DNA from: Candidatus Faeciplasma pullistercoris
Lineage (GTDB): Bacteria > Bacillota > Clostridia > Oscillospirales > Ruminococcaceae
Length of the DNA: 64,000 nucleotides
Reading direction: 5' to 3'
Assembly (NCBI GenBank): GCA_018715525.1
Contig: DVLL01000021.1
Location: 62,001-126,000, forward strand
Positions 1 to 64,000 of the stretch are shown in pieces. Made by a program: the position numbers and the translations under genes. Position 1 is the stretch's first letter. Every line of letters begins with the position of its first letter. Under the pieces are notes generated by a model. The model saw nothing but the letters and a program-made list of their open reading frames with translations. It did not search any database and was not told where the DNA came from.

Positions 1-696
1 TGCTGCCGAGCGAGAGGGATACCGATACGAATAGGAGTCAACTCCGGCTCACTTGAAAAGGACATACTGAATAAATACGGCGCTCCGACGGCGGAGGCTC
101 TGTGCGAGAGCGCGATGAGGCATGTCAGACTTCTTGAAAAGTTTGATTTTCCCGACATTGTTATATCCATCAAATCGTCGGATGTGCCGACTAACATATC
201 AGCGTACCGGCTTATGCGTCAAATATGTGATTATCCCTTGCACCTCGGGGTCACTGAGGCAGGTACATATAACATGGGAATAATTAAGTCAAGCATAGGA
301 ATAGGGTCTTTGCTGTGTGACGGAATAGGCGAAACGATAAGGGTCTCGCTTACTGACGACCCGGTAAAAGAGGTAGAGGCTGGTATAAACATACTCAAGG
401 CGGTGGGAAAGCGGGGAGGAGTCAAGCTTGTTTCTTGCCCGACCTGCGGAAGAACTAAAATTGACCTAATCGGGTTGGCAAAAAGGATTGAGGCTGCTCT
501 TGCGGGGGTCAATAAGGACATTACTGTCGCTGTCATGGGCTGTGTGGTAAACGGTCCCGGCGAGGCAAGGGAAGCGGATATAGGTCTTGCCGGCGGAGAC
601 GGCTGTGCGGTTTTATTCAAAAAGGACAAGATTCTTGGAAAGTACCCTGAGGCAGAGGCGTTTGAGGCGCTTCTTGGGGAAATAGACAAGCTTTAA
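1..696 (+). CDS. ispG: 4-hydroxy-3-methylbut-2-enyl diphosphate synthase, C-terminal part (5' end outside window)
   Basis: Frame 1 is open from base 1 ([23 protein letters not shown]...), with [12 protein letters not shown] and [11 protein letters not shown] Fe-S/IspG motifs. Confidence 0.95.
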
Positions 697-709
697 ATCG
701 GAGGCTCAA

Positions 710-3700
710 ATGGCATTTCGGACAGTGGCTGAGTTTTTCAGCTCGTATGACAACATAATACCCGAGTCTTTGGCAGACGGTGAGATAACCCGTCTCGGAT
801 TTTCAAAGGATTCCACCTCGATAGGCGTGGAGGTCAAGCTAAAGCGCATTGTCTCATTGGCGGATTTAAAGAGTTTTGCCGCCGGGCTAAAGGCCGCGCT
901 CGGAGTGAACGACGCTTATATCCATCCTATATATGACAGCTCGCTGTTGAGCATCGACGCCATGCCCGTCGTTATCGACGAGCTAAAAAGACGCGCGCCT
1001 ATAAACGGTTTTATAGACAACGCGGAGTATGATATAACCGACTCGATTCTTAAAATCAATCTCAAAAACGGCGGCGCAGATTGTCTTAGGAGAGCGGGCA
1101 TTGAAACGCTTCTGCCAAAGATAATACACAAATGGTTCGGTGTAAGCCTAAGCGTAGAGCTTTGCGGGGTATTGACTGTTGACAGCGGAGAGCATGACAG
1201 CAAGCGCCTGTCAAGCCTTGACATGATGCCTGCCGCTCCTCAAGCGTCCCAGCCGCCAGCGCCAAAACATGAATCTTCGGGTGGCATCAATTATACAATT
1301 GAGCTTCCCATTCCGGGAATGCTTCCGGATGCCACTGTCATAATGGGCAGGGAGATATATGGCGTGAAAGAAGTAACCTCCTTAGATGAAGTATCGGAGG
1401 AAAGCGGCAGAGTAACGGTTGTCGGAGATGTTGTGAGCGTTGAGTCAAGAGCTACCAAGGACGGCAAGAGGATGATTATTTCTGTTATCCTGACCGATTA
1501 CCGAAGCTCGATAACGCTCAAAATAATAGAGCTTGTCAAGAAAGCTGAAGCTATACTCGAGGGAATAAAGGCTGGGAACACTGTTGTCGCGTCCGGAGAC
1601 ATAGTTTTTGACACCTATGACAAGGAAATCAACCTTAAGCCTAAGGACATAAGCCTTGTCAAGCGTGTTCCCAAGGTTGATGACGCACCTGTAAAAAGGG
1701 TGGAGCTCCACTGCCATACCAATATGTCCACAATGGACGGAATTACGCCCTCGGATCAGATAGTAAAGCAGGCGTACAAGTGGGGAATGAGCGCGATAGC
1801 GATAACAGACCACGGAGTCTGCCAGGGCTTTCCGGACGCTATGTACCAGGTGGATAAGATAAGGAAAGACGGCGGGAACTTCAAGGTGATATATGGTCTT
1901 GAAGCATATCAGGTCAATGATGAGACTAACATAGTTTTCGGACATGGCAAAAGGAAGCTGACAGACGAATTTATCGTCTTTGATCTTGAGACAACCGGAT
2001 TATCTGCCGCTAACGAGAAGATAATCGAGATAGGCGCTGTAAGGGTGAAAAACCTTACAGTTGTTGACACAATGGATATATTCGTAAACCCGGGAAAGCC
2101 TATACCTCCGAGAATAATAGAACTGACCGGAATCAACGACAGCATGGTCAAGGACGCTGTCGGCGAGAAGGAGGCAATGGAGCAGTTTACCGCCTTTTGC
2201 GGCGATAACCCTGTTTTGGTTGCCCACAACGCCGGGTTTGACACATCATTTATAAGAGCGGCAATATCCCGCTGCGGCATGAAGTTCGATTTTAGCTACA
2301 TAGATACCGTTGCAATGTCAAGGAACCTTCTGCCCACGCTCTCGAAGTTTACGCTTGACAACGTTGCTAAGCATCTTGGCTTGGGAGATTTTAACCATCA
2401 CCGAGCCTGCGACGATGCGGCTATAAATGCGGGAATATTTGAAAAGCTTTCAAGAATGCTCCTTGAGACCAACGAGGAGCTTACAGTTGATAAAATAAAC
2501 TCTTCTCTGCCAAAGACGGATATATCAAAGCTTCCTTCCTTCCACCAGATCATAATAGCTAAGGACAAGGTGGGTCTTAAAAATTTATACAAGCTTGTAT
2601 CCTATTCCAACCTCAAGTATTTTCACAAGAATCCAAGAATACCTAAGTCTGAGCTGATAAAACACCGTGAGGGTCTGATAGTAGGCTCAGCGTGTGAGGC
2701 CGGAGAGCTGTTCAGGGCAATTTTCCAAGGTAGATCTTGGGACGAGCTGTGTGAGATAGCGAGATTTTATGATTATCTTGAGATTCAGCCGCTCGGGAAT
2801 AATATGTTTATGCTCAGGGACGGCAGCGTTTCGAGCGTTGAGCAGCTCAAGGACTTCAACAGGACGATAGTCAAGCTCGGAGAGGAGCTCGGAATACCTG
2901 TTGTAGCAACCGGAGACGTGCATTTTCTCAATGAGAGCGACGGAATATTCAGAAGCATACTCACGTCTGTGATGTATGAGGATTCAGATACTCAGGCGCC
3001 GCTTTACCTAAAGACCACAAATGAGATGCTGGAGGAGTTTTCCTACCTCGGCAAGGAAAAGGCGTATGAGGTGGTAGTCACCAATTCAAACCTCATCGCC
3101 GACATGACCGACCCTGAGCTAAGGGCGTTTCCCAAGGGAACATTTACTCCGCATATTGATGGTGCGGAGGAGGAGCTCACCGAAATATGCTGGCGGCGCG
3201 CCAAGGAAATATACGGCGACCCTATACCCGAGATAGTCTCAAAGCGGCTTGACAGAGAGCTTACATCAATAATAAAGCATGGCTTTGCGGTACTGTATGT
3301 AATAGCTAAGAGACTTGTAGCAAATTCGGTTGAGCACGGCTATCAGGTAGGCTCGCGAGGATCTGTAGGTTCGTCGTTCGTGGCGTCCATGTCAGGCATA
3401 TCAGAGGTCAATCCGCTTGTCCCTCACTATGTATGCGGAAAATGCAAGTACTCGGAGTTCTTCTCCAACGGCGAGTATGGTTCGGGCTTTGACCTTCCGC
3501 CAAAAAAATGTCCCGTCTGCGGAGAGGAGCTTCACAGAGACGGTCACGACATACCGTTTGAGACCTTCCTCGGCTTCAATGGAGACAAGTCGCCTGATAT
3601 AGACCTGAACTTCTCCGGCGACTATCAGTCAAGTGCTCACAAGTACACAGAAGAGCTTTTTGGCTCTGACAATGTTTTCAAGGCCGGAACTATTTCTACC

Positions 3701-5023
3701 GTAGCTGACAAGACGGCATACGGATATGTTATGAAATACCTTGAGGAGCGGGGAAGAAAGGTGCCGGCTGCCGAGGTCACAAGGCTGACGCGGGGCTGCA
3801 CAGGCATAAAGAGAACTACCGGTCAGCACCCTGGAGGAATGGTAGTTATTCCGAGCGAGTATGAGGTATATGACTTTACCCCGGTTCAGCACCCGGCAGA
3901 AAAGACTGATTCGGATATCGTTACCACTCACTTTGACTTCAACTCATTGCACGATACTATCCTCAAGCTTGACGAGCTGGGGCACGATGTCCCGACGCTG
4001 TACAAGTACCTTGAGGACATGACCGGCACGGATATAACCAAGACGCCGATGAGCGATCCAGCCGTTTACTCGCTGTTCACATCTCCTGCGGCTCTCGGAG
4101 TTACCGAGGAAGAAATAGACAGCAAGACCGGTACTCTCGGTATACCTGAGATGGGTACGCCGTTCGTAAGAGGGATGCTTGTCGAGTGTAAGCCCACTAA
4201 GTTTTCCGACCTTTTGCAGATATCAGGACTATCTCACGGAACTGACGTTTGGCTCGGCAACGCCTCTGAGCTTATAAAAAACGGCACCTGCACTATCGAT
4301 CAGGTTATAGGAACCCGTGACAGCATAATGACATATCTTATATACCACGGCGTTGACCCTAGTCTTTCGTTCAAGATAATGGAGATAGTAAGAAAGGGCA
4401 ACGCGCCCAAGCTGCTTACAGACGAAATGAAGCAGACGATGCGCGAGCACGACGTCCCTGAGTGGTACATAGACAGCTGCATGAAAATAAAGTACATGTT
4501 CCCAAAGGCACACGCAGCGGCGTATGTTACCGCCGCTATAAGGCTTGCCTGGTACAAGGTTCACAGACCGCTTGAGTTCTACGCGGCTATGTTTACGGTA
4601 AGAGGCGAGGACTTTGATGCTGAAACGGCTGTCCGAGGAAAGCTTGCGGCAAGATATAAAATAGACGAGTTCAAGCAGAAGGGAAATGACCGCTCCGACA
4701 AGGAGGACGGCGTGCTTGACACCCTGATGCTTATAAACGAGATGCTCTGCCGCGGATATGAGTTTTTGCCGATAGACATACATAAATCTCACGCCACGAT
4801 ATACAGAATAGAGGATGGGAAAATCAGGCTTCCGTTTGTCTCCGTGAACGGCGTAGGCGAAAACGCCGCAAAAGCGATTTATAATTGCGCTCAAAGGGCG
4901 GATTTCATATCGGTAGAGGAGTTTCAAAATCAGTCCGGCGTGTCAAAGTCTGTAATTGACTCGCTTGTTAGCGCTAATGCGTTCGGTAATATGCCGCTCA
5001 CGGCGCAGATGACTTTGTTTTAG
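710..5023 (+). CDS. polC: DNA polymerase III alpha subunit, PolC type (with embedded 3'-5' exonuclease)
   Basis: 1437 aa; PHP motif ([13 protein letters not shown]), exonuclease motif ([12 protein letters not shown]), C-family polymerase motifs ([12 protein letters not shown]). Confidence 0.97.
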
Positions 5024-5102
5024 TTTAAGTCACTATTTGACTGCATACTGAATAATATGTAGAGAAGTTTTATAACTTTAATACTTATTCAGGAGGATTT
5101 AT

Positions 5103-5867
5103 ATGGCTGATTTCGGAACTAATCCGTGCGGCTTTAAGGAAGCAGTCACGATAGAGGCGCAGCGAATATTCGACAGCTGCTCAGACAGAGACTGCCTCGA
5201 GGATCTTGAGGTCACATTTGCGGATTATGAGTCAAATCTGAGGGTAAACGAAGCGACATATGCCAAAGCAAGATGCGCGCAGGTTACGAGCGTATTTTTC
5301 TCGGTTGAGCCGATACCCTTCAACAAGGGCTTTTACTCGGTAGACATTACTTACACATTCGATGTTGAAATAGAGCTTGCGCCCTCCGCCGCAGCTCAGA
5401 CGACCACCGTTCACGGCAGCGCGACCTTCACCAAAAAGGTTATTCTATACGGCAGCGACGGCGGAACCAAGTACTTTACCTCAACAGACAACGGGGCGGT
5501 ATCGGTGACCGGCTGCAGCTACAACAACCCGCCTAAGGCAACGCTTGCTGTTGCAGACCCGATTGTACTGAACATCAGACTTGTGAGCATACCCGCCATG
5601 AATTGCTGCACCGATGCAACCTGCGAGCAGACGGTAGTATCGCCGGCAAGAAAGATGATTTATGTCACCCTTGGAGTCTTCTCGATAGTATCGCTGGCAA
5701 GAACCGTTCCTGTGATGGTGCCCGCATACGACTACGCGGTGCCGAACAAGGAGTGCGTTTCAAGCACAGAGAGTCCTTGCGAGCTGTTTGAGAAGATCAA
5801 CTTCCCGTCAAGTGAATTCTTCCCCAAGAGCCTTGAGGACATATCAAGCTGCTGCAACAACAGCTAA
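5103..5867 (+). CDS. Uncharacterised Cys-rich protein of the type common in Clostridia
   Basis: 254 aa ORF with strong SD (aggaggattt); many Cys residues (CSDRDC, NCCTDATC, SSCCNNS); no recognised domain. Confidence 0.8.
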   Translation: MADFGTNPCGFKEAVTIEAQRIFDSCSDRDCLEDLEVTFADYESNLRVNEATYAKARCAQVTSVFFSVEPIPFNKGFYSVDITYTFDVEIELAPSAAAQTTTVHGSATFTKKVILYGSDGGTKYFTSTDNGAVSVTGCSYNNPPKATLAVADPIVLNIRLVSIPAMNCCTDATCEQTVVSPARKMIYVTLGVFSIVSLARTVPVMVPAYDYAVPNKECVSSTESPCELFEKINFPSSEFFPKSLEDISSCCNNS

Positions 5868-5874
5868 TAATCTT

Positions 5875-5910
5875 CTCACCTCGGTCATATTATTGACTGA
5901 GGTGAGTTTT
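5875..5910 (+). terminator. Hairpin plus T-run after the 254-aa gene; its 3' arm holds the SD of the next gene
   Basis: CTCACCTCGGTCA-tattat-TGACTGAGGTGAG-TTTTT. Confidence 0.7.
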
Positions 5911-5911
5911 T

Positions 5912-6244
5912 ATGAAGTGCAGGCTCTCTGATCTTAAGTCAAAGGAAGTGATTGAAACAAAATCCGGGGTCATAATAGGCAGAATAGATGATGTAGAAAT
6001 AAATATGGAGGATTCCTCGGTGGAGTCGATGATAGTATACGGCAGACCAAGACTTTTCGGGATTTTTGGCAGGGAAGACGACATAGTAATAAGCTATGAG
6101 GACATCGACCTGATAGGAAAAGACACTGTTTTAGTTTCGCGGAGCAGGGTTGTTGACTCAAAAAGCTCTAAATCAAGCCGTTATTCGGCGAAAAAAGAGA
6201 AAGCTGGAGACAGCTTGGATGACTTTGAAAAAATCTTCGGATAA
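5912..6244 (+). CDS. YlmC/YmxH family sporulation protein (PRC-barrel)
   Basis: 110 aa; MKCRLSDLKSKEVIETKSGVIIGRIDDVEI...GIFGREDDIVISYEDI is typical of YlmC/YmxH. Confidence 0.85.
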   Translation: MKCRLSDLKSKEVIETKSGVIIGRIDDVEINMEDSSVESMIVYGRPRLFGIFGREDDIVISYEDIDLIGKDTVLVSRSRVVDSKSSKSSRYSAKKEKAGDSLDDFEKIFG

Positions 6245-6259
6245 TTTTTGAAAAAGTAC

Positions 6260-6288
6260 TTGCAATACTCAAGCTGTGATGATATAAT
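6260..6288 (+). promoter_or_regulatory. SigA-type promoter for rpsB-tsf
   Basis: TTGCAA-17 nt-TATAAT. Confidence 0.7.
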
Positions 6289-6294
6289 ATTACC

Positions 6295-6403
6295 GCAATT
6301 CGCACGCACGCGGTTTTGCCGTGGTTCCCCTGATAGGGGTGAAGGCAAGCTAACCGCTGCGGAGGGTTAGTAAAATTTATAAAAACCATAGGAGGTTACT
6401 ACA
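6295..6403 (+). ncRNA. Candidate structured 5' leader of rpsB (possible r-protein autoregulatory leader)
   Basis: About 110-nt untranslated leader with hairpins cccctgataggggt and ctaacc-gctgcggag-ggttag before the rpsB SD. Confidence 0.4.
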
Positions 6404-7156
6404 ATGGCAGTAGTATCAATGAAGCAGCTTCTTGAGGCAGGCGTTCACTTCGGACACCAGACAAGAAGATGGAACCCTAAGATGGCTCCCTACATTTTCA
6501 CAGAAAGAAACGGCATTTACATCATCGACCTTCAGAAGACAGTCAAGAAGCTCGATGAGGCTTACATGTTCATAAGAGATATTTCCGCAAACGGCGGCGA
6601 GGTTCTCTTTGTAGGTACGAAGAAGCAGGCGGGCGACTCCATCAAGGAGGAAGCTGTAAGAGCTAACGCTCATTATGTAAACGCAAGATGGCTCGGCGGC
6701 ATGATGACAAACTTCAAGACCATCCAGACCAGAATTTCCAGACTTGAGCAGCTCCATAAGATGTCTGAGGACGGAACCTTTGACCTTCTTCCCAAGAAGG
6801 AAGTAGTGAAGCTTACCCTTGAGATAGAGAAGCTTGAGAAGTACCTTGGCGGTATCAAGAATATGAAGGAGCTTCCTTCTGCTCTCTTCATCGTTGACCC
6901 CAAGAGAGAGAAGATCGCCGTATCTGAGGCTAAGAAGCTCGGCATCCCGATAGTCGCTATCGTAGATACCAACTGCGATCCCGATGAGGTTGATTATGTA
7001 ATTCCCGGTAACGATGACGCCATCAGAGCTGTAAAGCTTATTTCCGGCGCAATGGCTGACGCTATCATCGAGGGCAGACAGGGCGAGACTCAGGCAGAGG
7101 CAACAGAGTCTGAGGATAACTCTGAGGCAGAGACCGAGACTGAGGCGCAGGCATAA
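6404..7156 (+). CDS. rpsB: 30S ribosomal protein S2
   Basis: [32 protein letters not shown]. Confidence 0.98.
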
Positions 7157-7238
7157 TTATAGCTAAATTGAAAGGGCAGGTCAACAACCTGCCCTAACTG
7201 TGATAAGAAGTAGAAAAGATAGGAAAGGATTGTTTATT

Positions 7239-8150
7239 ATGGCTAACATTACAGCAAAGGATGTTGCATCCCTTCGTGAGAGAACCGGCGTAGGCATGAT
7301 GGATTGCAAAAAGGCTTTAGTAGAGGCTGACGGCGATGTTGAGAAGGCAATAGTTATCCTCAGAGAAAAAGGACTTGCTACTCAGGCTAAGAAGGCAGGA
7401 AGAGTTGCTGCTGAGGGTCTTGTAGTTGCTATGGTAGAGGGAAACGTCGGCGTTGTTGTCGAGGTCAACTCAGAGACTGACTTCGTTGCAAATACCGACC
7501 AGTTCAAGAACTTCTGCAACATGGTTGCAAAGACCATTATCGAGTGCAACCCCGCTGATGTTGACGCTTTGAAGGCCTGCAAGGCTTCTGGTTCAGATAA
7601 GACCGTTGAGGAGGAACTTCAGGAAGTATTCCTTCAGATCAGAGAGAATATCCAGATCCGCAGATTCACCAGAATGGAGGGCACTCTCGTTGCCTATATA
7701 CACGGTGAGGGCAGAATCGGCGTTATGGTAAAGATGGATACCGATCTCGGCGAAAAGGCTTATGCCTGCGGCAAGGACTGCGCTTTGCAGATAGCTGCGA
7801 TGAATCCCGCATACCTTGACAGGACCAAGGTTCCCGCAGATGTTCTTGAGAATGAGAAGATGATCATGCACGCTCAGATGGCTGAGGATCCTAAGATGGC
7901 AAACAAGCCTGCTGCTGTTCTGGAGAAGATCGTTGAGGGCAAGGTTGGCAAGTACTACTCTGAGAACTGCCTTGTTGACCAGGAGTTCGTAAAGGACGGA
8001 GACTTCACAGTTGGCAAGTATGTCGAGAAGTGCGCTAAGGAACTCGGCGGCTCTATCAAGGTAGTTGATTATGTCCGCTACGAGAGAGGCGAGGGCATAG
8101 CTAAGAAGACCGACAACTTCGCTGACGAAGTTGCTTCTATGATCAAGTAA
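7239..8150 (+). CDS. tsf: Elongation factor Ts
   Basis: MANITAKDVASLRERTGVGMMDCKKALVEADGDVEKA; ATG at 7239 preferred over the 7200 upstream extension. Confidence 0.97.
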   Translation: MANITAKDVASLRERTGVGMMDCKKALVEADGDVEKAIVILREKGLATQAKKAGRVAAEGLVVAMVEGNVGVVVEVNSETDFVANTDQFKNFCNMVAKTIIECNPADVDALKACKASGSDKTVEEELQEVFLQIRENIQIRRFTRMEGTLVAYIHGEGRIGVMVKMDTDLGEKAYACGKDCALQIAAMNPAYLDRTKVPADVLENEKMIMHAQMAEDPKMANKPAAVLEKIVEGKVGKYYSENCLVDQEFVKDGDFTVGKYVEKCAKELGGSIKVVDYVRYERGEGIAKKTDNFADEVASMIK

Positions 8151-8183
8151 TTTCGGCACTGCCTGAACTGAGGCAAAATTTTA

Positions 8184-8218
8184 CCTGCCATGTCTTACTG
8201 ACGTGGCAGGTTTTTCTT
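8184..8218 (+). terminator. Intrinsic terminator of rpsB-tsf
   Basis: ACCTGCCATGT-cttactg-ACGTGGCAGGT followed by a T-run. Confidence 0.85.
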
Positions 8219-8378
8219 ATGCAAGTTTTATTTCAAGCTCAGCGTCGTTTTGCTTTTTAGCTGGAATACTTCGCGTAAGATGCCTTACAAGAAATATTTC
8301 GTAGCACTCCTGTTGCGTTAAAAGCGAATATATTCGGCTTAGGGGAATGTTTTCAATCAGCGCTATTTTTGATATCAT
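8217..8378 (-). CDS. Putative 53-aa small protein (below the ORF-track cutoff)
   Basis: MISKIALIENIPLSRIYSLLTQQECYEIFLVRHLTRSIPAKKQNDAELEIKLA*; preceded by AGAGGTGA; alternative TTG start at 8384. Confidence 0.5.
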   Translation of the reverse strand: MISKIALIENIPLSRIYSLLTQQECYEIFLVRHLTRSIPAKKQNDAELEIKLA

Positions 8379-8435
8379 ATTCAACCTGATCACCTCTTTG
8401 GAGTATTCTTTCCTTTTAGGACAGGATTATGCTTA

Positions 8436-8464
8436 TTGACGGGTGAAGAAGAGTCTGATATAAT
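8436..8464 (+). promoter_or_regulatory. SigA-type promoter for rsmA
   Basis: TTGACG-17 nt-TATAAT. Confidence 0.75.
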
Positions 8465-8497
8465 CTTTTTTAAACCAAAAAGTTAAATGGGTGGAGA

Positions 8498-9370
8498 GTG
8501 AACCAAGTGGAAAATCTGTCTAATATAGGAGTGATAAAGGATATACTCTTTAGGCACGGATTTACGTTTTCAAAAAAGTTAGGGCAAAACTTTCTTGTTA
8601 ACCCATCTGTCTGCCCTAAAATAGCTGAACTTGGCAACGCTATGCCCGGATACGGTATATTGGAGATAGGTCCGGGAATAGGTGTTCTTACGAACGAGCT
8701 TGCAAAACGGGCGGACAAGGTTGTTGCGGTAGAAATCGACAAACGGCTCATTCCGGTTTTAGATGAAACTCTCTCAGAGTACGCCAATGTTAAAGTCATT
8801 AACAGCGATATTCTCGAGCTTGATCTACGCGGCCTGATAGCAGAGGAATTTTCCGGGCTCAAGGTAGCGGTATGCGCAAACCTTCCTTACTATATAACCT
8901 CTCCGATTTTGATGAGGCTACTCGAATCAAGGCTTCCGATAGGCTCAATAACCGCGATGGTTCAAAAGGAAGCCGGAGTCAGGCTGTGTGCTCCTCTCGG
9001 AACAAGAGAGGCTGGAGCTGTTACTGTGGCTGTAAACTATTTTTCCGAAGCTAAGATTTTGTTTGATGTCTCGCGGGGAAGCTTTATGCCGTCGCCGAAT
9101 GTTGATAGCTGCGTAGTCAGGTTTGACATAAGGGATAAAACTCCCAAGACCCTTGACGAGGAATTTTTCTTCAGGGTGGTAAGAGGCATGTTTTCTCAGA
9201 GAAGAAAGACGCTTGTAAACTGTGTGAGCGGTTCCTTGGGTATAGATAAGCAGACTGTTTCGACCGCCGTAGAGCGCTCAGGGCTTAATCAGTCGGTTCG
9301 CCCGGAGTCGTTAAATATGCAGCAGATGATTTCTTTCTCCGACTCGCTATATCTGCTCACTCAAAAATAG
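8498..9370 (+). CDS. rsmA: 16S rRNA (adenine(1518)-N(6)/adenine(1519)-N(6))-dimethyltransferase
   Basis: GTG start; KKLGQNFLVN, LEIGPGIGVLTNEL, NLPYYITSPILM motifs. Confidence 0.96.
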   Translation: MNQVENLSNIGVIKDILFRHGFTFSKKLGQNFLVNPSVCPKIAELGNAMPGYGILEIGPGIGVLTNELAKRADKVVAVEIDKRLIPVLDETLSEYANVKVINSDILELDLRGLIAEEFSGLKVAVCANLPYYITSPILMRLLESRLPIGSITAMVQKEAGVRLCAPLGTREAGAVTVAVNYFSEAKILFDVSRGSFMPSPNVDSCVVRFDIRDKTPKTLDEEFFFRVVRGMFSQRRKTLVNCVSGSLGIDKQTVSTAVERSGLNQSVRPESLNMQQMISFSDSLYLLTQK

Positions 9371-9383
9371 ATCCAAACGCATA

Positions 9384-9425
9384 AAGCGTCCCGCGGCTCA
9401 CAACTGACCGCTGGGACGCTTTTTT
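9384..9425 (+). terminator. Intrinsic terminator of rsmA
   Basis: AGCGTCCCGCGG...CCGCTGGGACGCT followed by TTTTTT. Confidence 0.85.
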
Positions 9426-9429
9426 GAAA

Positions 9430-10356
9430 TTATTTTTGCCATAGCTGCGCTGGCTTTTTGTCGAAAAACTCAGGGATATACGTTTCGCTTGAAGCGCTTC
9501 TTTCCTGGGAGTATCCCGTAAAGCCGAGCTGAGAGGCGATATCAAGCACATAGCCATATTCAAAGCTTGATATGCGTCTGTTTATCTCCTTATGCTCCTT
9601 GGCTTTATACACCGGCACATACTGGCTCATCAGGCTCAGGACTATGTCGTCCGGATTAAATCTGTATCTTAGCTCGCGAATGACCCTTTCGGAATCGTGC
9701 CTGAGCGTGGGAAGTGTAAGATGCCTGACTATCACGCCTTTTTTCATTAAACCTTTGTCGTCGTATGCAGGCTTGCCGACCTGCTGCTGCATCCTGATTA
9801 TAGACTCGATCGCACGCTCGAAGTAATCACCGCAGGAGGAGTACTTTTTTGAAAACTCATCTGAATGGTATTTCAGATCCGGAAGGTATATATCTATATA
9901 GCCGTCGAGCATGTCGATGGTATCTATTTTTTCATACCCTCCGCAGTTGTATACAACCGGAATATTGAGCCTGCCCTTTACCATGTCAAGAGCCTCGATT
10001 ATGCCCGGTACAAATGGAGTCGGACTGACAAGGTTTATGTTATTTGCTCCTTCGTGCTGTAAGCCTAAAAAAATATCCGCGAGCTCGCCGGTGCTCACTT
10101 CAAACCCTTTTCCTAAGTGGGATATCTCATAATTTTGGCAGAAGCAGCACTTAAGCGTGCAGCCGGAGAAAAATATCGTTCCCGAGCCTTCCTTCCCGCT
10201 TATGCACGGCTCCTCCCAGTAGTGAAGAGCGGCTCGGGCGATTTTTATTTTATCGCTTTGCCCACAGAAGCCTGCGTTCTCCTGCCTGTTTACGTTGCAT
10301 TCCCTGGGGCATAGGGTGCAGCGTGCGTATTCTGCGCGGCTCATATCGTTCTGCAA
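9430..10356 (-). CDS. Radical SAM protein, PflA/PflX-like (COG1313 type)
   Basis: CTLCPRECNVNR and CTLKCCFCQNYEISH (CX3CX2C) motifs. Confidence 0.85.
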   Translation of the reverse strand: MQNDMSRAEYARCTLCPRECNVNRQENAGFCGQSDKIKIARAALHYWEEPCISGKEGSGTIFFSGCTLKCCFCQNYEISHLGKGFEVSTGELADIFLGLQHEGANNINLVSPTPFVPGIIEALDMVKGRLNIPVVYNCGGYEKIDTIDMLDGYIDIYLPDLKYHSDEFSKKYSSCGDYFERAIESIIRMQQQVGKPAYDDKGLMKKGVIVRHLTLPTLRHDSERVIRELRYRFNPDDIVLSLMSQYVPVYKAKEHKEINRRISSFEYGYVLDIASQLGFTGYSQERSASSETYIPEFFDKKPAQLWQK

Positions 10357-11192
10357 ACAGCAGTAAAGCTGTATTTGCCTTTAAGCTCATCATAGGCTTT
10401 GCGGCACATTTCATCACTGTCAAACAGTCCGTATACGCAAGACCCGCTTCCGCTCATCAGCGAGGCAAGCGCTCCGAGCGAAATAAGTTCTGCTTTAATT
10501 TCAGAGATGACGGGGGAGTCTATCGCTTTTTCCAAATCGTTTGAAATATAGCTAAGTATGCTCTCACCGTTTACTATCGCGTTAGCGAGTCTGTCAGAAT
10601 TTAGCTTTGAGACTATGCCTTTTTTGTCAAAGCTCTTATACGCCTCCGGCGTTGACACTCCGAACTCAGGCTTTACAAGCAAAATATAATAGTGAAGCTT
10701 CTCGGGGAGCGGGCTGACCCTGTCGCCTGCGCCCATGCAAAGAGCTGTTCCGCCGTTAATCAGGAATGGAATGTCCGCGCCGACCTTAGCCGCAATTTCG
10801 CGGAGCTCGTCGCAATTTAGATTAGTCTCAAACGCTGAGTCAAGCATCCTTATGACAGCCGCTGCATCGGAGGAGCCCCCTCCGAGACCGGCCATTGACG
10901 GTATCCTCTTTTGTATGTAAATCTCAATGCCGTAGCCTGTCACGCCTGTTTTTTCAAGAAACACATCGGTCACCTTGTAGCATGTGTTTCTTTCATCGCA
11001 GGGAACGCTTTTGTCATCGCAGCTTATCTTGATTCCTTTCGCTCCTCTTACGCATGTGAGAGTCACCGTGTCGCAAAGCGAGATAGTTTGCATGACTGTT
11101 TTGACCTCATGTAAGCCGTTTGTCATTCTTCCGGTTATGTCAAGGCTCAGGTTTATCTTGCCATATGCGTTCTCAGTAATCTTTTTATCCAT
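10341..11192 (-). CDS. ispE: 4-(cytidine 5'-diphospho)-2-C-methyl-D-erythritol kinase
   Basis: AYGKINLSLDITG, PSMAGLGGGSSDAAA GHMP kinase motifs. Confidence 0.95.
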   Translation of the reverse strand: MDKKITENAYGKINLSLDITGRMTNGLHEVKTVMQTISLCDTVTLTCVRGAKGIKISCDDKSVPCDERNTCYKVTDVFLEKTGVTGYGIEIYIQKRIPSMAGLGGGSSDAAAVIRMLDSAFETNLNCDELREIAAKVGADIPFLINGGTALCMGAGDRVSPLPEKLHYYILLVKPEFGVSTPEAYKSFDKKGIVSKLNSDRLANAIVNGESILSYISNDLEKAIDSPVISEIKAELISLGALASLMSGSGSCVYGLFDSDEMCRKAYDELKGKYSFTAVCRTI

Positions 11193-12384
11193 TACCCTTA
11201 AGCTCCGTCAGAAATTCGCTTATTCTTTCTATCGCCTCGCGAAGATGGTTGATCGAGTAGGCATAGGACACTCTTACAAACCCTTCTCCGCAATCGCCGA
11301 AGGCGTTGCCCGGTATGACAGCTACTCTCTTGTGGTACAGTAGCCTCTCACAGAACTCATCGCTTGAAAGTCCTGTTGACTTGATGCTCGGGAAAACATA
11401 GAACGCTCCCTCGGGCGTGAAGCAGTGCAGTCCAAGGCTGTTAAAGGCGTTCACGAGGTATTTTCTTCTCATATCATATTCACTCACCATCATCTTGACG
11501 TCTTCTTCGCAGGCGGTGAGCGCCTCAATAGCCGCATACTGGCTGACAGTCGGCGAGGACATTATCCCGTACTGGTGGATTTTAAGCGAGTGCTTGAGTA
11601 TCTCTTCCGGTGCGCACATGTAGCCAAGCCTCCAGCCTGTCATTGAAAAGGCCTTGGAGAAGCCGTTAACATATATCGTGCGCTCCCTCATTCCGTCAAG
11701 ACCTATTATCGAGAAATGCTGTCTGCCGTATGTCAGCTCAGAGTATATTTCGTCGGTGAGCACAGCAATGTTTGTCCCTCTGAGAATCTCGGCGATAGGC
11801 TCAAGGTCCTCTTTAGTCATAATCGCACCTGTGGGATTATTCGGATAGGGGAGAATAAGCAGCTTTGTCCTTGGGGTTATTGCGGCTTTTAGAGCGTCTG
11901 ACGTAAGCTTGAAGCTGTGCCCCTCAGAGGTTTTTATAGGGACGGGCACTCCTCCTGAGAGCAAAACTATAGGCTTGTAGCAGACAAATGAAGGCTCGGG
12001 AATTATCACCTCGTCCTGCTGTGAGACTATGGTTCTTATCGCAAGGTCTATAGCCTCAGAGCCACCAACGGTGACGATAATCTCGTGAGCGGGATTATAT
12101 CTTACTCCGGTTTTTAGGGCTGTGTAGTCTGAAATTGCCTCTCTGAGCTTGATCATACCTGCGTTGGAGGTGTAGAATGTTTTGCCGCGTTCAAGAGCCT
12201 TTATCGCCGCCTGCCTTATTGGCCATGGCGTGTAGAAATCGGGCTCTCCTATTCCGAGCGAGATGACGTCGTCCAGTGTAGCTGCGATGTCAAAGTACTT
12301 TCTTATGCCAGACGGTTTTATATCAACCGCCGTTTCGTTGAGGAGCTTAGTGTAATCTATCATTTTACTCCTGACCTCTTTCAT
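11185..12384 (-). CDS. Pyridoxal-phosphate aminotransferase class I/II
   Basis: LGIGEPDFYTPWPIRQAA, PYPNNPTGA, NGFSKAFSMTGWRLGY PLP lysine motif. Confidence 0.93.
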   Translation of the reverse strand: MKEVRSKMIDYTKLLNETAVDIKPSGIRKYFDIAATLDDVISLGIGEPDFYTPWPIRQAAIKALERGKTFYTSNAGMIKLREAISDYTALKTGVRYNPAHEIIVTVGGSEAIDLAIRTIVSQQDEVIIPEPSFVCYKPIVLLSGGVPVPIKTSEGHSFKLTSDALKAAITPRTKLLILPYPNNPTGAIMTKEDLEPIAEILRGTNIAVLTDEIYSELTYGRQHFSIIGLDGMRERTIYVNGFSKAFSMTGWRLGYMCAPEEILKHSLKIHQYGIMSSPTVSQYAAIEALTACEEDVKMMVSEYDMRRKYLVNAFNSLGLHCFTPEGAFYVFPSIKSTGLSSDEFCERLLYHKRVAVIPGNAFGDCGEGFVRVSYAYSINHLREAIERISEFLTELKGNG

Positions 12385-12838
12385 CCGGCATAGGGTCTAC
12401 CAGCATTATCCCGTTTTCCTTGTACTTCTGAAGGAAGAAGTGGGTAGAGGTAGAGATAACTCCGTCGATAGTGGCAAGCCTCTGCGCAACAAACAGGGAA
12501 GCGTCCTTGATATTCCTGCATCTGAGGGTAACCGCAAGGTCATAACCGCCGGACATCAAAGATATGCTCTCGACCTCAGGATAGGAGGCAATAAGCCTTG
12601 CTATATCGTCATATCCGACCTGTGCCTTGGGCGTTACGGAAAGCTCTATGTATGCGGCAATGCTGTCGTTTTGAGTAAGCTCCTCGTCAACAATAGCGGT
12701 GTAGCCCTTGATGATTCCCTTCCTCTCGAGCTCCTTTATTCTATCATCTACCTCGTCAGCCGTAGTGCCGAGCATCGCGGCAAGCTCTTGGTTAGAGAGG
12801 CGGGCGTTTGTCTTCAAAAGAGAAAGCAATTTGTCCAT
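12365..12838 (-). CDS. Lrp/AsnC family transcriptional regulator
   Basis: LLKTNARLSNQELAAMLGTTADEVDDRIKELERKGIIKGYTAIVDE. Confidence 0.92.
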   Translation of the reverse strand: MDKLLSLLKTNARLSNQELAAMLGTTADEVDDRIKELERKGIIKGYTAIVDEELTQNDSIAAYIELSVTPKAQVGYDDIARLIASYPEVESISLMSGGYDLAVTLRCRNIKDASLFVAQRLATIDGVISTSTHFFLQKYKENGIMLVDPMPDERGQE

Positions 12839-12979
12839 TTTGATATCCCCTTTACGTTTATAAGTTTTTTTATTATATCACTTTGTATTACTCAAGTCAA
12901 GCTTTATCACTTTAACTCAATAAATTATTTGTGCATTTAATCATACAATTAATTTGCATAAATAAATTTTAAAAAACTA

Positions 12980-13008
12980 TTGACATATGTATTACCACGG
13001 TATATAAT
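12980..13008 (+). promoter_or_regulatory. Full-consensus SigA promoter of the ABC exporter operon
   Basis: TTGACA-17 nt-TATAAT, exact consensus hexamers. Confidence 0.85.
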
Positions 13009-13061
13009 TAACCTGCCTCACAGCTAATATTTACATCATTGAATGAAAAAGGGTGAGATAA

Positions 13062-13157
13062 GTGCTTTTCTATACTGCGATACTGGAGAAAATTCATATA
13101 TGCGGTGCGGGGTTAGAAGCGCGGTTATCTCAGCGCGGTCTAAACGGCGGATTTTGA
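13062..13157 (+). CDS. Putative 31-aa leader peptide
   Basis: GTG start after AAAGGGTGAG; MLFYTAILEKIHICGAGLEARLSQRGLNGGF*, ends just before the terminator. Confidence 0.5.
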   Translation: MLFYTAILEKIHICGAGLEARLSQRGLNGGF

Positions 13158-13174
13158 TGGATGATAGCTTTTTT

Positions 13175-13215
13175 AACAGCTCCCGGCACTTTGTGTGTGC
13201 GGGCTGTTTTGTTTT
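13175..13215 (+). terminator. Leader intrinsic terminator (attenuator) upstream of ABC gene
   Basis: AACAGCtCCCGGCAC-tttgtgt-GTGCGGGCTGTT-TTGTTTT in the 5' leader. Confidence 0.65.
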
Positions 13216-13265
13216 GTGACAAAATGTGCTATGTCCTGTTTTTGAAAGGAGCATTGATAACGAAG

Positions 13266-15722
13266 ATGAAATACTTTGACGTGCTTCCCGAGCTTGTATC
13301 AGACGAGCTGTCAAAGCGGGGAGTTAACACAGAAAAGCTTCTGTACTGTGTTAAAGCCGATCTCGACGGCGAGGGCAAGTATTTGGATGTATACATAACA
13401 TTTACTACTGACGAGCTGTACGTAATAACCGGCTATGAGGAATACGGAAGGGACTCAGGCAGAGCTAAGCTTGAGGAACGTATGAGAGAAATGCCTTTGA
13501 TAAGGTCGTTTTTCAAGCCCGCTCCCATTCGCGAGATGGTCAGCTACAGGGTGGAGGACTTCAGGGAGTACCAGATATCACAGATAAAAAATATCTTTGT
13601 GGACAGAAGCCAGAATACGGCAAGACTTGTAATCGCCATGCTCAAGAGTGGAGAAGTAGAGGATTTTTCACCAAAGGAGGAGACTCCCGAGGAGGAAAAC
13701 GAGGAGAGCATGTTCGGTAAAAAATTCGGATGGTTCGGCGAGACCTATGAGCATGACAGGGAGAATATCCTTATTGCACGCTTCTCGATAGGCTATAGTG
13801 AGAAGTTTGAGCGCTTCTGTGAAAGGCTGAATAAGACCCACCGGCATGAAGAGATTGACGATTCTCTTCTTGATAGTGTTCAAACGGTATGCCCGATTTG
13901 TCACCAGCCCTATCCTAACCCAAATAGACCTGTATGCCCAAGGTGCATGGATAAGCGGAGCATCTTTGACAAGCTCATGGCGATGTTCAAGGATTTCAAG
14001 CTTCAGATTACTCTGATTGCTTTAGCGATACTTATGTCGAACGTGCTTGCAATAGTTTCACCGTGGTTCGGCTCAAAGATGCTCTACGACGATGTACTCA
14101 CGCCTGAGGGAAGGTTCTACGGACAGGTGCTGCTTGTAATTTTGCTGATGGTTCTTACTGAAATACTGAGTAAGCTCACCGGACTTGTTTCAGGAATCAT
14201 CACCGCCAAGGTAGTTCCGTACGTCACTCATGTCCTGAGAACCAAGATATACGCGGCGATGAACAGCCTTTCCTTGCAGTTCTTTACCAGCAAGCAGACG
14301 GGCTCGCTCATGTCCAGAGTCGACAGGGACAGCAATAATGTCTATAACTTCTTTGTAGACATTGTGCCATACGGCTGCGCTAATATCATCAAGCTCGTCG
14401 GAGTGGCAGCGATAATGTTTACGCTGAGCCCTATTCTATCTCTTGCCGTCATACTTGTTATAGTTATTGTCATGATGTTCGATAACTTTCTCTATAAGTC
14501 GGAAAGAAAGCTCTATAGGAAGCTGGATGTCGCGATGAGAAGCCTTAACTCGGTTCTATCCGATGTAATGAACGGACAGCGAGTAGTAAAGTCCTTTGCC
14601 AAGGAGCGAAAGGAGATAGCGAGGTACCGCAAGAAGAATAAAGACGCCTATGATGTGAACTCCAAGATTAACCATAGGATTACCTCAACACTTCCGTTTG
14701 TCTGGGGCTTTTACAGGCTTATCAGCACGGGACTGTTCTGTCTCGGCTGTTACCTGGTGGTAATTCATCACGAGTTTGCCGGAAAGGTGTTCACCTTCGG
14801 AACGCTGAACGCACTTTTATCCTACACCAATATGATCTATGACCCCATCGACTTCTTCATGTGGATAGGAGACAGGTGGGCAAGGTGCATAGACGCTGCG
14901 TCAAGAATGTTTGAGATACTTGACGCCAAGCCTACCGTTCTGGAGAGTGAAAGCCCTGTTAGAATGGAAAGAATGAAGGGCGAAATCGAGTTTAGAAACG
15001 TCTTCTTCGAGTATGAGGCAGGTCATCAGATACTCAAAAACCTGTCTTTCAAGGTCCACGCCGGACAGATGTTCGGAATCGTCGGAAAGACGGGAGCGGG
15101 CAAGTCTACTATTATCAATCTGATGGCAAGGCTTTATGACGTCACCTCCGGAGAAATATACATTGATGGTGTGCCGATAAAGAAGATAGCTACTGAGGAT
15201 CTGAGGCGCTGCATAGGAATAGTTTCCCAGGAAACATACCTATTCATGGGAACGGTTGCGGATAATATCAGGTATGCAAGACCCAACGCCACCATAGAGG
15301 AGGTAATAGAGGCTGCTAAGTCGGCAAATGCTCATGAGTTCATAACCAAGCTTCCCGACGGCTATAACACTAAGATAGGCTCGGGCGGTACGGCTCTATC
15401 CGGAGGCGAGAGGCAGAGAATATCCATCGCGAGAGCGATTATTCAAAGCCCGGACATACTGATTCTTGACGAGGCTACCGCTTCCATGGATACAAGGACG
15501 GAGAGAAAGATTCAGGCGGCTATAGACGCTCTCAAGGAGGGAAGGACGATTATATCTATAGCGCACAGGCTGTCAACTCTCAGAGACGCGGATATGCTCT
15601 GCGTAATTGAAAACGGAGAGCTGAAGGAGCTCGGCACCCATGACCAGCTTATACGCCGCAAGGGAAAGTATTTTGAACTGTATAAGCTCCAGTCAGAGGC
15701 GCTGAAGTTCATAGAGGAATAG
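13266..15722 (+). CDS. ABC transporter, fused TMD-NBD exporter with N-terminal accessory domain and zinc ribbon
   Basis: CPICHQPYPNPNRPVCPRC; Walker A GKTGAGKSTI; LSGGERQ; ILDEATAS. ATG at 13266 with AAAGGAG upstream preferred over 13161. Confidence 0.92.
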   Translation: MKYFDVLPELVSDELSKRGVNTEKLLYCVKADLDGEGKYLDVYITFTTDELYVITGYEEYGRDSGRAKLEERMREMPLIRSFFKPAPIREMVSYRVEDFREYQISQIKNIFVDRSQNTARLVIAMLKSGEVEDFSPKEETPEEENEESMFGKKFGWFGETYEHDRENILIARFSIGYSEKFERFCERLNKTHRHEEIDDSLLDSVQTVCPICHQPYPNPNRPVCPRCMDKRSIFDKLMAMFKDFKLQITLIALAILMSNVLAIVSPWFGSKMLYDDVLTPEGRFYGQVLLVILLMVLTEILSKLTGLVSGIITAKVVPYVTHVLRTKIYAAMNSLSLQFFTSKQTGSLMSRVDRDSNNVYNFFVDIVPYGCANIIKLVGVAAIMFTLSPILSLAVILVIVIVMMFDNFLYKSERKLYRKLDVAMRSLNSVLSDVMNGQRVVKSFAKERKEIARYRKKNKDAYDVNSKINHRITSTLPFVWGFYRLISTGLFCLGCYLVVIHHEFAGKVFTFGTLNALLSYTNMIYDPIDFFMWIGDRWARCIDAASRMFEILDAKPTVLESESPVRMERMKGEIEFRNVFFEYEAGHQILKNLSFKVHAGQMFGIVGKTGAGKSTIINLMARLYDVTSGEIYIDGVPIKKIATEDLRRCIGIVSQETYLFMGTVADNIRYARPNATIEEVIEAAKSANAHEFITKLPDGYNTKIGSGGTALSGGERQRISIARAIIQSPDILILDEATASMDTRTERKIQAAIDALKEGRTIISIAHRLSTLRDADMLCVIENGELKELGTHDQLIRRKGKYFELYKLQSEALKFIEE

Positions 15723-15747
15723 TTTTAAACCTAAAAGGGGAATGCAT

Positions 15748-16296
15748 ATGGAAAATAATGAAAAGAAGGAAAACGCCGGCGAGGTTTTTGAGATAGACAT
15801 GCTCGAGCTGCTTGATTGCTCCAAACTGGAGTTTTTTAGGGACGACGCCGGATTCATATCACTGAAATATGACGGAAACGAGTACTTCAATGTCATGCTG
15901 ACAAGGCTTGTACCTTTCTACTCAAAGACTACATACATAAGCGTTGCGTATGACAACGAAGACCGTGAGTTTAAGGAGATAGGCGTAATCAAAGACATGA
16001 AAGAGCTCTCGCCGGAGCAGTATGAGTTAGTAAACAGCTACCTCGAGTATAAATACTACATGCCGGAGATTACGAAGGTCTATTCCATAAAGGATAATTC
16101 AAGAGGCTTTATATTTGTTGACATAGATACTACTGCGGGCAGAAAGACTATCTGCATACGCGACTGGTACTCAAACTTCAGATTGCTTACGGATAAATAT
16201 CTTTACGCCTCTGACGTCGATGGAAACAAGTATTTCTGCGACGACATTTCAAAGCTGGACAAAAAGAGCCTCGCCGTTCTGGAGATTTACATCTGA
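15748..16296 (+). CDS. DUF1854-family protein
   Basis: About 180 aa, between two ABC genes; FRDDAGFISLKYDGNEYFNVMLTRLVPF, IDTTAGRKTICIRDWYSNFRLL. Confidence 0.75.
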   Translation: MENNEKKENAGEVFEIDMLELLDCSKLEFFRDDAGFISLKYDGNEYFNVMLTRLVPFYSKTTYISVAYDNEDREFKEIGVIKDMKELSPEQYELVNSYLEYKYYMPEITKVYSIKDNSRGFIFVDIDTTAGRKTICIRDWYSNFRLLTDKYLYASDVDGNKYFCDDISKLDKKSLAVLEIYI

Positions 16297-16333
16297 TTTT
16301 TCCTTGTATTAGTGGAAAGGAGATAATGAATAT

Positions 16334-18562
16334 ATGAATTTGTTGCTTTCCGCGCCGGAAGGGGAAAAGCTTGACAGCTTTCTCTTTGCTTTGCCGTTTA
16401 ACCTTTACGGCAGGGCTAAAAAGGTGAGAGGCAATCTTTGTGTGACCAAGGACAAGAAAATACTTGTCTATGTAGATAACAAACTGACTGATACATACTC
16501 CTTTGAGGATTACGACGAGTACGCCTGCGAGCAGCTTGTAGGATGCTCTATGATGGTTGGCAGAAGGAATGATGTAACTCAAAAGTGCATCTGTGCCTTT
16601 ACGCAGGACAATTTCATAGCCTATGCCGAGCTATGTAAGATACTCAATCACTATCTTACAACCGGAATGCTTGTGGAAAAAAGCGAGATAGATGAGCCAA
16701 AGTGCCCTAAGTGCCATCTGCCCTTGGACGGCTATACGGAATGCCCATACTGCGCTTCAAAGTTGAAGACCTTCTCAAAGCTTATTAAGCGCATCGGTCC
16801 GTATAAAAAAGCGTTCGCTGTAGCCATATTGTGTACGATTTTCGGTGAGCTGCTTGGAGTGGTATCTCCGTATATAAACCGTTTGCTGATAGACGGCTAT
16901 GTCATGCCTGCTGACGGTGGAACTGCGGATGTCTCGGCGATAAACTGGAGCGGATTTGGGCTTTTGTGTTTAGCACTTCTCGGAACCGTAGTAGCGTCAG
17001 TGGTGTTCAATTACTTTAATATGAGGAGCAGCTACTACGTTGCTTTGAACCTCGGTCAGGACCTCAGACAGGATGTTTTTAATAAAACGCTTGATCTTTC
17101 GATGACGTCCATATCCAAGAAAACCGCCGGAGAGCTGATATCCCGTGTATCTAACGATGCAAACAAGCTCCAGAGTTTTATAACGGATAACGGCAAGCAG
17201 GCGATAGTTAGGATATTCTCGCTGATAATAGTCATGGTGATCGTGTTTGCAATGAATTGGAGGCTGGCTATACTCGCCATAATCCCGATACCGTTTGTAA
17301 TGCTCATGGTAAAGAGGCTATATAATGTCATTCATATGCACTTTTCCCGCTCGTGGCGCTGTCTTAATTCCTATTCAAAGCTTCTGCACGATGCGCTTAA
17401 CGGAATAAGGGTAGTCAAGTCATGCGGAACCGAGCGAATGGAGATATCAAAGTATAGTGCGGTGTCGGCCAAATGGGCAAAAGCCGCGTCAAAGGCTGAG
17501 GTTGTCTGGAACCTGATTTGGCCTGTGACCGATTTTCTTTTAACCTTCGGAAATTACTTTGTCCTCTTCTTTGGCGCAAGAATGGTTCTCGGGCTTGTTC
17601 CGGGCTGGGGAAGTATGACTGTTGGCGAGCTCACTCAGTTTACATCATATGTGACCATGCTCTACACTCCTATGAGATGGCTCATGCAGCTTCCCAGAAC
17701 CTTTGCGGACGCATCGATAAGCGCTTCCAAGGTATTTGAAATACTCGAGGAGCAGACCGATGTGCGTGACGCTAAAGATTCCGTTGACCTTGATATTGAC
17801 GGAAATATAAGCTTTAACCATGTTTACTTTGGCTACAAGGTATATAATCCTGTGCTCAAGGACATCACCTGCAACATTGAAAAAGGCAAGATGATAGGAA
17901 TAGTCGGACACTCAGGCGTAGGAAAATCCACTATGATAAACCTGATTCTGAGACTTTATGATGTGACTCAGGGAGAAATCAAAATAGACGGCGTGGATAT
18001 ACGCAAGATTTCCCAGCAAAGTCTAAGGTCTCAGGTGGGTGTGGTTTTGCAGGAGACCTATTTGTTTGAAGGAAGCGTTTTGGACAACATATCCTACGCC
18101 AAGCCGGACGCATCCTTTGACGAGATAGTCGAGGCGGCAAAGATAGCGCACGCTCATGAATTTATAACAAAGCTTCCCGACGGATATAACACACGCGTCG
18201 GCAACAAGGGTTATACTCTTTCAGGGGGCGAGCGTCAAAGAATCGCTATTGCGAGAGCGGTTTTGCATAATCCCAAGATAATCATTCTTGATGAGGCGAC
18301 CGCTTCTTTGGATACTGAGACAGAGAAGCAGATACAGGAGGGCTTGAACGAGCTCTGCAAGGGCAAGACCACCATAGCTATCGCCCACCGTCTCTCGACT
18401 CTCTCAAATGCCGATCAGCTCATAGTTTTGGACAAGGGCAGACTTGCGGAAATGGGGACTCATGATGAGCTCATGAGGCATAAGGGAGTATACTATAACC
18501 TTGTAATGGCTCAAAGGCAGACGACCAAGATGAAGAAGGTAGAAAAAGCTGCTTTGGCGTAA
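16334..18562 (+). CDS. ABC transporter, fused TMD-NBD exporter with N-terminal accessory domain and zinc ribbon
   Basis: CPKCHLPLDGYTECPYC; Walker A GHSGVGKSTM; LSGGERQ; ILDEATAS. Confidence 0.93.
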   Translation: MNLLLSAPEGEKLDSFLFALPFNLYGRAKKVRGNLCVTKDKKILVYVDNKLTDTYSFEDYDEYACEQLVGCSMMVGRRNDVTQKCICAFTQDNFIAYAELCKILNHYLTTGMLVEKSEIDEPKCPKCHLPLDGYTECPYCASKLKTFSKLIKRIGPYKKAFAVAILCTIFGELLGVVSPYINRLLIDGYVMPADGGTADVSAINWSGFGLLCLALLGTVVASVVFNYFNMRSSYYVALNLGQDLRQDVFNKTLDLSMTSISKKTAGELISRVSNDANKLQSFITDNGKQAIVRIFSLIIVMVIVFAMNWRLAILAIIPIPFVMLMVKRLYNVIHMHFSRSWRCLNSYSKLLHDALNGIRVVKSCGTERMEISKYSAVSAKWAKAASKAEVVWNLIWPVTDFLLTFGNYFVLFFGARMVLGLVPGWGSMTVGELTQFTSYVTMLYTPMRWLMQLPRTFADASISASKVFEILEEQTDVRDAKDSVDLDIDGNISFNHVYFGYKVYNPVLKDITCNIEKGKMIGIVGHSGVGKSTMINLILRLYDVTQGEIKIDGVDIRKISQQSLRSQVGVVLQETYLFEGSVLDNISYAKPDASFDEIVEAAKIAHAHEFITKLPDGYNTRVGNKGYTLSGGERQRIAIARAVLHNPKIIILDEATASLDTETEKQIQEGLNELCKGKTTIAIAHRLSTLSNADQLIVLDKGRLAEMGTHDELMRHKGVYYNLVMAQRQTTKMKKVEKAALA

Positions 18563-18597
18563 TCATAGCCAACATCATAGCGTTAAATTCTCAAAGA

Positions 18598-18634
18598 AAC
18601 AGCGACAGTTACGATCTTTGTAATTGCCGCTGTT
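18598..18634 (+). terminator. Long hairpin 3' of the ABC operon, weak T-run
   Basis: AACAGCGACAGTTAC-gatcttt-GTAATTGCCGCTGTT, 15-bp stem including G-U pairs. Confidence 0.5.
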
Positions 18635-18804
18635 ATTCATGATAACAAAATGCTTTGATATATTCCATTATAATTATTGAATATTAGTGATTTACTATTG
18701 AAGATGTGTGATAGTAATGTTAAAATAAACTGAAAAGCGGGTTAATCCGCTGTAATTATTGGCAAATCGTATGTATCAAAAAAGAAGAAAGAGTAGAGGT
18801 TTAT

Positions 18805-21684
18805 ATGAGAAGAATTAAAACTATCCTTTCATTGGTACTTGCTGCCTTAATTTTGTCGACTGTTCTTGTCTCGTTCTCCGGCTGCGGTGAAGAGGCAGAC
18901 CCGAACGCTCCTCATGAGGTCGCATACACAGTGTATGTATCTCCCGACGGAAGCGACGACAGCAAGGACGGAAGCAAGGAGGCTCCTTTCCGTACTTTAG
19001 AGCGGGCTAAGGAATACGTTCAAAAGCTTAAGAAAAATAAGGGCGACATCATCGTGGAGATAGCCGACGGATTCTATGAGCTTGAGGACACGCTTGTCTT
19101 CAACGAGGACGATTCCGGAACCGAAAAGTGTACGATCATATACAGAGCCGCCGAGGGTGCAGAGCCTATCATAAGCGGAGGAACGCTTTTTGACGGGGAA
19201 TGGCAGGTTGCCGAGGATGTTGACTGGCTAGAGGACGGTCTGGTCGCTTATAAGGCGCCTTTGGAGCGCGATGATAAGCTCAGAGCCATTTATGTAAACG
19301 GCGTAAGAGCTGCGATGACAGAGAGGTCTGCTACTCCTCTGAAGGCGATAGGCTTCTATTCAATAACTGCCGGTCAGGCGGACTGGGCATGGATATCCAG
19401 CGGAGAAACTACCATAAGAACCGGAAATGTATTTGACGATACATTTGGTCTTTCCGCTGATACGAGAAATCCTCAGAATATAGAGCTTGAGACAAGCTCA
19501 AGATGGGTCACATCCACGGTATGCGCGGAATCTCTCCAGCTTACCGAGGAGGGCGATACAAGGGTTAATTTCCAGATGCCCTATGCCGCGATCGCACAGA
19601 ACCTCGGCTGGGACACTAACTACAATCCTACCGCTTTAAACAGCGTTGTAAATGTCTTTGAATGGCTCGAGAGCGAGGGACAGTTCTACTTTGACCAAGC
19701 GGGAAGTATGCTTTATTACATTCCTCGTGAGGGAGAGGATATAACCAAGGCTGAGGTCGTCGTTCCGAGACTTGAGAAGCTCATTGAAATAAGCGGTTCA
19801 GAGCCGCTCAAGAAGTACGCTCAGTATATTACCTTTGAGGGACTGACGTTTGCTCATTCTGATTGGAATCTTTATGAGCTGGAGGGCTCGCATGGTAACG
19901 CCACCACCCAGAACTGCACGATTTATACCAAGTACTCAGATATATACTGGCACAGGGATCTTTACAGGGCGTTTGATGTCGCCCCCGCCGCAATCCACGT
20001 TACCACTGCTCATGATATCGATTTTATCGACGGCGGAATCGAGCTTACCGGTTATCTCGGAATACATCTTGAAAACGACGTTTACGATTGCAGTATCATA
20101 GGCAATTATATCGCGCATACAGGCGGCGGAGGAATTACCGTAGGTCACTTGCAACACATGTATGAAAACGACACGGAAGAGCAGAGGGTAAGCGAGACAA
20201 GTGCTGGTCCTGATAAGGAGAAATTTGCCTACGGCACTGAGGCTGTTCCAAAGAACATAACCATTAAGAACAACTATCTTCTTGAGAACTGCTACTTCTT
20301 CCCCGGAAATTCTCCCATAACCACATTCTTCACCTATAATCTCACTGTCGAGCACAACTTTGTATACAAGTGCTCCTACAGTGGTATGAGCATAGGCTGG
20401 GGCTGGTGTAATTTTGATGGTACAGAAGGCTCAGAGCTTCCCGGTCAGCCGACTACAACCTCAAGATTTAACCATGTAAACTATAACAGGGTGGAAGAGA
20501 TCTGTTCCATCCTTCAGGACGCAGGAGGAATTTATACTCTCGGTCAGCAGGGTAATGAGGATTGGTCCGAGTCTACGGAAATGAGCTATAACTATATCAA
20601 CTGCTTCCGCACTCCCACCCGCGCGGACGGCTCGAGAATGGTAAACGGCTTCCACCCTGACGAGGGCAGCGCGTATATCCTCTTTGACCATAATGTTGTG
20701 ACAAATACTATAAGAAATGTCTACGAGCTTAACGACTGGATGAGAAAGCATGACTGCATAGTAACCAACGGTTACTCAAATACCGATCGCTCGGAGACCA
20801 CAGCTCCCAACTGCACTCTTGAGCAGTATGTAAACGCTGATTATATCTGGCCGGTAGACGGCTATAATGTTGTTCTTTACTCCGGACTTGAGGACGAGTA
20901 TGTTCACATGGTATCGAAGGATGTAATGCCTGATGACTACTATGAGCTCGCTGCAAATGTATCTATAACCTGCGGCAAGGAGCTCAACAGAAGAGGACTT
21001 CTTGACGCCGACGATGTTGTATGGCTTGCTCCTGAGGGAACGACCGAGTTTGTTGAGGGCAGCAATATGACCAAGGCGGCGGGAAATGAGAAGACGATAG
21101 TTGTACCCGACGATCCCGGCGAGTATAAGCTCTACATTGTTTATGCAGACGGTACTGTTTCAGGACCCGGTGAGTTTACAGTCTACGCCGGCGAGAACAC
21201 CTCCGGAGTTAACCTCTCCGACGGAATTGATTACACGGTAAGCAAGCTCAAGCCTCTTGAGATAGAGATCAAGGACGGCTTTACCGCTACACTTAACGGT
21301 GAGGAAATTGAATCCGGCTACACCATTGACGAAATAGGCGAGTGGGAGCTTATATGCACATCTGAGGATGGAGAGGAGGAGACCCTGAACTTCACCACCG
21401 ATGTTCTGATTGCAAATCAGCTTCTTACCGACAATGTGACGGTAGCCCCGGAGGGTGAGATATCTCTTACGGAAGGTGTCGCCGAGAGCGGCATGGTAAT
21501 CTGGCTTGCTCCTTCAGGTCTATCAGCCTTTGATGAAACCGACCCGACGCAGTCTATGGCGTATGGAGGTTCGGCAACGATAAAGGCTCCTGTTGAGGAG
21601 GGCGTATATATCCTTACAGTAGTCGACGCTGACGGAGATATTCTTTCTCAGTCTGACGCGAGAGTAACTGTTGCGGCGGAATAG
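18805..21684 (+). CDS. Secreted lipoprotein with right-handed parallel beta-helix domain, likely glycan-active
   Basis: Lipobox VSFSGCGEE; YVSPDGSDDSKDGSKEAPFRTLERAKEYV...GDIIVEIADGFYEL typical of beta-helix CAZymes (GH141/GH120-like). Confidence 0.75.
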   Translation: MRRIKTILSLVLAALILSTVLVSFSGCGEEADPNAPHEVAYTVYVSPDGSDDSKDGSKEAPFRTLERAKEYVQKLKKNKGDIIVEIADGFYELEDTLVFNEDDSGTEKCTIIYRAAEGAEPIISGGTLFDGEWQVAEDVDWLEDGLVAYKAPLERDDKLRAIYVNGVRAAMTERSATPLKAIGFYSITAGQADWAWISSGETTIRTGNVFDDTFGLSADTRNPQNIELETSSRWVTSTVCAESLQLTEEGDTRVNFQMPYAAIAQNLGWDTNYNPTALNSVVNVFEWLESEGQFYFDQAGSMLYYIPREGEDITKAEVVVPRLEKLIEISGSEPLKKYAQYITFEGLTFAHSDWNLYELEGSHGNATTQNCTIYTKYSDIYWHRDLYRAFDVAPAAIHVTTAHDIDFIDGGIELTGYLGIHLENDVYDCSIIGNYIAHTGGGGITVGHLQHMYENDTEEQRVSETSAGPDKEKFAYGTEAVPKNITIKNNYLLENCYFFPGNSPITTFFTYNLTVEHNFVYKCSYSGMSIGWGWCNFDGTEGSELPGQPTTTSRFNHVNYNRVEEICSILQDAGGIYTLGQQGNEDWSESTEMSYNYINCFRTPTRADGSRMVNGFHPDEGSAYILFDHNVVTNTIRNVYELNDWMRKHDCIVTNGYSNTDRSETTAPNCTLEQYVNADYIWPVDGYNVVLYSGLEDEYVHMVSKDVMPDDYYELAANVSITCGKELNRRGLLDADDVVWLAPEGTTEFVEGSNMTKAAGNEKTIVVPDDPGEYKLYIVYADGTVSGPGEFTVYAGENTSGVNLSDGIDYTVSKLKPLEIEIKDGFTATLNGEEIESGYTIDEIGEWELICTSEDGEEETLNFTTDVLIANQLLTDNVTVAPEGEISLTEGVAESGMVIWLAPSGLSAFDETDPTQSMAYGGSATIKAPVEEGVYILTVVDADGDILSQSDARVTVAAE

Positions 21685-21723
21685 ACTCCATTTTCGGATT
21701 TAATTCGGTATAAATAAGTTGTA

Positions 21724-21758
21724 ATATGCCTGTCGGTTTTGTCCGGCGGGCATATTTT
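21724..21758 (+). terminator. Intrinsic terminator
   Basis: ATATGCCTGTCGG-ttttgt-CCGGCGGGCATAT-TTT. Confidence 0.7.
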
Positions 21759-21871
21759 ATAGGCATAAATGTATTTTACTCTTGAAATTATTATAAAAAG
21801 GTTATACAATATCTGCGTGAGGCAATGTAATGTCATGCCGAAAAGAGCATAGTAAACGGAGGTAGACAGTA

Positions 21872-23167
21872 TTGAGAAGATTTTTTTGCGTTCTCATTGC
21901 GGCATTGATGCTGCTGCCGGCACTTTTGTGCTCGTCATGCGAAAAGCGACCAAATGACGAACTGTACACGCCGGATCTTGAAGGCGTGCTTACCCCCATG
22001 GAGGTTAATGTTGATGCTTCTGATGAATATCAGACGATTCAGGGCTTCGGTGGGATAAACCATCCCGTATGGATTGCCGATTTGACCGAGGAGCAGCGAC
22101 AGACTGCTTTTGGAAACGGTGAGGATGAGCTTGGGTTCTCAATTTTGCGCATCCATGTAGACCCTGACAGAAATAATTGGGAGAAGGAGCTTGAAACCGC
22201 TCAGGCGGCAGTAGAGGCGGGACTGCTCGTTTTCGCTTCTCCGTGGGATCCTCCCGCTGATATGTGCGAGACATTCAACCATAACGGCAATGAAAATGCC
22301 AAGAGACTTAGGCATGACAAATACGCTGATTACGCTGAGCATCTGAACGACTTTGTCAGCTATATGCGTGACAACGGCGTGGAGCTTTACGCTATTTCTA
22401 TACAAAACGAGCCTGATTACGCCGATGGCTGGACATGGTGGTCTACAGAGGAAATAATGGATTTTATCTTAAACTATTCTGACGCCATCGATTGCCGTAT
22501 CATGAGTCCTGAGTCCTTCCAGTACAGAAAGGATTTCTACAACGAAATACTTAACTCGGAAGAGGCTCTTGAAAAGGTAGATATATTTGCAACACATTTC
22601 TATGGCACTCAGAAATGGGACATGGCATACCCGTTGTTTGAGGAAAAGGGAGTCGGTAAGGAGCTTTGGATGACCGAGGTTTATGTGCCGGACAGCTCTA
22701 CCGATGCGGATGTTTGGCCGCAGGCTCTTGATGTCGCCGTAAACATCTCCGACGCTATGACCGAGGGAAATATGCAGGCTTATGTATGGTGGTATATCCG
22801 CAGGTTCTACGGTCCGATGAAGGAGGACGGCACTATAAGCAAACGCGGCTACTGCATGGCTCACTTTTCAAAGTTTGTCCGTCCCGGCTATATAAGAATA
22901 GGAGCTACGGAAACACCTGCCGAGGGAATAAGCGTATCGGCATTCAAGGGGGACGACAAAACCGTGATTGTGGCGGTAAACCGAACCTCAAATGATTATG
23001 CCCAAAGCTTCAGCCTCAGCGGAACCAAAGAAATAAGCTATATTGAAGCATATACTACCGATGCTGACGTAAGCCTTGAGAGGATAGGAAATATTGCTTT
23101 TGAGGAAAGCACATTCAGCTTCAGGCTTACTCCCGAGAGCGTCACCACATTTGTCATATCGCACTGA
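21872..23167 (+). CDS. GH30-like glycoside hydrolase lipoprotein (xylanase-like)
   Basis: TTG start after CGGAGGT; lipobox LLCSSCEK; TIQGFGGINHPVW; acid/base SIQNEPDY; nucleophile LWMTEVY. Confidence 0.82.
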   Translation: MRRFFCVLIAALMLLPALLCSSCEKRPNDELYTPDLEGVLTPMEVNVDASDEYQTIQGFGGINHPVWIADLTEEQRQTAFGNGEDELGFSILRIHVDPDRNNWEKELETAQAAVEAGLLVFASPWDPPADMCETFNHNGNENAKRLRHDKYADYAEHLNDFVSYMRDNGVELYAISIQNEPDYADGWTWWSTEEIMDFILNYSDAIDCRIMSPESFQYRKDFYNEILNSEEALEKVDIFATHFYGTQKWDMAYPLFEEKGVGKELWMTEVYVPDSSTDADVWPQALDVAVNISDAMTEGNMQAYVWWYIRRFYGPMKEDGTISKRGYCMAHFSKFVRPGYIRIGATETPAEGISVSAFKGDDKTVIVAVNRTSNDYAQSFSLSGTKEISYIEAYTTDADVSLERIGNIAFEESTFSFRLTPESVTTFVISH

Positions 23168-23203
23168 CATTGAATATATTATTATTTCGGAGGATGATTT
23201 AAT

Positions 23204-24229
23204 ATGTCAATACTCGTTTCAGGCGGAGCCGGATATATAGGCTCTCATACAGTGTTAGCTCTCCTTGAAAAGGGATATGAGGTCGTTGTATTTGACAATC
23301 TTTCAAACTCCAGTGAGGAGTCTTTGAAAAGAGTAGAAAAGCTGACCGGAAAGAGCGTCAAATTCTATAATGCGGATATGCTCGACAGAGTCGCGATGGA
23401 CAGGATTTTTGACGAAAATCCGGACATAACCACACTTATCCATTTTGCAGGTTTAAAGGCGGTAGGCGAGTCTGTGGAGAAGCCTATTGAGTATTACAAG
23501 AACAACGTAGGTGGAACCCTTACCCTCCTTGAATCTATGAGAGCTCATAATGTAAAGAACATAATATTCAGCTCTTCTGCCACAGTTTACGGCACCCCGG
23601 AGTCGGTTCCGATATCTGAGAGCTGCCCTAAGGGCGTCTGCACAAATCCATATGGTTGGTCAAAGAGCATGATTGAGCAGATACTTACCGATGTTCATAC
23701 CGCTGATGATTCGTGGAATGTAGTCCTTCTCAGATACTTTAATCCTATAGGAGCCCATCCTTCTGGACTTATCGGTGAAGATCCTCAGGGCATACCGAAT
23801 AACCTCGTTCCCTATATCGCGCAGGTCGCCGTCGGCAGGAGAGAGCATCTAAATGTGTTTGGAAACGACTATAAGACTCATGACGGCACAGGCGTAAGGG
23901 ATTATATCCATGTATGCGACCTCGCGGACGGTCATGTTTGCGCGTTGGATAAAATCAAGGACGCAAAGGGCGGCGTCCTGATTTATAATCTCGGAACAGG
24001 AAAAGGCTATTCGGTTCTCGATGTTCTCAAGGCATATGATAAGGCATGCGGTAAGGAGCTTCCTTATGTCATCTGCCCGAGAAGAGCCGGAGACGTTGAC
24101 GAGTCATATTCTGATCCTTCGCTTGCCGAGAAGGAGCTTCATTGGAAAGCTAAGTACGGTATTGATGAGATGTGCCGAGACTCATGGAACTGGCAGAAGA
24201 ATAACCCATACGGCTACAAGGGCTGCTGA
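23204..24229 (+). CDS. galE: UDP-glucose 4-epimerase
   Basis: [37 protein letters not shown]. Confidence 0.96.
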
Positions 24230-24236
24230 TTATCCT

Positions 24237-24268
24237 CCCCCTGAGTATTTATGCTCAGGGGGATATTT
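24237..24268 (+). terminator. Likely terminator of galE
   Basis: CCCCCTGAG-tatttatg-CTCAGGGGG-atattt. Confidence 0.65.
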
Positions 24269-24374
24269 GTATATTCACCCAAACAACGGATATATTTTTT
24301 GTACATATTATGCATTGTTCCTCAAAAGCAGTTTAGTTATAATTATTGTAATACTATGCAATAGGAGGAACACT

Positions 24375-26363
24375 ATGAAGAAGATTATCAAGGCTGTATC
24401 GGTAATGCTCTCGCTGCTTATGCTTATCAGCTGCATAACCGTGGTATCATTTGCGGATACGCCAGCGAGCTACACCTTGTTCAGCGGGGAACAGAAGCTT
24501 GATGGATGGTATCCGTCGTTTGTGATTCAATACGCCGAGCCGGCTAAAATGAGCTCGTTCTTGTCGGCGATACAAAACGAGGGTGCGACGATTGAGATTA
24601 CATACACGGGAAATGCGAATATCTCGATCATGCTTCAGAGCTATCCGGTAAACGGCGGAGATAACTATACTCCGGCTACCTACTCTTATCATACGACAAA
24701 AAACTCGGGCGGGAAAAAGGTGGCTGTTTTCTCGGCTGAGGACTTTATTAAGAACTACACATCTACAAAACACGGAGATGACAACAGCTATCTCAGACTT
24801 GACAATGTCATGAACTTCGGAGTAGACGGAAACGGAAATACCGTATATAAAATCGAAGTTAAGTGGACAATAAAGGGTGATCCCGGAATTGCCATAGACC
24901 TTGATAAGAGGTATCAGACTATTGACGGCTGGGGAGCTACGTATACCTGGTACGGCGATTGGCTAAAGAACAACGTCAATGAGGAAGAGGTTTACGACTG
25001 GATTTTCGAGGATTGTGAGTTCAACATTCTGCGATTCAGAGACCTTCAGTGCGTAATAGGCTACTACGGAGACTATGAGAGCACCGAGTATGTCAGCTAC
25101 AAGAGGTATTATGACGCCGCTGTCGAAAGAGGAATCAACCCGATTGTCATGGTAACAAGCTGGGGAGAGTATGACAGAAAGCTTGACTTTGTGGCGTTTA
25201 CCGAGCTTGACGACCAGGGACATACATATTACACTCTCGCAAAGGATAAGAACGGCGAGTACATGTATGACGAGCTGGCGCAGTTCTGCGTTCAGTCTGT
25301 TCAGTATTTCCTTGACGCCGGAATACCCGTCGATTATTTCTCAATATCAAACGAGACAGAGCTTCAGGGACTTCATGTAGACGAGAAGGGAAATGCAAGA
25401 TCTAACGCAGGCTTCTACTTTGGTCCTGACGAAAACGAGTATCACTGCGCCTACTGGAAGGCTCATCTTGCGGTTTATGAGGCGTTCCAGGAGGCTTTCG
25501 GAGAGGACGCTCCGAGCATAACTGGCGCGGAGGTCATGGCTGATACAGCAAGCCTGATGAAGGATTACCTTGAGCCGCTCATTGAAGAAGATCCTGATTC
25601 TTTTGAGGTGATAGCTCACCATCTGTACGGCAGCCCGAACACGCCCAAGTCCTTCTCTGAGGTTTACGACGCATTCGGCGAGGACTACACTCTGTGGCAG
25701 ACGGAGTGGTATAACAACGACTATTTCGGTCATGCGGATGTGCTTATAAATGAGCTCAATTACGAGAACGTAAACGCGTACCTTTATTGGAACGGCGTAT
25801 GGCCTATTGACGATGGAAACTGCCTGATTGAAATAGGCGGATTCTATCCCAACGACTATGTAAAACGCCGTGGCAACCACTATATCATGATGCACTTCTC
25901 GAAGTTCATTAAGAACGGCTACACAAGAGTTGACACGTCTCTAAACGCCTCACAGTCTAATGTAACAGGTTTTATATCGCCCGATGAGGATGAGCTTGTC
26001 CTTGTAATTTCAAACTCCTCCGAAATGGATGAAACACTTAAGCTTGATATTGGAGACGAGTACAAGATTCGTTCCGGCAAGATTTACCGCTCAACCAAGA
26101 ATACCGATGATTTCAATAAGGAAGAGGAACTCAACGAGTACATGGTAAATATGGGCAGCCTTAAAACATATGAGATAGAGGTTCCGTCTGACACTCTTAC
26201 TACGCTGGTGATGAAGATTGAGCCGAGAAACCCGGAGGCTGTGAGCGAGGAAGAAGAGGATAAAGAGGACAAAGAGTCTGAGCAGGAAGAGGAGAAGGAG
26301 CCGGTCAGCATTACTGATAAGTATCTTAAGGAATACTGGTCACTAAAGGGCTTAAAGTACTGA
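24375..26363 (+). CDS. Secreted GH30-like glycoside hydrolase with acidic C-terminal tail
   Basis: Signal peptide MKKIIKAVSVMLSLLML...; YQTIDGWGATYTW; FSISNETEL; LWQTEWYNND; ATG at 24375 with AGGAGGA preferred over 24021. Confidence 0.78.
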   Translation: MKKIIKAVSVMLSLLMLISCITVVSFADTPASYTLFSGEQKLDGWYPSFVIQYAEPAKMSSFLSAIQNEGATIEITYTGNANISIMLQSYPVNGGDNYTPATYSYHTTKNSGGKKVAVFSAEDFIKNYTSTKHGDDNSYLRLDNVMNFGVDGNGNTVYKIEVKWTIKGDPGIAIDLDKRYQTIDGWGATYTWYGDWLKNNVNEEEVYDWIFEDCEFNILRFRDLQCVIGYYGDYESTEYVSYKRYYDAAVERGINPIVMVTSWGEYDRKLDFVAFTELDDQGHTYYTLAKDKNGEYMYDELAQFCVQSVQYFLDAGIPVDYFSISNETELQGLHVDEKGNARSNAGFYFGPDENEYHCAYWKAHLAVYEAFQEAFGEDAPSITGAEVMADTASLMKDYLEPLIEEDPDSFEVIAHHLYGSPNTPKSFSEVYDAFGEDYTLWQTEWYNNDYFGHADVLINELNYENVNAYLYWNGVWPIDDGNCLIEIGGFYPNDYVKRRGNHYIMMHFSKFIKNGYTRVDTSLNASQSNVTGFISPDEDELVLVISNSSEMDETLKLDIGDEYKIRSGKIYRSTKNTDDFNKEEELNEYMVNMGSLKTYEIEVPSDTLTTLVMKIEPRNPEAVSEEEEDKEDKESEQEEEKEPVSITDKYLKEYWSLKGLKY

Positions 26364-26580
26364 TTCGGGTTGCACTAGCCAAGAATGTTTGGAATCATAT
26401 AGTCTTTTAATATAAATTTCACATTCTGAATGCAATATTTCTTGCTTTTTTGCACAATGATTATTTTGGCTAAGAATGCTACTAAAATATTGTTCACTTT
26501 GGCAATAGTAAAATTAACTTAGCTAATGTATAATAAGCATAAGGCTTTTGGCTGATTTATATTCAAGGAGGTTAATTATT

Positions 26581-26808
26581 ATGAAGAAGTTTATGGCTAT
26601 GCTTTTGGCGCTGGTTGTTGCCCTTTCCATGCTTACCGTTGCAGCTTTTGCTGAGTCCGGTGATGTAGAAGAGGAGACCGAGGATATCGAAGTTACCGAT
26701 CCCGTTGACGATAAGGAAGAGGATACCAACCCTGATACCGGCGTTGCTTTTGCTGTTATCCCCATGGTAGTAGCAGGCGCTGCTGTAGCTTTTGCTAAGA
26801 AGCACTAA
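26581..26808 (+). CDS. Small secreted protein with NPDTG sortase-like sorting signal
   Basis: 75 aa; signal peptide, acidic mature part, NPDTG, hydrophobic stretch, AKKH tail. Confidence 0.7.
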   Translation: MKKFMAMLLALVVALSMLTVAAFAESGDVEEETEDIEVTDPVDDKEEDTNPDTGVAFAVIPMVVAGAAVAFAKKH

Positions 26809-26834
26809 TTTTCAGTTTGGTCTGATAACTTAAG

Positions 26835-26874
26835 ATAAATGCCCTTCGACTTTGCCGAGGGGTATTTATTTTTT
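26835..26874 (+). terminator. Intrinsic terminator
   Basis: ATAAATGCCCTTCG-actttgc-CGAGGGGTATTTAT-TTTTTT. Confidence 0.8.
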
Positions 26875-27358
26875 CCTTGGCGGTGCCAAGAGCTTGTCAG
26901 CGTCTTTCAGTGACGTTTGTTTGAAACATGGCAAAATGTGAACCGGGGTCAAAAGATACATTGTCGGGTGCTCGTCAAAATAGCTTTGCTCGGCGTAATT
27001 TGGCAGTATTCCGAACATGGAGTCATTCTTCATATTGTGCCCGTAGACAATGGAGGGACTGTCCGAAAAGTCTGCCTTGCATCGGTAATCCAAAAACAGC
27101 GTTCCAGCCATGTTCCAGGAGCCGTCGGTCAACCTCCGTATGGTTTTCCGGCTGAACATCCTGCACGATTTCAACCGCTTTTGCTATCAGTTCATCCGTT
27201 ACTGTACTGCTTTGCCTCGCTTCGTAAAAGTAATTACAAACCTTATACCCGGAGAATAGAAATACAGCGGACGCAAGCAAGCCGATTATAATGCGAATTT
27301 TTTCTTGACTACGTTTTTGCTTTCTCATAATGTTCACTTCCGTTTGCAAAGTTGTCAA
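26866..27358 (-). pseudogene. Decayed class B sortase (frameshifted, internally deleted, catalytic Cys region missing)
   Basis: Frame A has the N-terminal TM (KIRIIIGLLASAVFLFSGYKVCNYFYEARQ); a second frame has GTLFLDYRCKADFSDSPSIVYGHNMKNDSMFGILPNYAEQSYFDEHPTMYLLTPV; no TLSTC-like motif. Confidence 0.7.
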
Positions 27359-27411
27359 AAAAGAAAATTGCCCCGACCGGCGTGGACAACTACGCCAAGG
27401 CCGGGGGCAAC
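27357..27411 (-). terminator. Intrinsic terminator within the surface operon
   Basis: On minus strand GTTGCCCCCGGCCTTGGCGT...ACGCCGGTCGGGGCAAT followed by TTTCTTTTTT. Confidence 0.8.
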
Positions 27412-27421
27412 ATTGCTTCGC

Positions 27422-28711
27422 TTATTCTTCTATATCAATAGATTCGTCCGGAGAGGCTCCTTCTGTTGACTCCGGTGTACTTGCCGCAGGTGCCGTGCTT
27501 CCACTTGATTCCGTAGTTGGTATGCCATCCATGGAAAGGGCGGCAGGCGGTTCTGCGGGAGTGGTGTCATCCTCAACAGGAGCTGTTGTTGATTCGGGCG
27601 AAGCGGTTTCTTCCTCTATGGGATTTGTAGGTGGGTCTGTGGGGACAGTATTGCCCTCGTCAGGCGCAGTAGGCTCTGTCGGCGTCGTGTTTTCCTCGGT
27701 AGGAGATGTATCCGGTTCAGTCGGTGTAGTGTCTCCCTCCATAGGTGGAGTTTCCTGCTCTGTTGTGGGTTCGGTTGTAGGAGATTCAGTAGGATCAGCC
27801 ATGCCTGCGGCAGTTACGACAATCTTCGTTCCCTCTTGCACCTGGTCGGCGGGAATGATTAAAACGCTATATACACCATATACATAGGTATAGATTTCCA
27901 CACCTTCAACCATAATGCTTTCCGGCAGGGTATAGCCTTCGTCAGCGGTAAAGGTGATAACACAATCTGTACCAACGGCAAGTTCGCCGCTTTCCATGTT
28001 AGCGGTCATATTGGTGAGCTGCAGGGAAAGGGTGGCTTTTTCTTCGGGACGCTCTGCAATAGGCTGTCCGATTACCGAACCGTTTTCAAGCAGAATCGGT
28101 TCCCCCATAGAGAAGATCATCTGGCTCAGGGCATTTGGGTATTCGCCCCAATACCATGCGATTGCAATTTTTTTGCCGGTTGTGTTGTTAATCAGCTCGT
28201 CATATTCCTCGGCTGTTTCAAATTCATCAGCCAAGCCATTGTTATAGGTAAACACAAATTTTGTATTGACCCATAGCTGTCCTGTGGTATATACCTTATC
28301 TCCATCGGTAATCAGGCAGTACCCTTTGGTTGCCGTTCCGTAGGGAGTAAGTGTGACAGAATAACTTGTGTTGGTTGTAAGCGTACATGACGCCACATTT
28401 TCCGCCTCATTTACTTCAATCGGAGTTTCTGTAGAAGCATCGCTCACCTCAACAGCAACCGAGTATTGCGCCGATTGAATGAACTGCACGGGTGTAGTTT
28501 GGTTTGCAGAAAGCCATGCCCAAGTCCCGCCGGCAAGGCAGGACATACAAAACAGCATCCCTAAAAATAGGGGAACTGCGTTTTGCATATATTTTCGGTC
28601 AGATGACCGAAAATGTTTTCCTTTATAAAATATCACTATCAGGAGCCTCCTTTTCTGAAATGTAATCGGAGAATATCCTTTTACATACGCCTTTCGGCAT
28701 TCAAAAGGCAC
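27422..28711 (-). CDS. SipW-dependent-type secreted protein with Thr/Pro/Glu-rich C-terminus
   Basis: SipW-like signal PLFLGMLFCMSCLAGGTWAWLSANQ; C-terminal TEPTTEQETPPMEGDTTPTEP... repeats; true start may be at 28588. Confidence 0.75.
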   Translation of the reverse strand: MPFECRKAYVKGYSPITFQKRRLLIVIFYKGKHFRSSDRKYMQNAVPLFLGMLFCMSCLAGGTWAWLSANQTTPVQFIQSAQYSVAVEVSDASTETPIEVNEAENVASCTLTTNTSYSVTLTPYGTATKGYCLITDGDKVYTTGQLWVNTKFVFTYNNGLADEFETAEEYDELINNTTGKKIAIAWYWGEYPNALSQMIFSMGEPILLENGSVIGQPIAERPEEKATLSLQLTNMTANMESGELAVGTDCVITFTADEGYTLPESIMVEGVEIYTYVYGVYSVLIIPADQVQEGTKIVVTAAGMADPTESPTTEPTTEQETPPMEGDTTPTEPDTSPTEENTTPTEPTAPDEGNTVPTDPPTNPIEEETASPESTTAPVEDDTTPAEPPAALSMDGIPTTESSGSTAPAASTPESTEGASPDESIDIEE

Positions 28712-28736
28712 AGGGTTTGCTTATGACCTTTGATTC

Positions 28737-28766
28737 CCGACCTATCTGCAGGGACAGATAGGTCGG
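28737..28766 (-). other. Perfect 12-bp inverted repeat (intercistronic hairpin)
   Basis: CCGACCTATCTG-caggga-CAGATAGGTCGG; no T-run on either side. Confidence 0.7.
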
Positions 28767-28807
28767 ACTTAAAAAAGAATTTGTTGATTAAATTACTAAC
28801 CCTCTAC

Positions 28808-30187
28808 TTAGTAAACATCTACACCGTCAATTACAACGTTAAGTCTGTCAGTAGGCATAGAGTTTTTGTTAGCCCAAATGGTAGAACCAGTGGAAATACC
28901 GTTCGGGTTCACATCAAAGCCGTTAACGGTAACATTATTGATATTGATGGTGAAAGATTCACCGTAATCGCTACCAGTTTCGATAGCTGCCTTACCGTTA
29001 AAATTACCATAGTCATTAAAGGTGCAGTTGTTAATTGTCACGGTGCTGGTACCACTGCCGTAAACCAGAACGGACTTACCACCGGAGTTAAAGGTGCAGT
29101 TCTCAAAGGTAGCATTGCTTCCCCAAGTCCACACATTGTAGCCTTCCATGTTGTTGAAGGTGCAATTAGTGAAGGTGGATTCGCCGTACAAAGTAATTCT
29201 GCCGTAAATGGTGCAGTCGATATAGGTAGCCTTGGCACGGACATAGCCATTGTAGTCCTGTTCGTCAAAGTCAAGAGTTACACCCTCGAAGGTCACAGTT
29301 GCACCATCAAGACCGTAATCGCCTTCGCCATCCTTTATGCATTTAATTTTTGTGTCCTTGGTACCGGTAATGGTAAGAGTTTTGCCTTTAGCGTTAGCGG
29401 GAATAGTGTATTCGCCTGCCGGCAGAACAACAGTACCGCCATCTTCAACAGAAGCTACTGCTTCTGCAAAAGCCTCGTAGGTAGCTTCCGTAACCACCAC
29501 TACATCGGTGAAGTCGGCTTCAGCATCGTAGCTGCTGCCGAAGCTGTCGGATTCATAAGCGAATTGGGTTGCGAGGATGTTGATGCCGAACTGGATGGAA
29601 GCTGCATTGCCGGGCTTGGCATTGGCCTCGTTGCCCACGGTTTCGGGCATATCGACCTTGATAAACAGATAGTGGCTGTCGCCGGGGAGGAGGTGATTTT
29701 CACGCTTCACCTCGCTGAGCTTGTTGGTGTACTCATAACCCACAGCGTTCTCACCCTGGAAGGCAAGGCCCAGCGTGATGTTGCCGATGTCGTTGACCTG
29801 CTGTGCCAGCGTAGACACTTCCAGATAGTCGGACAGTTTGAAGGGGGCGCCGTAGACATTGGTGCCCATAGTCTCGGAGACAATGTTCATGCCCATCTGA
29901 TACTTAAGCGCCAGAGAGCCGTTGTTGGTGACCTTCAGAGCAACCACACGGGTGTGGCCCGGCTCCCACAGGGCATCTGCAAAGAGGTTAGTGGCATTAT
30001 CCAGGTAAGACCAGCTCATGCCGTCCTGAGTGTACTGAACGTCGATGTCCAGCATACCTGCCTGAATGGAATTCAAGCCGGTAGATGCGTTGTCCGTAAA
30101 CCATGCGAATGTCGAGCCAATCAACATTGTCACGCAAAGCAGCATGGACAGACAACTAAGTAAAAGAGATTTTTTTGTTTTACTCAC
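28808..30187 (-). CDS. TasA-like SipW-dependent secreted protein with beta-helix-type C-terminal repeats
   Basis: GTG start at 30187 after AGGAGG; signal LLLSCLSMLLCVTMLIGSTFAWFTDNAST; C-terminal TFTNCTFNN.../TFENCTFNS.../TINNCTFND repeats. Confidence 0.82.
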   Translation of the reverse strand: MSKTKKSLLLSCLSMLLCVTMLIGSTFAWFTDNASTGLNSIQAGMLDIDVQYTQDGMSWSYLDNATNLFADALWEPGHTRVVALKVTNNGSLALKYQMGMNIVSETMGTNVYGAPFKLSDYLEVSTLAQQVNDIGNITLGLAFQGENAVGYEYTNKLSEVKRENHLLPGDSHYLFIKVDMPETVGNEANAKPGNAASIQFGINILATQFAYESDSFGSSYDAEADFTDVVVVTEATYEAFAEAVASVEDGGTVVLPAGEYTIPANAKGKTLTITGTKDTKIKCIKDGEGDYGLDGATVTFEGVTLDFDEQDYNGYVRAKATYIDCTIYGRITLYGESTFTNCTFNNMEGYNVWTWGSNATFENCTFNSGGKSVLVYGSGTSTVTINNCTFNDYGNFNGKAAIETGSDYGESFTININNVTVNGFDVNPNGISTGSTIWANKNSMPTDRLNVVIDGVDVY

Positions 30188-31052
30188 CGTATTTTTCCTC
30201 CTGATTGTTTGTGTCAGGCAGACAAAATCCCTGTTGCCTGTCTGCTGTATGTGAATCGGCTGAATTGCCGTTTTCACCATAAGTGTCCGATGGCATTGCC
30301 GTCGATGAGGCGTTTTGCACCATCTGCGCCTGCATCTGGGTAAGCTCCTCTATCATGCGGCGGGTTTCCTCCCGTTCTGCGGCAAGCTGCTCACGCTCGA
30401 CTTGGATTTCCGCTTTCTTTTCCTGCTGATACTGACGGAACACCTGAATGCTGTTCACGCCCTGCATGATAATCAGCAGCATAAAGGGGAGCAGGATACA
30501 GCAAATATAGCCGGGAGTGGTTTTTAAGAAAGTGAAGAAAGTTCCCACCTTCGGCAGATACCCTTCATATTTGCCGAGGACGTATTCGTATGTAACCGGC
30601 GTAGTATCATCGGTATTGGTTGTTGTACCGTAAGTGATAAAAGCAGGTTCACCGTCCTGCGTTGTTGTCAGCGAACGAATTTTATGGGTAACGACTTCAC
30701 CGAAGTTTTCCGGGTTCGTGGAACGGAAAGCGATGATGTCTCCTTCCTGCAAAGTCGCCGGGTCAACTCTCTTGGTGAGAATTAAATCGCCGGAATCAAA
30801 ATCCGTGGCTTTCATCGAGTCCGTTCTAACGATAAACATCTGATACCCGAACAGGCTGCGTTCATTTCGGTCAAAGGTTGTGACGGAAATGATGGTGAAT
30901 ATCATCATTGCAACCGCCGCAATCGCCACCAGCCAGACGAATATGTTTTTCAGAATGTAAAGAATCTTCGCTCCGGTGGAGCGTTCCTTCTTCGATTTCT
31001 GTTTATTGGGCGATGCTTGCGTTTCATATCGCCCTTTCGTTTTGGTTGGCAT
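30180..31052 (-). CDS. Signal peptidase I, SipW/ER type
   Basis: FIVRTDSMKATDFDSGDLIL (Ser) and GEVVTHKIRSL (His instead of Lys); long coiled-coil tail QQEKKAEIQVEREQLAAEREE. Confidence 0.9.
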   Translation of the reverse strand: MPTKTKGRYETQASPNKQKSKKERSTGAKILYILKNIFVWLVAIAAVAMMIFTIISVTTFDRNERSLFGYQMFIVRTDSMKATDFDSGDLILTKRVDPATLQEGDIIAFRSTNPENFGEVVTHKIRSLTTTQDGEPAFITYGTTTNTDDTTPVTYEYVLGKYEGYLPKVGTFFTFLKTTPGYICCILLPFMLLIIMQGVNSIQVFRQYQQEKKAEIQVEREQLAAEREETRRMIEELTQMQAQMVQNASSTAMPSDTYGENGNSADSHTADRQQGFCLPDTNNQEEKYGE

Positions 31053-31591
31053 TATTCAAACTCCTTTCCGGGGTTGTTCTTGGTCTGTACCCCAACGGCA
31101 GACAGTTCAAATGTCAGCCCCTCTCCCTGCACAGCATTTCCGCTTCCTTTGGGGAAATGGAAACGGATGGTCAAATCCTGCCGCTGTCCGCTCTCCAAAG
31201 TTGCTTCCATTGCAGGAACAGTTTCCTTCGTCAGCTCGGAGAGTTTTCCGGTCAGCAAAATATTGTCGTCTTCATCCAATATGGTGACGTCCAACACATC
31301 ACCCAATCCGCCGCTGATTTGGGAAAAATACAGCTTGTAGTACACCGCCCAGGTGCCGTTGTTTTTGATGTAGAACGGCTTTTCTACGGTCATACCAGGC
31401 TCAAAAAGATATTCGTCTGCGGTGATGACCGGCTTGCCGCCGTTCAAATCAATTCCGATGCCGCCGGTTTGAAAGCTGTTGTATTCCAGTTTGGCTACTT
31501 GGTAAGCAAGGGCAAAACTCGTTACGGCAAGACAGCAGCAGAGGACAGCAAGGACAATCACGCTCACAGTCAGTCTTTTCTTCTTATCCAT
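31052..31591 (-). CDS. TasA/camelysin-like secreted protein
   Basis: MDKKKRLTVSVIVLAVLCCCLAVTSFALAYQVAKLEYNSFQTGGIGIDLNGGKP; FEPGMTVEKPFYIKNNGTWAVYYKLY. Confidence 0.75.
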   Translation of the reverse strand: MDKKKRLTVSVIVLAVLCCCLAVTSFALAYQVAKLEYNSFQTGGIGIDLNGGKPVITADEYLFEPGMTVEKPFYIKNNGTWAVYYKLYFSQISGGLGDVLDVTILDEDDNILLTGKLSELTKETVPAMEATLESGQRQDLTIRFHFPKGSGNAVQGEGLTFELSAVGVQTKNNPGKEFE

Positions 31592-32732
31592 TTTGCTGCT
31601 CCTCCTTTTTGCGTTTTGTCAGTAACAGGAGAATCAGCGCAAGCAGAGAAACACCTGCTAAAACCGAATAAAGCATACTGCCGGAATCATCGCCGGTTTT
31701 GGGATTGTCCGGTTCGGGCGGATTCGGATTCACCGGAACATTGGGTGACCAGTTGTGGAACCGGGGAACAGCATGGTAGGCTTCGCCGTTTTTCTCATAG
31801 GCTACAGTTGCTTGATAGGCTTTGTCTCTCTTTGTTACCGTAACGGTGATTTGATACACGGCGTCGTCGTAGGTCGCACCCGCCTTGGTTCCTGCTTTCT
31901 CAGTTAAGAAATATGTATAAGTACCTGCGGCGTTGAAACTCATGGTATCGAACTCCACATGACCGTCATCGTTCTTTACACTTTGGATGAGTTTTCCTGC
32001 GGCATCTTTCAATTCAAAGGTGAAGTCGTTTCCTCTGGCAAACTTACCGTCCAGCACTTTTTCTGCCGTCAGCTTTACGACTGCGGAGAAATATTCGGTA
32101 GGATTGTCGGGGTCGGTAGGATCGTCGGGGTCGGTAGGATCGTCGGGGTCGGCAGGATCGTCGGGGTCGGTAGGATCGTCGGGGTCGGTCGGCTTATCGG
32201 GAGATGTTTCCTCTAAGAACCACCAGCGGAAATCCGCTTTCAGGGATTGGTACATATATCGCTTGCCATCCGTATCGATTTCATTTACCGAGCCAACGGA
32301 GGTATCCAGATAAACGGTAAGCCGGTAAGTCAGACTTTTTTCCGATGCGGATAAGTTTTGCGTGAGGGAGCTCGGCATCTCCAACATCAAACCGTCATAC
32401 AGTACCGTCCCTTTATCCGGCAAAGCAACTTTTATTTTCAGCACCTCGGAAAGAATTTCATAACCGGGATGAATGTCTGCGTGGTAATGCAGAGTAATTT
32501 CTCCTTTGTGAGATACATTTACGGTGACATCTTTCGTTACGGAATCGCCGGGAAACATATTCTCTACGGCAAAGGGAAGCAGCGTACTGTCATCCGCAGA
32601 CTTCAGGCTGATTGCGGATTTCTCTGTAGTTTCTGCTGCAAAAGCCGTAGGAACAAACGATGTCATCAATATAAAAGCCAACAGGATGGCTGCCATACTT
32701 CTGAAGCCGGAATATTTCCTTTTTTCTTTCAT
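31584..32732 (-). CDS. Cell-wall-anchored pilin-like protein (TasA-like N-terminus, PTDPDD linker, Spy0128/FctA-like domain, NPKTG sorting signal)
   Basis: ATG at 32732 after AAGGAGTG; YFSAVVKLTAEKVLDG...FTFELKDAAGKLIQS; NPKTGDDSGSMLYSVLAGVSLLALILLLLTKRKKEEQ. Confidence 0.82.
   Translation of the reverse strand: MKEKRKYSGFRSMAAILLAFILMTSFVPTAFAAETTEKSAISLKSADDSTLLPFAVENMFPGDSVTKDVTVNVSHKGEITLHYHADIHPGYEILSEVLKIKVALPDKGTVLYDGLMLEMPSSLTQNLSASEKSLTYRLTVYLDTSVGSVNEIDTDGKRYMYQSLKADFRWWFLEETSPDKPTDPDDPTDPDDPADPDDPTDPDDPTDPDNPTEYFSAVVKLTAEKVLDGKFARGNDFTFELKDAAGKLIQSVKNDDGHVEFDTMSFNAAGTYTYFLTEKAGTKAGATYDDAVYQITVTVTKRDKAYQATVAYEKNGEAYHAVPRFHNWSPNVPVNPNPPEPDNPKTGDDSGSMLYSVLAGVSLLALILLLLTKRKKEEQQNG
32098..32187 (-). 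repeat. 18-bp tandem repeat, 5 copies, encoding the (PTDPDD)n linker
   Basis: gtaggatcgtcggggtcg x5 with single-base variants. Confidence 0.9.
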
Positions 32733-32757
32733 ATCGTTCACTCCTTGGGGTTTCATT

Positions 32758-33387
32758 TTATGATTGCTCAGCAGGTTCCTCCTGCCGGTGAGTTCTTTCA
32801 TAGCAGGCGTAGATAGCAGTATATACATTGCGAAAAACTCGCTCTGCCGTTTCTTCCGTGTTGGGATGCTCGCCGTTTGCAACCTGCATTGCAAATCCGT
32901 AAACCGAATTGAATATCATATACAGCAGCGTTGCGGCTTCGTCTCTGTCCCGGAATGTGGGATAGAGCAAATCACTCAGCTCGTCCAGCCATTTTTTATG
33001 ATCGTCCATTGCATACTTTGTAAAGCCGGGGGAGTTATAGTAGTATACAAGAAACTTGCAGATGTCGGGATTTTCGGTCAGGTACTTCCACGCTGTTTTG
33101 ATTACATAAGCACTGCGTTCTTCCAGCGGCTTTTCATCAATCATTTGATTTTCGTAGTCTATCGCCTTCACAAGAATGTTCATCAGCTTATCGTTCTCAC
33201 TGATGTATGCCTGTGACAGCAGATGGTCTTTGTCATTGAAGTAACGATAGATAAAGGCATCCTGAAAACCGGCTTCCTTGCCGATCAGACGGGTACTGGA
33301 GTTTTCAATGCCAACCCTTGCGACAACAGTTACCGTACTTTTCAATAGCACCGCTTTCTTATCAATATCGCCATATACTCTGCCCAA
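32758..33387 (-). CDS. TetR/AcrR family transcriptional regulator
   Basis: STRLIGKEAGFQDAFIYRYFNDKDHLLSQAYI helix-turn-helix; start ambiguous (TTG 33387 after GGAGG, or 33402). Confidence 0.82.
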   Translation of the reverse strand: MGRVYGDIDKKAVLLKSTVTVVARVGIENSSTRLIGKEAGFQDAFIYRYFNDKDHLLSQAYISENDKLMNILVKAIDYENQMIDEKPLEERSAYVIKTAWKYLTENPDICKFLVYYYNSPGFTKYAMDDHKKWLDELSDLLYPTFRDRDEAATLLYMIFNSVYGFAMQVANGEHPNTEETAERVFRNVYTAIYACYERTHRQEEPAEQS

Positions 33388-33496
33388 TTCACACGCCTCC
33401 AACGCTAATCCCTGCGTTTATAATTGCAAACGCTACTTTTTGTGTAAAATTTTTTCGGAGAAAAACTCTCTGAAAACTACTGCGAGATGTCAACAT

Positions 33497-33522
33497 TCCT
33501 CAAAAGGTAGACTTTTTGAGAA
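33497..33522. promoter_or_regulatory. 26-bp hix-like imperfect palindrome (left site)
   Basis: TCCTCAAAAGGT-AG-ACTTTTTGAGAA. Confidence 0.5.
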
Positions 33523-33587
33523 ACGCACCAAATGGTCTTTTAACAAAGATAATTCCAGCCTACAACCATTGATTTGCTGAAAAACCG

Positions 33588-33616
33588 TTGAAATCTGCGG
33601 TGGTTTGTGCTATTAT
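33588..33616 (+). promoter_or_regulatory. SigA-type promoter between the two palindromes, pointing away from the minus-strand surface operon
   Basis: TTGAAA-17 nt-TATTAT. Confidence 0.55.
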
Positions 33617-33713
33617 TTAATTACGATGCGAACCGTCATAAAGTCTAACCTTGTGATAGTTCGCTTTATCTTTGTTTCAAATCTGCTCACCCGAACTGTT
33701 CTGAGGGGGTAGA

Positions 33714-33739
33714 TTATCAAAAGGTACACCTTTTGATAA
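33714..33739. promoter_or_regulatory. 26-bp perfect hix-like palindrome (right site); the perfect arms extend to 33712..33741
   Basis: TTATCAAAAGGT-AC-ACCTTTTGATAA. Confidence 0.6.
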
Positions 33740-33822
33740 TCCCCACATAGACGACCTGCGGAGCCTGCTGAAAACAAAAAAAGCGATTTCAAATTGTAAA
33801 TTGTAATTTTTTTGCCAAACTC

Positions 33823-33851
33823 TTGACAATTCAGGATTTTAGTGGTACAAT
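33823..33851 (+). promoter_or_regulatory. SigA-type promoter facing the 3' end of the serine recombinase gene
   Basis: TTGACA-17 nt-TACAAT. Confidence 0.6.
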
Positions 33852-33873
33852 ATCAAGCGTATTAGTGGGTTTG

Positions 33874-33910
33874 TGTCGCTGTCATAAGGTTGTACCTAAT
33901 GACAGCGACA
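33874..33910. other. 37-nt near-perfect hairpin/inverted repeat
   Basis: TGTCGCTGTCAT-a-AGGT-tgt-ACCT-a-ATGACAGCGACA. Confidence 0.75.
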
Positions 33911-33917
33911 TTGTTCG

Positions 33918-34863
<946 letters not shown>

Positions 34864-35651
34864 GGAAGGTAAAGTCAGCGCTTTCGTTCTGAAGCAGATA
34901 TGCCCTGAAGCTGTCCTTCTGCTCGGATACCCAGGTCAAGGGAAGTCCTGCGGCAAGATGGACACGGGCAGAGGTCAGCCTGCGGATATTCAGCTCTCTG
35001 GCAACGGCGGCAAGGGTGAGAATATAATAATCGCTGTCGGTCATCTTGTCGGAGATAAATTCCTTGTGTTCCTCTCCGATCAGATAATACCTGCCCTCAT
35101 AGATCAGCAGATTGCTTTTGAATGTGGGTTCTTTGTCATAGACAGCAACGCCGGTTTTGAAGCAACAGTGGGCGATCTTGATATTGCCGTAGCCGTGGTC
35201 GATGCCGATGATGATGGGGTTATTGTTCATAAAATTCATATTGGTTCCTTTCTGCCGCATAGCGGCGGTACAACGGAGGCGGATTTGACATGAAATATTA
35301 CAGGGAGTATATGTCAAAGAAAACATTGCGCCTTTCCCGCTGCACTCTAAACAAAGACGGAGTTGACGGGAAGACGGAGACATCGGGATATATAACGCTC
35401 GTTCCGCAGGGATATCCGGCTGAAAACTTCCCGGAAGAGGTAAAAGCGGATTTAGTTTATAACGATGTTGAGTTTTGGCAAATGTGAAAGTCATTTTAAT
35501 ACAAGAGGCTGCCGATGAATTTCGCGGCAAAAGAAGCGATAAACAAAGGTGTAGGATTACAATAGATATGTAACAAAAGGTGAAAAAAGAGGAGCGAATG
35601 GGTCAATCCTAAATTCTGTGTAAACTCTGTTTTGTGTGAGAATAGAGCATA

Positions 35652-35699
35652 ATTTAATCAAGGCAGCAGCGGTTTGACCGTCTGCTACCTTGATTAAAT
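35652..35699. repeat. Long hairpin, possible insertion-element end or terminator remnant
   Basis: ATTTAATCAAGG(c)AGCAG...CTGCT(a)CCTTGATTAAAT. Confidence 0.5.
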
Positions 35700-36027
35700 C
35701 TTAACGCCGCGGTGGGGATAGATTTCAATGGCGACGAAGACGTTCATTTTGCAGGTTTGTAGCTTTGCCAATGATGTATTGCAAAAATAGGAAAAGGATG
35801 TAGTCAGGAGACTTTCGGTTAAGAGACCTGATGGGGGAAATTATAGTACTTTCTATTCTTACTTACGTCATTTTTATTTGCCAATCCAAACTCGCTGACA
35901 GCCGGTACACATCTTTTTAAATGCCAAATTGTTTTATGGCTTGTTTTTCACAGGCAAATGTGATATACTACTCTTAATTGTTTATACAATTCACCCATAA
36001 ATTTAAAAAATATAAGGAGACTTAATC

Positions 36028-36435
36028 ATGGATGTAATTTCACTTGCAAGAGAACTCGGCAAGGCAATTCAGGCTGATGAAAGGTATACAAAGTACCTTG
36101 CAGCAAGGGAAGCAAACGACAAGGATGTAGAGCTTCAGAAGCTTATCGGAGACTTTAATCTCGGCAGGATGCAGCTCAATCAGGAAATGTCCAAAAAGGA
36201 AGATAAGGACAACGACAAGATCAACGAGCTCAATGCAAGCATCAGAAAGCTTTACGGTCAGATTATGACCAATCCCTCAATGAGCGAGTTTAATGATGCA
36301 AAGGTTGAGATGGACAGAATGCTTGACCAGATAAATAACATCATTACACAGTCGGCTAACGGCGCTGATCCCGCGACATGTGAGGCTGAGCACCAGTGCA
36401 CCGGAAGCTGCGCTTCCTGCGGAGGATGCCACTAA
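36028..36435 (+). CDS. YlbF/YmcA family protein with Cys-rich C-terminal tail
   Basis: 135 aa helical YlbF-like; CEAEHQCTGSCASCGGCH tail. Confidence 0.8.
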   Translation: MDVISLARELGKAIQADERYTKYLAAREANDKDVELQKLIGDFNLGRMQLNQEMSKKEDKDNDKINELNASIRKLYGQIMTNPSMSEFNDAKVEMDRMLDQINNIITQSANGADPATCEAEHQCTGSCASCGGCH

Positions 36436-36496
36436 TAATTAAGCGGCAAGCTGCAAAATTTTTAACCATAATTTGAGTATACGGAGTGAGTTTTAG

Positions 36497-39115
36497 ATGC
36501 CTTTGACCTATAAAGACGTTGACGTATCCCGGCTTTCAAAGGGAATGAGACAGTATTATGATCTGAAAATGCAGCACATGGACAGCATACTGTTTTTCAG
36601 GCTGGGAGACTTTTATGAGATGTTCTTTGACGATGCTTTACTGGTATCGAAGGAGCTTGAGCTCACTCTGACCTCAAAGGACTGCGGGCTTGATGATAAG
36701 GCGCCGATGTGCGGCGTGCCGTATCACGCAAGCGAGATATACATAAAAAAACTGCTTGACAAGGGATACAGCGTTGTCATATGTGAGCAGCTTGAGGATC
36801 CTGCGACTGCTAAAGGAATAGTGAAGAGGGACGTCATAAGAATAGTTACTCCCGGAACCTTAATTGAGAGCAACATGCTTGATGAAAGCCGCAACAACTG
36901 GCTTGGATGCATATACCTTGAGGCTGGAACGGTCGCCATATGCTTTGCCGATCTGTCAACAGGCGAGGCGCATTTGTATAAGTCCTCGGAAAAGGATGTT
37001 GAATCATACATAATCAATCGTCTTTCAAGGTACTCGCCCGTAGAGGTATTGTGCCAGCCGAAGTTTTCCAGGCTGGAACGAGTCTCAAAGTTTATTTCAG
37101 ACAAGCTTTCTGCTTCTGTCAGAGTGGTCGGAGAGATTGAGTTTGACTACTCGCTGAATAAGGAAAAGGTAATGCGTCAGTTTTCAAATGACGCTTTTTC
37201 CAAGCTTGGGCTCGGTCAGGATGACCCTGAGGCAAAGGTTTGCGCCGCTCTGTTCAGCTTTATCGAGGAAACCCAGCGCACGGGTGTCGCGAGATTTATT
37301 TCTATCGAGCTTCATACTGAGGACAAGATAATGTCCTTAGGGTATACCGCAAGAAACAACCTCGAAATATTCAAGACTTTGCGCAATGGTGAGAAAAAGG
37401 GCTCGCTCTTGTGGGTGCTTGACAGAACCAAGACGTCTATGGGCAAAAGAATGCTTAAATCGTACCTTGATCAGCCGCTCACAAGCCCGTTTAAGATCAT
37501 AAGGCGTCTTGACGCCGTTGAGGCTATGTATTCCAACGTGTCTCTATTGGGCAAGCTCCGTTCAGAGCTTGAAGGCGTATATGACCTCGAGAGGCTGATG
37601 ACAAGGATCATCTATAAGACAGCCTCCGCTCACGATCTGAAAGCGTTGTCATGTACAGCGTCAAGGCTTCCTGATATCAAGGATATTCTATCACAGGTAA
37701 ACTCTGAGCTTGTGTCTTCGCTTAATTCTGAGATATCAACTCTCGAGGACGTCTCAAATCTCATAGAAAACGCGCTTTCCGATAATCTTCCTCAGAACCT
37801 CAAGGACGGCGGAGTTATCAGAGACGGTTTCAACGATGAGCTTGACCGACTTCGCAAAATCGCAGGAGGCGGCAGAGAGCTTTTAGACGGAATTGAGGCG
37901 CGCGAGCGGGAAAGAACGGGCATTAAAAACTTAAAGATAGGCTATAACCGTGTATTCGGATACTATATAGAGGTCACCAAGTCGTTTTACGATATGGTGC
38001 CGAATGATTACATAAGAAAGCAGACTCTCGCGAACGCTGAGAGGTTTATAACCGAGGAGCTTAAGGATGCAGAAAATACAATTTTAAGCGCCTCTGACAA
38101 GATAATCGCGCTTGAGACGGAAATATTCTCGGAGGTACGCGACTACGCTGCGCAAAAGCTGTCCGAGGTTCAAAAAACCGCAGTCGCGATCGCGCACATA
38201 GATGTCCTCTCTTCATTTGCGCAGGTTGCCGTCACAAATAATTACGCGAAACCCGAAATCGCCATTGACGGCATAATCAACATCAAAAACGGCCGTCACC
38301 CCGTAGTCGAGCTGATGCTTGACGACGGGCTGTTTGTCCCTAACGACAGCTATCTGGACTTAACAGACAACCGCATGATAGTTTTGACCGGTCCTAATAT
38401 GTCCGGCAAATCAACTTTTATGAGGCAGGTCGCGCTTATCACACTTATGGCTCAGATAGGCTCGTTTGTCCCTGCCGACTACGCCAAAATTTCCGTGGTA
38501 GATCAGATTTTTACGCGAGTAGGAGCGTCAGACGACCTAACCGCCGGACAGTCGACCTTCATGGTTGAGATGAGTGAGGTCGCGGACATAGTGAAAAACG
38601 CCACCAAGAACAGCCTTGTGATCCTTGACGAGGTTGGCAGAGGAACCTCTACCTTTGACGGCATAAGCATAGCGAGAAGTGTGGCTGAGTATATCGCCAA
38701 TTCTAAAAAAATCGGCTGCAAGACACTTTTCGCAACTCACTACCATGAGCTCACCGAGCTTGAGGCGAGCTGTCAGGGCGTAAAAAATTACAGTGTCGCG
38801 GTGAACCGCGGCTCGGACGGAATCAGATTCTTAAGAAAAATCGTCAGAGGAGGAGTGGATCAGTCCTACGGCATAGAGGTGGCCAAGCTTGCCGGACTGC
38901 CCGAAGCTATTCTTAGGCGTGCGAAAGAGATACTCTCAGAGCTTGAGGAAAAGTCAGAGCTTGGAAAGCATGAGGTGCGCGAGGAAGATGCGCAGATATC
39001 CTTTGGCGCGATAGACAGCAGTAATGTTGTTGATATGCTTCGCAAGACAAACATTGACGAGCTTTCCGATACCGAACTCAGGGAATTTATCAAGGGCATA
39101 GTCAAGTATATTTAG
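36497..39115 (+). CDS. mutS: DNA mismatch repair protein MutS
   Basis: FFRLGDFYEMF; TGPNMSGKSTFMRQ; DEVGRGTSTFDG. Confidence 0.98.
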   Translation: MPLTYKDVDVSRLSKGMRQYYDLKMQHMDSILFFRLGDFYEMFFDDALLVSKELELTLTSKDCGLDDKAPMCGVPYHASEIYIKKLLDKGYSVVICEQLEDPATAKGIVKRDVIRIVTPGTLIESNMLDESRNNWLGCIYLEAGTVAICFADLSTGEAHLYKSSEKDVESYIINRLSRYSPVEVLCQPKFSRLERVSKFISDKLSASVRVVGEIEFDYSLNKEKVMRQFSNDAFSKLGLGQDDPEAKVCAALFSFIEETQRTGVARFISIELHTEDKIMSLGYTARNNLEIFKTLRNGEKKGSLLWVLDRTKTSMGKRMLKSYLDQPLTSPFKIIRRLDAVEAMYSNVSLLGKLRSELEGVYDLERLMTRIIYKTASAHDLKALSCTASRLPDIKDILSQVNSELVSSLNSEISTLEDVSNLIENALSDNLPQNLKDGGVIRDGFNDELDRLRKIAGGGRELLDGIEARERERTGIKNLKIGYNRVFGYYIEVTKSFYDMVPNDYIRKQTLANAERFITEELKDAENTILSASDKIIALETEIFSEVRDYAAQKLSEVQKTAVAIAHIDVLSSFAQVAVTNNYAKPEIAIDGIINIKNGRHPVVELMLDDGLFVPNDSYLDLTDNRMIVLTGPNMSGKSTFMRQVALITLMAQIGSFVPADYAKISVVDQIFTRVGASDDLTAGQSTFMVEMSEVADIVKNATKNSLVILDEVGRGTSTFDGISIARSVAEYIANSKKIGCKTLFATHYHELTELEASCQGVKNYSVAVNRGSDGIRFLRKIVRGGVDQSYGIEVAKLAGLPEAILRRAKEILSELEEKSELGKHEVREEDAQISFGAIDSSNVVDMLRKTNIDELSDTELREFIKGIVKYI

Positions 39116-39125
39116 CGGAGAGAAA

Positions 39126-41207
39126 ATGGACAGGGTTCACAATCATAATAAAATTCATGTTTTGGACAAGAGCGTGTACGAGCTTATTGCCGCGGGAGAG
39201 GTAGTAGATCGCCCCGCGTCAGTTGTCAAAGAGATGGTGGAGAACTCCATTGACGCCGGAGCTACTAAGATTACGGTGGAGATCAAGAACGGCGGAAAGC
39301 TCTACATAAGGATAACTGACAACGGCTGCGGAATGTCAAAGGAGGATGTACCGCTTGCCTTTGTTCGTCATGCCACCAGCAAGATAGCTGTCAAGGAAGA
39401 TCTTGACAGGATAGGTACACTTGGCTTCAGGGGAGAAGCTCTTGCGTCGGTCAGCGCCGTGTCAAAGGTACAGGTTATGACTAAGCCGAGAGATGAGGAG
39501 CTTGGATATCTGTATGTGATAGAGGCGGGCGAGGAGATAAAGTCAGAGACAATAGGCTGCCCTGACGGCACTACCTTTGTCATAAGGGATTTATTTTATA
39601 ACATTCCTGCCCGTCAGAAATTCATGAAAAAGGATCTGACTGAGGCAAATGCTATCGCCGCAACGCTTTCAAAGCTCGCGTTGTCTCATCCAGAGGTTTC
39701 AATAAAATTTATAAGGGAGAATAGAACCGACTTTGTAACTCCCGGAGATGGCAAGCTCCTTTCATGTATCTACACTATACTTGGTGCTGAGTTCCACGAT
39801 AATTGTATACCGGTGGATTACAGCTTTAACGGAATACATGTGTCAGGCTACTGCACCAGACCGCTTGCCTCAAAGGCAACAAGAGGCTATCAAAATTTCT
39901 TCGTAAATCACAGGTATGTTCGCAGCGCGACCTGTATTCACGCTCTTGAGGAGGCTTACAAAGACTTGATTATGATCGGGAAGTTCCCGGGCTGCGTGAT
40001 AAATTTAGATGTAGACCCTGATTTTGTGGACGTCAATACTCATCCTACCAAGCTTGAGGTAAGGTTCAAGGATGAAAAGGATGTCTACACAGCTGTCTAC
40101 TTTGCCGCGAAGAACTCGCTGGCGGTCTATGATTCTCCTGCCAAAATAGAGCTAAGGTCTCCCACAGACAGGCGTGGCTTTGACAGCTTTTCGACTGTGA
40201 AGGATTACGATTCTCACGAAGCGGCCGAGCAGATGACACTAAGTAGTTACCCTGTCGTTAATCCATTTGGAGCCGGAAAGGACAGCTATACATTTGTTTC
40301 CGCTGAGGAGGGAATACTTTCGGCAATGTCCGACTATAAGCCTGTTGTTAAGTCGGACGACTCGCAGAGTAAAAAGACTGATTCGCCAAAGCCGGATACT
40401 CTTGACGGCTTTAAGTTTATCAGCGCAAAGTCGATAGCAAGGAAGAGCCCTGCCGGCGACAGCGTCTCACCGGAAAAGCCTCAAAATGATTCCACAGTAT
40501 GCAACGCTGATTCACTTGACGCCGATAAAGAAAGTATTTTGCAAAATGGTAAAGCTGCCGAGCCGGAAGCGGTAAATATCGACGCATTACCGCAAAAGTC
40601 AGCTATAAACGAAACTCTGCCGTCAGACCCTGATATCAGGGTGATAGGTGAGGTGTTTAAAACCTACATAATCGCCGAGTCTGGCTCTGATATAGTTCTT
40701 ATAGACAAGCATGCCGCTCATGAGAGGTACATTTATGAGCAGCTTAAAAAGAATACAGACGAGCTTGATATGCAGCTTCTCATGAATGAGGTAAATACGT
40801 CTGTTCCGTACGAGATATACGACGCGCTTTCCGGACATATTGAGGATTGCAGAAGACTTGGGGTAGGTATCAGGCTTTATGATCCCCCGAACATTTCGGT
40901 CTACGGCATACCTACGATAGCGGGAGACATTGACCCGATTGAGATTGTTGGGAAGCTGTCAGAATGCTTTGCTCGAGGTGAGTCGGATTCGGCAAAGCTG
41001 TCAGCAACTGAGTTCTTTGACGGGCTGTATCATTCTATTGCCTGCAAGGCGGCGATAAAAGCGAACAGCGAAACAAGGCTTCCTGAGCTTGAAAAGCTTG
41101 TAGAAATTATAACCGAGGATGACTTAAGATACTGTCCTCATGGAAGACCTATTCTTACAAAGCTTTCAAAGCGTGAGATAGAAAAGATGTTCAAAAGGAT
41201 AGTATAG
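39126..41207 (+). CDS. mutL: DNA mismatch repair protein MutL
   Basis: AAGEVVDRPASVVKEMVENSIDAGA; GFRGEALASV; DKHAAHERYIYE. Confidence 0.97.
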   Translation: MDRVHNHNKIHVLDKSVYELIAAGEVVDRPASVVKEMVENSIDAGATKITVEIKNGGKLYIRITDNGCGMSKEDVPLAFVRHATSKIAVKEDLDRIGTLGFRGEALASVSAVSKVQVMTKPRDEELGYLYVIEAGEEIKSETIGCPDGTTFVIRDLFYNIPARQKFMKKDLTEANAIAATLSKLALSHPEVSIKFIRENRTDFVTPGDGKLLSCIYTILGAEFHDNCIPVDYSFNGIHVSGYCTRPLASKATRGYQNFFVNHRYVRSATCIHALEEAYKDLIMIGKFPGCVINLDVDPDFVDVNTHPTKLEVRFKDEKDVYTAVYFAAKNSLAVYDSPAKIELRSPTDRRGFDSFSTVKDYDSHEAAEQMTLSSYPVVNPFGAGKDSYTFVSAEEGILSAMSDYKPVVKSDDSQSKKTDSPKPDTLDGFKFISAKSIARKSPAGDSVSPEKPQNDSTVCNADSLDADKESILQNGKAAEPEAVNIDALPQKSAINETLPSDPDIRVIGEVFKTYIIAESGSDIVLIDKHAAHERYIYEQLKKNTDELDMQLLMNEVNTSVPYEIYDALSGHIEDCRRLGVGIRLYDPPNISVYGIPTIAGDIDPIEIVGKLSECFARGESDSAKLSATEFFDGLYHSIACKAAIKANSETRLPELEKLVEIITEDDLRYCPHGRPILTKLSKREIEKMFKRIV

Positions 41208-41208
41208 C

Positions 41209-42171
41209 ATGCGTAAAATTCCACTTATTGTCGTTTGCGGGCCTACCGCTTCAGGCAAGACTGCTTTAGCTGTGTCGCTCGCAAAGATATTTAACTGCGA
41301 GATAGTGTCAGCCGACTCTATGCAGATATATAAGCAGATGCAGATAGCCACTGCCAAGCCGACGCCTGAAGAGCAGCAGAATATAAAGCATCATCTGATT
41401 GACTTCTTGGAGCCTGACGAGGATTTTTCCGTAGCCGATTATGTCCGCTTAGCTAAGGACTGCATAGAAAAAATTTATTACAGCGGCAAAACGCCTCTTT
41501 TGTGCGGAGGAACCGGGCTCTATATATCATCGCTTGTGGATAATATATCCTTTGACGATACCTGCGCTTCGACTGAACTAAGACGCGAACTAAGCGATTT
41601 AGCTAAGGAAAAGGGCGGGGAATATCTTTTAGAAATGCTCTCCGCATTTGACCCGGAGACTGCATCAAGGCTTCATCCGAATAATATTACCAGAATAATC
41701 AGGGCGATCGAGGTGTACCGGGTTTCCGGAATTACCATGAGTGAAGCCGTGAGTAATTCAAGGCATGAGTCGCCCTACGACACCTGCATGATAGGCATAA
41801 CATGCTATGACAGAAGCAAGCTGTATGACAGGATCAACCTAAGAGTCGACAGGATGATGGAGGCTGGGCTTTTGGACGAGGCTAAGGCAGTTTTAAGCAA
41901 CCCAAGGCTGAAGACAGCCTATCAGGCGATAGGCTACAAGGAGCTAAAGCGCTATTTCGACAATGAAGCTTCTTTGGAGGAGTGTATACAGAGTCTTAAG
42001 ATGTCAACGCGCAGATATGCCAAGCGGCAGCTTACATGGTTCAGGCGTGACGAAAGGATAAACTGGCTCTATACCGACCTTATCGGCTCTGTGCAGGGAC
42101 TTACTGAAGCCGCGGCTCAGATAATCAGAGATTCGGGAATTGTAAAAGTAAAGGCGGTGGAAAATCAGTGA
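41209..42171 (+). CDS. miaA: tRNA dimethylallyltransferase
   Basis: IVVCGPTASGKTALAV; SADSMQIYKQM; GGTGLYI. Confidence 0.97.
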   Translation: MRKIPLIVVCGPTASGKTALAVSLAKIFNCEIVSADSMQIYKQMQIATAKPTPEEQQNIKHHLIDFLEPDEDFSVADYVRLAKDCIEKIYYSGKTPLLCGGTGLYISSLVDNISFDDTCASTELRRELSDLAKEKGGEYLLEMLSAFDPETASRLHPNNITRIIRAIEVYRVSGITMSEAVSNSRHESPYDTCMIGITCYDRSKLYDRINLRVDRMMEAGLLDEAKAVLSNPRLKTAYQAIGYKELKRYFDNEASLEECIQSLKMSTRRYAKRQLTWFRRDERINWLYTDLIGSVQGLTEAAAQIIRDSGIVKVKAVENQ

Positions 42172-43424
42172 CGTATAGAAGAATAAGGGATACTCTGTTA
42201 TATATACTGATTTTCGGCTGTATTCTCGCAATAGTCATATCTCAGATATACCTTTTGTTTTCCCGTGAAAGCGAGACGGAGGATGCAGTCGAATTTACCG
42301 CAAGGAGCAGTATATCGTTTACCGGCGTTATCGTCAGAAACGAAAGCCTCGTATACTCTCAGAACGCCTCTGACGGAATTATAAATTATCTCGTAGAGGA
42401 CGGAAGCAGGCTTTCAAAGCAGTCAAATATTGCGACTATTTATAAAAGTTATGACCAGATCTACTATCGCTATATGATCGAAAGGCTTGAAAACGAGCTG
42501 GACGTCCTCGAAAGCGCCCAAAACAGGGGAACAACAGAGTATGTTCAGCCTGAGTTCATCTCCTCTCAAATATCCGAGATGTATAAATCCGTCCTTTCAG
42601 AAATTGTATCCGGCGATCTTACAGCACTTGATGAGGACAGACTTGAGCTTTTGAAGCTGATGTGCATATATAATGTTTCATCAAATGTTGAGGATGATTA
42701 TTCTGAAAGGATCGCTGAGCTTAACGCAGAGCTTGATGGATATCGGCGAGCCTTAGTGAACCCGATAGCGAATATCTCTGCCACAGACTCGGGATATTTT
42801 ACATCAGTTGTCGACGGCTATGAGTCTGACATCAGCATAGATGAGATAGACAGTATTACAACCGATAAGATACGGGAGATAATTTCCTATCCAATAAAGG
42901 AAAATGTAATAAGCTCTGATGTGATAGGTAAGGTGTTCAGCGACTATACCTGGAAGCTTATCGGAATCATAAACACAGATGACAGATTTTTCGTCAATCA
43001 AAGCTTTGATTTGATGTTTTCCTCTCTTGAAAAGACCTATAAGGGCTATGTCGAGAGCATCACTCCTACCGGAAACGGCAACGAAGCGATAATTATAGTA
43101 AGCTGCGATGAAATGGACGCGGATATAGCGGGATCGAGGGTGCTGGACGCTGAGTTACTTTTCGGCGAGTACACCGGAATAAAAGCACCGAGATCTGCCG
43201 TCAGGTTCGTAAACGACCAGCGCGGAGTGTATATTCTTGAGGGCGAGAAAATGGTGTTCAAAAAGCTTGACGTAATTTACGAGGGAAATGATTTTGTTCT
43301 GTCAAGGCAGGGACTTGACTCGGATTACCTTGAGCTTTATGACAGGGTGCTTTTAGACCCTGTGCCAACGGTCGAATATGACGCCTCAGACGCGCCTGAG
43401 GTCACTGCTGCAACGAGTGAGTAG
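42168..43424 (+). CDS. HlyD-like membrane-anchored protein
   Basis: GTG start overlapping miaA; one N-terminal TM; FTGVIVRNESLVYSQNASDGIINYLVEDGSRLSK biotinyl/lipoyl-like hairpin. Confidence 0.7.
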   Translation: MTYRRIRDTLLYILIFGCILAIVISQIYLLFSRESETEDAVEFTARSSISFTGVIVRNESLVYSQNASDGIINYLVEDGSRLSKQSNIATIYKSYDQIYYRYMIERLENELDVLESAQNRGTTEYVQPEFISSQISEMYKSVLSEIVSGDLTALDEDRLELLKLMCIYNVSSNVEDDYSERIAELNAELDGYRRALVNPIANISATDSGYFTSVVDGYESDISIDEIDSITTDKIREIISYPIKENVISSDVIGKVFSDYTWKLIGIINTDDRFFVNQSFDLMFSSLEKTYKGYVESITPTGNGNEAIIIVSCDEMDADIAGSRVLDAELLFGEYTGIKAPRSAVRFVNDQRGVYILEGEKMVFKKLDVIYEGNDFVLSRQGLDSDYLELYDRVLLDPVPTVEYDASDAPEVTAATSE

Positions 43425-43511
43425 ACTTCTTTGCCCGAAGCTGCTGAGACTACTTCTGAGTAAAAAGGAACTTAATACCGCTTAATTTTCGCAGTTTTTT
43501 CTCCTTTCATC

Positions 43512-43540
43512 TTGACATTATCGCTCAAATATAAGATAAT
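43512..43540 (+). promoter_or_regulatory. SigA-type promoter upstream of sepF
   Basis: TTGACA-17 nt-GATAAT. Confidence 0.7.
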
Positions 43541-43644
43541 AATTAGTATGAATAATCGTATTTAGATGGATATGTTTCTTTAGAGGGTAATTTGCTGTTG
43601 TCGCAATTATAAATTGCGTAAAATAATTTACACGGAGGGGCACT

Positions 43645-44061
43645 ATGAATATTATTGAATCTATCAAGAATATCTTTATGGGCGAGGAAGATGAGGATTA
43701 TCAGCCTATTGTAGACGATAGCTCCGAAAATGTCGATGTTGCCGAGGAAAGAAGAAATCGTGAGGTCAAAATAAACACCACTGCGACTGTTCAGATAGTT
43801 CTTTCAAGACCTACGGATTTTTCTGAGGTTCAGGCGATTGGCGACGATCTAAACAACCAGAAGACTGTTCTTCTGAACCTTGAGCTTGTAAAGGCTGACG
43901 AGGCCAAGAGGATACTTGACTTCCTTTACGGCGTTGCGTACGCCAACGGCTCTACAATTAAGATGACCGCTCAGAAGACCTTTGTTATCATGCCTAAGAA
44001 TGTCGGCTTCAGCGGCGTTGACCTTATGAGTGAGCTTGAAAACAACGGCTTTAGCTTTTAA
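43645..44061 (+). CDS. sepF: Cell division protein SepF
   Basis: VLSRPTDFSEVQAIGDDLNNQKTVLLNLELVKADEAKRILDFLYG. Confidence 0.93.
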   Translation: MNIIESIKNIFMGEEDEDYQPIVDDSSENVDVAEERRNREVKINTTATVQIVLSRPTDFSEVQAIGDDLNNQKTVLLNLELVKADEAKRILDFLYGVAYANGSTIKMTAQKTFVIMPKNVGFSGVDLMSELENNGFSF

Positions 44062-44076
44062 TGGGAAGTTTTTCCT

Positions 44077-44844
44077 GTGAGTTTAGCCGCAGAAATTAAA
44101 ATCCTTTCTTCAATGACGAGTGAAGAAAGGATTTTAACAAGACATATAATTGATCTTGCAAAGCAGGCGGACAACACCGGGCTTTTTCGCAGCAGTAATT
44201 TTCTTGACGAAAGGCAGCAGTTTATTTGTTCGGCGTGTCTGAATAAGGAAGGTTACTCCGGCTTTGAAAGTAACGGAGGTTTTCCTGACGCCGAAAGAAG
44301 AGTCATTTTATTTCACGGTTATGGCGAAAAGCTGCCGTTTACTCCTGTGGTATTTAACTATCGCAGCGAGGACAGGCCTTCTCATCGAGATTTTCTCGGC
44401 TCTTTGATGGCGCTTGAAATCAAGCGGGAAATGATAGGTGATATTCTGGTCGGAAAAAGCAGAACCGTGGTTTTTGCCATGAATGCAGTGCTGCCTCTGA
44501 TCGAAGATATAGTAAAAATAGGACGGACGGGTGTAAAAATCAGCTATGATTTTTGTCCCGGTGACATTCCTGTTCAGGAACACGAGAAAATAGATGCGAC
44601 GGTAAAGTCGCTCCGCTTAGACTCTGTTTTGTCCGCTGCCGTAAAGCTGTCTCGGGAAAAAACTCAGGAGCTGATAAGGTCGAATGGAGCAGTGCTAAAC
44701 CATGTCACGACGTTTGAGCCGAATGAAAAGGTGGACGAGGGCGACGTCTTTTCGGTAAGAGGAATGGGAAAATTTCGTCTTGAAGAGGTCGGCGGCATGT
44801 CAAAAAAAGAAAGAATCTTTATTACCATACAAAAGTACAAATAA
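44077..44844 (+). CDS. YlmH family RNA-binding protein (S4 domain)
   Basis: LRLDSVLSAAVKLSREKTQELIRSNGAVLNHVTTFEPNEKVDEGDVFSVRGMGKFRL. Confidence 0.88.
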   Translation: MSLAAEIKILSSMTSEERILTRHIIDLAKQADNTGLFRSSNFLDERQQFICSACLNKEGYSGFESNGGFPDAERRVILFHGYGEKLPFTPVVFNYRSEDRPSHRDFLGSLMALEIKREMIGDILVGKSRTVVFAMNAVLPLIEDIVKIGRTGVKISYDFCPGDIPVQEHEKIDATVKSLRLDSVLSAAVKLSREKTQELIRSNGAVLNHVTTFEPNEKVDEGDVFSVRGMGKFRLEEVGGMSKKERIFITIQKYK

Positions 44845-44855
44845 ATCTAAGGAGG

Positions 44856-45650
44856 ATGCGCATGAACCCTAAAGACATAGTTTCCAAGAGGTTTGAAAAG
44901 GGCACTTTCGGCTACAAGCCGGAGGAGGTAGACGAATATCTCAAGGAAATCGCTGTAACGCTTGCTAACGCCATTAAAGAAAAGGAAGAAAACGAAGCCA
45001 AGATTGTAAAGCTTGTTGAGAGGATAAACGAATACCGCAATGATGAGGACGCCATAAGGGACGCGCTGCTTGTGGCTCAGAAAGAGGGCAACAGGATAAT
45101 CGCCGCTGCCAAGGAAGAAGCAGCTAAGATTGTCGGTGACGCGCAGGTCAGAAGAGATACGCTCCTTGCCGAGATAACTAACGATTGCGACGCTCTCAAG
45201 AGAGCTGAGGTTGAAAAGATAGCCGTTGCCATCAAGGAGGAAAACGACAAGCTGAACGCTGTTGTGGCTGCTTCGAAGACTCAGACTGAGCTTCAGACAG
45301 ATAAGCTCAATAAGCTCAAGGTAGAAATAACCGACTTTAAGAAAAAGATACTTATGGTGCTTGAGGAGCAGATTAAGATCACGTCTTCTCTGCCTGAGCT
45401 ATCTGACGAGGAGATAAAGAAGATTGTATCCGGTCAGGTAAGGACTGTTCAGCCTGAGCCTAAGCCGGCAGATCCAAAGCCTGCCGAACCCAGGCCCGCT
45501 TCGACGCAGACTCCGGCTACCGCAGCGAAAAAGCCAGGTACGGACAAGTCACGGCAGATTCCCTCTTTCGGCTTCCCTGAGGGCGGATATAAGAAGCAGG
45601 ACTTTTCAACTACCGAGCTCAAGTTCGGACATAACTTAAATAAGAAATAA
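44856..45650 (+). CDS. divIVA: DivIVA domain protein
   Basis: MNPKDIVSKRFEKGTFGYKPEEVDEYLKEIA. Confidence 0.88.
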   Translation: MRMNPKDIVSKRFEKGTFGYKPEEVDEYLKEIAVTLANAIKEKEENEAKIVKLVERINEYRNDEDAIRDALLVAQKEGNRIIAAAKEEAAKIVGDAQVRRDTLLAEITNDCDALKRAEVEKIAVAIKEENDKLNAVVAASKTQTELQTDKLNKLKVEITDFKKKILMVLEEQIKITSSLPELSDEEIKKIVSGQVRTVQPEPKPADPKPAEPRPASTQTPATAAKKPGTDKSRQIPSFGFPEGGYKKQDFSTTELKFGHNLNKK

Positions 45651-45675
45651 ATTCATCAGCACAAGGGGAATAATT

Positions 45676-48477
45676 ATGGACTACAACAAGACTCTGAATC
45701 TGCCTGAGACAGAGTACCCCATGAGGGGAAATCTTCCCACAAAGGAGCCCGCAATGATTGCGGAGTGGGACAAAAACGAGCTCTACAAGAAGATACTCAA
45801 GAAGAACAGCGGCAAGCCCTCATATATTCTGCATGACGGACCTCCGTATGCCAATGGGGATATCCACCTTGGTACTGCGCTCAACAAGGTTCTTAAGGAC
45901 ATCATTGTAAAGCATAAGAATATGAGCGGCTACTGCTCTAACTATGTTCCGGGCTGGGACACGCACGGTCTTCCTATTGAGCTCAAGGCTATGAAGGCGA
46001 TCGGTGTCGAAAACGGAGCAATTCCTCCTCTGGAGCTTAGAAAGCATTGCCGCGAGTTTGCTTTGTCTTATGTAGACAGTCAGAGGCAGCAGTTCAAGCG
46101 TCTTGGAGTACTCGGCGATTTTGATAATCCTTATCTTACGCTTAAGCCTGAGTTTGAGGCAAGGCAGATAGAGGTCTTTGGGGAGATGGCCAAGAAGGGC
46201 TATATCTACAAGGGCTTAAAGCCGGTTTACTGGTGCCCGGAGTGCCAGACAGCGCTTGCGGAGGCTGAAATAGAGTATCGGGACGACCCCTGCAATTCAA
46301 TATATGTAAAGTTTAGGGTAGTAGAGGACAATGGCATTATTACATCGCTGGGTCTTAGCCTTGAGAATACTTATTTTGTGATCTGGACTACTACCACATG
46401 GACCCTTCCAGGCAACCTTGCGATATGCCTGGGACCTGACTATGAGTATACCGTAGTTAAGGCTAACGGTGAGAACTATATTATGGCTAAGGAGCTGATA
46501 GAGCCCACCATGGCTGCCGCGGGTATTTCGGAGTATGAGACTGTCGGTTCGTTTACCGGAAAGGAGCTTGAGTACTGCAAGGCACAGCATCCATTCATGG
46601 ACAGAACCTCTCTCGTAATTGTAGGCGACCATGTTACTCTTGACAGCGGTACCGGCTGCGTCCATACAGCCCCCGGCTACGGCGTTGATGACTTTGAGGT
46701 AGCGAAGAAGTACGACGAGGTGGGAATCGTAGTAGCTGTTGACGGCAAGGGTGTTTTAACCTCTGAGGCCGGTATGTTCGCGGGTCTTACAACAGATCAG
46801 GCGAATAAGGTCATAGGCGAGCATCTTGTTAAGACAGGCGCTATGTTTGCTTCCTCTAAGATCGTTCACCAGTATCCTCACTGCTGGAGATGCAAGTCCC
46901 CGATACTGTTTAGAGCTACTGAGCAGTGGTTCTGCTCGGTTGAAGACTACAAGGATGAGACGATCAAGGCGATAGAAGACGTTGAGTGGATTCCCGGCTG
47001 GGGAGAGGACAGAATCAAGGGAATGGTCAGAGACCGTTCCGACTGGTGCATTTCCCGTCAGCGCACATGGGGAGTGCCTATCCCGATAATTTATTGCAAG
47101 AAGTGCCACAAGCCTGTAGTGAACGATACGACCATCAAGGCTATATCAGACCTATTCAGAAAGGAAGGCTCTGACGCATGGTGGAAGTATGACCCGAGCG
47201 AGTTTATACCGGCAGATGTAAAGTGCGAGTGCGGATGCGGCGAGTTTGACAAGGAAACCGACATCATGGATGTGTGGTTTGATTCAGGAGTTACTCACAC
47301 CGCCGTTCTGGATCAGATAGAGGGTCTTTCTTCTCCCGCAGATCTCTATCTTGAGGGAGCAGACCAGTACAGAGGCTGGTTCCAGTCATCGCTTCTGACA
47401 TCGGTTGTAATAAATGGCAGAGCTCCGTATAAGGCTGTCTGCACACACGGCTGGGTAGTTGACGGCGAGGGCAAGACCATGCACAAGTCGCTTGGCAACG
47501 GAATCGAGCCAAAGGAGATTTACGACAAGAACGGTGCGGATATCCTCAGACTTTGGGTGGCTTCAAGCGACTACCATTCTGATATCAGAATATCCAAGGC
47601 GATTTTGTCTCAGCTTTCCGAGGCATACAAAAAGATAAGAAACACAGCAAGGTTTATTCTGGGCAACCTTTCAAACCAGGGCGGCTTTAACGTAGATACC
47701 GATGCTGTTCCTTATGAGCAGATGCCCGAGCTTGACAGATGGGCGATAATGAAGCTTGACAACCTCATCGACAAGGTAAATGAGGCGTATAATGCCTTCG
47801 ATTTCCACATCGTATTCCACGCTATTCATAACTTCTGCGTTGTGGATATGTCCAACTTCTACCTTGACATCATCAAGGACAGACTTTACTGTGAGCCTGC
47901 CGACAGCGTTGCAAGGCGCTCTGCTCAGACGGCTATGTACAGGATTCTTTCCGCTATTGCAAGGCTTGTTGCTCCCATACTCTCGTTTACTGCGGATGAG
48001 ATCTGGGCGTACATGAATCACTCAAAGGATGAGAACCCCGAGAGCGTCTTCTTAAACGATATGCCTAAGAAGTCCGGCTTAAGCTACTCTGACGAGTTTG
48101 TAGAGAAATGGAACTACATTTATAACATAAGAATTGACGCCAAGAAGGCTCTTGAGCTTAAGAGAGCTGACAAGGTGATAGGCTCGTCTCTCGAGGCTGA
48201 CCTCGTTATTTACGCTGGCGATGACTTTGATAAGCTTAGCGCAATCAAGGATATCCTGCCTGTTGTGTTTATCGTATCAAAGGTTGACATTGAAAGAAGC
48301 GGTGACGCTGAGTTTACCGGCGAGACCACCGGGCTTGGCTTTACAGTCAGAAAGGCGTCAGGTAAGAAGTGCGAGCGCTGCTGGATCTACTCAGACACAG
48401 TCGGAGCAAATCATGAGCACCCGACGCTTTGCGAGCGCTGCGCGAACACGGTCGGAAACTGCGACTGCGCAGAATAA
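45676..48477 (+). CDS. ileS: Isoleucyl-tRNA synthetase
   Basis: LHDGPPYANGDIHLGTALNK; KMHKSLGNG (KMSKS-like variant); zinc-binding CERCWIYSDT...CERC. Confidence 0.98.
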   Translation: MDYNKTLNLPETEYPMRGNLPTKEPAMIAEWDKNELYKKILKKNSGKPSYILHDGPPYANGDIHLGTALNKVLKDIIVKHKNMSGYCSNYVPGWDTHGLPIELKAMKAIGVENGAIPPLELRKHCREFALSYVDSQRQQFKRLGVLGDFDNPYLTLKPEFEARQIEVFGEMAKKGYIYKGLKPVYWCPECQTALAEAEIEYRDDPCNSIYVKFRVVEDNGIITSLGLSLENTYFVIWTTTTWTLPGNLAICLGPDYEYTVVKANGENYIMAKELIEPTMAAAGISEYETVGSFTGKELEYCKAQHPFMDRTSLVIVGDHVTLDSGTGCVHTAPGYGVDDFEVAKKYDEVGIVVAVDGKGVLTSEAGMFAGLTTDQANKVIGEHLVKTGAMFASSKIVHQYPHCWRCKSPILFRATEQWFCSVEDYKDETIKAIEDVEWIPGWGEDRIKGMVRDRSDWCISRQRTWGVPIPIIYCKKCHKPVVNDTTIKAISDLFRKEGSDAWWKYDPSEFIPADVKCECGCGEFDKETDIMDVWFDSGVTHTAVLDQIEGLSSPADLYLEGADQYRGWFQSSLLTSVVINGRAPYKAVCTHGWVVDGEGKTMHKSLGNGIEPKEIYDKNGADILRLWVASSDYHSDIRISKAILSQLSEAYKKIRNTARFILGNLSNQGGFNVDTDAVPYEQMPELDRWAIMKLDNLIDKVNEAYNAFDFHIVFHAIHNFCVVDMSNFYLDIIKDRLYCEPADSVARRSAQTAMYRILSAIARLVAPILSFTADEIWAYMNHSKDENPESVFLNDMPKKSGLSYSDEFVEKWNYIYNIRIDAKKALELKRADKVIGSSLEADLVIYAGDDFDKLSAIKDILPVVFIVSKVDIERSGDAEFTGETTGLGFTVRKASGKKCERCWIYSDTVGANHEHPTLCERCANTVGNCDCAE

Positions 48478-48558
48478 ATCATAGCCTTAGCTTTCGGTTG
48501 CCGTAAAAAAAGCGGCAATCGAGCTTTGCTGTTAACGGGTCTAAAGGAGGAAATATTT

Positions 48559-49173
48559 TTGCTGATATTTTCACTCGCTCTCGCATGCGTGTTGATCAGC
48601 GCAGATCAGCTTATAAAATATCTTGTTGTTTTGAATTTTGATGAGTGCAGAGGAGCAGTCAGGACATATTACACTCTTTCGATAGGAGATTTTGACGTCT
48701 TCAGTCTGACACACATAAGAAATGACGGAGCTGCATGGAGCATCCTGGGAGGGCAGACTATTCTTCTTGTCATTTTTACCTCTGTCGTCATGCTTGCGAT
48801 ACTCGTCTACATGATCGTAAAGAGAAAAAGCATGAATAAGCTTGAAACGCTCGCACTCGCGGTAATACTTGCAGGAGGAATAGGAAATCTTATCGACAGA
48901 GCGAGAATTTTGATTGATCCGGATTTCAGCGGCGTAATCGACTATATTTTGCTTGACTTTCTTCCGGAGTTCCCTGTATTCAACTTTGCGGATATATGCA
49001 TAGTTGTCGGTGGAATTGGTCTGTGCCTGATTTATCTTGTATTAGAGATAAAGGATCACAAAAGAAAGAAGCTTTCACAAACTGCTGCGACAGAGGCGCA
49101 TGTTCCGCAGGCTGGCGGTGCTGAAGAAAATTCAGCTGCGCAGCCCGGTAACGAGACAGATGCAGAGGTTTGA
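48559..49173 (+). CDS. lspA: Lipoprotein signal peptidase
   Basis: ADQLIKYLV; RNDGAAWSIL; GNLIDR; FNFADICI; TTG start after AAAGGAGG. Confidence 0.93.
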   Translation: MLIFSLALACVLISADQLIKYLVVLNFDECRGAVRTYYTLSIGDFDVFSLTHIRNDGAAWSILGGQTILLVIFTSVVMLAILVYMIVKRKSMNKLETLALAVILAGGIGNLIDRARILIDPDFSGVIDYILLDFLPEFPVFNFADICIVVGGIGLCLIYLVLEIKDHKRKKLSQTAATEAHVPQAGGAEENSAAQPGNETDAEV

Positions 49174-50074
49174 GCTTTCGGCTGAGGCTGAGGACGCAGG
49201 CGCAAGGCTTGACAAATGGCTGACTGAACAGCCAGAAGTTGATTTGACGCGCTCGGCGGTAGCAAAGCTCATCGAGCAGGGGAGCGTCAGCGTCAACGGG
49301 AAAAATGTCAGCAAAAGCTGTAAGCTTTGCCGCGGCGATGCTGTAACGATAGAGATACCCGACCCGGTTGGCTTAGATGTCCTCCCCCAGGACATACCGG
49401 TCGAGGTAATATACGAAGACGATTGGCTCCTTGTGGTGAACAAGCCTCAGGGCATGGTTGTGCACCCGGCCGCCGGAAATTACGACGGCACATTGGTCAA
49501 CGCCCTCTTGTTCAGGTGCAAGGGATGTCTTTCTGGTATAAACGGAGTTATACGCCCCGGAATCGTGCACAGGATAGATAAAAATACCAGTGGGCTGCTT
49601 GTTGTGGCGAAGACTGACAAGGCTCACATTGGGCTTGCCGAGCAGATAAAGGAACATAGCTTTACACGCGAATATGAAGCGATATGTGTGGGTAAATTCC
49701 GTGAAGCTACCGGTACTATAGACGCTCCGATAGGCAGAGACCCTCGAGACAGAAAGAAAATGTGCGTTACAGCCAGCAATTCTAAGCACGCGGTAACACA
49801 TTATAAGGTTCTTGAAGAGCTTGGCAGCTATTCGTATGTGCGGTTTAAGCTTGAAACAGGGAGGACTCACCAAATAAGAGTTCATTCCGCATATATAGGT
49901 CATCCGATACTTGGAGACGATGTATACGGCAAACCGTACAAGGGCTGTATAGGTCAATGCCTTCACGCAAAGAAGTTAGGCTTCATCCATCCGATAACAA
50001 ACGAGTACCTGGAATTTACAAGTGAGCTTCCTGAGTACTTCAAAAAATTGCTTGAGAGCTTTAGAAGGATATGA
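49160..50074 (+). CDS. rluD: RluA/RluD family pseudouridine synthase
   Basis: S4 domain; PGIVHRIDKNTSGLLVVAKTD; ETGRTHQIRVH. Confidence 0.93.
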   Translation: MQRFELSAEAEDAGARLDKWLTEQPEVDLTRSAVAKLIEQGSVSVNGKNVSKSCKLCRGDAVTIEIPDPVGLDVLPQDIPVEVIYEDDWLLVVNKPQGMVVHPAAGNYDGTLVNALLFRCKGCLSGINGVIRPGIVHRIDKNTSGLLVVAKTDKAHIGLAEQIKEHSFTREYEAICVGKFREATGTIDAPIGRDPRDRKKMCVTASNSKHAVTHYKVLEELGSYSYVRFKLETGRTHQIRVHSAYIGHPILGDDVYGKPYKGCIGQCLHAKKLGFIHPITNEYLEFTSELPEYFKKLLESFRRI

Positions 50075-50883
50075 ATTATAAGGACACGATATTTGTAACC
50101 GATATGGACGGCACGCTTTTAAGCGCGGATAAGTCGGTTTCAGAGGAAAACCTCAGAATGATAAGAGAATATCAGGCTCAGGGAGGAATCTTCGGTTTAG
50201 CGACAGGAAGACCGATCCAGACGACTGCTCGCTATCTCGAAACTCTTAAGCCGGATCTTCCGCTTATACTTTATAACGGCTGCATAGTTTACGACCAGAC
50301 ATCGGATAAGATAATATACGCTAAGTATCTTCCTGATGAGGCGCGGGACATTCTTAACGACATTTTTACAAAATATCCCGGTATAGCTCCGGAGATATTT
50401 ACATTTCAAGCTCAGTATTATCTAAATCTGAACGAGGCTGAAAAATGGCACCATGAGATACTTCAGGTCAGCTACATAAAGAAGGATTCTGCGGACGAAG
50501 TCACCGAGCCTTGGTGCAAGCTCCTGCTTGCCGATTCCGTTGAGGTAATAGACGAGCTGATGGAGTATGTGAAGGAAAAGAAATTTTCCGAAAGTGGAGT
50601 GAGGTTTGTACGCTCCTGTCCGTATTTTCTTGAGATACTGCCCGAGAGCGTTTCAAAGGGCGAGGCGCTCAGTGAAATGCTGAAGATTCTCGGAATAAGC
50701 GGAAAAAAGATAGTCTCTGTAGGAGACTACGACAACGATATTGAGATGCTGAAAGCATCTGATATAAGCTTCTGCCCGGCGGATTCGCAGCCGGAGGTCA
50801 AAGCAGTTTCGGACTTTGTTTTGAGCTCCACCTGTGATGAAGGCGCTATAGCGGAGGCACTCGCAGCATTGTCCAAAATTTAA
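50071..50883 (+). CDS. Cof-type HAD-IIB family hydrolase
   Basis: FVTDMDGTLLSADKSVS; VSVGDYDNDIEML. Confidence 0.93.
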   Translation: MNYKDTIFVTDMDGTLLSADKSVSEENLRMIREYQAQGGIFGLATGRPIQTTARYLETLKPDLPLILYNGCIVYDQTSDKIIYAKYLPDEARDILNDIFTKYPGIAPEIFTFQAQYYLNLNEAEKWHHEILQVSYIKKDSADEVTEPWCKLLLADSVEVIDELMEYVKEKKFSESGVRFVRSCPYFLEILPESVSKGEALSEMLKILGISGKKIVSVGDYDNDIEMLKASDISFCPADSQPEVKAVSDFVLSSTCDEGAIAEALAALSKI

Positions 50884-50901
50884 TTTTATGGAGGTAACAT
50901 T

Positions 50902-51744
50902 ATGGATGAATTACTTAAAAAGCAGCTTAAAATCACTGCTTGTAAGGTAAGAATGGGAATCATTGAAGGGGTTTACAACGCCAAGAGCGGACACCCCGGC
51001 GGATCTCTTTCAATTGCTGATGTTCTCACTTATCTATACTTTGCAAAGATGAACATCTATCCCGATAACCCCAAGCTTCCCGAGAGAGACAGGCTTGTTC
51101 TTTCAAAGGGACATACCGCTCCCGCACTTTACTCCGTTCTTGCTCACAGGGGCTTCTTCAGCCTTGACGAGCTCAAGGGTCTTAGACACATTGGATCAAT
51201 GCTTCAGGGTCATCCCGATATGAAGCACATTCCGGGTGTGGACATGACCACCGGCTCATTGGGACAGGGAATTTCCGCTGCCTGCGGCATGGCTCTTTCG
51301 GCTAAGCTCACCGGCGATACCTACAAGGTTTATGCTATTCTCGGTGACGGCGAGCTCGAGGAGGGTCAGGTTTGGGAGGCTTCTATGTTCGCCGCTCACA
51401 GAAAGCTTGACAACCTGACTGCAATAATCGACAACAACGGTCTTCAGATAGACGGAAAGATCAGCGATGTATGCTCTCCTTATCCGATTACAGACAAGTT
51501 TGCTGCATTCGGATGGCATGTAATAGAAATGGACGCTCACGACTTCGATAGTATTGAGAAGGCGTTCAACGAAGCAGAGACTGTTGTAAACCAGCCTGTA
51601 GCTATCGTAATGACCAGCGTGAAGGGCAAGGGTGTATCCTTCATGGAGAATCAGGTATCCTGGCATGGAACTGCTCCTAACGCAGAGCAGTACGAAGCCG
51701 CTATGACAGAGCTTAAGGCTCAGCTTGCAGAATTGGAGGGTTAA
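50902..51744 (+). CDS. Transketolase N-terminal subunit
   Basis: NAKSGHPGGSLSIADVLTYLYF; GDGELEEGQVWEA. Confidence 0.95.
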   Translation: MDELLKKQLKITACKVRMGIIEGVYNAKSGHPGGSLSIADVLTYLYFAKMNIYPDNPKLPERDRLVLSKGHTAPALYSVLAHRGFFSLDELKGLRHIGSMLQGHPDMKHIPGVDMTTGSLGQGISAACGMALSAKLTGDTYKVYAILGDGELEEGQVWEASMFAAHRKLDNLTAIIDNNGLQIDGKISDVCSPYPITDKFAAFGWHVIEMDAHDFDSIEKAFNEAETVVNQPVAIVMTSVKGKGVSFMENQVSWHGTAPNAEQYEAAMTELKAQLAELEG

Positions 51745-51748
51745 TATA

Positions 51749-52696
51749 ATGGCAGACATGATTAAAAAGGCAACCAGAGAGAGCTACGGCGAGGCTCTGG
51801 CTGAGCTCGGAGACAAATACGAAAACCTTTATGTTTTGGACGCGGACCTTGCAGCCGCAACCAAGACCGGCGTATTCAAGAAGAAGTTTCCTGACAGACA
51901 CATTGACTGTGGTATTGCGGAAGCTAATATGATGGGTGTAGCGGCAGGACTTGCTACAACGGGAAAGATACCGTTTGCATCCTCCTTCGCTATGTTTGCT
52001 GCCGGAAGAGCTTTTGAGATTGTGAGAAACTCTATCGGCTACCCTCATCTCAATGTAAAGATCGGCGCTACCCACGCGGGAATTTCTGTAGGTGAGGACG
52101 GAGCTACCCACCAGTGCAACGAGGATATAGCTCTTATGCGCACTATTCCCGGAATGACTATTATCAACCCAGCTGACGATGTAGAGGCAAGAGCCGCGGT
52201 TGAGGCTGCTATTAATTTCAACGGACCTGTTTATATGCGGTTCGGTAGGCTTGCTACTCCAGTATTCAACAACAAGGAGACCTACAAGTTTGAGCTTGGC
52301 AAGGGCATTGAGCTTGTTGACGGATCAGACGTAACAATTATCGCTACCGGTCTTATGGTTTACGAGTCAATGGTTGCTGCCGAGGCTCTTAAGGCTGAGG
52401 GTATCAGCGCAAGAGTCATCAACATACACACCATTAAGCCTATTGATGAGGAAATCATCATCAAGGCTGCTAAGGAGACCGGACTTATCGTAACCGCTGA
52501 GGAGCACAGCGTTATTGGCGGACTTGGCTCTGCGGTATGCGATGTAGTTTCGGCTAATTGCCCTGTAAAGGTCGTTAAGATCGGCGTAAACGATGTATTT
52601 GGTTACTCCGGACCTGCCACTCAGCTCCTCAAGGAGTTCGGACTTTGCTCCGAGAATGTCGTAAAGACTGTCAAGGAAGCTCTTAAGAACAAATAA
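51749..52696 (+). CDS. Transketolase C-terminal subunit
   Basis: VLDADLAAATKTGVFKKKFPDRHIDCGIAEANMMGVAAG. Confidence 0.95.
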   Translation: MADMIKKATRESYGEALAELGDKYENLYVLDADLAAATKTGVFKKKFPDRHIDCGIAEANMMGVAAGLATTGKIPFASSFAMFAAGRAFEIVRNSIGYPHLNVKIGATHAGISVGEDGATHQCNEDIALMRTIPGMTIINPADDVEARAAVEAAINFNGPVYMRFGRLATPVFNNKETYKFELGKGIELVDGSDVTIIATGLMVYESMVAAEALKAEGISARVINIHTIKPIDEEIIIKAAKETGLIVTAEEHSVIGGLGSAVCDVVSANCPVKVVKIGVNDVFGYSGPATQLLKEFGLCSENVVKTVKEALKNK

Positions 52697-52788
52697 TTAA
52701 ATAATGGCTATAATATTCACTTTTCGGCTCTATTAAGCATATGCTGTTTGTGAAACGGTGTGCTTATATAGAGCCGGGAGGGAATATT

Positions 52789-53448
52789 TTGCGTACAAGT
52801 AATTTCAGAAAGCGTTTTGTAGGATCGGCAAGGAAAGGTTCTTTGCAAAATAAGATTATCGCTGTCATCGCGGTTATTTTGATTATAGCCGTGATTGTAG
52901 TGGTGAACAATTCTTTAAAGCCTGTTATAATGGAAATGGCAAAGCTTTATGGCTCAAGGGCGATTTCAGAGGCTGTAAATACTACGGTAGAGTCCACTTT
53001 GTCAAAGGATAGCTTTAGTTATTCCGACATTGTCAGCCTTAGTTATTCGGGAGACGGTTTTGTTTCTGCAGTGGAGTATGATTCAGCGATGATAAACAGG
53101 CTTAAGATCGCACTCGATGCAACACTATTGAATGAGCTGGAAAAGCTCCGTTCGGCCAAGGTAAAAATCCCTATCGGCAGCCTTTTCGGCGATTTGAACC
53201 TCAGCGGGAGAGGTCCTGCTGTAAAGGTAAGGATATCTCAGGCGTCTGTTCCTGAAATAGAAGTGATATCTTCGTTTGAGTCGGTGGGAATAAACACGGT
53301 AAAAAACGAGATAATTGTAAGGATAACGGTTAATTCTGAGCTGTATCTTCCGCCAAAAAAGGAAAGCTTTAGTTACACTCAGGATTTTGTAATAGCACAG
53401 ACAATAATTGTCGGCAGCATTCCCTCAGGGTATGTCGATATTTCATAG
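52789..53448 (+). CDS. yunB: Sporulation protein YunB
   Basis: TM plus SLKPVIMEMAKLYGSRAISEAVN...VKIPIGSLFGDLNLSGRGPAVKVRI; TTG at 52789 after GGGAGGG. Confidence 0.85.
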   Translation: MRTSNFRKRFVGSARKGSLQNKIIAVIAVILIIAVIVVVNNSLKPVIMEMAKLYGSRAISEAVNTTVESTLSKDSFSYSDIVSLSYSGDGFVSAVEYDSAMINRLKIALDATLLNELEKLRSAKVKIPIGSLFGDLNLSGRGPAVKVRISQASVPEIEVISSFESVGINTVKNEIIVRITVNSELYLPPKKESFSYTQDFVIAQTIIVGSIPSGYVDIS

Positions 53449-53455
53449 ATAATAA

Positions 53456-55453
<1,998 letters not shown>

Positions 55454-55469
55454 GGAAAGGAAAAGATAT

Positions 55470-55748
55470 ATGGACAACATCAGTATTGATATCAAGCATA
55501 TCGCGAAGCTTGCCAGGCTTAAAATAGACGACAGCGAGCTTCCGAGGTATGAGTCGGAAATGAGAGATATTATCGGTATGGTAAATTCCATGCCGGATAT
55601 AGAGGATTCTCTCATTGTTGATCCTAACAACGCTATGGAGCTGCGTGAGGACAAGCTCGCAGACGACAAGCTTTCTCGAGATGTAATGCTCTCTAACGCT
55701 CCAAAAGTAGTTGCAGGCTGCGTAGTAGTTCCAAAGGTTGTTGATTGA
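55470..55748 (+). CDS. gatC: Asp-tRNA(Asn)/Glu-tRNA(Gln) amidotransferase subunit C
   Basis: IDIKHIAKLARLKIDDSEL; immediately upstream of gatA. Confidence 0.92.
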   Translation: MDNISIDIKHIAKLARLKIDDSELPRYESEMRDIIGMVNSMPDIEDSLIVDPNNAMELREDKLADDKLSRDVMLSNAPKVVAGCVVVPKVVD

Positions 55749-55761
55749 GGGGTGAAGTTAA

Positions 55762-57219
55762 TTGAAGCTGTATGAATATAAGGCTTACGAGCTGAGTCAA
55801 ATGCTTGGCAGGGGTGAGATATCCTCCGAGGAGCTCGTCAAATCTCAGTATGAAAGAATAGAAGAAGTCGAGCCGAAGGTGGATGCTTACCTTACACTTG
55901 ACAGGGACAACGCTATAGCCAGAGCCATTGAAATTGACAAGCTTCGTGCCGGCAAAGAGAAGCTTCCTGCGCTTGCCGGCATACCTGTGGGAGTTAAGGA
56001 CAACATCTCCACAAAGGGCATAAGGACAACCTGTGCATCGAAGATGCTTGAAAACTATGTGCCCGTGTTCAACGCTACTGTTGTCGAAAAGCTAAAGGAA
56101 AACGGCGCGGTGATAACCGGCAAGTTGAATATGGATGAGTTTGCAATGGGCTCGTCTACAGAGAATTCCTACTTTAAAAAGACCAAAAACCCGTTTAATG
56201 TCTCCTGCGTTCCCGGAGGCTCGTCCGGCGGTTCTGCCGCAGCAGTGTCTGCCTGTGAAGCAGTCGTAGCGCTTGGTTCGGATACCGGAGGCTCGATAAG
56301 GCAGCCAGCGTCATTGTGCGGAGTGGTCGGCTTGAAGCCTACATACGGAAGCGTTTCAAGGTACGGCCTTGTAGCTTTCGCTTCCTCACTTGACCAGATA
56401 GGATCTTTTGGAAGGTGTGTCAAGGATGTGGCTTTGCTTCAGGATGTCATTCAGGGATACGATAAAATGGACGCTACATCCGCAAACCGCAGCTATGCCT
56501 CCTTATACGAAAATCTTAATTCAAATATAAGCGGACTTAAGATAGGAATACCAAAGGAATACTTTGGCGAAGGAATCAAGGCTGAGGTCAAAGAAGCTGT
56601 AATGCGTTCAGTAAACGAGCTTGAGAGGCAGGGCGCTATTGTAAAAGAAATCTCCCTCCCATCTACCGGTAACGCACTTTCCGCCTACTACATCATCGCA
56701 TGCGCGGAGGCTTCGTCAAATCTCGCGAGATTTGACGGAGTGAAGTACGGCTATCGCTGCGAAAATCCGCAAAGCCTCATGGATATGTATGAGAGAACGA
56801 GAAGCGAGGGCTTTGGCAGAGAAGTCAAGCGCAGAATAATATTGGGAACCTTTGTTCTCAGCTCAGGATACTTTGACGCTTATTATAAGAAAGCAAAGCT
56901 GATGCAGCAAAGAATAAGCGCTGAGTTTGATTCTGCGTACAATGATGTAGATGTCATCATTACGCCTACGTCTCCTTTTGAGGCGTTCAGGTTCGGAGAT
57001 AAAATAGACGACCCGATTGCGATGTATTCAGCGGATATCTGCACCGTTACAGTGAACATCGCCGGACTTCCGGCAGTCAGCATACCGTGCGGATATTCTG
57101 ATGTCGGACTTCCTTACGGACTACAGATTATAGGCAGAAGATTTGACGAGCAGACTATACTTAACACAGCGCTTGCGCATGAACAGTGCTTCGGCGAGTT
57201 TAAGTCCTGCAAGCTTTAA
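55762..57219 (+). CDS. gatA: Asp-tRNA(Asn)/Glu-tRNA(Gln) amidotransferase subunit A
   Basis: [15 protein letters not shown] amidase signature; TTG start. Confidence 0.97.
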
Positions 57220-57238
57220 GATAGGCAGGTGAGACGAC

Positions 57239-58669
57239 ATGATAAGAGGATATGAGGTTGTTATAGGCTTGGAGGTGCACGCTGAGCTCAATACAGCCAC
57301 AAAAATATATTGCAGCTGTAAAAATTCGTTTGGTCTTGAGGTAAATACACAAGTCTGCCCAATCTGCATGGGTATGCCTGGAACGCTTCCCACGCTCAAC
57401 GAAAAGGTAGTAGAGTACGCAATCAAGATGGGACACGCGCTAAACTGCGGCATAAACCGCATAAGCAAGCAGGACAGAAAGAATTATTTTTATCCAGACC
57501 TGCCGAAGTCATATCAGATTTCTCAGTCTGACATACCGCTCTGCCATGACGGCTATTTAGATGTTGTCATGGGAAATGATGTAAAGAGAGTCGGCATAGA
57601 GAGAATACACATAGAGGAGGACGCCGGAAAGCTTCTTCATTCCGATAAGTTTGACGGCTCGCTGGTTGACTTTAACCGCTGCGGCGTTCCGCTTATTGAA
57701 ATAGTATCTAAGCCTGATATGCGCAGCTCTGACGAGGCTAAGGCATACCTTGAAACTATTCGCTCAATTCTCAAGTATATAGATATTTCCGACTGCAAAA
57801 TGCAGGAGGGCTCTATAAGGTGCGATGTCAATGTGTCTGTTCACAAGCCCGGAGAGCCTTTCGGCACAAGATGCGAGATGAAGAATGTCAACAGCTTCTC
57901 CGCTGTTGTAAGAGGCATCGACTATGAGGCAAACCGTCAGATAGATGTTATCGAAGCCGGCGGAAAGGTTGAACAGGAGACAAGGCGCTGGAATGATGCA
58001 AAAGGCGAGAGCGAGACGCTCCGCTCTAAGGAAGACGCACAGGATTACAGGTATTTCCCTGAGCCGGACCTGCTTACAATAGTGGTTCCTCAGGAGAAGG
58101 TTCAGTACCTGAAAGATACTCTTCCCGAGCTTCCCAACGCTAAAATAATGCGCTACATCAAGGACTGCGGTCTTAGCTACTCTGATGCGTCGATGATAGT
58201 AGATGTTCCTGAGAAGTCAAAGCTTTTTGATGATTGCATGGCTATAGGCTGCAAGTCTCCTAAGATTATCTCCAACTGGATATTGGGAGAGATATCCAAG
58301 CTCATGAACGATGGAATAAATCTTTTTGAAACTCCTCTCACTCCTGAGAAGCTTGTAAAGATCGCGGATTATATTTCGAGCGGAAAGATCTCTACTGCAT
58401 CCGGAAAGATAGTATTTGACGCTGTCATGCAGTCTGACGCCGATATAGACAAGGTTATTGAGGAAAAGTCCTTGGCACAGGTGTCAGACACTAACGAGCT
58501 TGAAAGCCTCGCTAAAAAAGTCATTTCTGAGAATGAAAAGTCGGTAACCGACTACAAGAACGGTAAGACCAATGCCTTGGGATATCTTGTGGGTCAGTGC
58601 ATGAAGGCTTCAAAGGGTAAGGCAAACCCGGGAATAATGAAGGAGATCGTACTTAAGCTTCTTCAGTAA
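57239..58669 (+). CDS. gatB: Asp-tRNA(Asn)/Glu-tRNA(Gln) amidotransferase subunit B
   Basis: YEVVIGLEVHAELNTATKIYCSC; NKxNSF-type CEMKNVNSF. Confidence 0.97.
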   Translation: MIRGYEVVIGLEVHAELNTATKIYCSCKNSFGLEVNTQVCPICMGMPGTLPTLNEKVVEYAIKMGHALNCGINRISKQDRKNYFYPDLPKSYQISQSDIPLCHDGYLDVVMGNDVKRVGIERIHIEEDAGKLLHSDKFDGSLVDFNRCGVPLIEIVSKPDMRSSDEAKAYLETIRSILKYIDISDCKMQEGSIRCDVNVSVHKPGEPFGTRCEMKNVNSFSAVVRGIDYEANRQIDVIEAGGKVEQETRRWNDAKGESETLRSKEDAQDYRYFPEPDLLTIVVPQEKVQYLKDTLPELPNAKIMRYIKDCGLSYSDASMIVDVPEKSKLFDDCMAIGCKSPKIISNWILGEISKLMNDGINLFETPLTPEKLVKIADYISSGKISTASGKIVFDAVMQSDADIDKVIEEKSLAQVSDTNELESLAKKVISENEKSVTDYKNGKTNALGYLVGQCMKASKGKANPGIMKEIVLKLLQ

Positions 58670-58671
58670 TA

Positions 58672-59727
58672 TTAGTTGACTCGATTAAATCCATCCAGCT
58701 TTTGCTGGGTGGATTTTTTATTTTTTCTGCGGTATGTCATTGATATAACAAGCATAGCCACTATGCATATAAAGGGCAGAAGACTGTCAGATTGGGTCAC
58801 AAGAATATGTTTGGGCAGTATTGAAGCCGGCAGATAGGCTAAAAACAGTTTGTATATTATAAATGAGTAAAGCGCTGTAAGTCCAATCTGCAAAGGGCGT
58901 GTCAGGTAAAATTTCTTTAGGCTGAAGCAGTTCCCTGTAAGACTGCTGACCTGAAAATGTACGCATATTCCGCCAAAAGAAAGTAAAGCAGACGCAGCCG
59001 CATATGAAAACGCGCCGCTGTACTCATAGTTAACTATATTTGATATTTCAAGAATAGGCGGAAGCCATGACAGTTGTAGCAAAATAGGAAAAGCTGAACA
59101 GAGTATAGCTATAACGGCTGCAAAAAAAAGAATAGATGAGCAAATAGTAGTCATAGCTGTAGCTGAGGATTGAACGCTTTCAGTCATAATAAAAGACAAG
59201 CTGCGTTCCTGAATGCAAATCTCTTTAGATTTACATCGGTGTCTTGCGGCGTAAATCAAATAAAGCGTAAGGTTAGACAGGAATACAGATAAAAAAGAAA
59301 TAAACCCGAGCATTTTGCTGTTAAAAACGGCAGAACTGACTATCCCGAGACAGAAGGCAGGACCTGAGGCATATGAAAAGCAAATGACATTCTCAGCCTC
59401 ACAGCGTGTGAGCCGTCCGCTTGAAATAAGCCCGCTTATTGTCTTTGCCCCAATAGGGTAGCCTCCTATGTTTCCGAGAAAAAACGCCGTGAGCGCGGCG
59501 GAATCTAAGCCCAATCTTCGGAATATTCTCTCAAACGCTCCACTCATGGTTATCCACCCGGATAAAACGCACATCACAAACAGAGAAGGCATAATAGTAT
59601 AGACACATGATTTAAGAGATGACAGTATTGCTGCCTTTACATTATCAATGTATATCAAAGATAAAACAGCAAATATGATTATCACCACTGCAAGCGCTGC
59701 GTTTTTTAGGATTTTAAAACATTTCAT
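58672..59727 (-). CDS. YlbJ-like sporulation integral membrane protein
   Basis: Multi-TM; FFLGNIGGYPIGAKTISGLISSGRLTRCEAENVICFSYASGPAFCLG. Confidence 0.82.
   Translation of the reverse strand: MKCFKILKNAALAVVIIIFAVLSLIYIDNVKAAILSSLKSCVYTIMPSLFVMCVLSGWITMSGAFERIFRRLGLDSAALTAFFLGNIGGYPIGAKTISGLISSGRLTRCEAENVICFSYASGPAFCLGIVSSAVFNSKMLGFISFLSVFLSNLTLYLIYAARHRCKSKEICIQERSLSFIMTESVQSSATAMTTICSSILFFAAVIAILCSAFPILLQLSWLPPILEISNIVNYEYSGAFSYAAASALLSFGGICVHFQVSSLTGNCFSLKKFYLTRPLQIGLTALYSFIIYKLFLAYLPASILPKHILVTQSDSLLPFICIVAMLVISMTYRRKNKKSTQQKLDGFNRVN
58687..58726 (+). terminator. gatB terminator, embedded in the 3' coding end of ylbJ
   Basis: AAATCCATCCAGC-tttt-GCTGGGTGGATTT-TTTATTTTTT. Confidence 0.85.
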
Positions 59728-59810
59728 TTTATCATCATCCTTATTTTATTTGTACAATTCTATGCTGCTTTTTGCTGCAGTATAATAGACAAGGAAGTGA
59801 GAGTGATAAA

Positions 59811-60080
59811 ATGAAGTCGGTCAAGGATTATCTCGCAAAAAAAATTAGAAGATATAGCTTTACAGAATCGTATGTAACGGTATCAGGTATCAATGAGGTA
59901 CTTTTAGAGAATGTATCTGATGTTTATGAATGTAACGAAATAATGGTGAGGGTAAGAGCTGCCTCAAACGAAATAATCGTCTGGGGCGAAAGGCTCAGAA
60001 TAGAGAACTATGTCAACAACTCGGTGGTGGTAAGAGGCAAAATATCCTCTGTGGAGCTGAGCGGAAGAGGCGTAAAGTAA
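59811..60080 (+). CDS. yqfC: Sporulation protein YqfC (YabP/YqfC family)
   Basis: SYVTVSGINEVLLENVSDVYECNEIMVRV; followed by yqfD. Confidence 0.85.
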   Translation: MKSVKDYLAKKIRRYSFTESYVTVSGINEVLLENVSDVYECNEIMVRVRAASNEIIVWGERLRIENYVNNSVVVRGKISSVELSGRGVK

Positions 60081-60081
60081 T

Positions 60082-61245
60082 ATGACTATACATGATGTGT
60101 TTGGTTGCGTAAAGCTCAAAATTGATGGATTTGATACCAACCTAATAATGGACAGCATCTCAAAATGCTGTAGAGTAATTGAACTTTACATGGAAAATGA
60201 GACGGTATACGCAGTCGTACCCATTGTAAAGGAAAGGGAAGTTATATCTATCTGTGAACGCAGAGGCTATTCGGTAGAGGTAATTGCCAGAAATGGCGTT
60301 TACCCGTACATAATCAGATATCACAAGCGTGTCGGAATTGTAATTGGCATAGGTCTTTGCATACTGGGAATACTCTTTCTGTCAAATATTGCTCTTAGGG
60401 TAAGAGTTGTAGGAGCAAACAGTGAAGAGGCTGAGAAAAAAATCAGAGAGCTTGCTGCACAGGAAGGAATCAAGGCAGGAGCGTACATACCGTCTATGAA
60501 TTTTTTGAAGCTTGAAGCCAGATTATTTGAGCTCTCAGATGACATAGCTTGGGTTTCTATAGGTCACAGCGGTTCTGTTATAACTATAAATGTCAGCATG
60601 CCTACCATAGGAGTAGAGTCAGAGGAGAGACGAATACCATGCAATATCGTTGCGTCGCGAGACGGCGTAATTGTAAAAGCTGATGTGTTGGTAGGAGAGT
60701 TCACTTCACTTATCGGTTCTGCCGTTAAGAAAGGGGATTTGCTGGTAAGCGGAATAGTCGAAAATTCTAACGGAATGGCGTACTACCGCCATTCTATAGC
60801 CAATATAATCGCAGAGTATAATCAAACGATAACAATTGAGCAGGGACTATATGATGTCGACATCTCTGACGGCGCAGTTCATTACATGAAGTACCTTCAA
60901 TTCTTCGAGCTTGATATACCGATTTCCCGTAATCCGGATACCGGCGAAAGCTATGTGAGTGCGGAAAGAATCGAGCCTGTTAAATTTTTTGGCATCACAC
61001 TTCCTATCTCCGTAAAAACAGTCGAATATACAGAGCAAATCTCAAAAATCAAAACTTATACTGTTCAGGAGGCTGAGAATGTTCTTTACGAGCGCTTAAA
61101 AGGGTATGAGGAATACCTTCTTTCTTCTCAAGAGATAGTTTCAAAAAATGTCAATGTGGAGCAAATAGACGGAATAGTCAGATTGACGGCAGACTACACT
61201 TTAAGAGGGGATATCTGTCAAGACAGCGAGATATTTATCAAGTAG
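60082..61245 (+). CDS. yqfD: Sporulation protein YqfD
   Basis: ISICERRGYSVEVIARNGVYPYIIRYHKRVGIVIGIGLCILGILFLSNIALRVRVVGA. Confidence 0.9.
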   Translation: MTIHDVFGCVKLKIDGFDTNLIMDSISKCCRVIELYMENETVYAVVPIVKEREVISICERRGYSVEVIARNGVYPYIIRYHKRVGIVIGIGLCILGILFLSNIALRVRVVGANSEEAEKKIRELAAQEGIKAGAYIPSMNFLKLEARLFELSDDIAWVSIGHSGSVITINVSMPTIGVESEERRIPCNIVASRDGVIVKADVLVGEFTSLIGSAVKKGDLLVSGIVENSNGMAYYRHSIANIIAEYNQTITIEQGLYDVDISDGAVHYMKYLQFFELDIPISRNPDTGESYVSAERIEPVKFFGITLPISVKTVEYTEQISKIKTYTVQEAENVLYERLKGYEEYLLSSQEIVSKNVNVEQIDGIVRLTADYTLRGDICQDSEIFIK

Positions 61246-61267
61246 ACGTATTAAGCACGCAAAAGTA

Positions 61268-61296
61268 TTGAATTATCTAAAGCGATCTGGTATAAT
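61268..61296 (+). promoter_or_regulatory. SigA-type promoter of phoH-ybeY-era-recO
   Basis: TTGAAT-17 nt-TATAAT. Confidence 0.7.
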
Positions 61297-61355
61297 TTCT
61301 ATACAGATTTTTACTCAATCAAACTATACAGCCTATAGGCTGAAAGGACGATTAA

Positions 61356-62339
61356 ATGACGGAAAAATCAATAGTTGTAACTAACCTTAATCATGTTTTG
61401 AACCTTTTCGGAAGCTATGACGAGAACATTAAGCTTATTCAGGAGGAGCTTGGCGTCAATGTCATAACCAGAGGGTCTGACATAAAGATAACAGGCACAA
61501 ACCCTGCCGACGTTGACAAGGCGTATTCGTGTATAAACGCTTTACTCAAAATGTCTGAGAACGGCGATGAGATAACCTTGCAGCAGGTGAGGTATGTTCT
61601 GTCCATGGCAGGGGAGTCGAACACAGACGAAATAGCAAACCTTTCCGACGGTGGAATTTGTGTGACATCGTCAGGCAAAATCATCAAGCCAAAGACCCTG
61701 GGTCAGAAAAAATATATAGAGTCTATATCTGACAATACTATATCCTTCGGAGTAGGTCCTGCCGGAACCGGAAAGACATTTTTGGCTGTGTCGATGGCTG
61801 TCAGGGCGTTTAGGTCTCATGATATCAGCAAGATTATTCTTACTCGACCTGCTGTTGAGGCAGGAGAGAAGCTTGGGTTTTTGCCGGGCGACCTGCAAAC
61901 AAAGGTAGACCCTTATCTGCGTCCTCTTTACGACGCGCTGTTTGAGATGCTTGGGGCAGAGTCGTTTGCAAAATACCAGGAGAGGGGAAGCATCGAGGTG
62001 GCTCCGCTGGCGTATATGCGCGGAAGAACGCTTGACGATGCTTTTGTGATTCTCGACGAGGCACAAAACACTTCTCCCGAGCAAATGAAAATGTTTTTAA
62101 CAAGGCTCGGCTTTAACAGTAAGATGGTTATTACGGGAGATGTTACCCAGATAGATCTTCCCGACCCGAGAAAATCGGGACTCATTGAGGCAATAAAGGT
62201 TCTCAAAAACATCAAAGACATAGGAATAAACTACTTTACCGAAAAGGATGTCGTCCGCCACAAGCTGGTGCAGGATATAGTCAAGGCTTATGAGGTATAT
62301 AACAGCGAAAGGATGCACAAAAGGTATGAAAAAGCTTAG
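61356..62339 (+). CDS. phoH: PhoH family protein
   Basis: FGVGPAGTGKTFLAVSMAV; RGRTLDDAFVILDEAQNTSPEQMKMFLTRLG. Confidence 0.95.
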   Translation: MTEKSIVVTNLNHVLNLFGSYDENIKLIQEELGVNVITRGSDIKITGTNPADVDKAYSCINALLKMSENGDEITLQQVRYVLSMAGESNTDEIANLSDGGICVTSSGKIIKPKTLGQKKYIESISDNTISFGVGPAGTGKTFLAVSMAVRAFRSHDISKIILTRPAVEAGEKLGFLPGDLQTKVDPYLRPLYDALFEMLGAESFAKYQERGSIEVAPLAYMRGRTLDDAFVILDEAQNTSPEQMKMFLTRLGFNSKMVITGDVTQIDLPDPRKSGLIEAIKVLKNIKDIGINYFTEKDVVRHKLVQDIVKAYEVYNSERMHKRYEKA

Positions 62340-62811
62340 AGTTTCCTTTAATGACGAGCAGGATTTTTTCAAAATAACCACAGATTTGAAAAAGGTTTTG
62401 AGAAGCTGCTGCCGCGAGAGCCTTTATCAGGCTGATTTTGACCATAACTGCGAGATAAGCGTAAGCTTTGTCGATAACGAAAGAATCCGCGAGATAAACA
62501 GGGATTTTAGAAATATCGACTCAGCCACCGACGTTTTGTCCTTCCCGCTTGCCGACAACAGGGAGTTTGACCTCAACCCCGACAGCGGCTGCTATGAGTT
62601 AGGAGACATCATAATTTCTACCGAGCGCGCTGCCGAGCAGGCAAATGAATTAGGTCACTCCACCGAGCGTGAGATAGCGTTTCTGGTTGTTCACTCAATG
62701 CTTCATCTTCTCGGCTACGACCACCCGGACGAGGACAGCGAGCAAACTGCCCAGATGAGACAGCTTCAGAAGGTCATTATTTCTAAGATAGAGCAGGAAT
62801 TTGAGCTATGA
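62326..62811 (+). CDS. ybeY: Endoribonuclease YbeY
   Basis: TDVLSFPL; FLVVHSMLHLLGYDHPDEDSE (HX3HX5H). Confidence 0.95.
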   Translation: MKKLRVSFNDEQDFFKITTDLKKVLRSCCRESLYQADFDHNCEISVSFVDNERIREINRDFRNIDSATDVLSFPLADNREFDLNPDSGCYELGDIIISTERAAEQANELGHSTEREIAFLVVHSMLHLLGYDHPDEDSEQTAQMRQLQKVIISKIEQEFEL

Positions 62812-63710
62812 CTAAAAATGCCTTTATAACGATAGTAGGAAGACCGAACGCAGGGAAATCCTCGCTTCTCAACGCGCTCATAGGCGAAAAGATCGCCGCT
62901 GTAAGCTCAAAGCCTCAGACCACGAGAACAAAGATTACAGGTGTTCTCACAAAAGGCGAGATTCAGTATGTCTTTATTGATACCCCGGGCATGCATAAAT
63001 CGAGGGACAAGCTGTCAGAGCATATGATAAACGCTATCAATAGCTCGGTAAGCTCCATAGACGCTGCTCTGCTGGTTGTCGATTCTCAGAAAAAGCCGGG
63101 AGATGCTGAGCGTGAGCTGCTAAGGTCGCTTAAAGCGTCTAAAGCTCCGGTGATACTTGTTGTAAACAAGATCGACCTCTTTGATGACAAGGAGCTGCTG
63201 ATACCTGTCATCAAGGAGTATGCTTCGATGTATGACTTTGCCGAGGTAATACCGATAAGCGCGATGAACAGCGACGGGCTGGACATCATACTTGACGTTT
63301 TATCTAAATACACCACGGAGGGACCTCACTTCTTCCCGGACGACAAGTTCACAGATCAGCCTGAAAGGGTAATAATATCCGAGATAATCCGCGAAAAGCT
63401 GCTGGAACTTTTGTCTGCTGAAGTTCCACACGGAATAGCCGTCGATATTGAAACGCTCAGCGAGCGGGATACTAAGGACGGCGAGGGCATAATGGACGTC
63501 GGAGCGGTGATATACTGCGAGAAGGAGTCCCACAAAGGAATAGTGATAGGTAAGGGCGGAGCTATGCTTAAACAGGTCGGCAGGCTCGCCAGAGAGGATA
63601 TTGAGCGCTTCTTTATGATTAAGACCAATCTTCAGCTCTGGGTAAAGGTCAAGGAGGGCTGGAGGAATAGGGAAGGGCTAATCAAAAACTTCGGTCTTGC
63701 AAACGACTGA
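62808..63710 (+). CDS. era: GTPase Era
   Basis: VGRPNAGKSSLLNALIGEKIAAVSSKPQTTR; KH domain with IVIGKGGAMLKQVG. Confidence 0.98.
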   Translation: MTKNAFITIVGRPNAGKSSLLNALIGEKIAAVSSKPQTTRTKITGVLTKGEIQYVFIDTPGMHKSRDKLSEHMINAINSSVSSIDAALLVVDSQKKPGDAERELLRSLKASKAPVILVVNKIDLFDDKELLIPVIKEYASMYDFAEVIPISAMNSDGLDIILDVLSKYTTEGPHFFPDDKFTDQPERVIISEIIREKLLELLSAEVPHGIAVDIETLSERDTKDGEGIMDVGAVIYCEKESHKGIVIGKGGAMLKQVGRLAREDIERFFMIKTNLQLWVKVKEGWRNREGLIKNFGLAND

Positions 63711-63727
63711 TATTCGGAGATAAGTAG

Positions 63728-64000
63728 ATGCTGACTGTAAAGGGGCTTGTTTTAAGAGAGCGTGCCTGCGGTGACAACGACAAAATCCTTAGTATTCTTT
63801 CGGATACTCATGGGCTTTTGGAGGTCTGCGCAAAGGGTGTTAAAAAGGCGAATGCCAAGAACGCCTCGGTGTCACAGTGCTTTTGCTATGCAAAATACTG
63901 TCTTGCCGATGGTAAACACTACTATATCCTTAACAGCTCCGAGCCTATAAGAAATTTTTACGACATCAGACTTGACATAAATAAATTTGCGCTGGCAAGC
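63728..64000 (+). CDS. recO: DNA repair protein RecO, N-terminal part (continues past window)
   Basis: MLTVKGLVLRERACGDNDKILSILSDTHGLLEVCAKGVKK; downstream of era. Confidence 0.9.
   Translation, partial: MLTVKGLVLRERACGDNDKILSILSDTHGLLEVCAKGVKKANAKNASVSQCFCYAKYCLADGKHYYILNSSEPIRNFYDIRLDINKFALAS

Follow-up and report, generated by a model that had tools for sequence, protein, structure and literature searches.

A probable two-promoter inversion cassette ahead of a surface-fibre operon in Candidatus Faeciplasma pullistercoris

A small serine recombinase gene and a set of palindromes lie ahead of a putative surface-fibre operon in Candidatus Faeciplasma pullistercoris, and this arrangement raises the question of whether the expression of the operon is switched by promoter inversion. 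All coordinates below refer to the window, that is, the whole stretch of 64,000 nucleotides that was analysed. The putative target operon is located on the minus strand and starts with a TetR-family regulator (32758–33402; Pfam TetR_N, E 9.5e-9), for which the start codon is possibly a TTG at about 33387. This gene is followed on the same strand by an LPXTG protein with a pilin isopeptide (FctA/Spy0128-like) domain (31584–32732; Pfam FctA 5.8e-16, TIGR03786, TIGR01167), a TasA/camelysin-like secreted protein (31052–31591; Pfam PF12389, 3e-5), a SipW-like signal peptidase I (30180–31052; TIGR02228 above cut-off and NCBIfam NF046067, 1.4e-22, below it), and a SipW-dependent TasA-like protein with a beta-helix region (28808–30280; TIGR04088 above cut-off, PF12389, PF13229).

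The recombinase, correctly placed by an earlier sequence-only reading beyond the right-hand palindrome, is a resolvase/Sin-like protein of 200 residues encoded on the minus strand (33918–34520; Pfam PF00239, Resolvase, E 1.6e-30). Its class is settled by the sequence. The frame is intact, the catalytic residues R8, S10, R45, D67, R68, and R71 are all retained, and the protein lacks the C-terminal extension of the large serine recombinases. Among PDB entries, Sin (2r0q, 9e-31) ranked ahead of gamma-delta resolvase (4.6e-23) and the DNA-invertase entries (3.8e-17); with the Sin/Tn552 resolvase group nearest, the likeness to the Hin/Gin family previously drawn is a loose one. Homologues with 69–74% identity to this recombinase occur in genomes that carry the same sites. 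A truncated actin-like (ALP_N) gene at 34796–35242 adjoins the recombinase gene, which suggests a plasmid-derived origin.

We identified four palindromic sites between the recombinase and the operon. Two of them, 33714–33739 (site B, core 33717–33736) and 33497–33522 (site C, core 33500–33519), had been reported before and were recovered with the same coordinates and sequence. Site B, TTATCAAAAGGT-AC-ACCTTTTGATAA, is a perfect 12 + 2 + 12 palindrome with arms that extend to 14 nt, and this palindrome is present with one to two mismatches in three other genera among the family genomes searched. Site C, TCCTCAAAAGGT-AG-ACTTTTTGAGAA, is located on the operon side and its arms match at 10 of 12 positions. 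The two sites that had been overlooked have a 3-nt centre: site A (33874–33910, core 33882–33902), which reads TCATAAGGT-TGT-ACCTAATGA on the plus strand, and site D (33636–33656), which reads TCATAAAGT-CTA-ACCTTGTGA. Site A lies 7 nt past the recombinase stop codon, in the usual recombinase-side position of relatives. In the orientation of the operon (minus strand), the order is recombinase stop codon, A, promoter 1, B, D, promoter 2, C, and TetR, and the sites read TCATTAGGT-ACA-ACCTTATGA (A), TCAAAAGGT-GT-ACCTTTTGA (B), TCACAAGGT-TAG-ACTTTATGA (D), and TCAAAAAGT-CT-ACCTTTTGA (C). Sites A and D thus both occupy the recombinase side of their own unit and have TCATAA as well as the 3-nt centre in common.

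These sites are rare in their surroundings. At up to three mismatches, the core TCAAAAGGTNNACCTTTTGA has exactly two matches in the 64 kb, compared with 0.03 expected from shuffles, and the form with a 3-nt centre also has two (33636–33656 and 33882–33902; 0.04 expected). When the centre was allowed one to four bases and at least 15 of 18 core positions had to match, only 33500, 33636, 33717, and 33882 were returned from the 64 kb. Across the 1.71-Mb genome, the core with up to three mismatches was localised to this one locus plus one unrelated 3-mismatch match; this third match, C23:25861, was dropped as a site because it is a lone hairpin without the site layout.

The inverted sites flank two predicted promoters. 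Promoter 1 (33823–33851, plus strand; TTGACA-17-TACAAT, with TG before the −10) is positioned between A and B, matches the consensus at 11 of 12 positions, and was equalled by none of 100 shuffles of the segment. Promoter 2 (33588–33616, plus strand; TTGAAA-17-TATTAT), the one that the sequence-only reading had found, is positioned between C and D, and its −10 is 19 bp from D and 100 bp from B, the usual distance in relatives being 12–21 bp. The core-to-core distance from C to D is 136 bp, and a spacing of 136/137 bp is common in relatives; A and B are 165 bp apart, whereas the 217 bp between B and C fall outside the 124–169 bp range of relative pairs. The mismatch of the B and C central dinucleotides (AC and AG on the plus strand) that had been pointed out stands, as they read GT against AG when inverted and GT and CT in the operon orientation, with no match either way. 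The A/B centres (AC.., GT) and the D/C centres (..AG, CT) are complementary only if one extra base of A and of D is set aside. Because B and C are mismatched and each has a partner with a complementary centre at family-like spacing, the original pairing of 33497 with 33714 is probably wrong, and the overlooked sites and promoter 1 change it: we infer the pairs A/B and D/C, with the extra centre base in A and D disregarded. A perfect 11-bp inverted repeat, AACAAAGATAA at 33542–33552 and TTATCTTTGTT at 33666–33676, has one copy within the D–C unit and the other outside it.

Both predicted promoters are directed away from the operon and face the recombinase in the sequenced orientation, so that, judging from these predictions, the operon is most likely OFF in the assembly. 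The OFF state proposed earlier therefore holds for the predicted direction, but it had been based on promoter 2 while the stronger promoter 1 was missed. A putative weak fixed promoter (33420–33448, minus strand; TTTACA-17-AATTAT), which comes from a consensus scan alone, is located near the TetR start and may transcribe the operon in either orientation, giving basal expression. The palindrome GCGTTTATAATTGCAAACGC at 33414–33433 overlaps the −10 of this weak promoter.

Comparison with other genomes placed the window sites in a family that is present in 10 other genomes of the same taxonomic family, ahead of genes that are unrelated and have no TetR gene beside them. A search for the TCAAAAGGT core gave sites in 11 of 398 family genomes, at up to nine per genome, whereas the reversed control pattern gave four single matches; a degenerate pattern returned sites in 11 of 12 selected genomes, at up to 13 per genome, and none in the controls. 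The exact 26-bp palindrome was absent from the viral contigs, and the seven matches to its core there, mostly lone unpaired sites inside phage genes, were treated as chance. At 27 loci in relatives the sites form inverted pairs, 124–169 bp apart and usually around a promoter, and in all 27 both sites have complementary 2-nt centres (17 GT/AC and 10 AT/AT). A promoter-like element with a clear direction, its −10 at 12–21 bp from one site, is present in 25 of these pairs, and it points away from the gene in 23 and toward it in two (L079 and L145); these orientation counts omit L137, where the target gene is ambiguous, and L093, which has no clear promoter, and the sets in genomes G245, G088, and G262 are paralogues, so the counts are not independent. 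Many of the single promoter calls are no better than shuffles, which makes their constant position the stronger argument.

The association of these sites with the recombinase is likewise a recurrent one. At six loci (L109, L112, L114, L119, L091, and L094), a recombinase homologue ends 1–20 bp ahead of the site pair, and on the recombinase tree the site types fall into clusters (8 changes compared with 17.6 when the labels were shuffled). G088, G262, and G245 each contain a single close recombinase match and 11–13 dispersed sites, an arrangement that makes action in trans likely in these genomes. In G088 and G262 (L084–L090 and L131–L136), the genes for at least eight paralogous secreted proteins are each preceded by an OFF inverton; these invertons are nearly identical and have AT/AT centres, and the one protein scanned contains BspA-type leucine-rich repeats (LRR). 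Overall, the targets in relatives include BspA-type LRR, Ig-like, Fn3, and dockerin proteins and, judged from sequence, an exopolysaccharide sugar transferase. On a phage-like contig (L030, 3001–5522) a cassette precedes a gene for an SPFH-domain protein. A gene judged csrA-like lies directly behind the inverton at L122 (G378:C179) and at L093/L119 (G372:C206), raising the prospect that a global regulator may be phase-variable. The genome of the window itself contains two more recombinase-plus-inverton cassettes, C13 5303–5872 (L148) and C10 69512–70105 (L147), each with its own recombinase and each ahead of a lipoprotein-like gene; the promoter of the C13 cassette, TAGAAA-17-TATAAT, faces the gene (ON).

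Physical inversion was observed in a sister clade of the window recombinase. Two species of the same genus carry orthologous cassettes (L167 in G030 and L169 in G024), the flanks of which are identical at 587 of 600 positions up to the left GT and at 390 of 400 from the right AC (98%). The GT and AC centres enclose 172 bp, of which only 79 are identical when aligned directly but 166 (97%) when one segment is flipped. Inversion between the site centres is thus shown as a difference between species within the genus of the window organism; the recombinases of these cassettes are 62–63% identical to that of the window, and the letters of their sites differ. In L167 and L168 the promoter, TTGCAT-17-TATAAT, faces the gene (ON); in L162 and L169 it is directed toward the recombinase (OFF). 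These four cassettes have a third site near one end, inside the flipped segment, and multi-site cassettes are therefore not unique to the window. Within genome G325, the paralogous segments L078 and L079 have opposite orientations relative to their own genes. At L135, one outer arm, an AT centre, and the other outer arm are joined and the promoter segment is gone, as site-specific recombination would leave it; single sites at L143 and L075 are similar to this deletion scar. The comparison of orientations across relatives proposed in the sequence-only reading was thus informative through the L167/L169 orthologues, but no full homologue of the window locus, and hence no second orientation, was found in 31 genus and 299 family genomes. 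Apart from a 30-bp piece beside a tRNA region in G314, these genomes gave no orthologue of the window segment.

Based on this, we consider it probable that 33497–33910 forms an invertible-promoter cassette that is linked to the recombinase and consists of two units in tandem. The kind of element proposed by the sequence-only reading is supported by the same cassettes, and their flipping, in relatives; its division into two units is new. The small serine recombinase would bind the palindromic arms, cut at the centre, and rejoin the ends after rotation, so that recombination of A with B, or of D with C, would invert the enclosed promoter. The flipped promoter would then read through its outer site into the TetR–pilin–TasA–SipW operon. 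In this model the window recombinase would act on sites A–D, and the operon would depend on promoters 1 and 2. The 3-nt centres of A and D, unlike both sites in all 27 relative pairs, may impair strand exchange, and the window copy may accordingly be slow or locked OFF.

The last point leads to the strongest of the rival explanations, namely that the cassette has decayed and is locked, with the centre insertions in A and D and the mismatch of B and C leaving no competent pair and the operon either fixed OFF or driven by another promoter. We regard this as a substantial possibility, if somewhat short of an even chance, and one that overlaps with the tandem-cassette model. No pair in the window has two matching 2-nt centres (ACA for A, TAG for D, GT for B, and CT for C in the operon orientation), as every relative pair does, and the deletion scars in relatives indicate that cassettes get lost. 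Decay fits less well with the intact frame and catalytic residues of the recombinase, with the strength of both promoters, and with the perfect arms of site B. Also, A and D are both recombinase-side sites with the same TCATAA and 3-nt centre, a likeness that points to a common feature more than to two separate events of decay.

In another arrangement, B and C would be the sole crossover sites, the whole 191-bp segment between them would invert, and A and D would be accessory recombinase-binding sites. Resolvase res sites do have sub-sites with other spacings, and plasmid relatives of the recombinase carry, upstream of the gene, a palindromic site plus an extra arm-like element, so that the wider family does include accessory sites. 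B and C are, moreover, the two best sites and have the 2-nt centre of the family. Their centres nevertheless mismatch either way where those of all relative pairs match, their spacing is outside the range of those pairs, and the −10 of promoter 2 has the usual geometry with respect to D instead of B. We therefore judge this arrangement improbable.

Two further explanations dispense with switching altogether. Proteins 53–55% identical to the recombinase are resolvases on Firmicutes plasmids and transposons with a palindromic site adjoining the gene, and together with the truncated actin-like partition gene this could mark the recombinase as an ordinary plasmid or transposon resolvase left as a remnant, with the palindromes as its res site. 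We consider this very unlikely, as the plasmid relatives have their site upstream of the gene, the sites of the window and of its chromosomal relatives are downstream with promoters between them, and the cassettes of relatives flip. Least likely of all is that the palindromes are operators of the adjacent TetR with no inversion, an alternative the sequence-only reading took seriously because the sites are so symmetric. TetR operators are palindromic, and the TetR gene begins about 100 bp from C. However, these palindromes are also present in other genera of the family that lack this TetR (no homologue at E 1e-10 among 199 relatives), and there they adjoin recombinase genes ahead of unrelated genes. 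An operator role would also leave the flipped orthologues, the deletion scars, and the pairing of GT with AC centres unexplained, and the distinct palindrome that overlaps the putative TetR promoter is a stronger candidate for the operator. A homologue search gave only distant relatives of the TetR, at 15 genome-contig loci, most of them from Vibrio and Photobacterium; viral contigs and plasmids gave no match.

The window thus most likely carries a switch with two promoters ahead of a surface-fibre operon. More tentatively, and with rather less confidence than we place in the cassette itself, we suggest that a little-described family of Sin/resolvase-like serine recombinases of gut Clostridia is devoted to promoter flipping at surface, regulatory (csrA), and prophage genes, the window cassette representing a tandem two-promoter form in which the 3-nt centres of the recombinase-side sites would set or lock the switching bias. 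With the site consensus and the geometry of the cassettes, one assembly is enough to predict such switches, and natural ON/OFF pairs and deletion scars are already present in public genomes. A frozen or biased copy, which the window cassette may be, would allow the central-base rule to be tested directly.

Promoter inversion by a serine recombinase is of a known kind, as in Hin and Mpi. The sites of Hin, Gin, and Cin are of about 26 bp with a 2-bp centre, as here, and Hin also inverts a promoter; the sequence-only reading likened the arms of the window sites to hix, but the window recombinase is encoded outside the invertible segment and is closer to Sin and gamma-delta resolvases. The Sin/Tn552-type resolvases of Firmicutes plasmids provide the closest solved structure, and the palindromic site of the plasmid homologues, CGTAAAAGTnnACTTTTACG, has similar inner letters. 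The substrates of resolvases are plasmid res sites in direct repeat, whereas the window recombinase family, according to the comparative evidence, acts on inverted sites around promoters. Mpi of Bacteroides fragilis is a master serine recombinase of promoter inversions, with 13 regions reported (PMC4747536). It shares with the window cassette a small serine recombinase, short inverted sites around a promoter, and surface-gene targets, and with G088, G262, and G245 the combination of one close recombinase with many dispersed pairs. The window recombinase, however, scores 48.5 bits on the Mpi model (NCBIfam NF009949) against a cut-off of 272, is adjacent to the only locus with its sites in the genome, and belongs to a Clostridia-type host, and the site sequences differ.

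In Clostridioides difficile, as proposed for the window, a short segment upstream of surface or regulatory genes of a Clostridia member is inverted. The cwpV switch acts after initiation. The cwpV, flagellar, and cmr switches are phase-variable through such inversions (PMC2784873, PMC5386303, PMC6837544), the flagellar one through RecV (PMC7446863), which belongs to the tyrosine recombinases (PMC5903667). PhaseFinder-type surveys report many invertons in Clostridia and tie Clostridia groups to tyrosine-type recombinases (PMC11892184, PMC5903667). No description of the present recombinase lineage and site family was found in the partial set of papers searched. Phase variation by promoter inversion is well described in Bacteroides and in C. 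difficile, where the enzyme is a tyrosine recombinase in the case of C. difficile. The recombinase described here is of the serine type, has defined palindromic sites, and recurs over many genera of one Clostridia family, in cassettes that precede BspA-like, Ig-like, dockerin, and pilin proteins, lipoproteins, and csrA.
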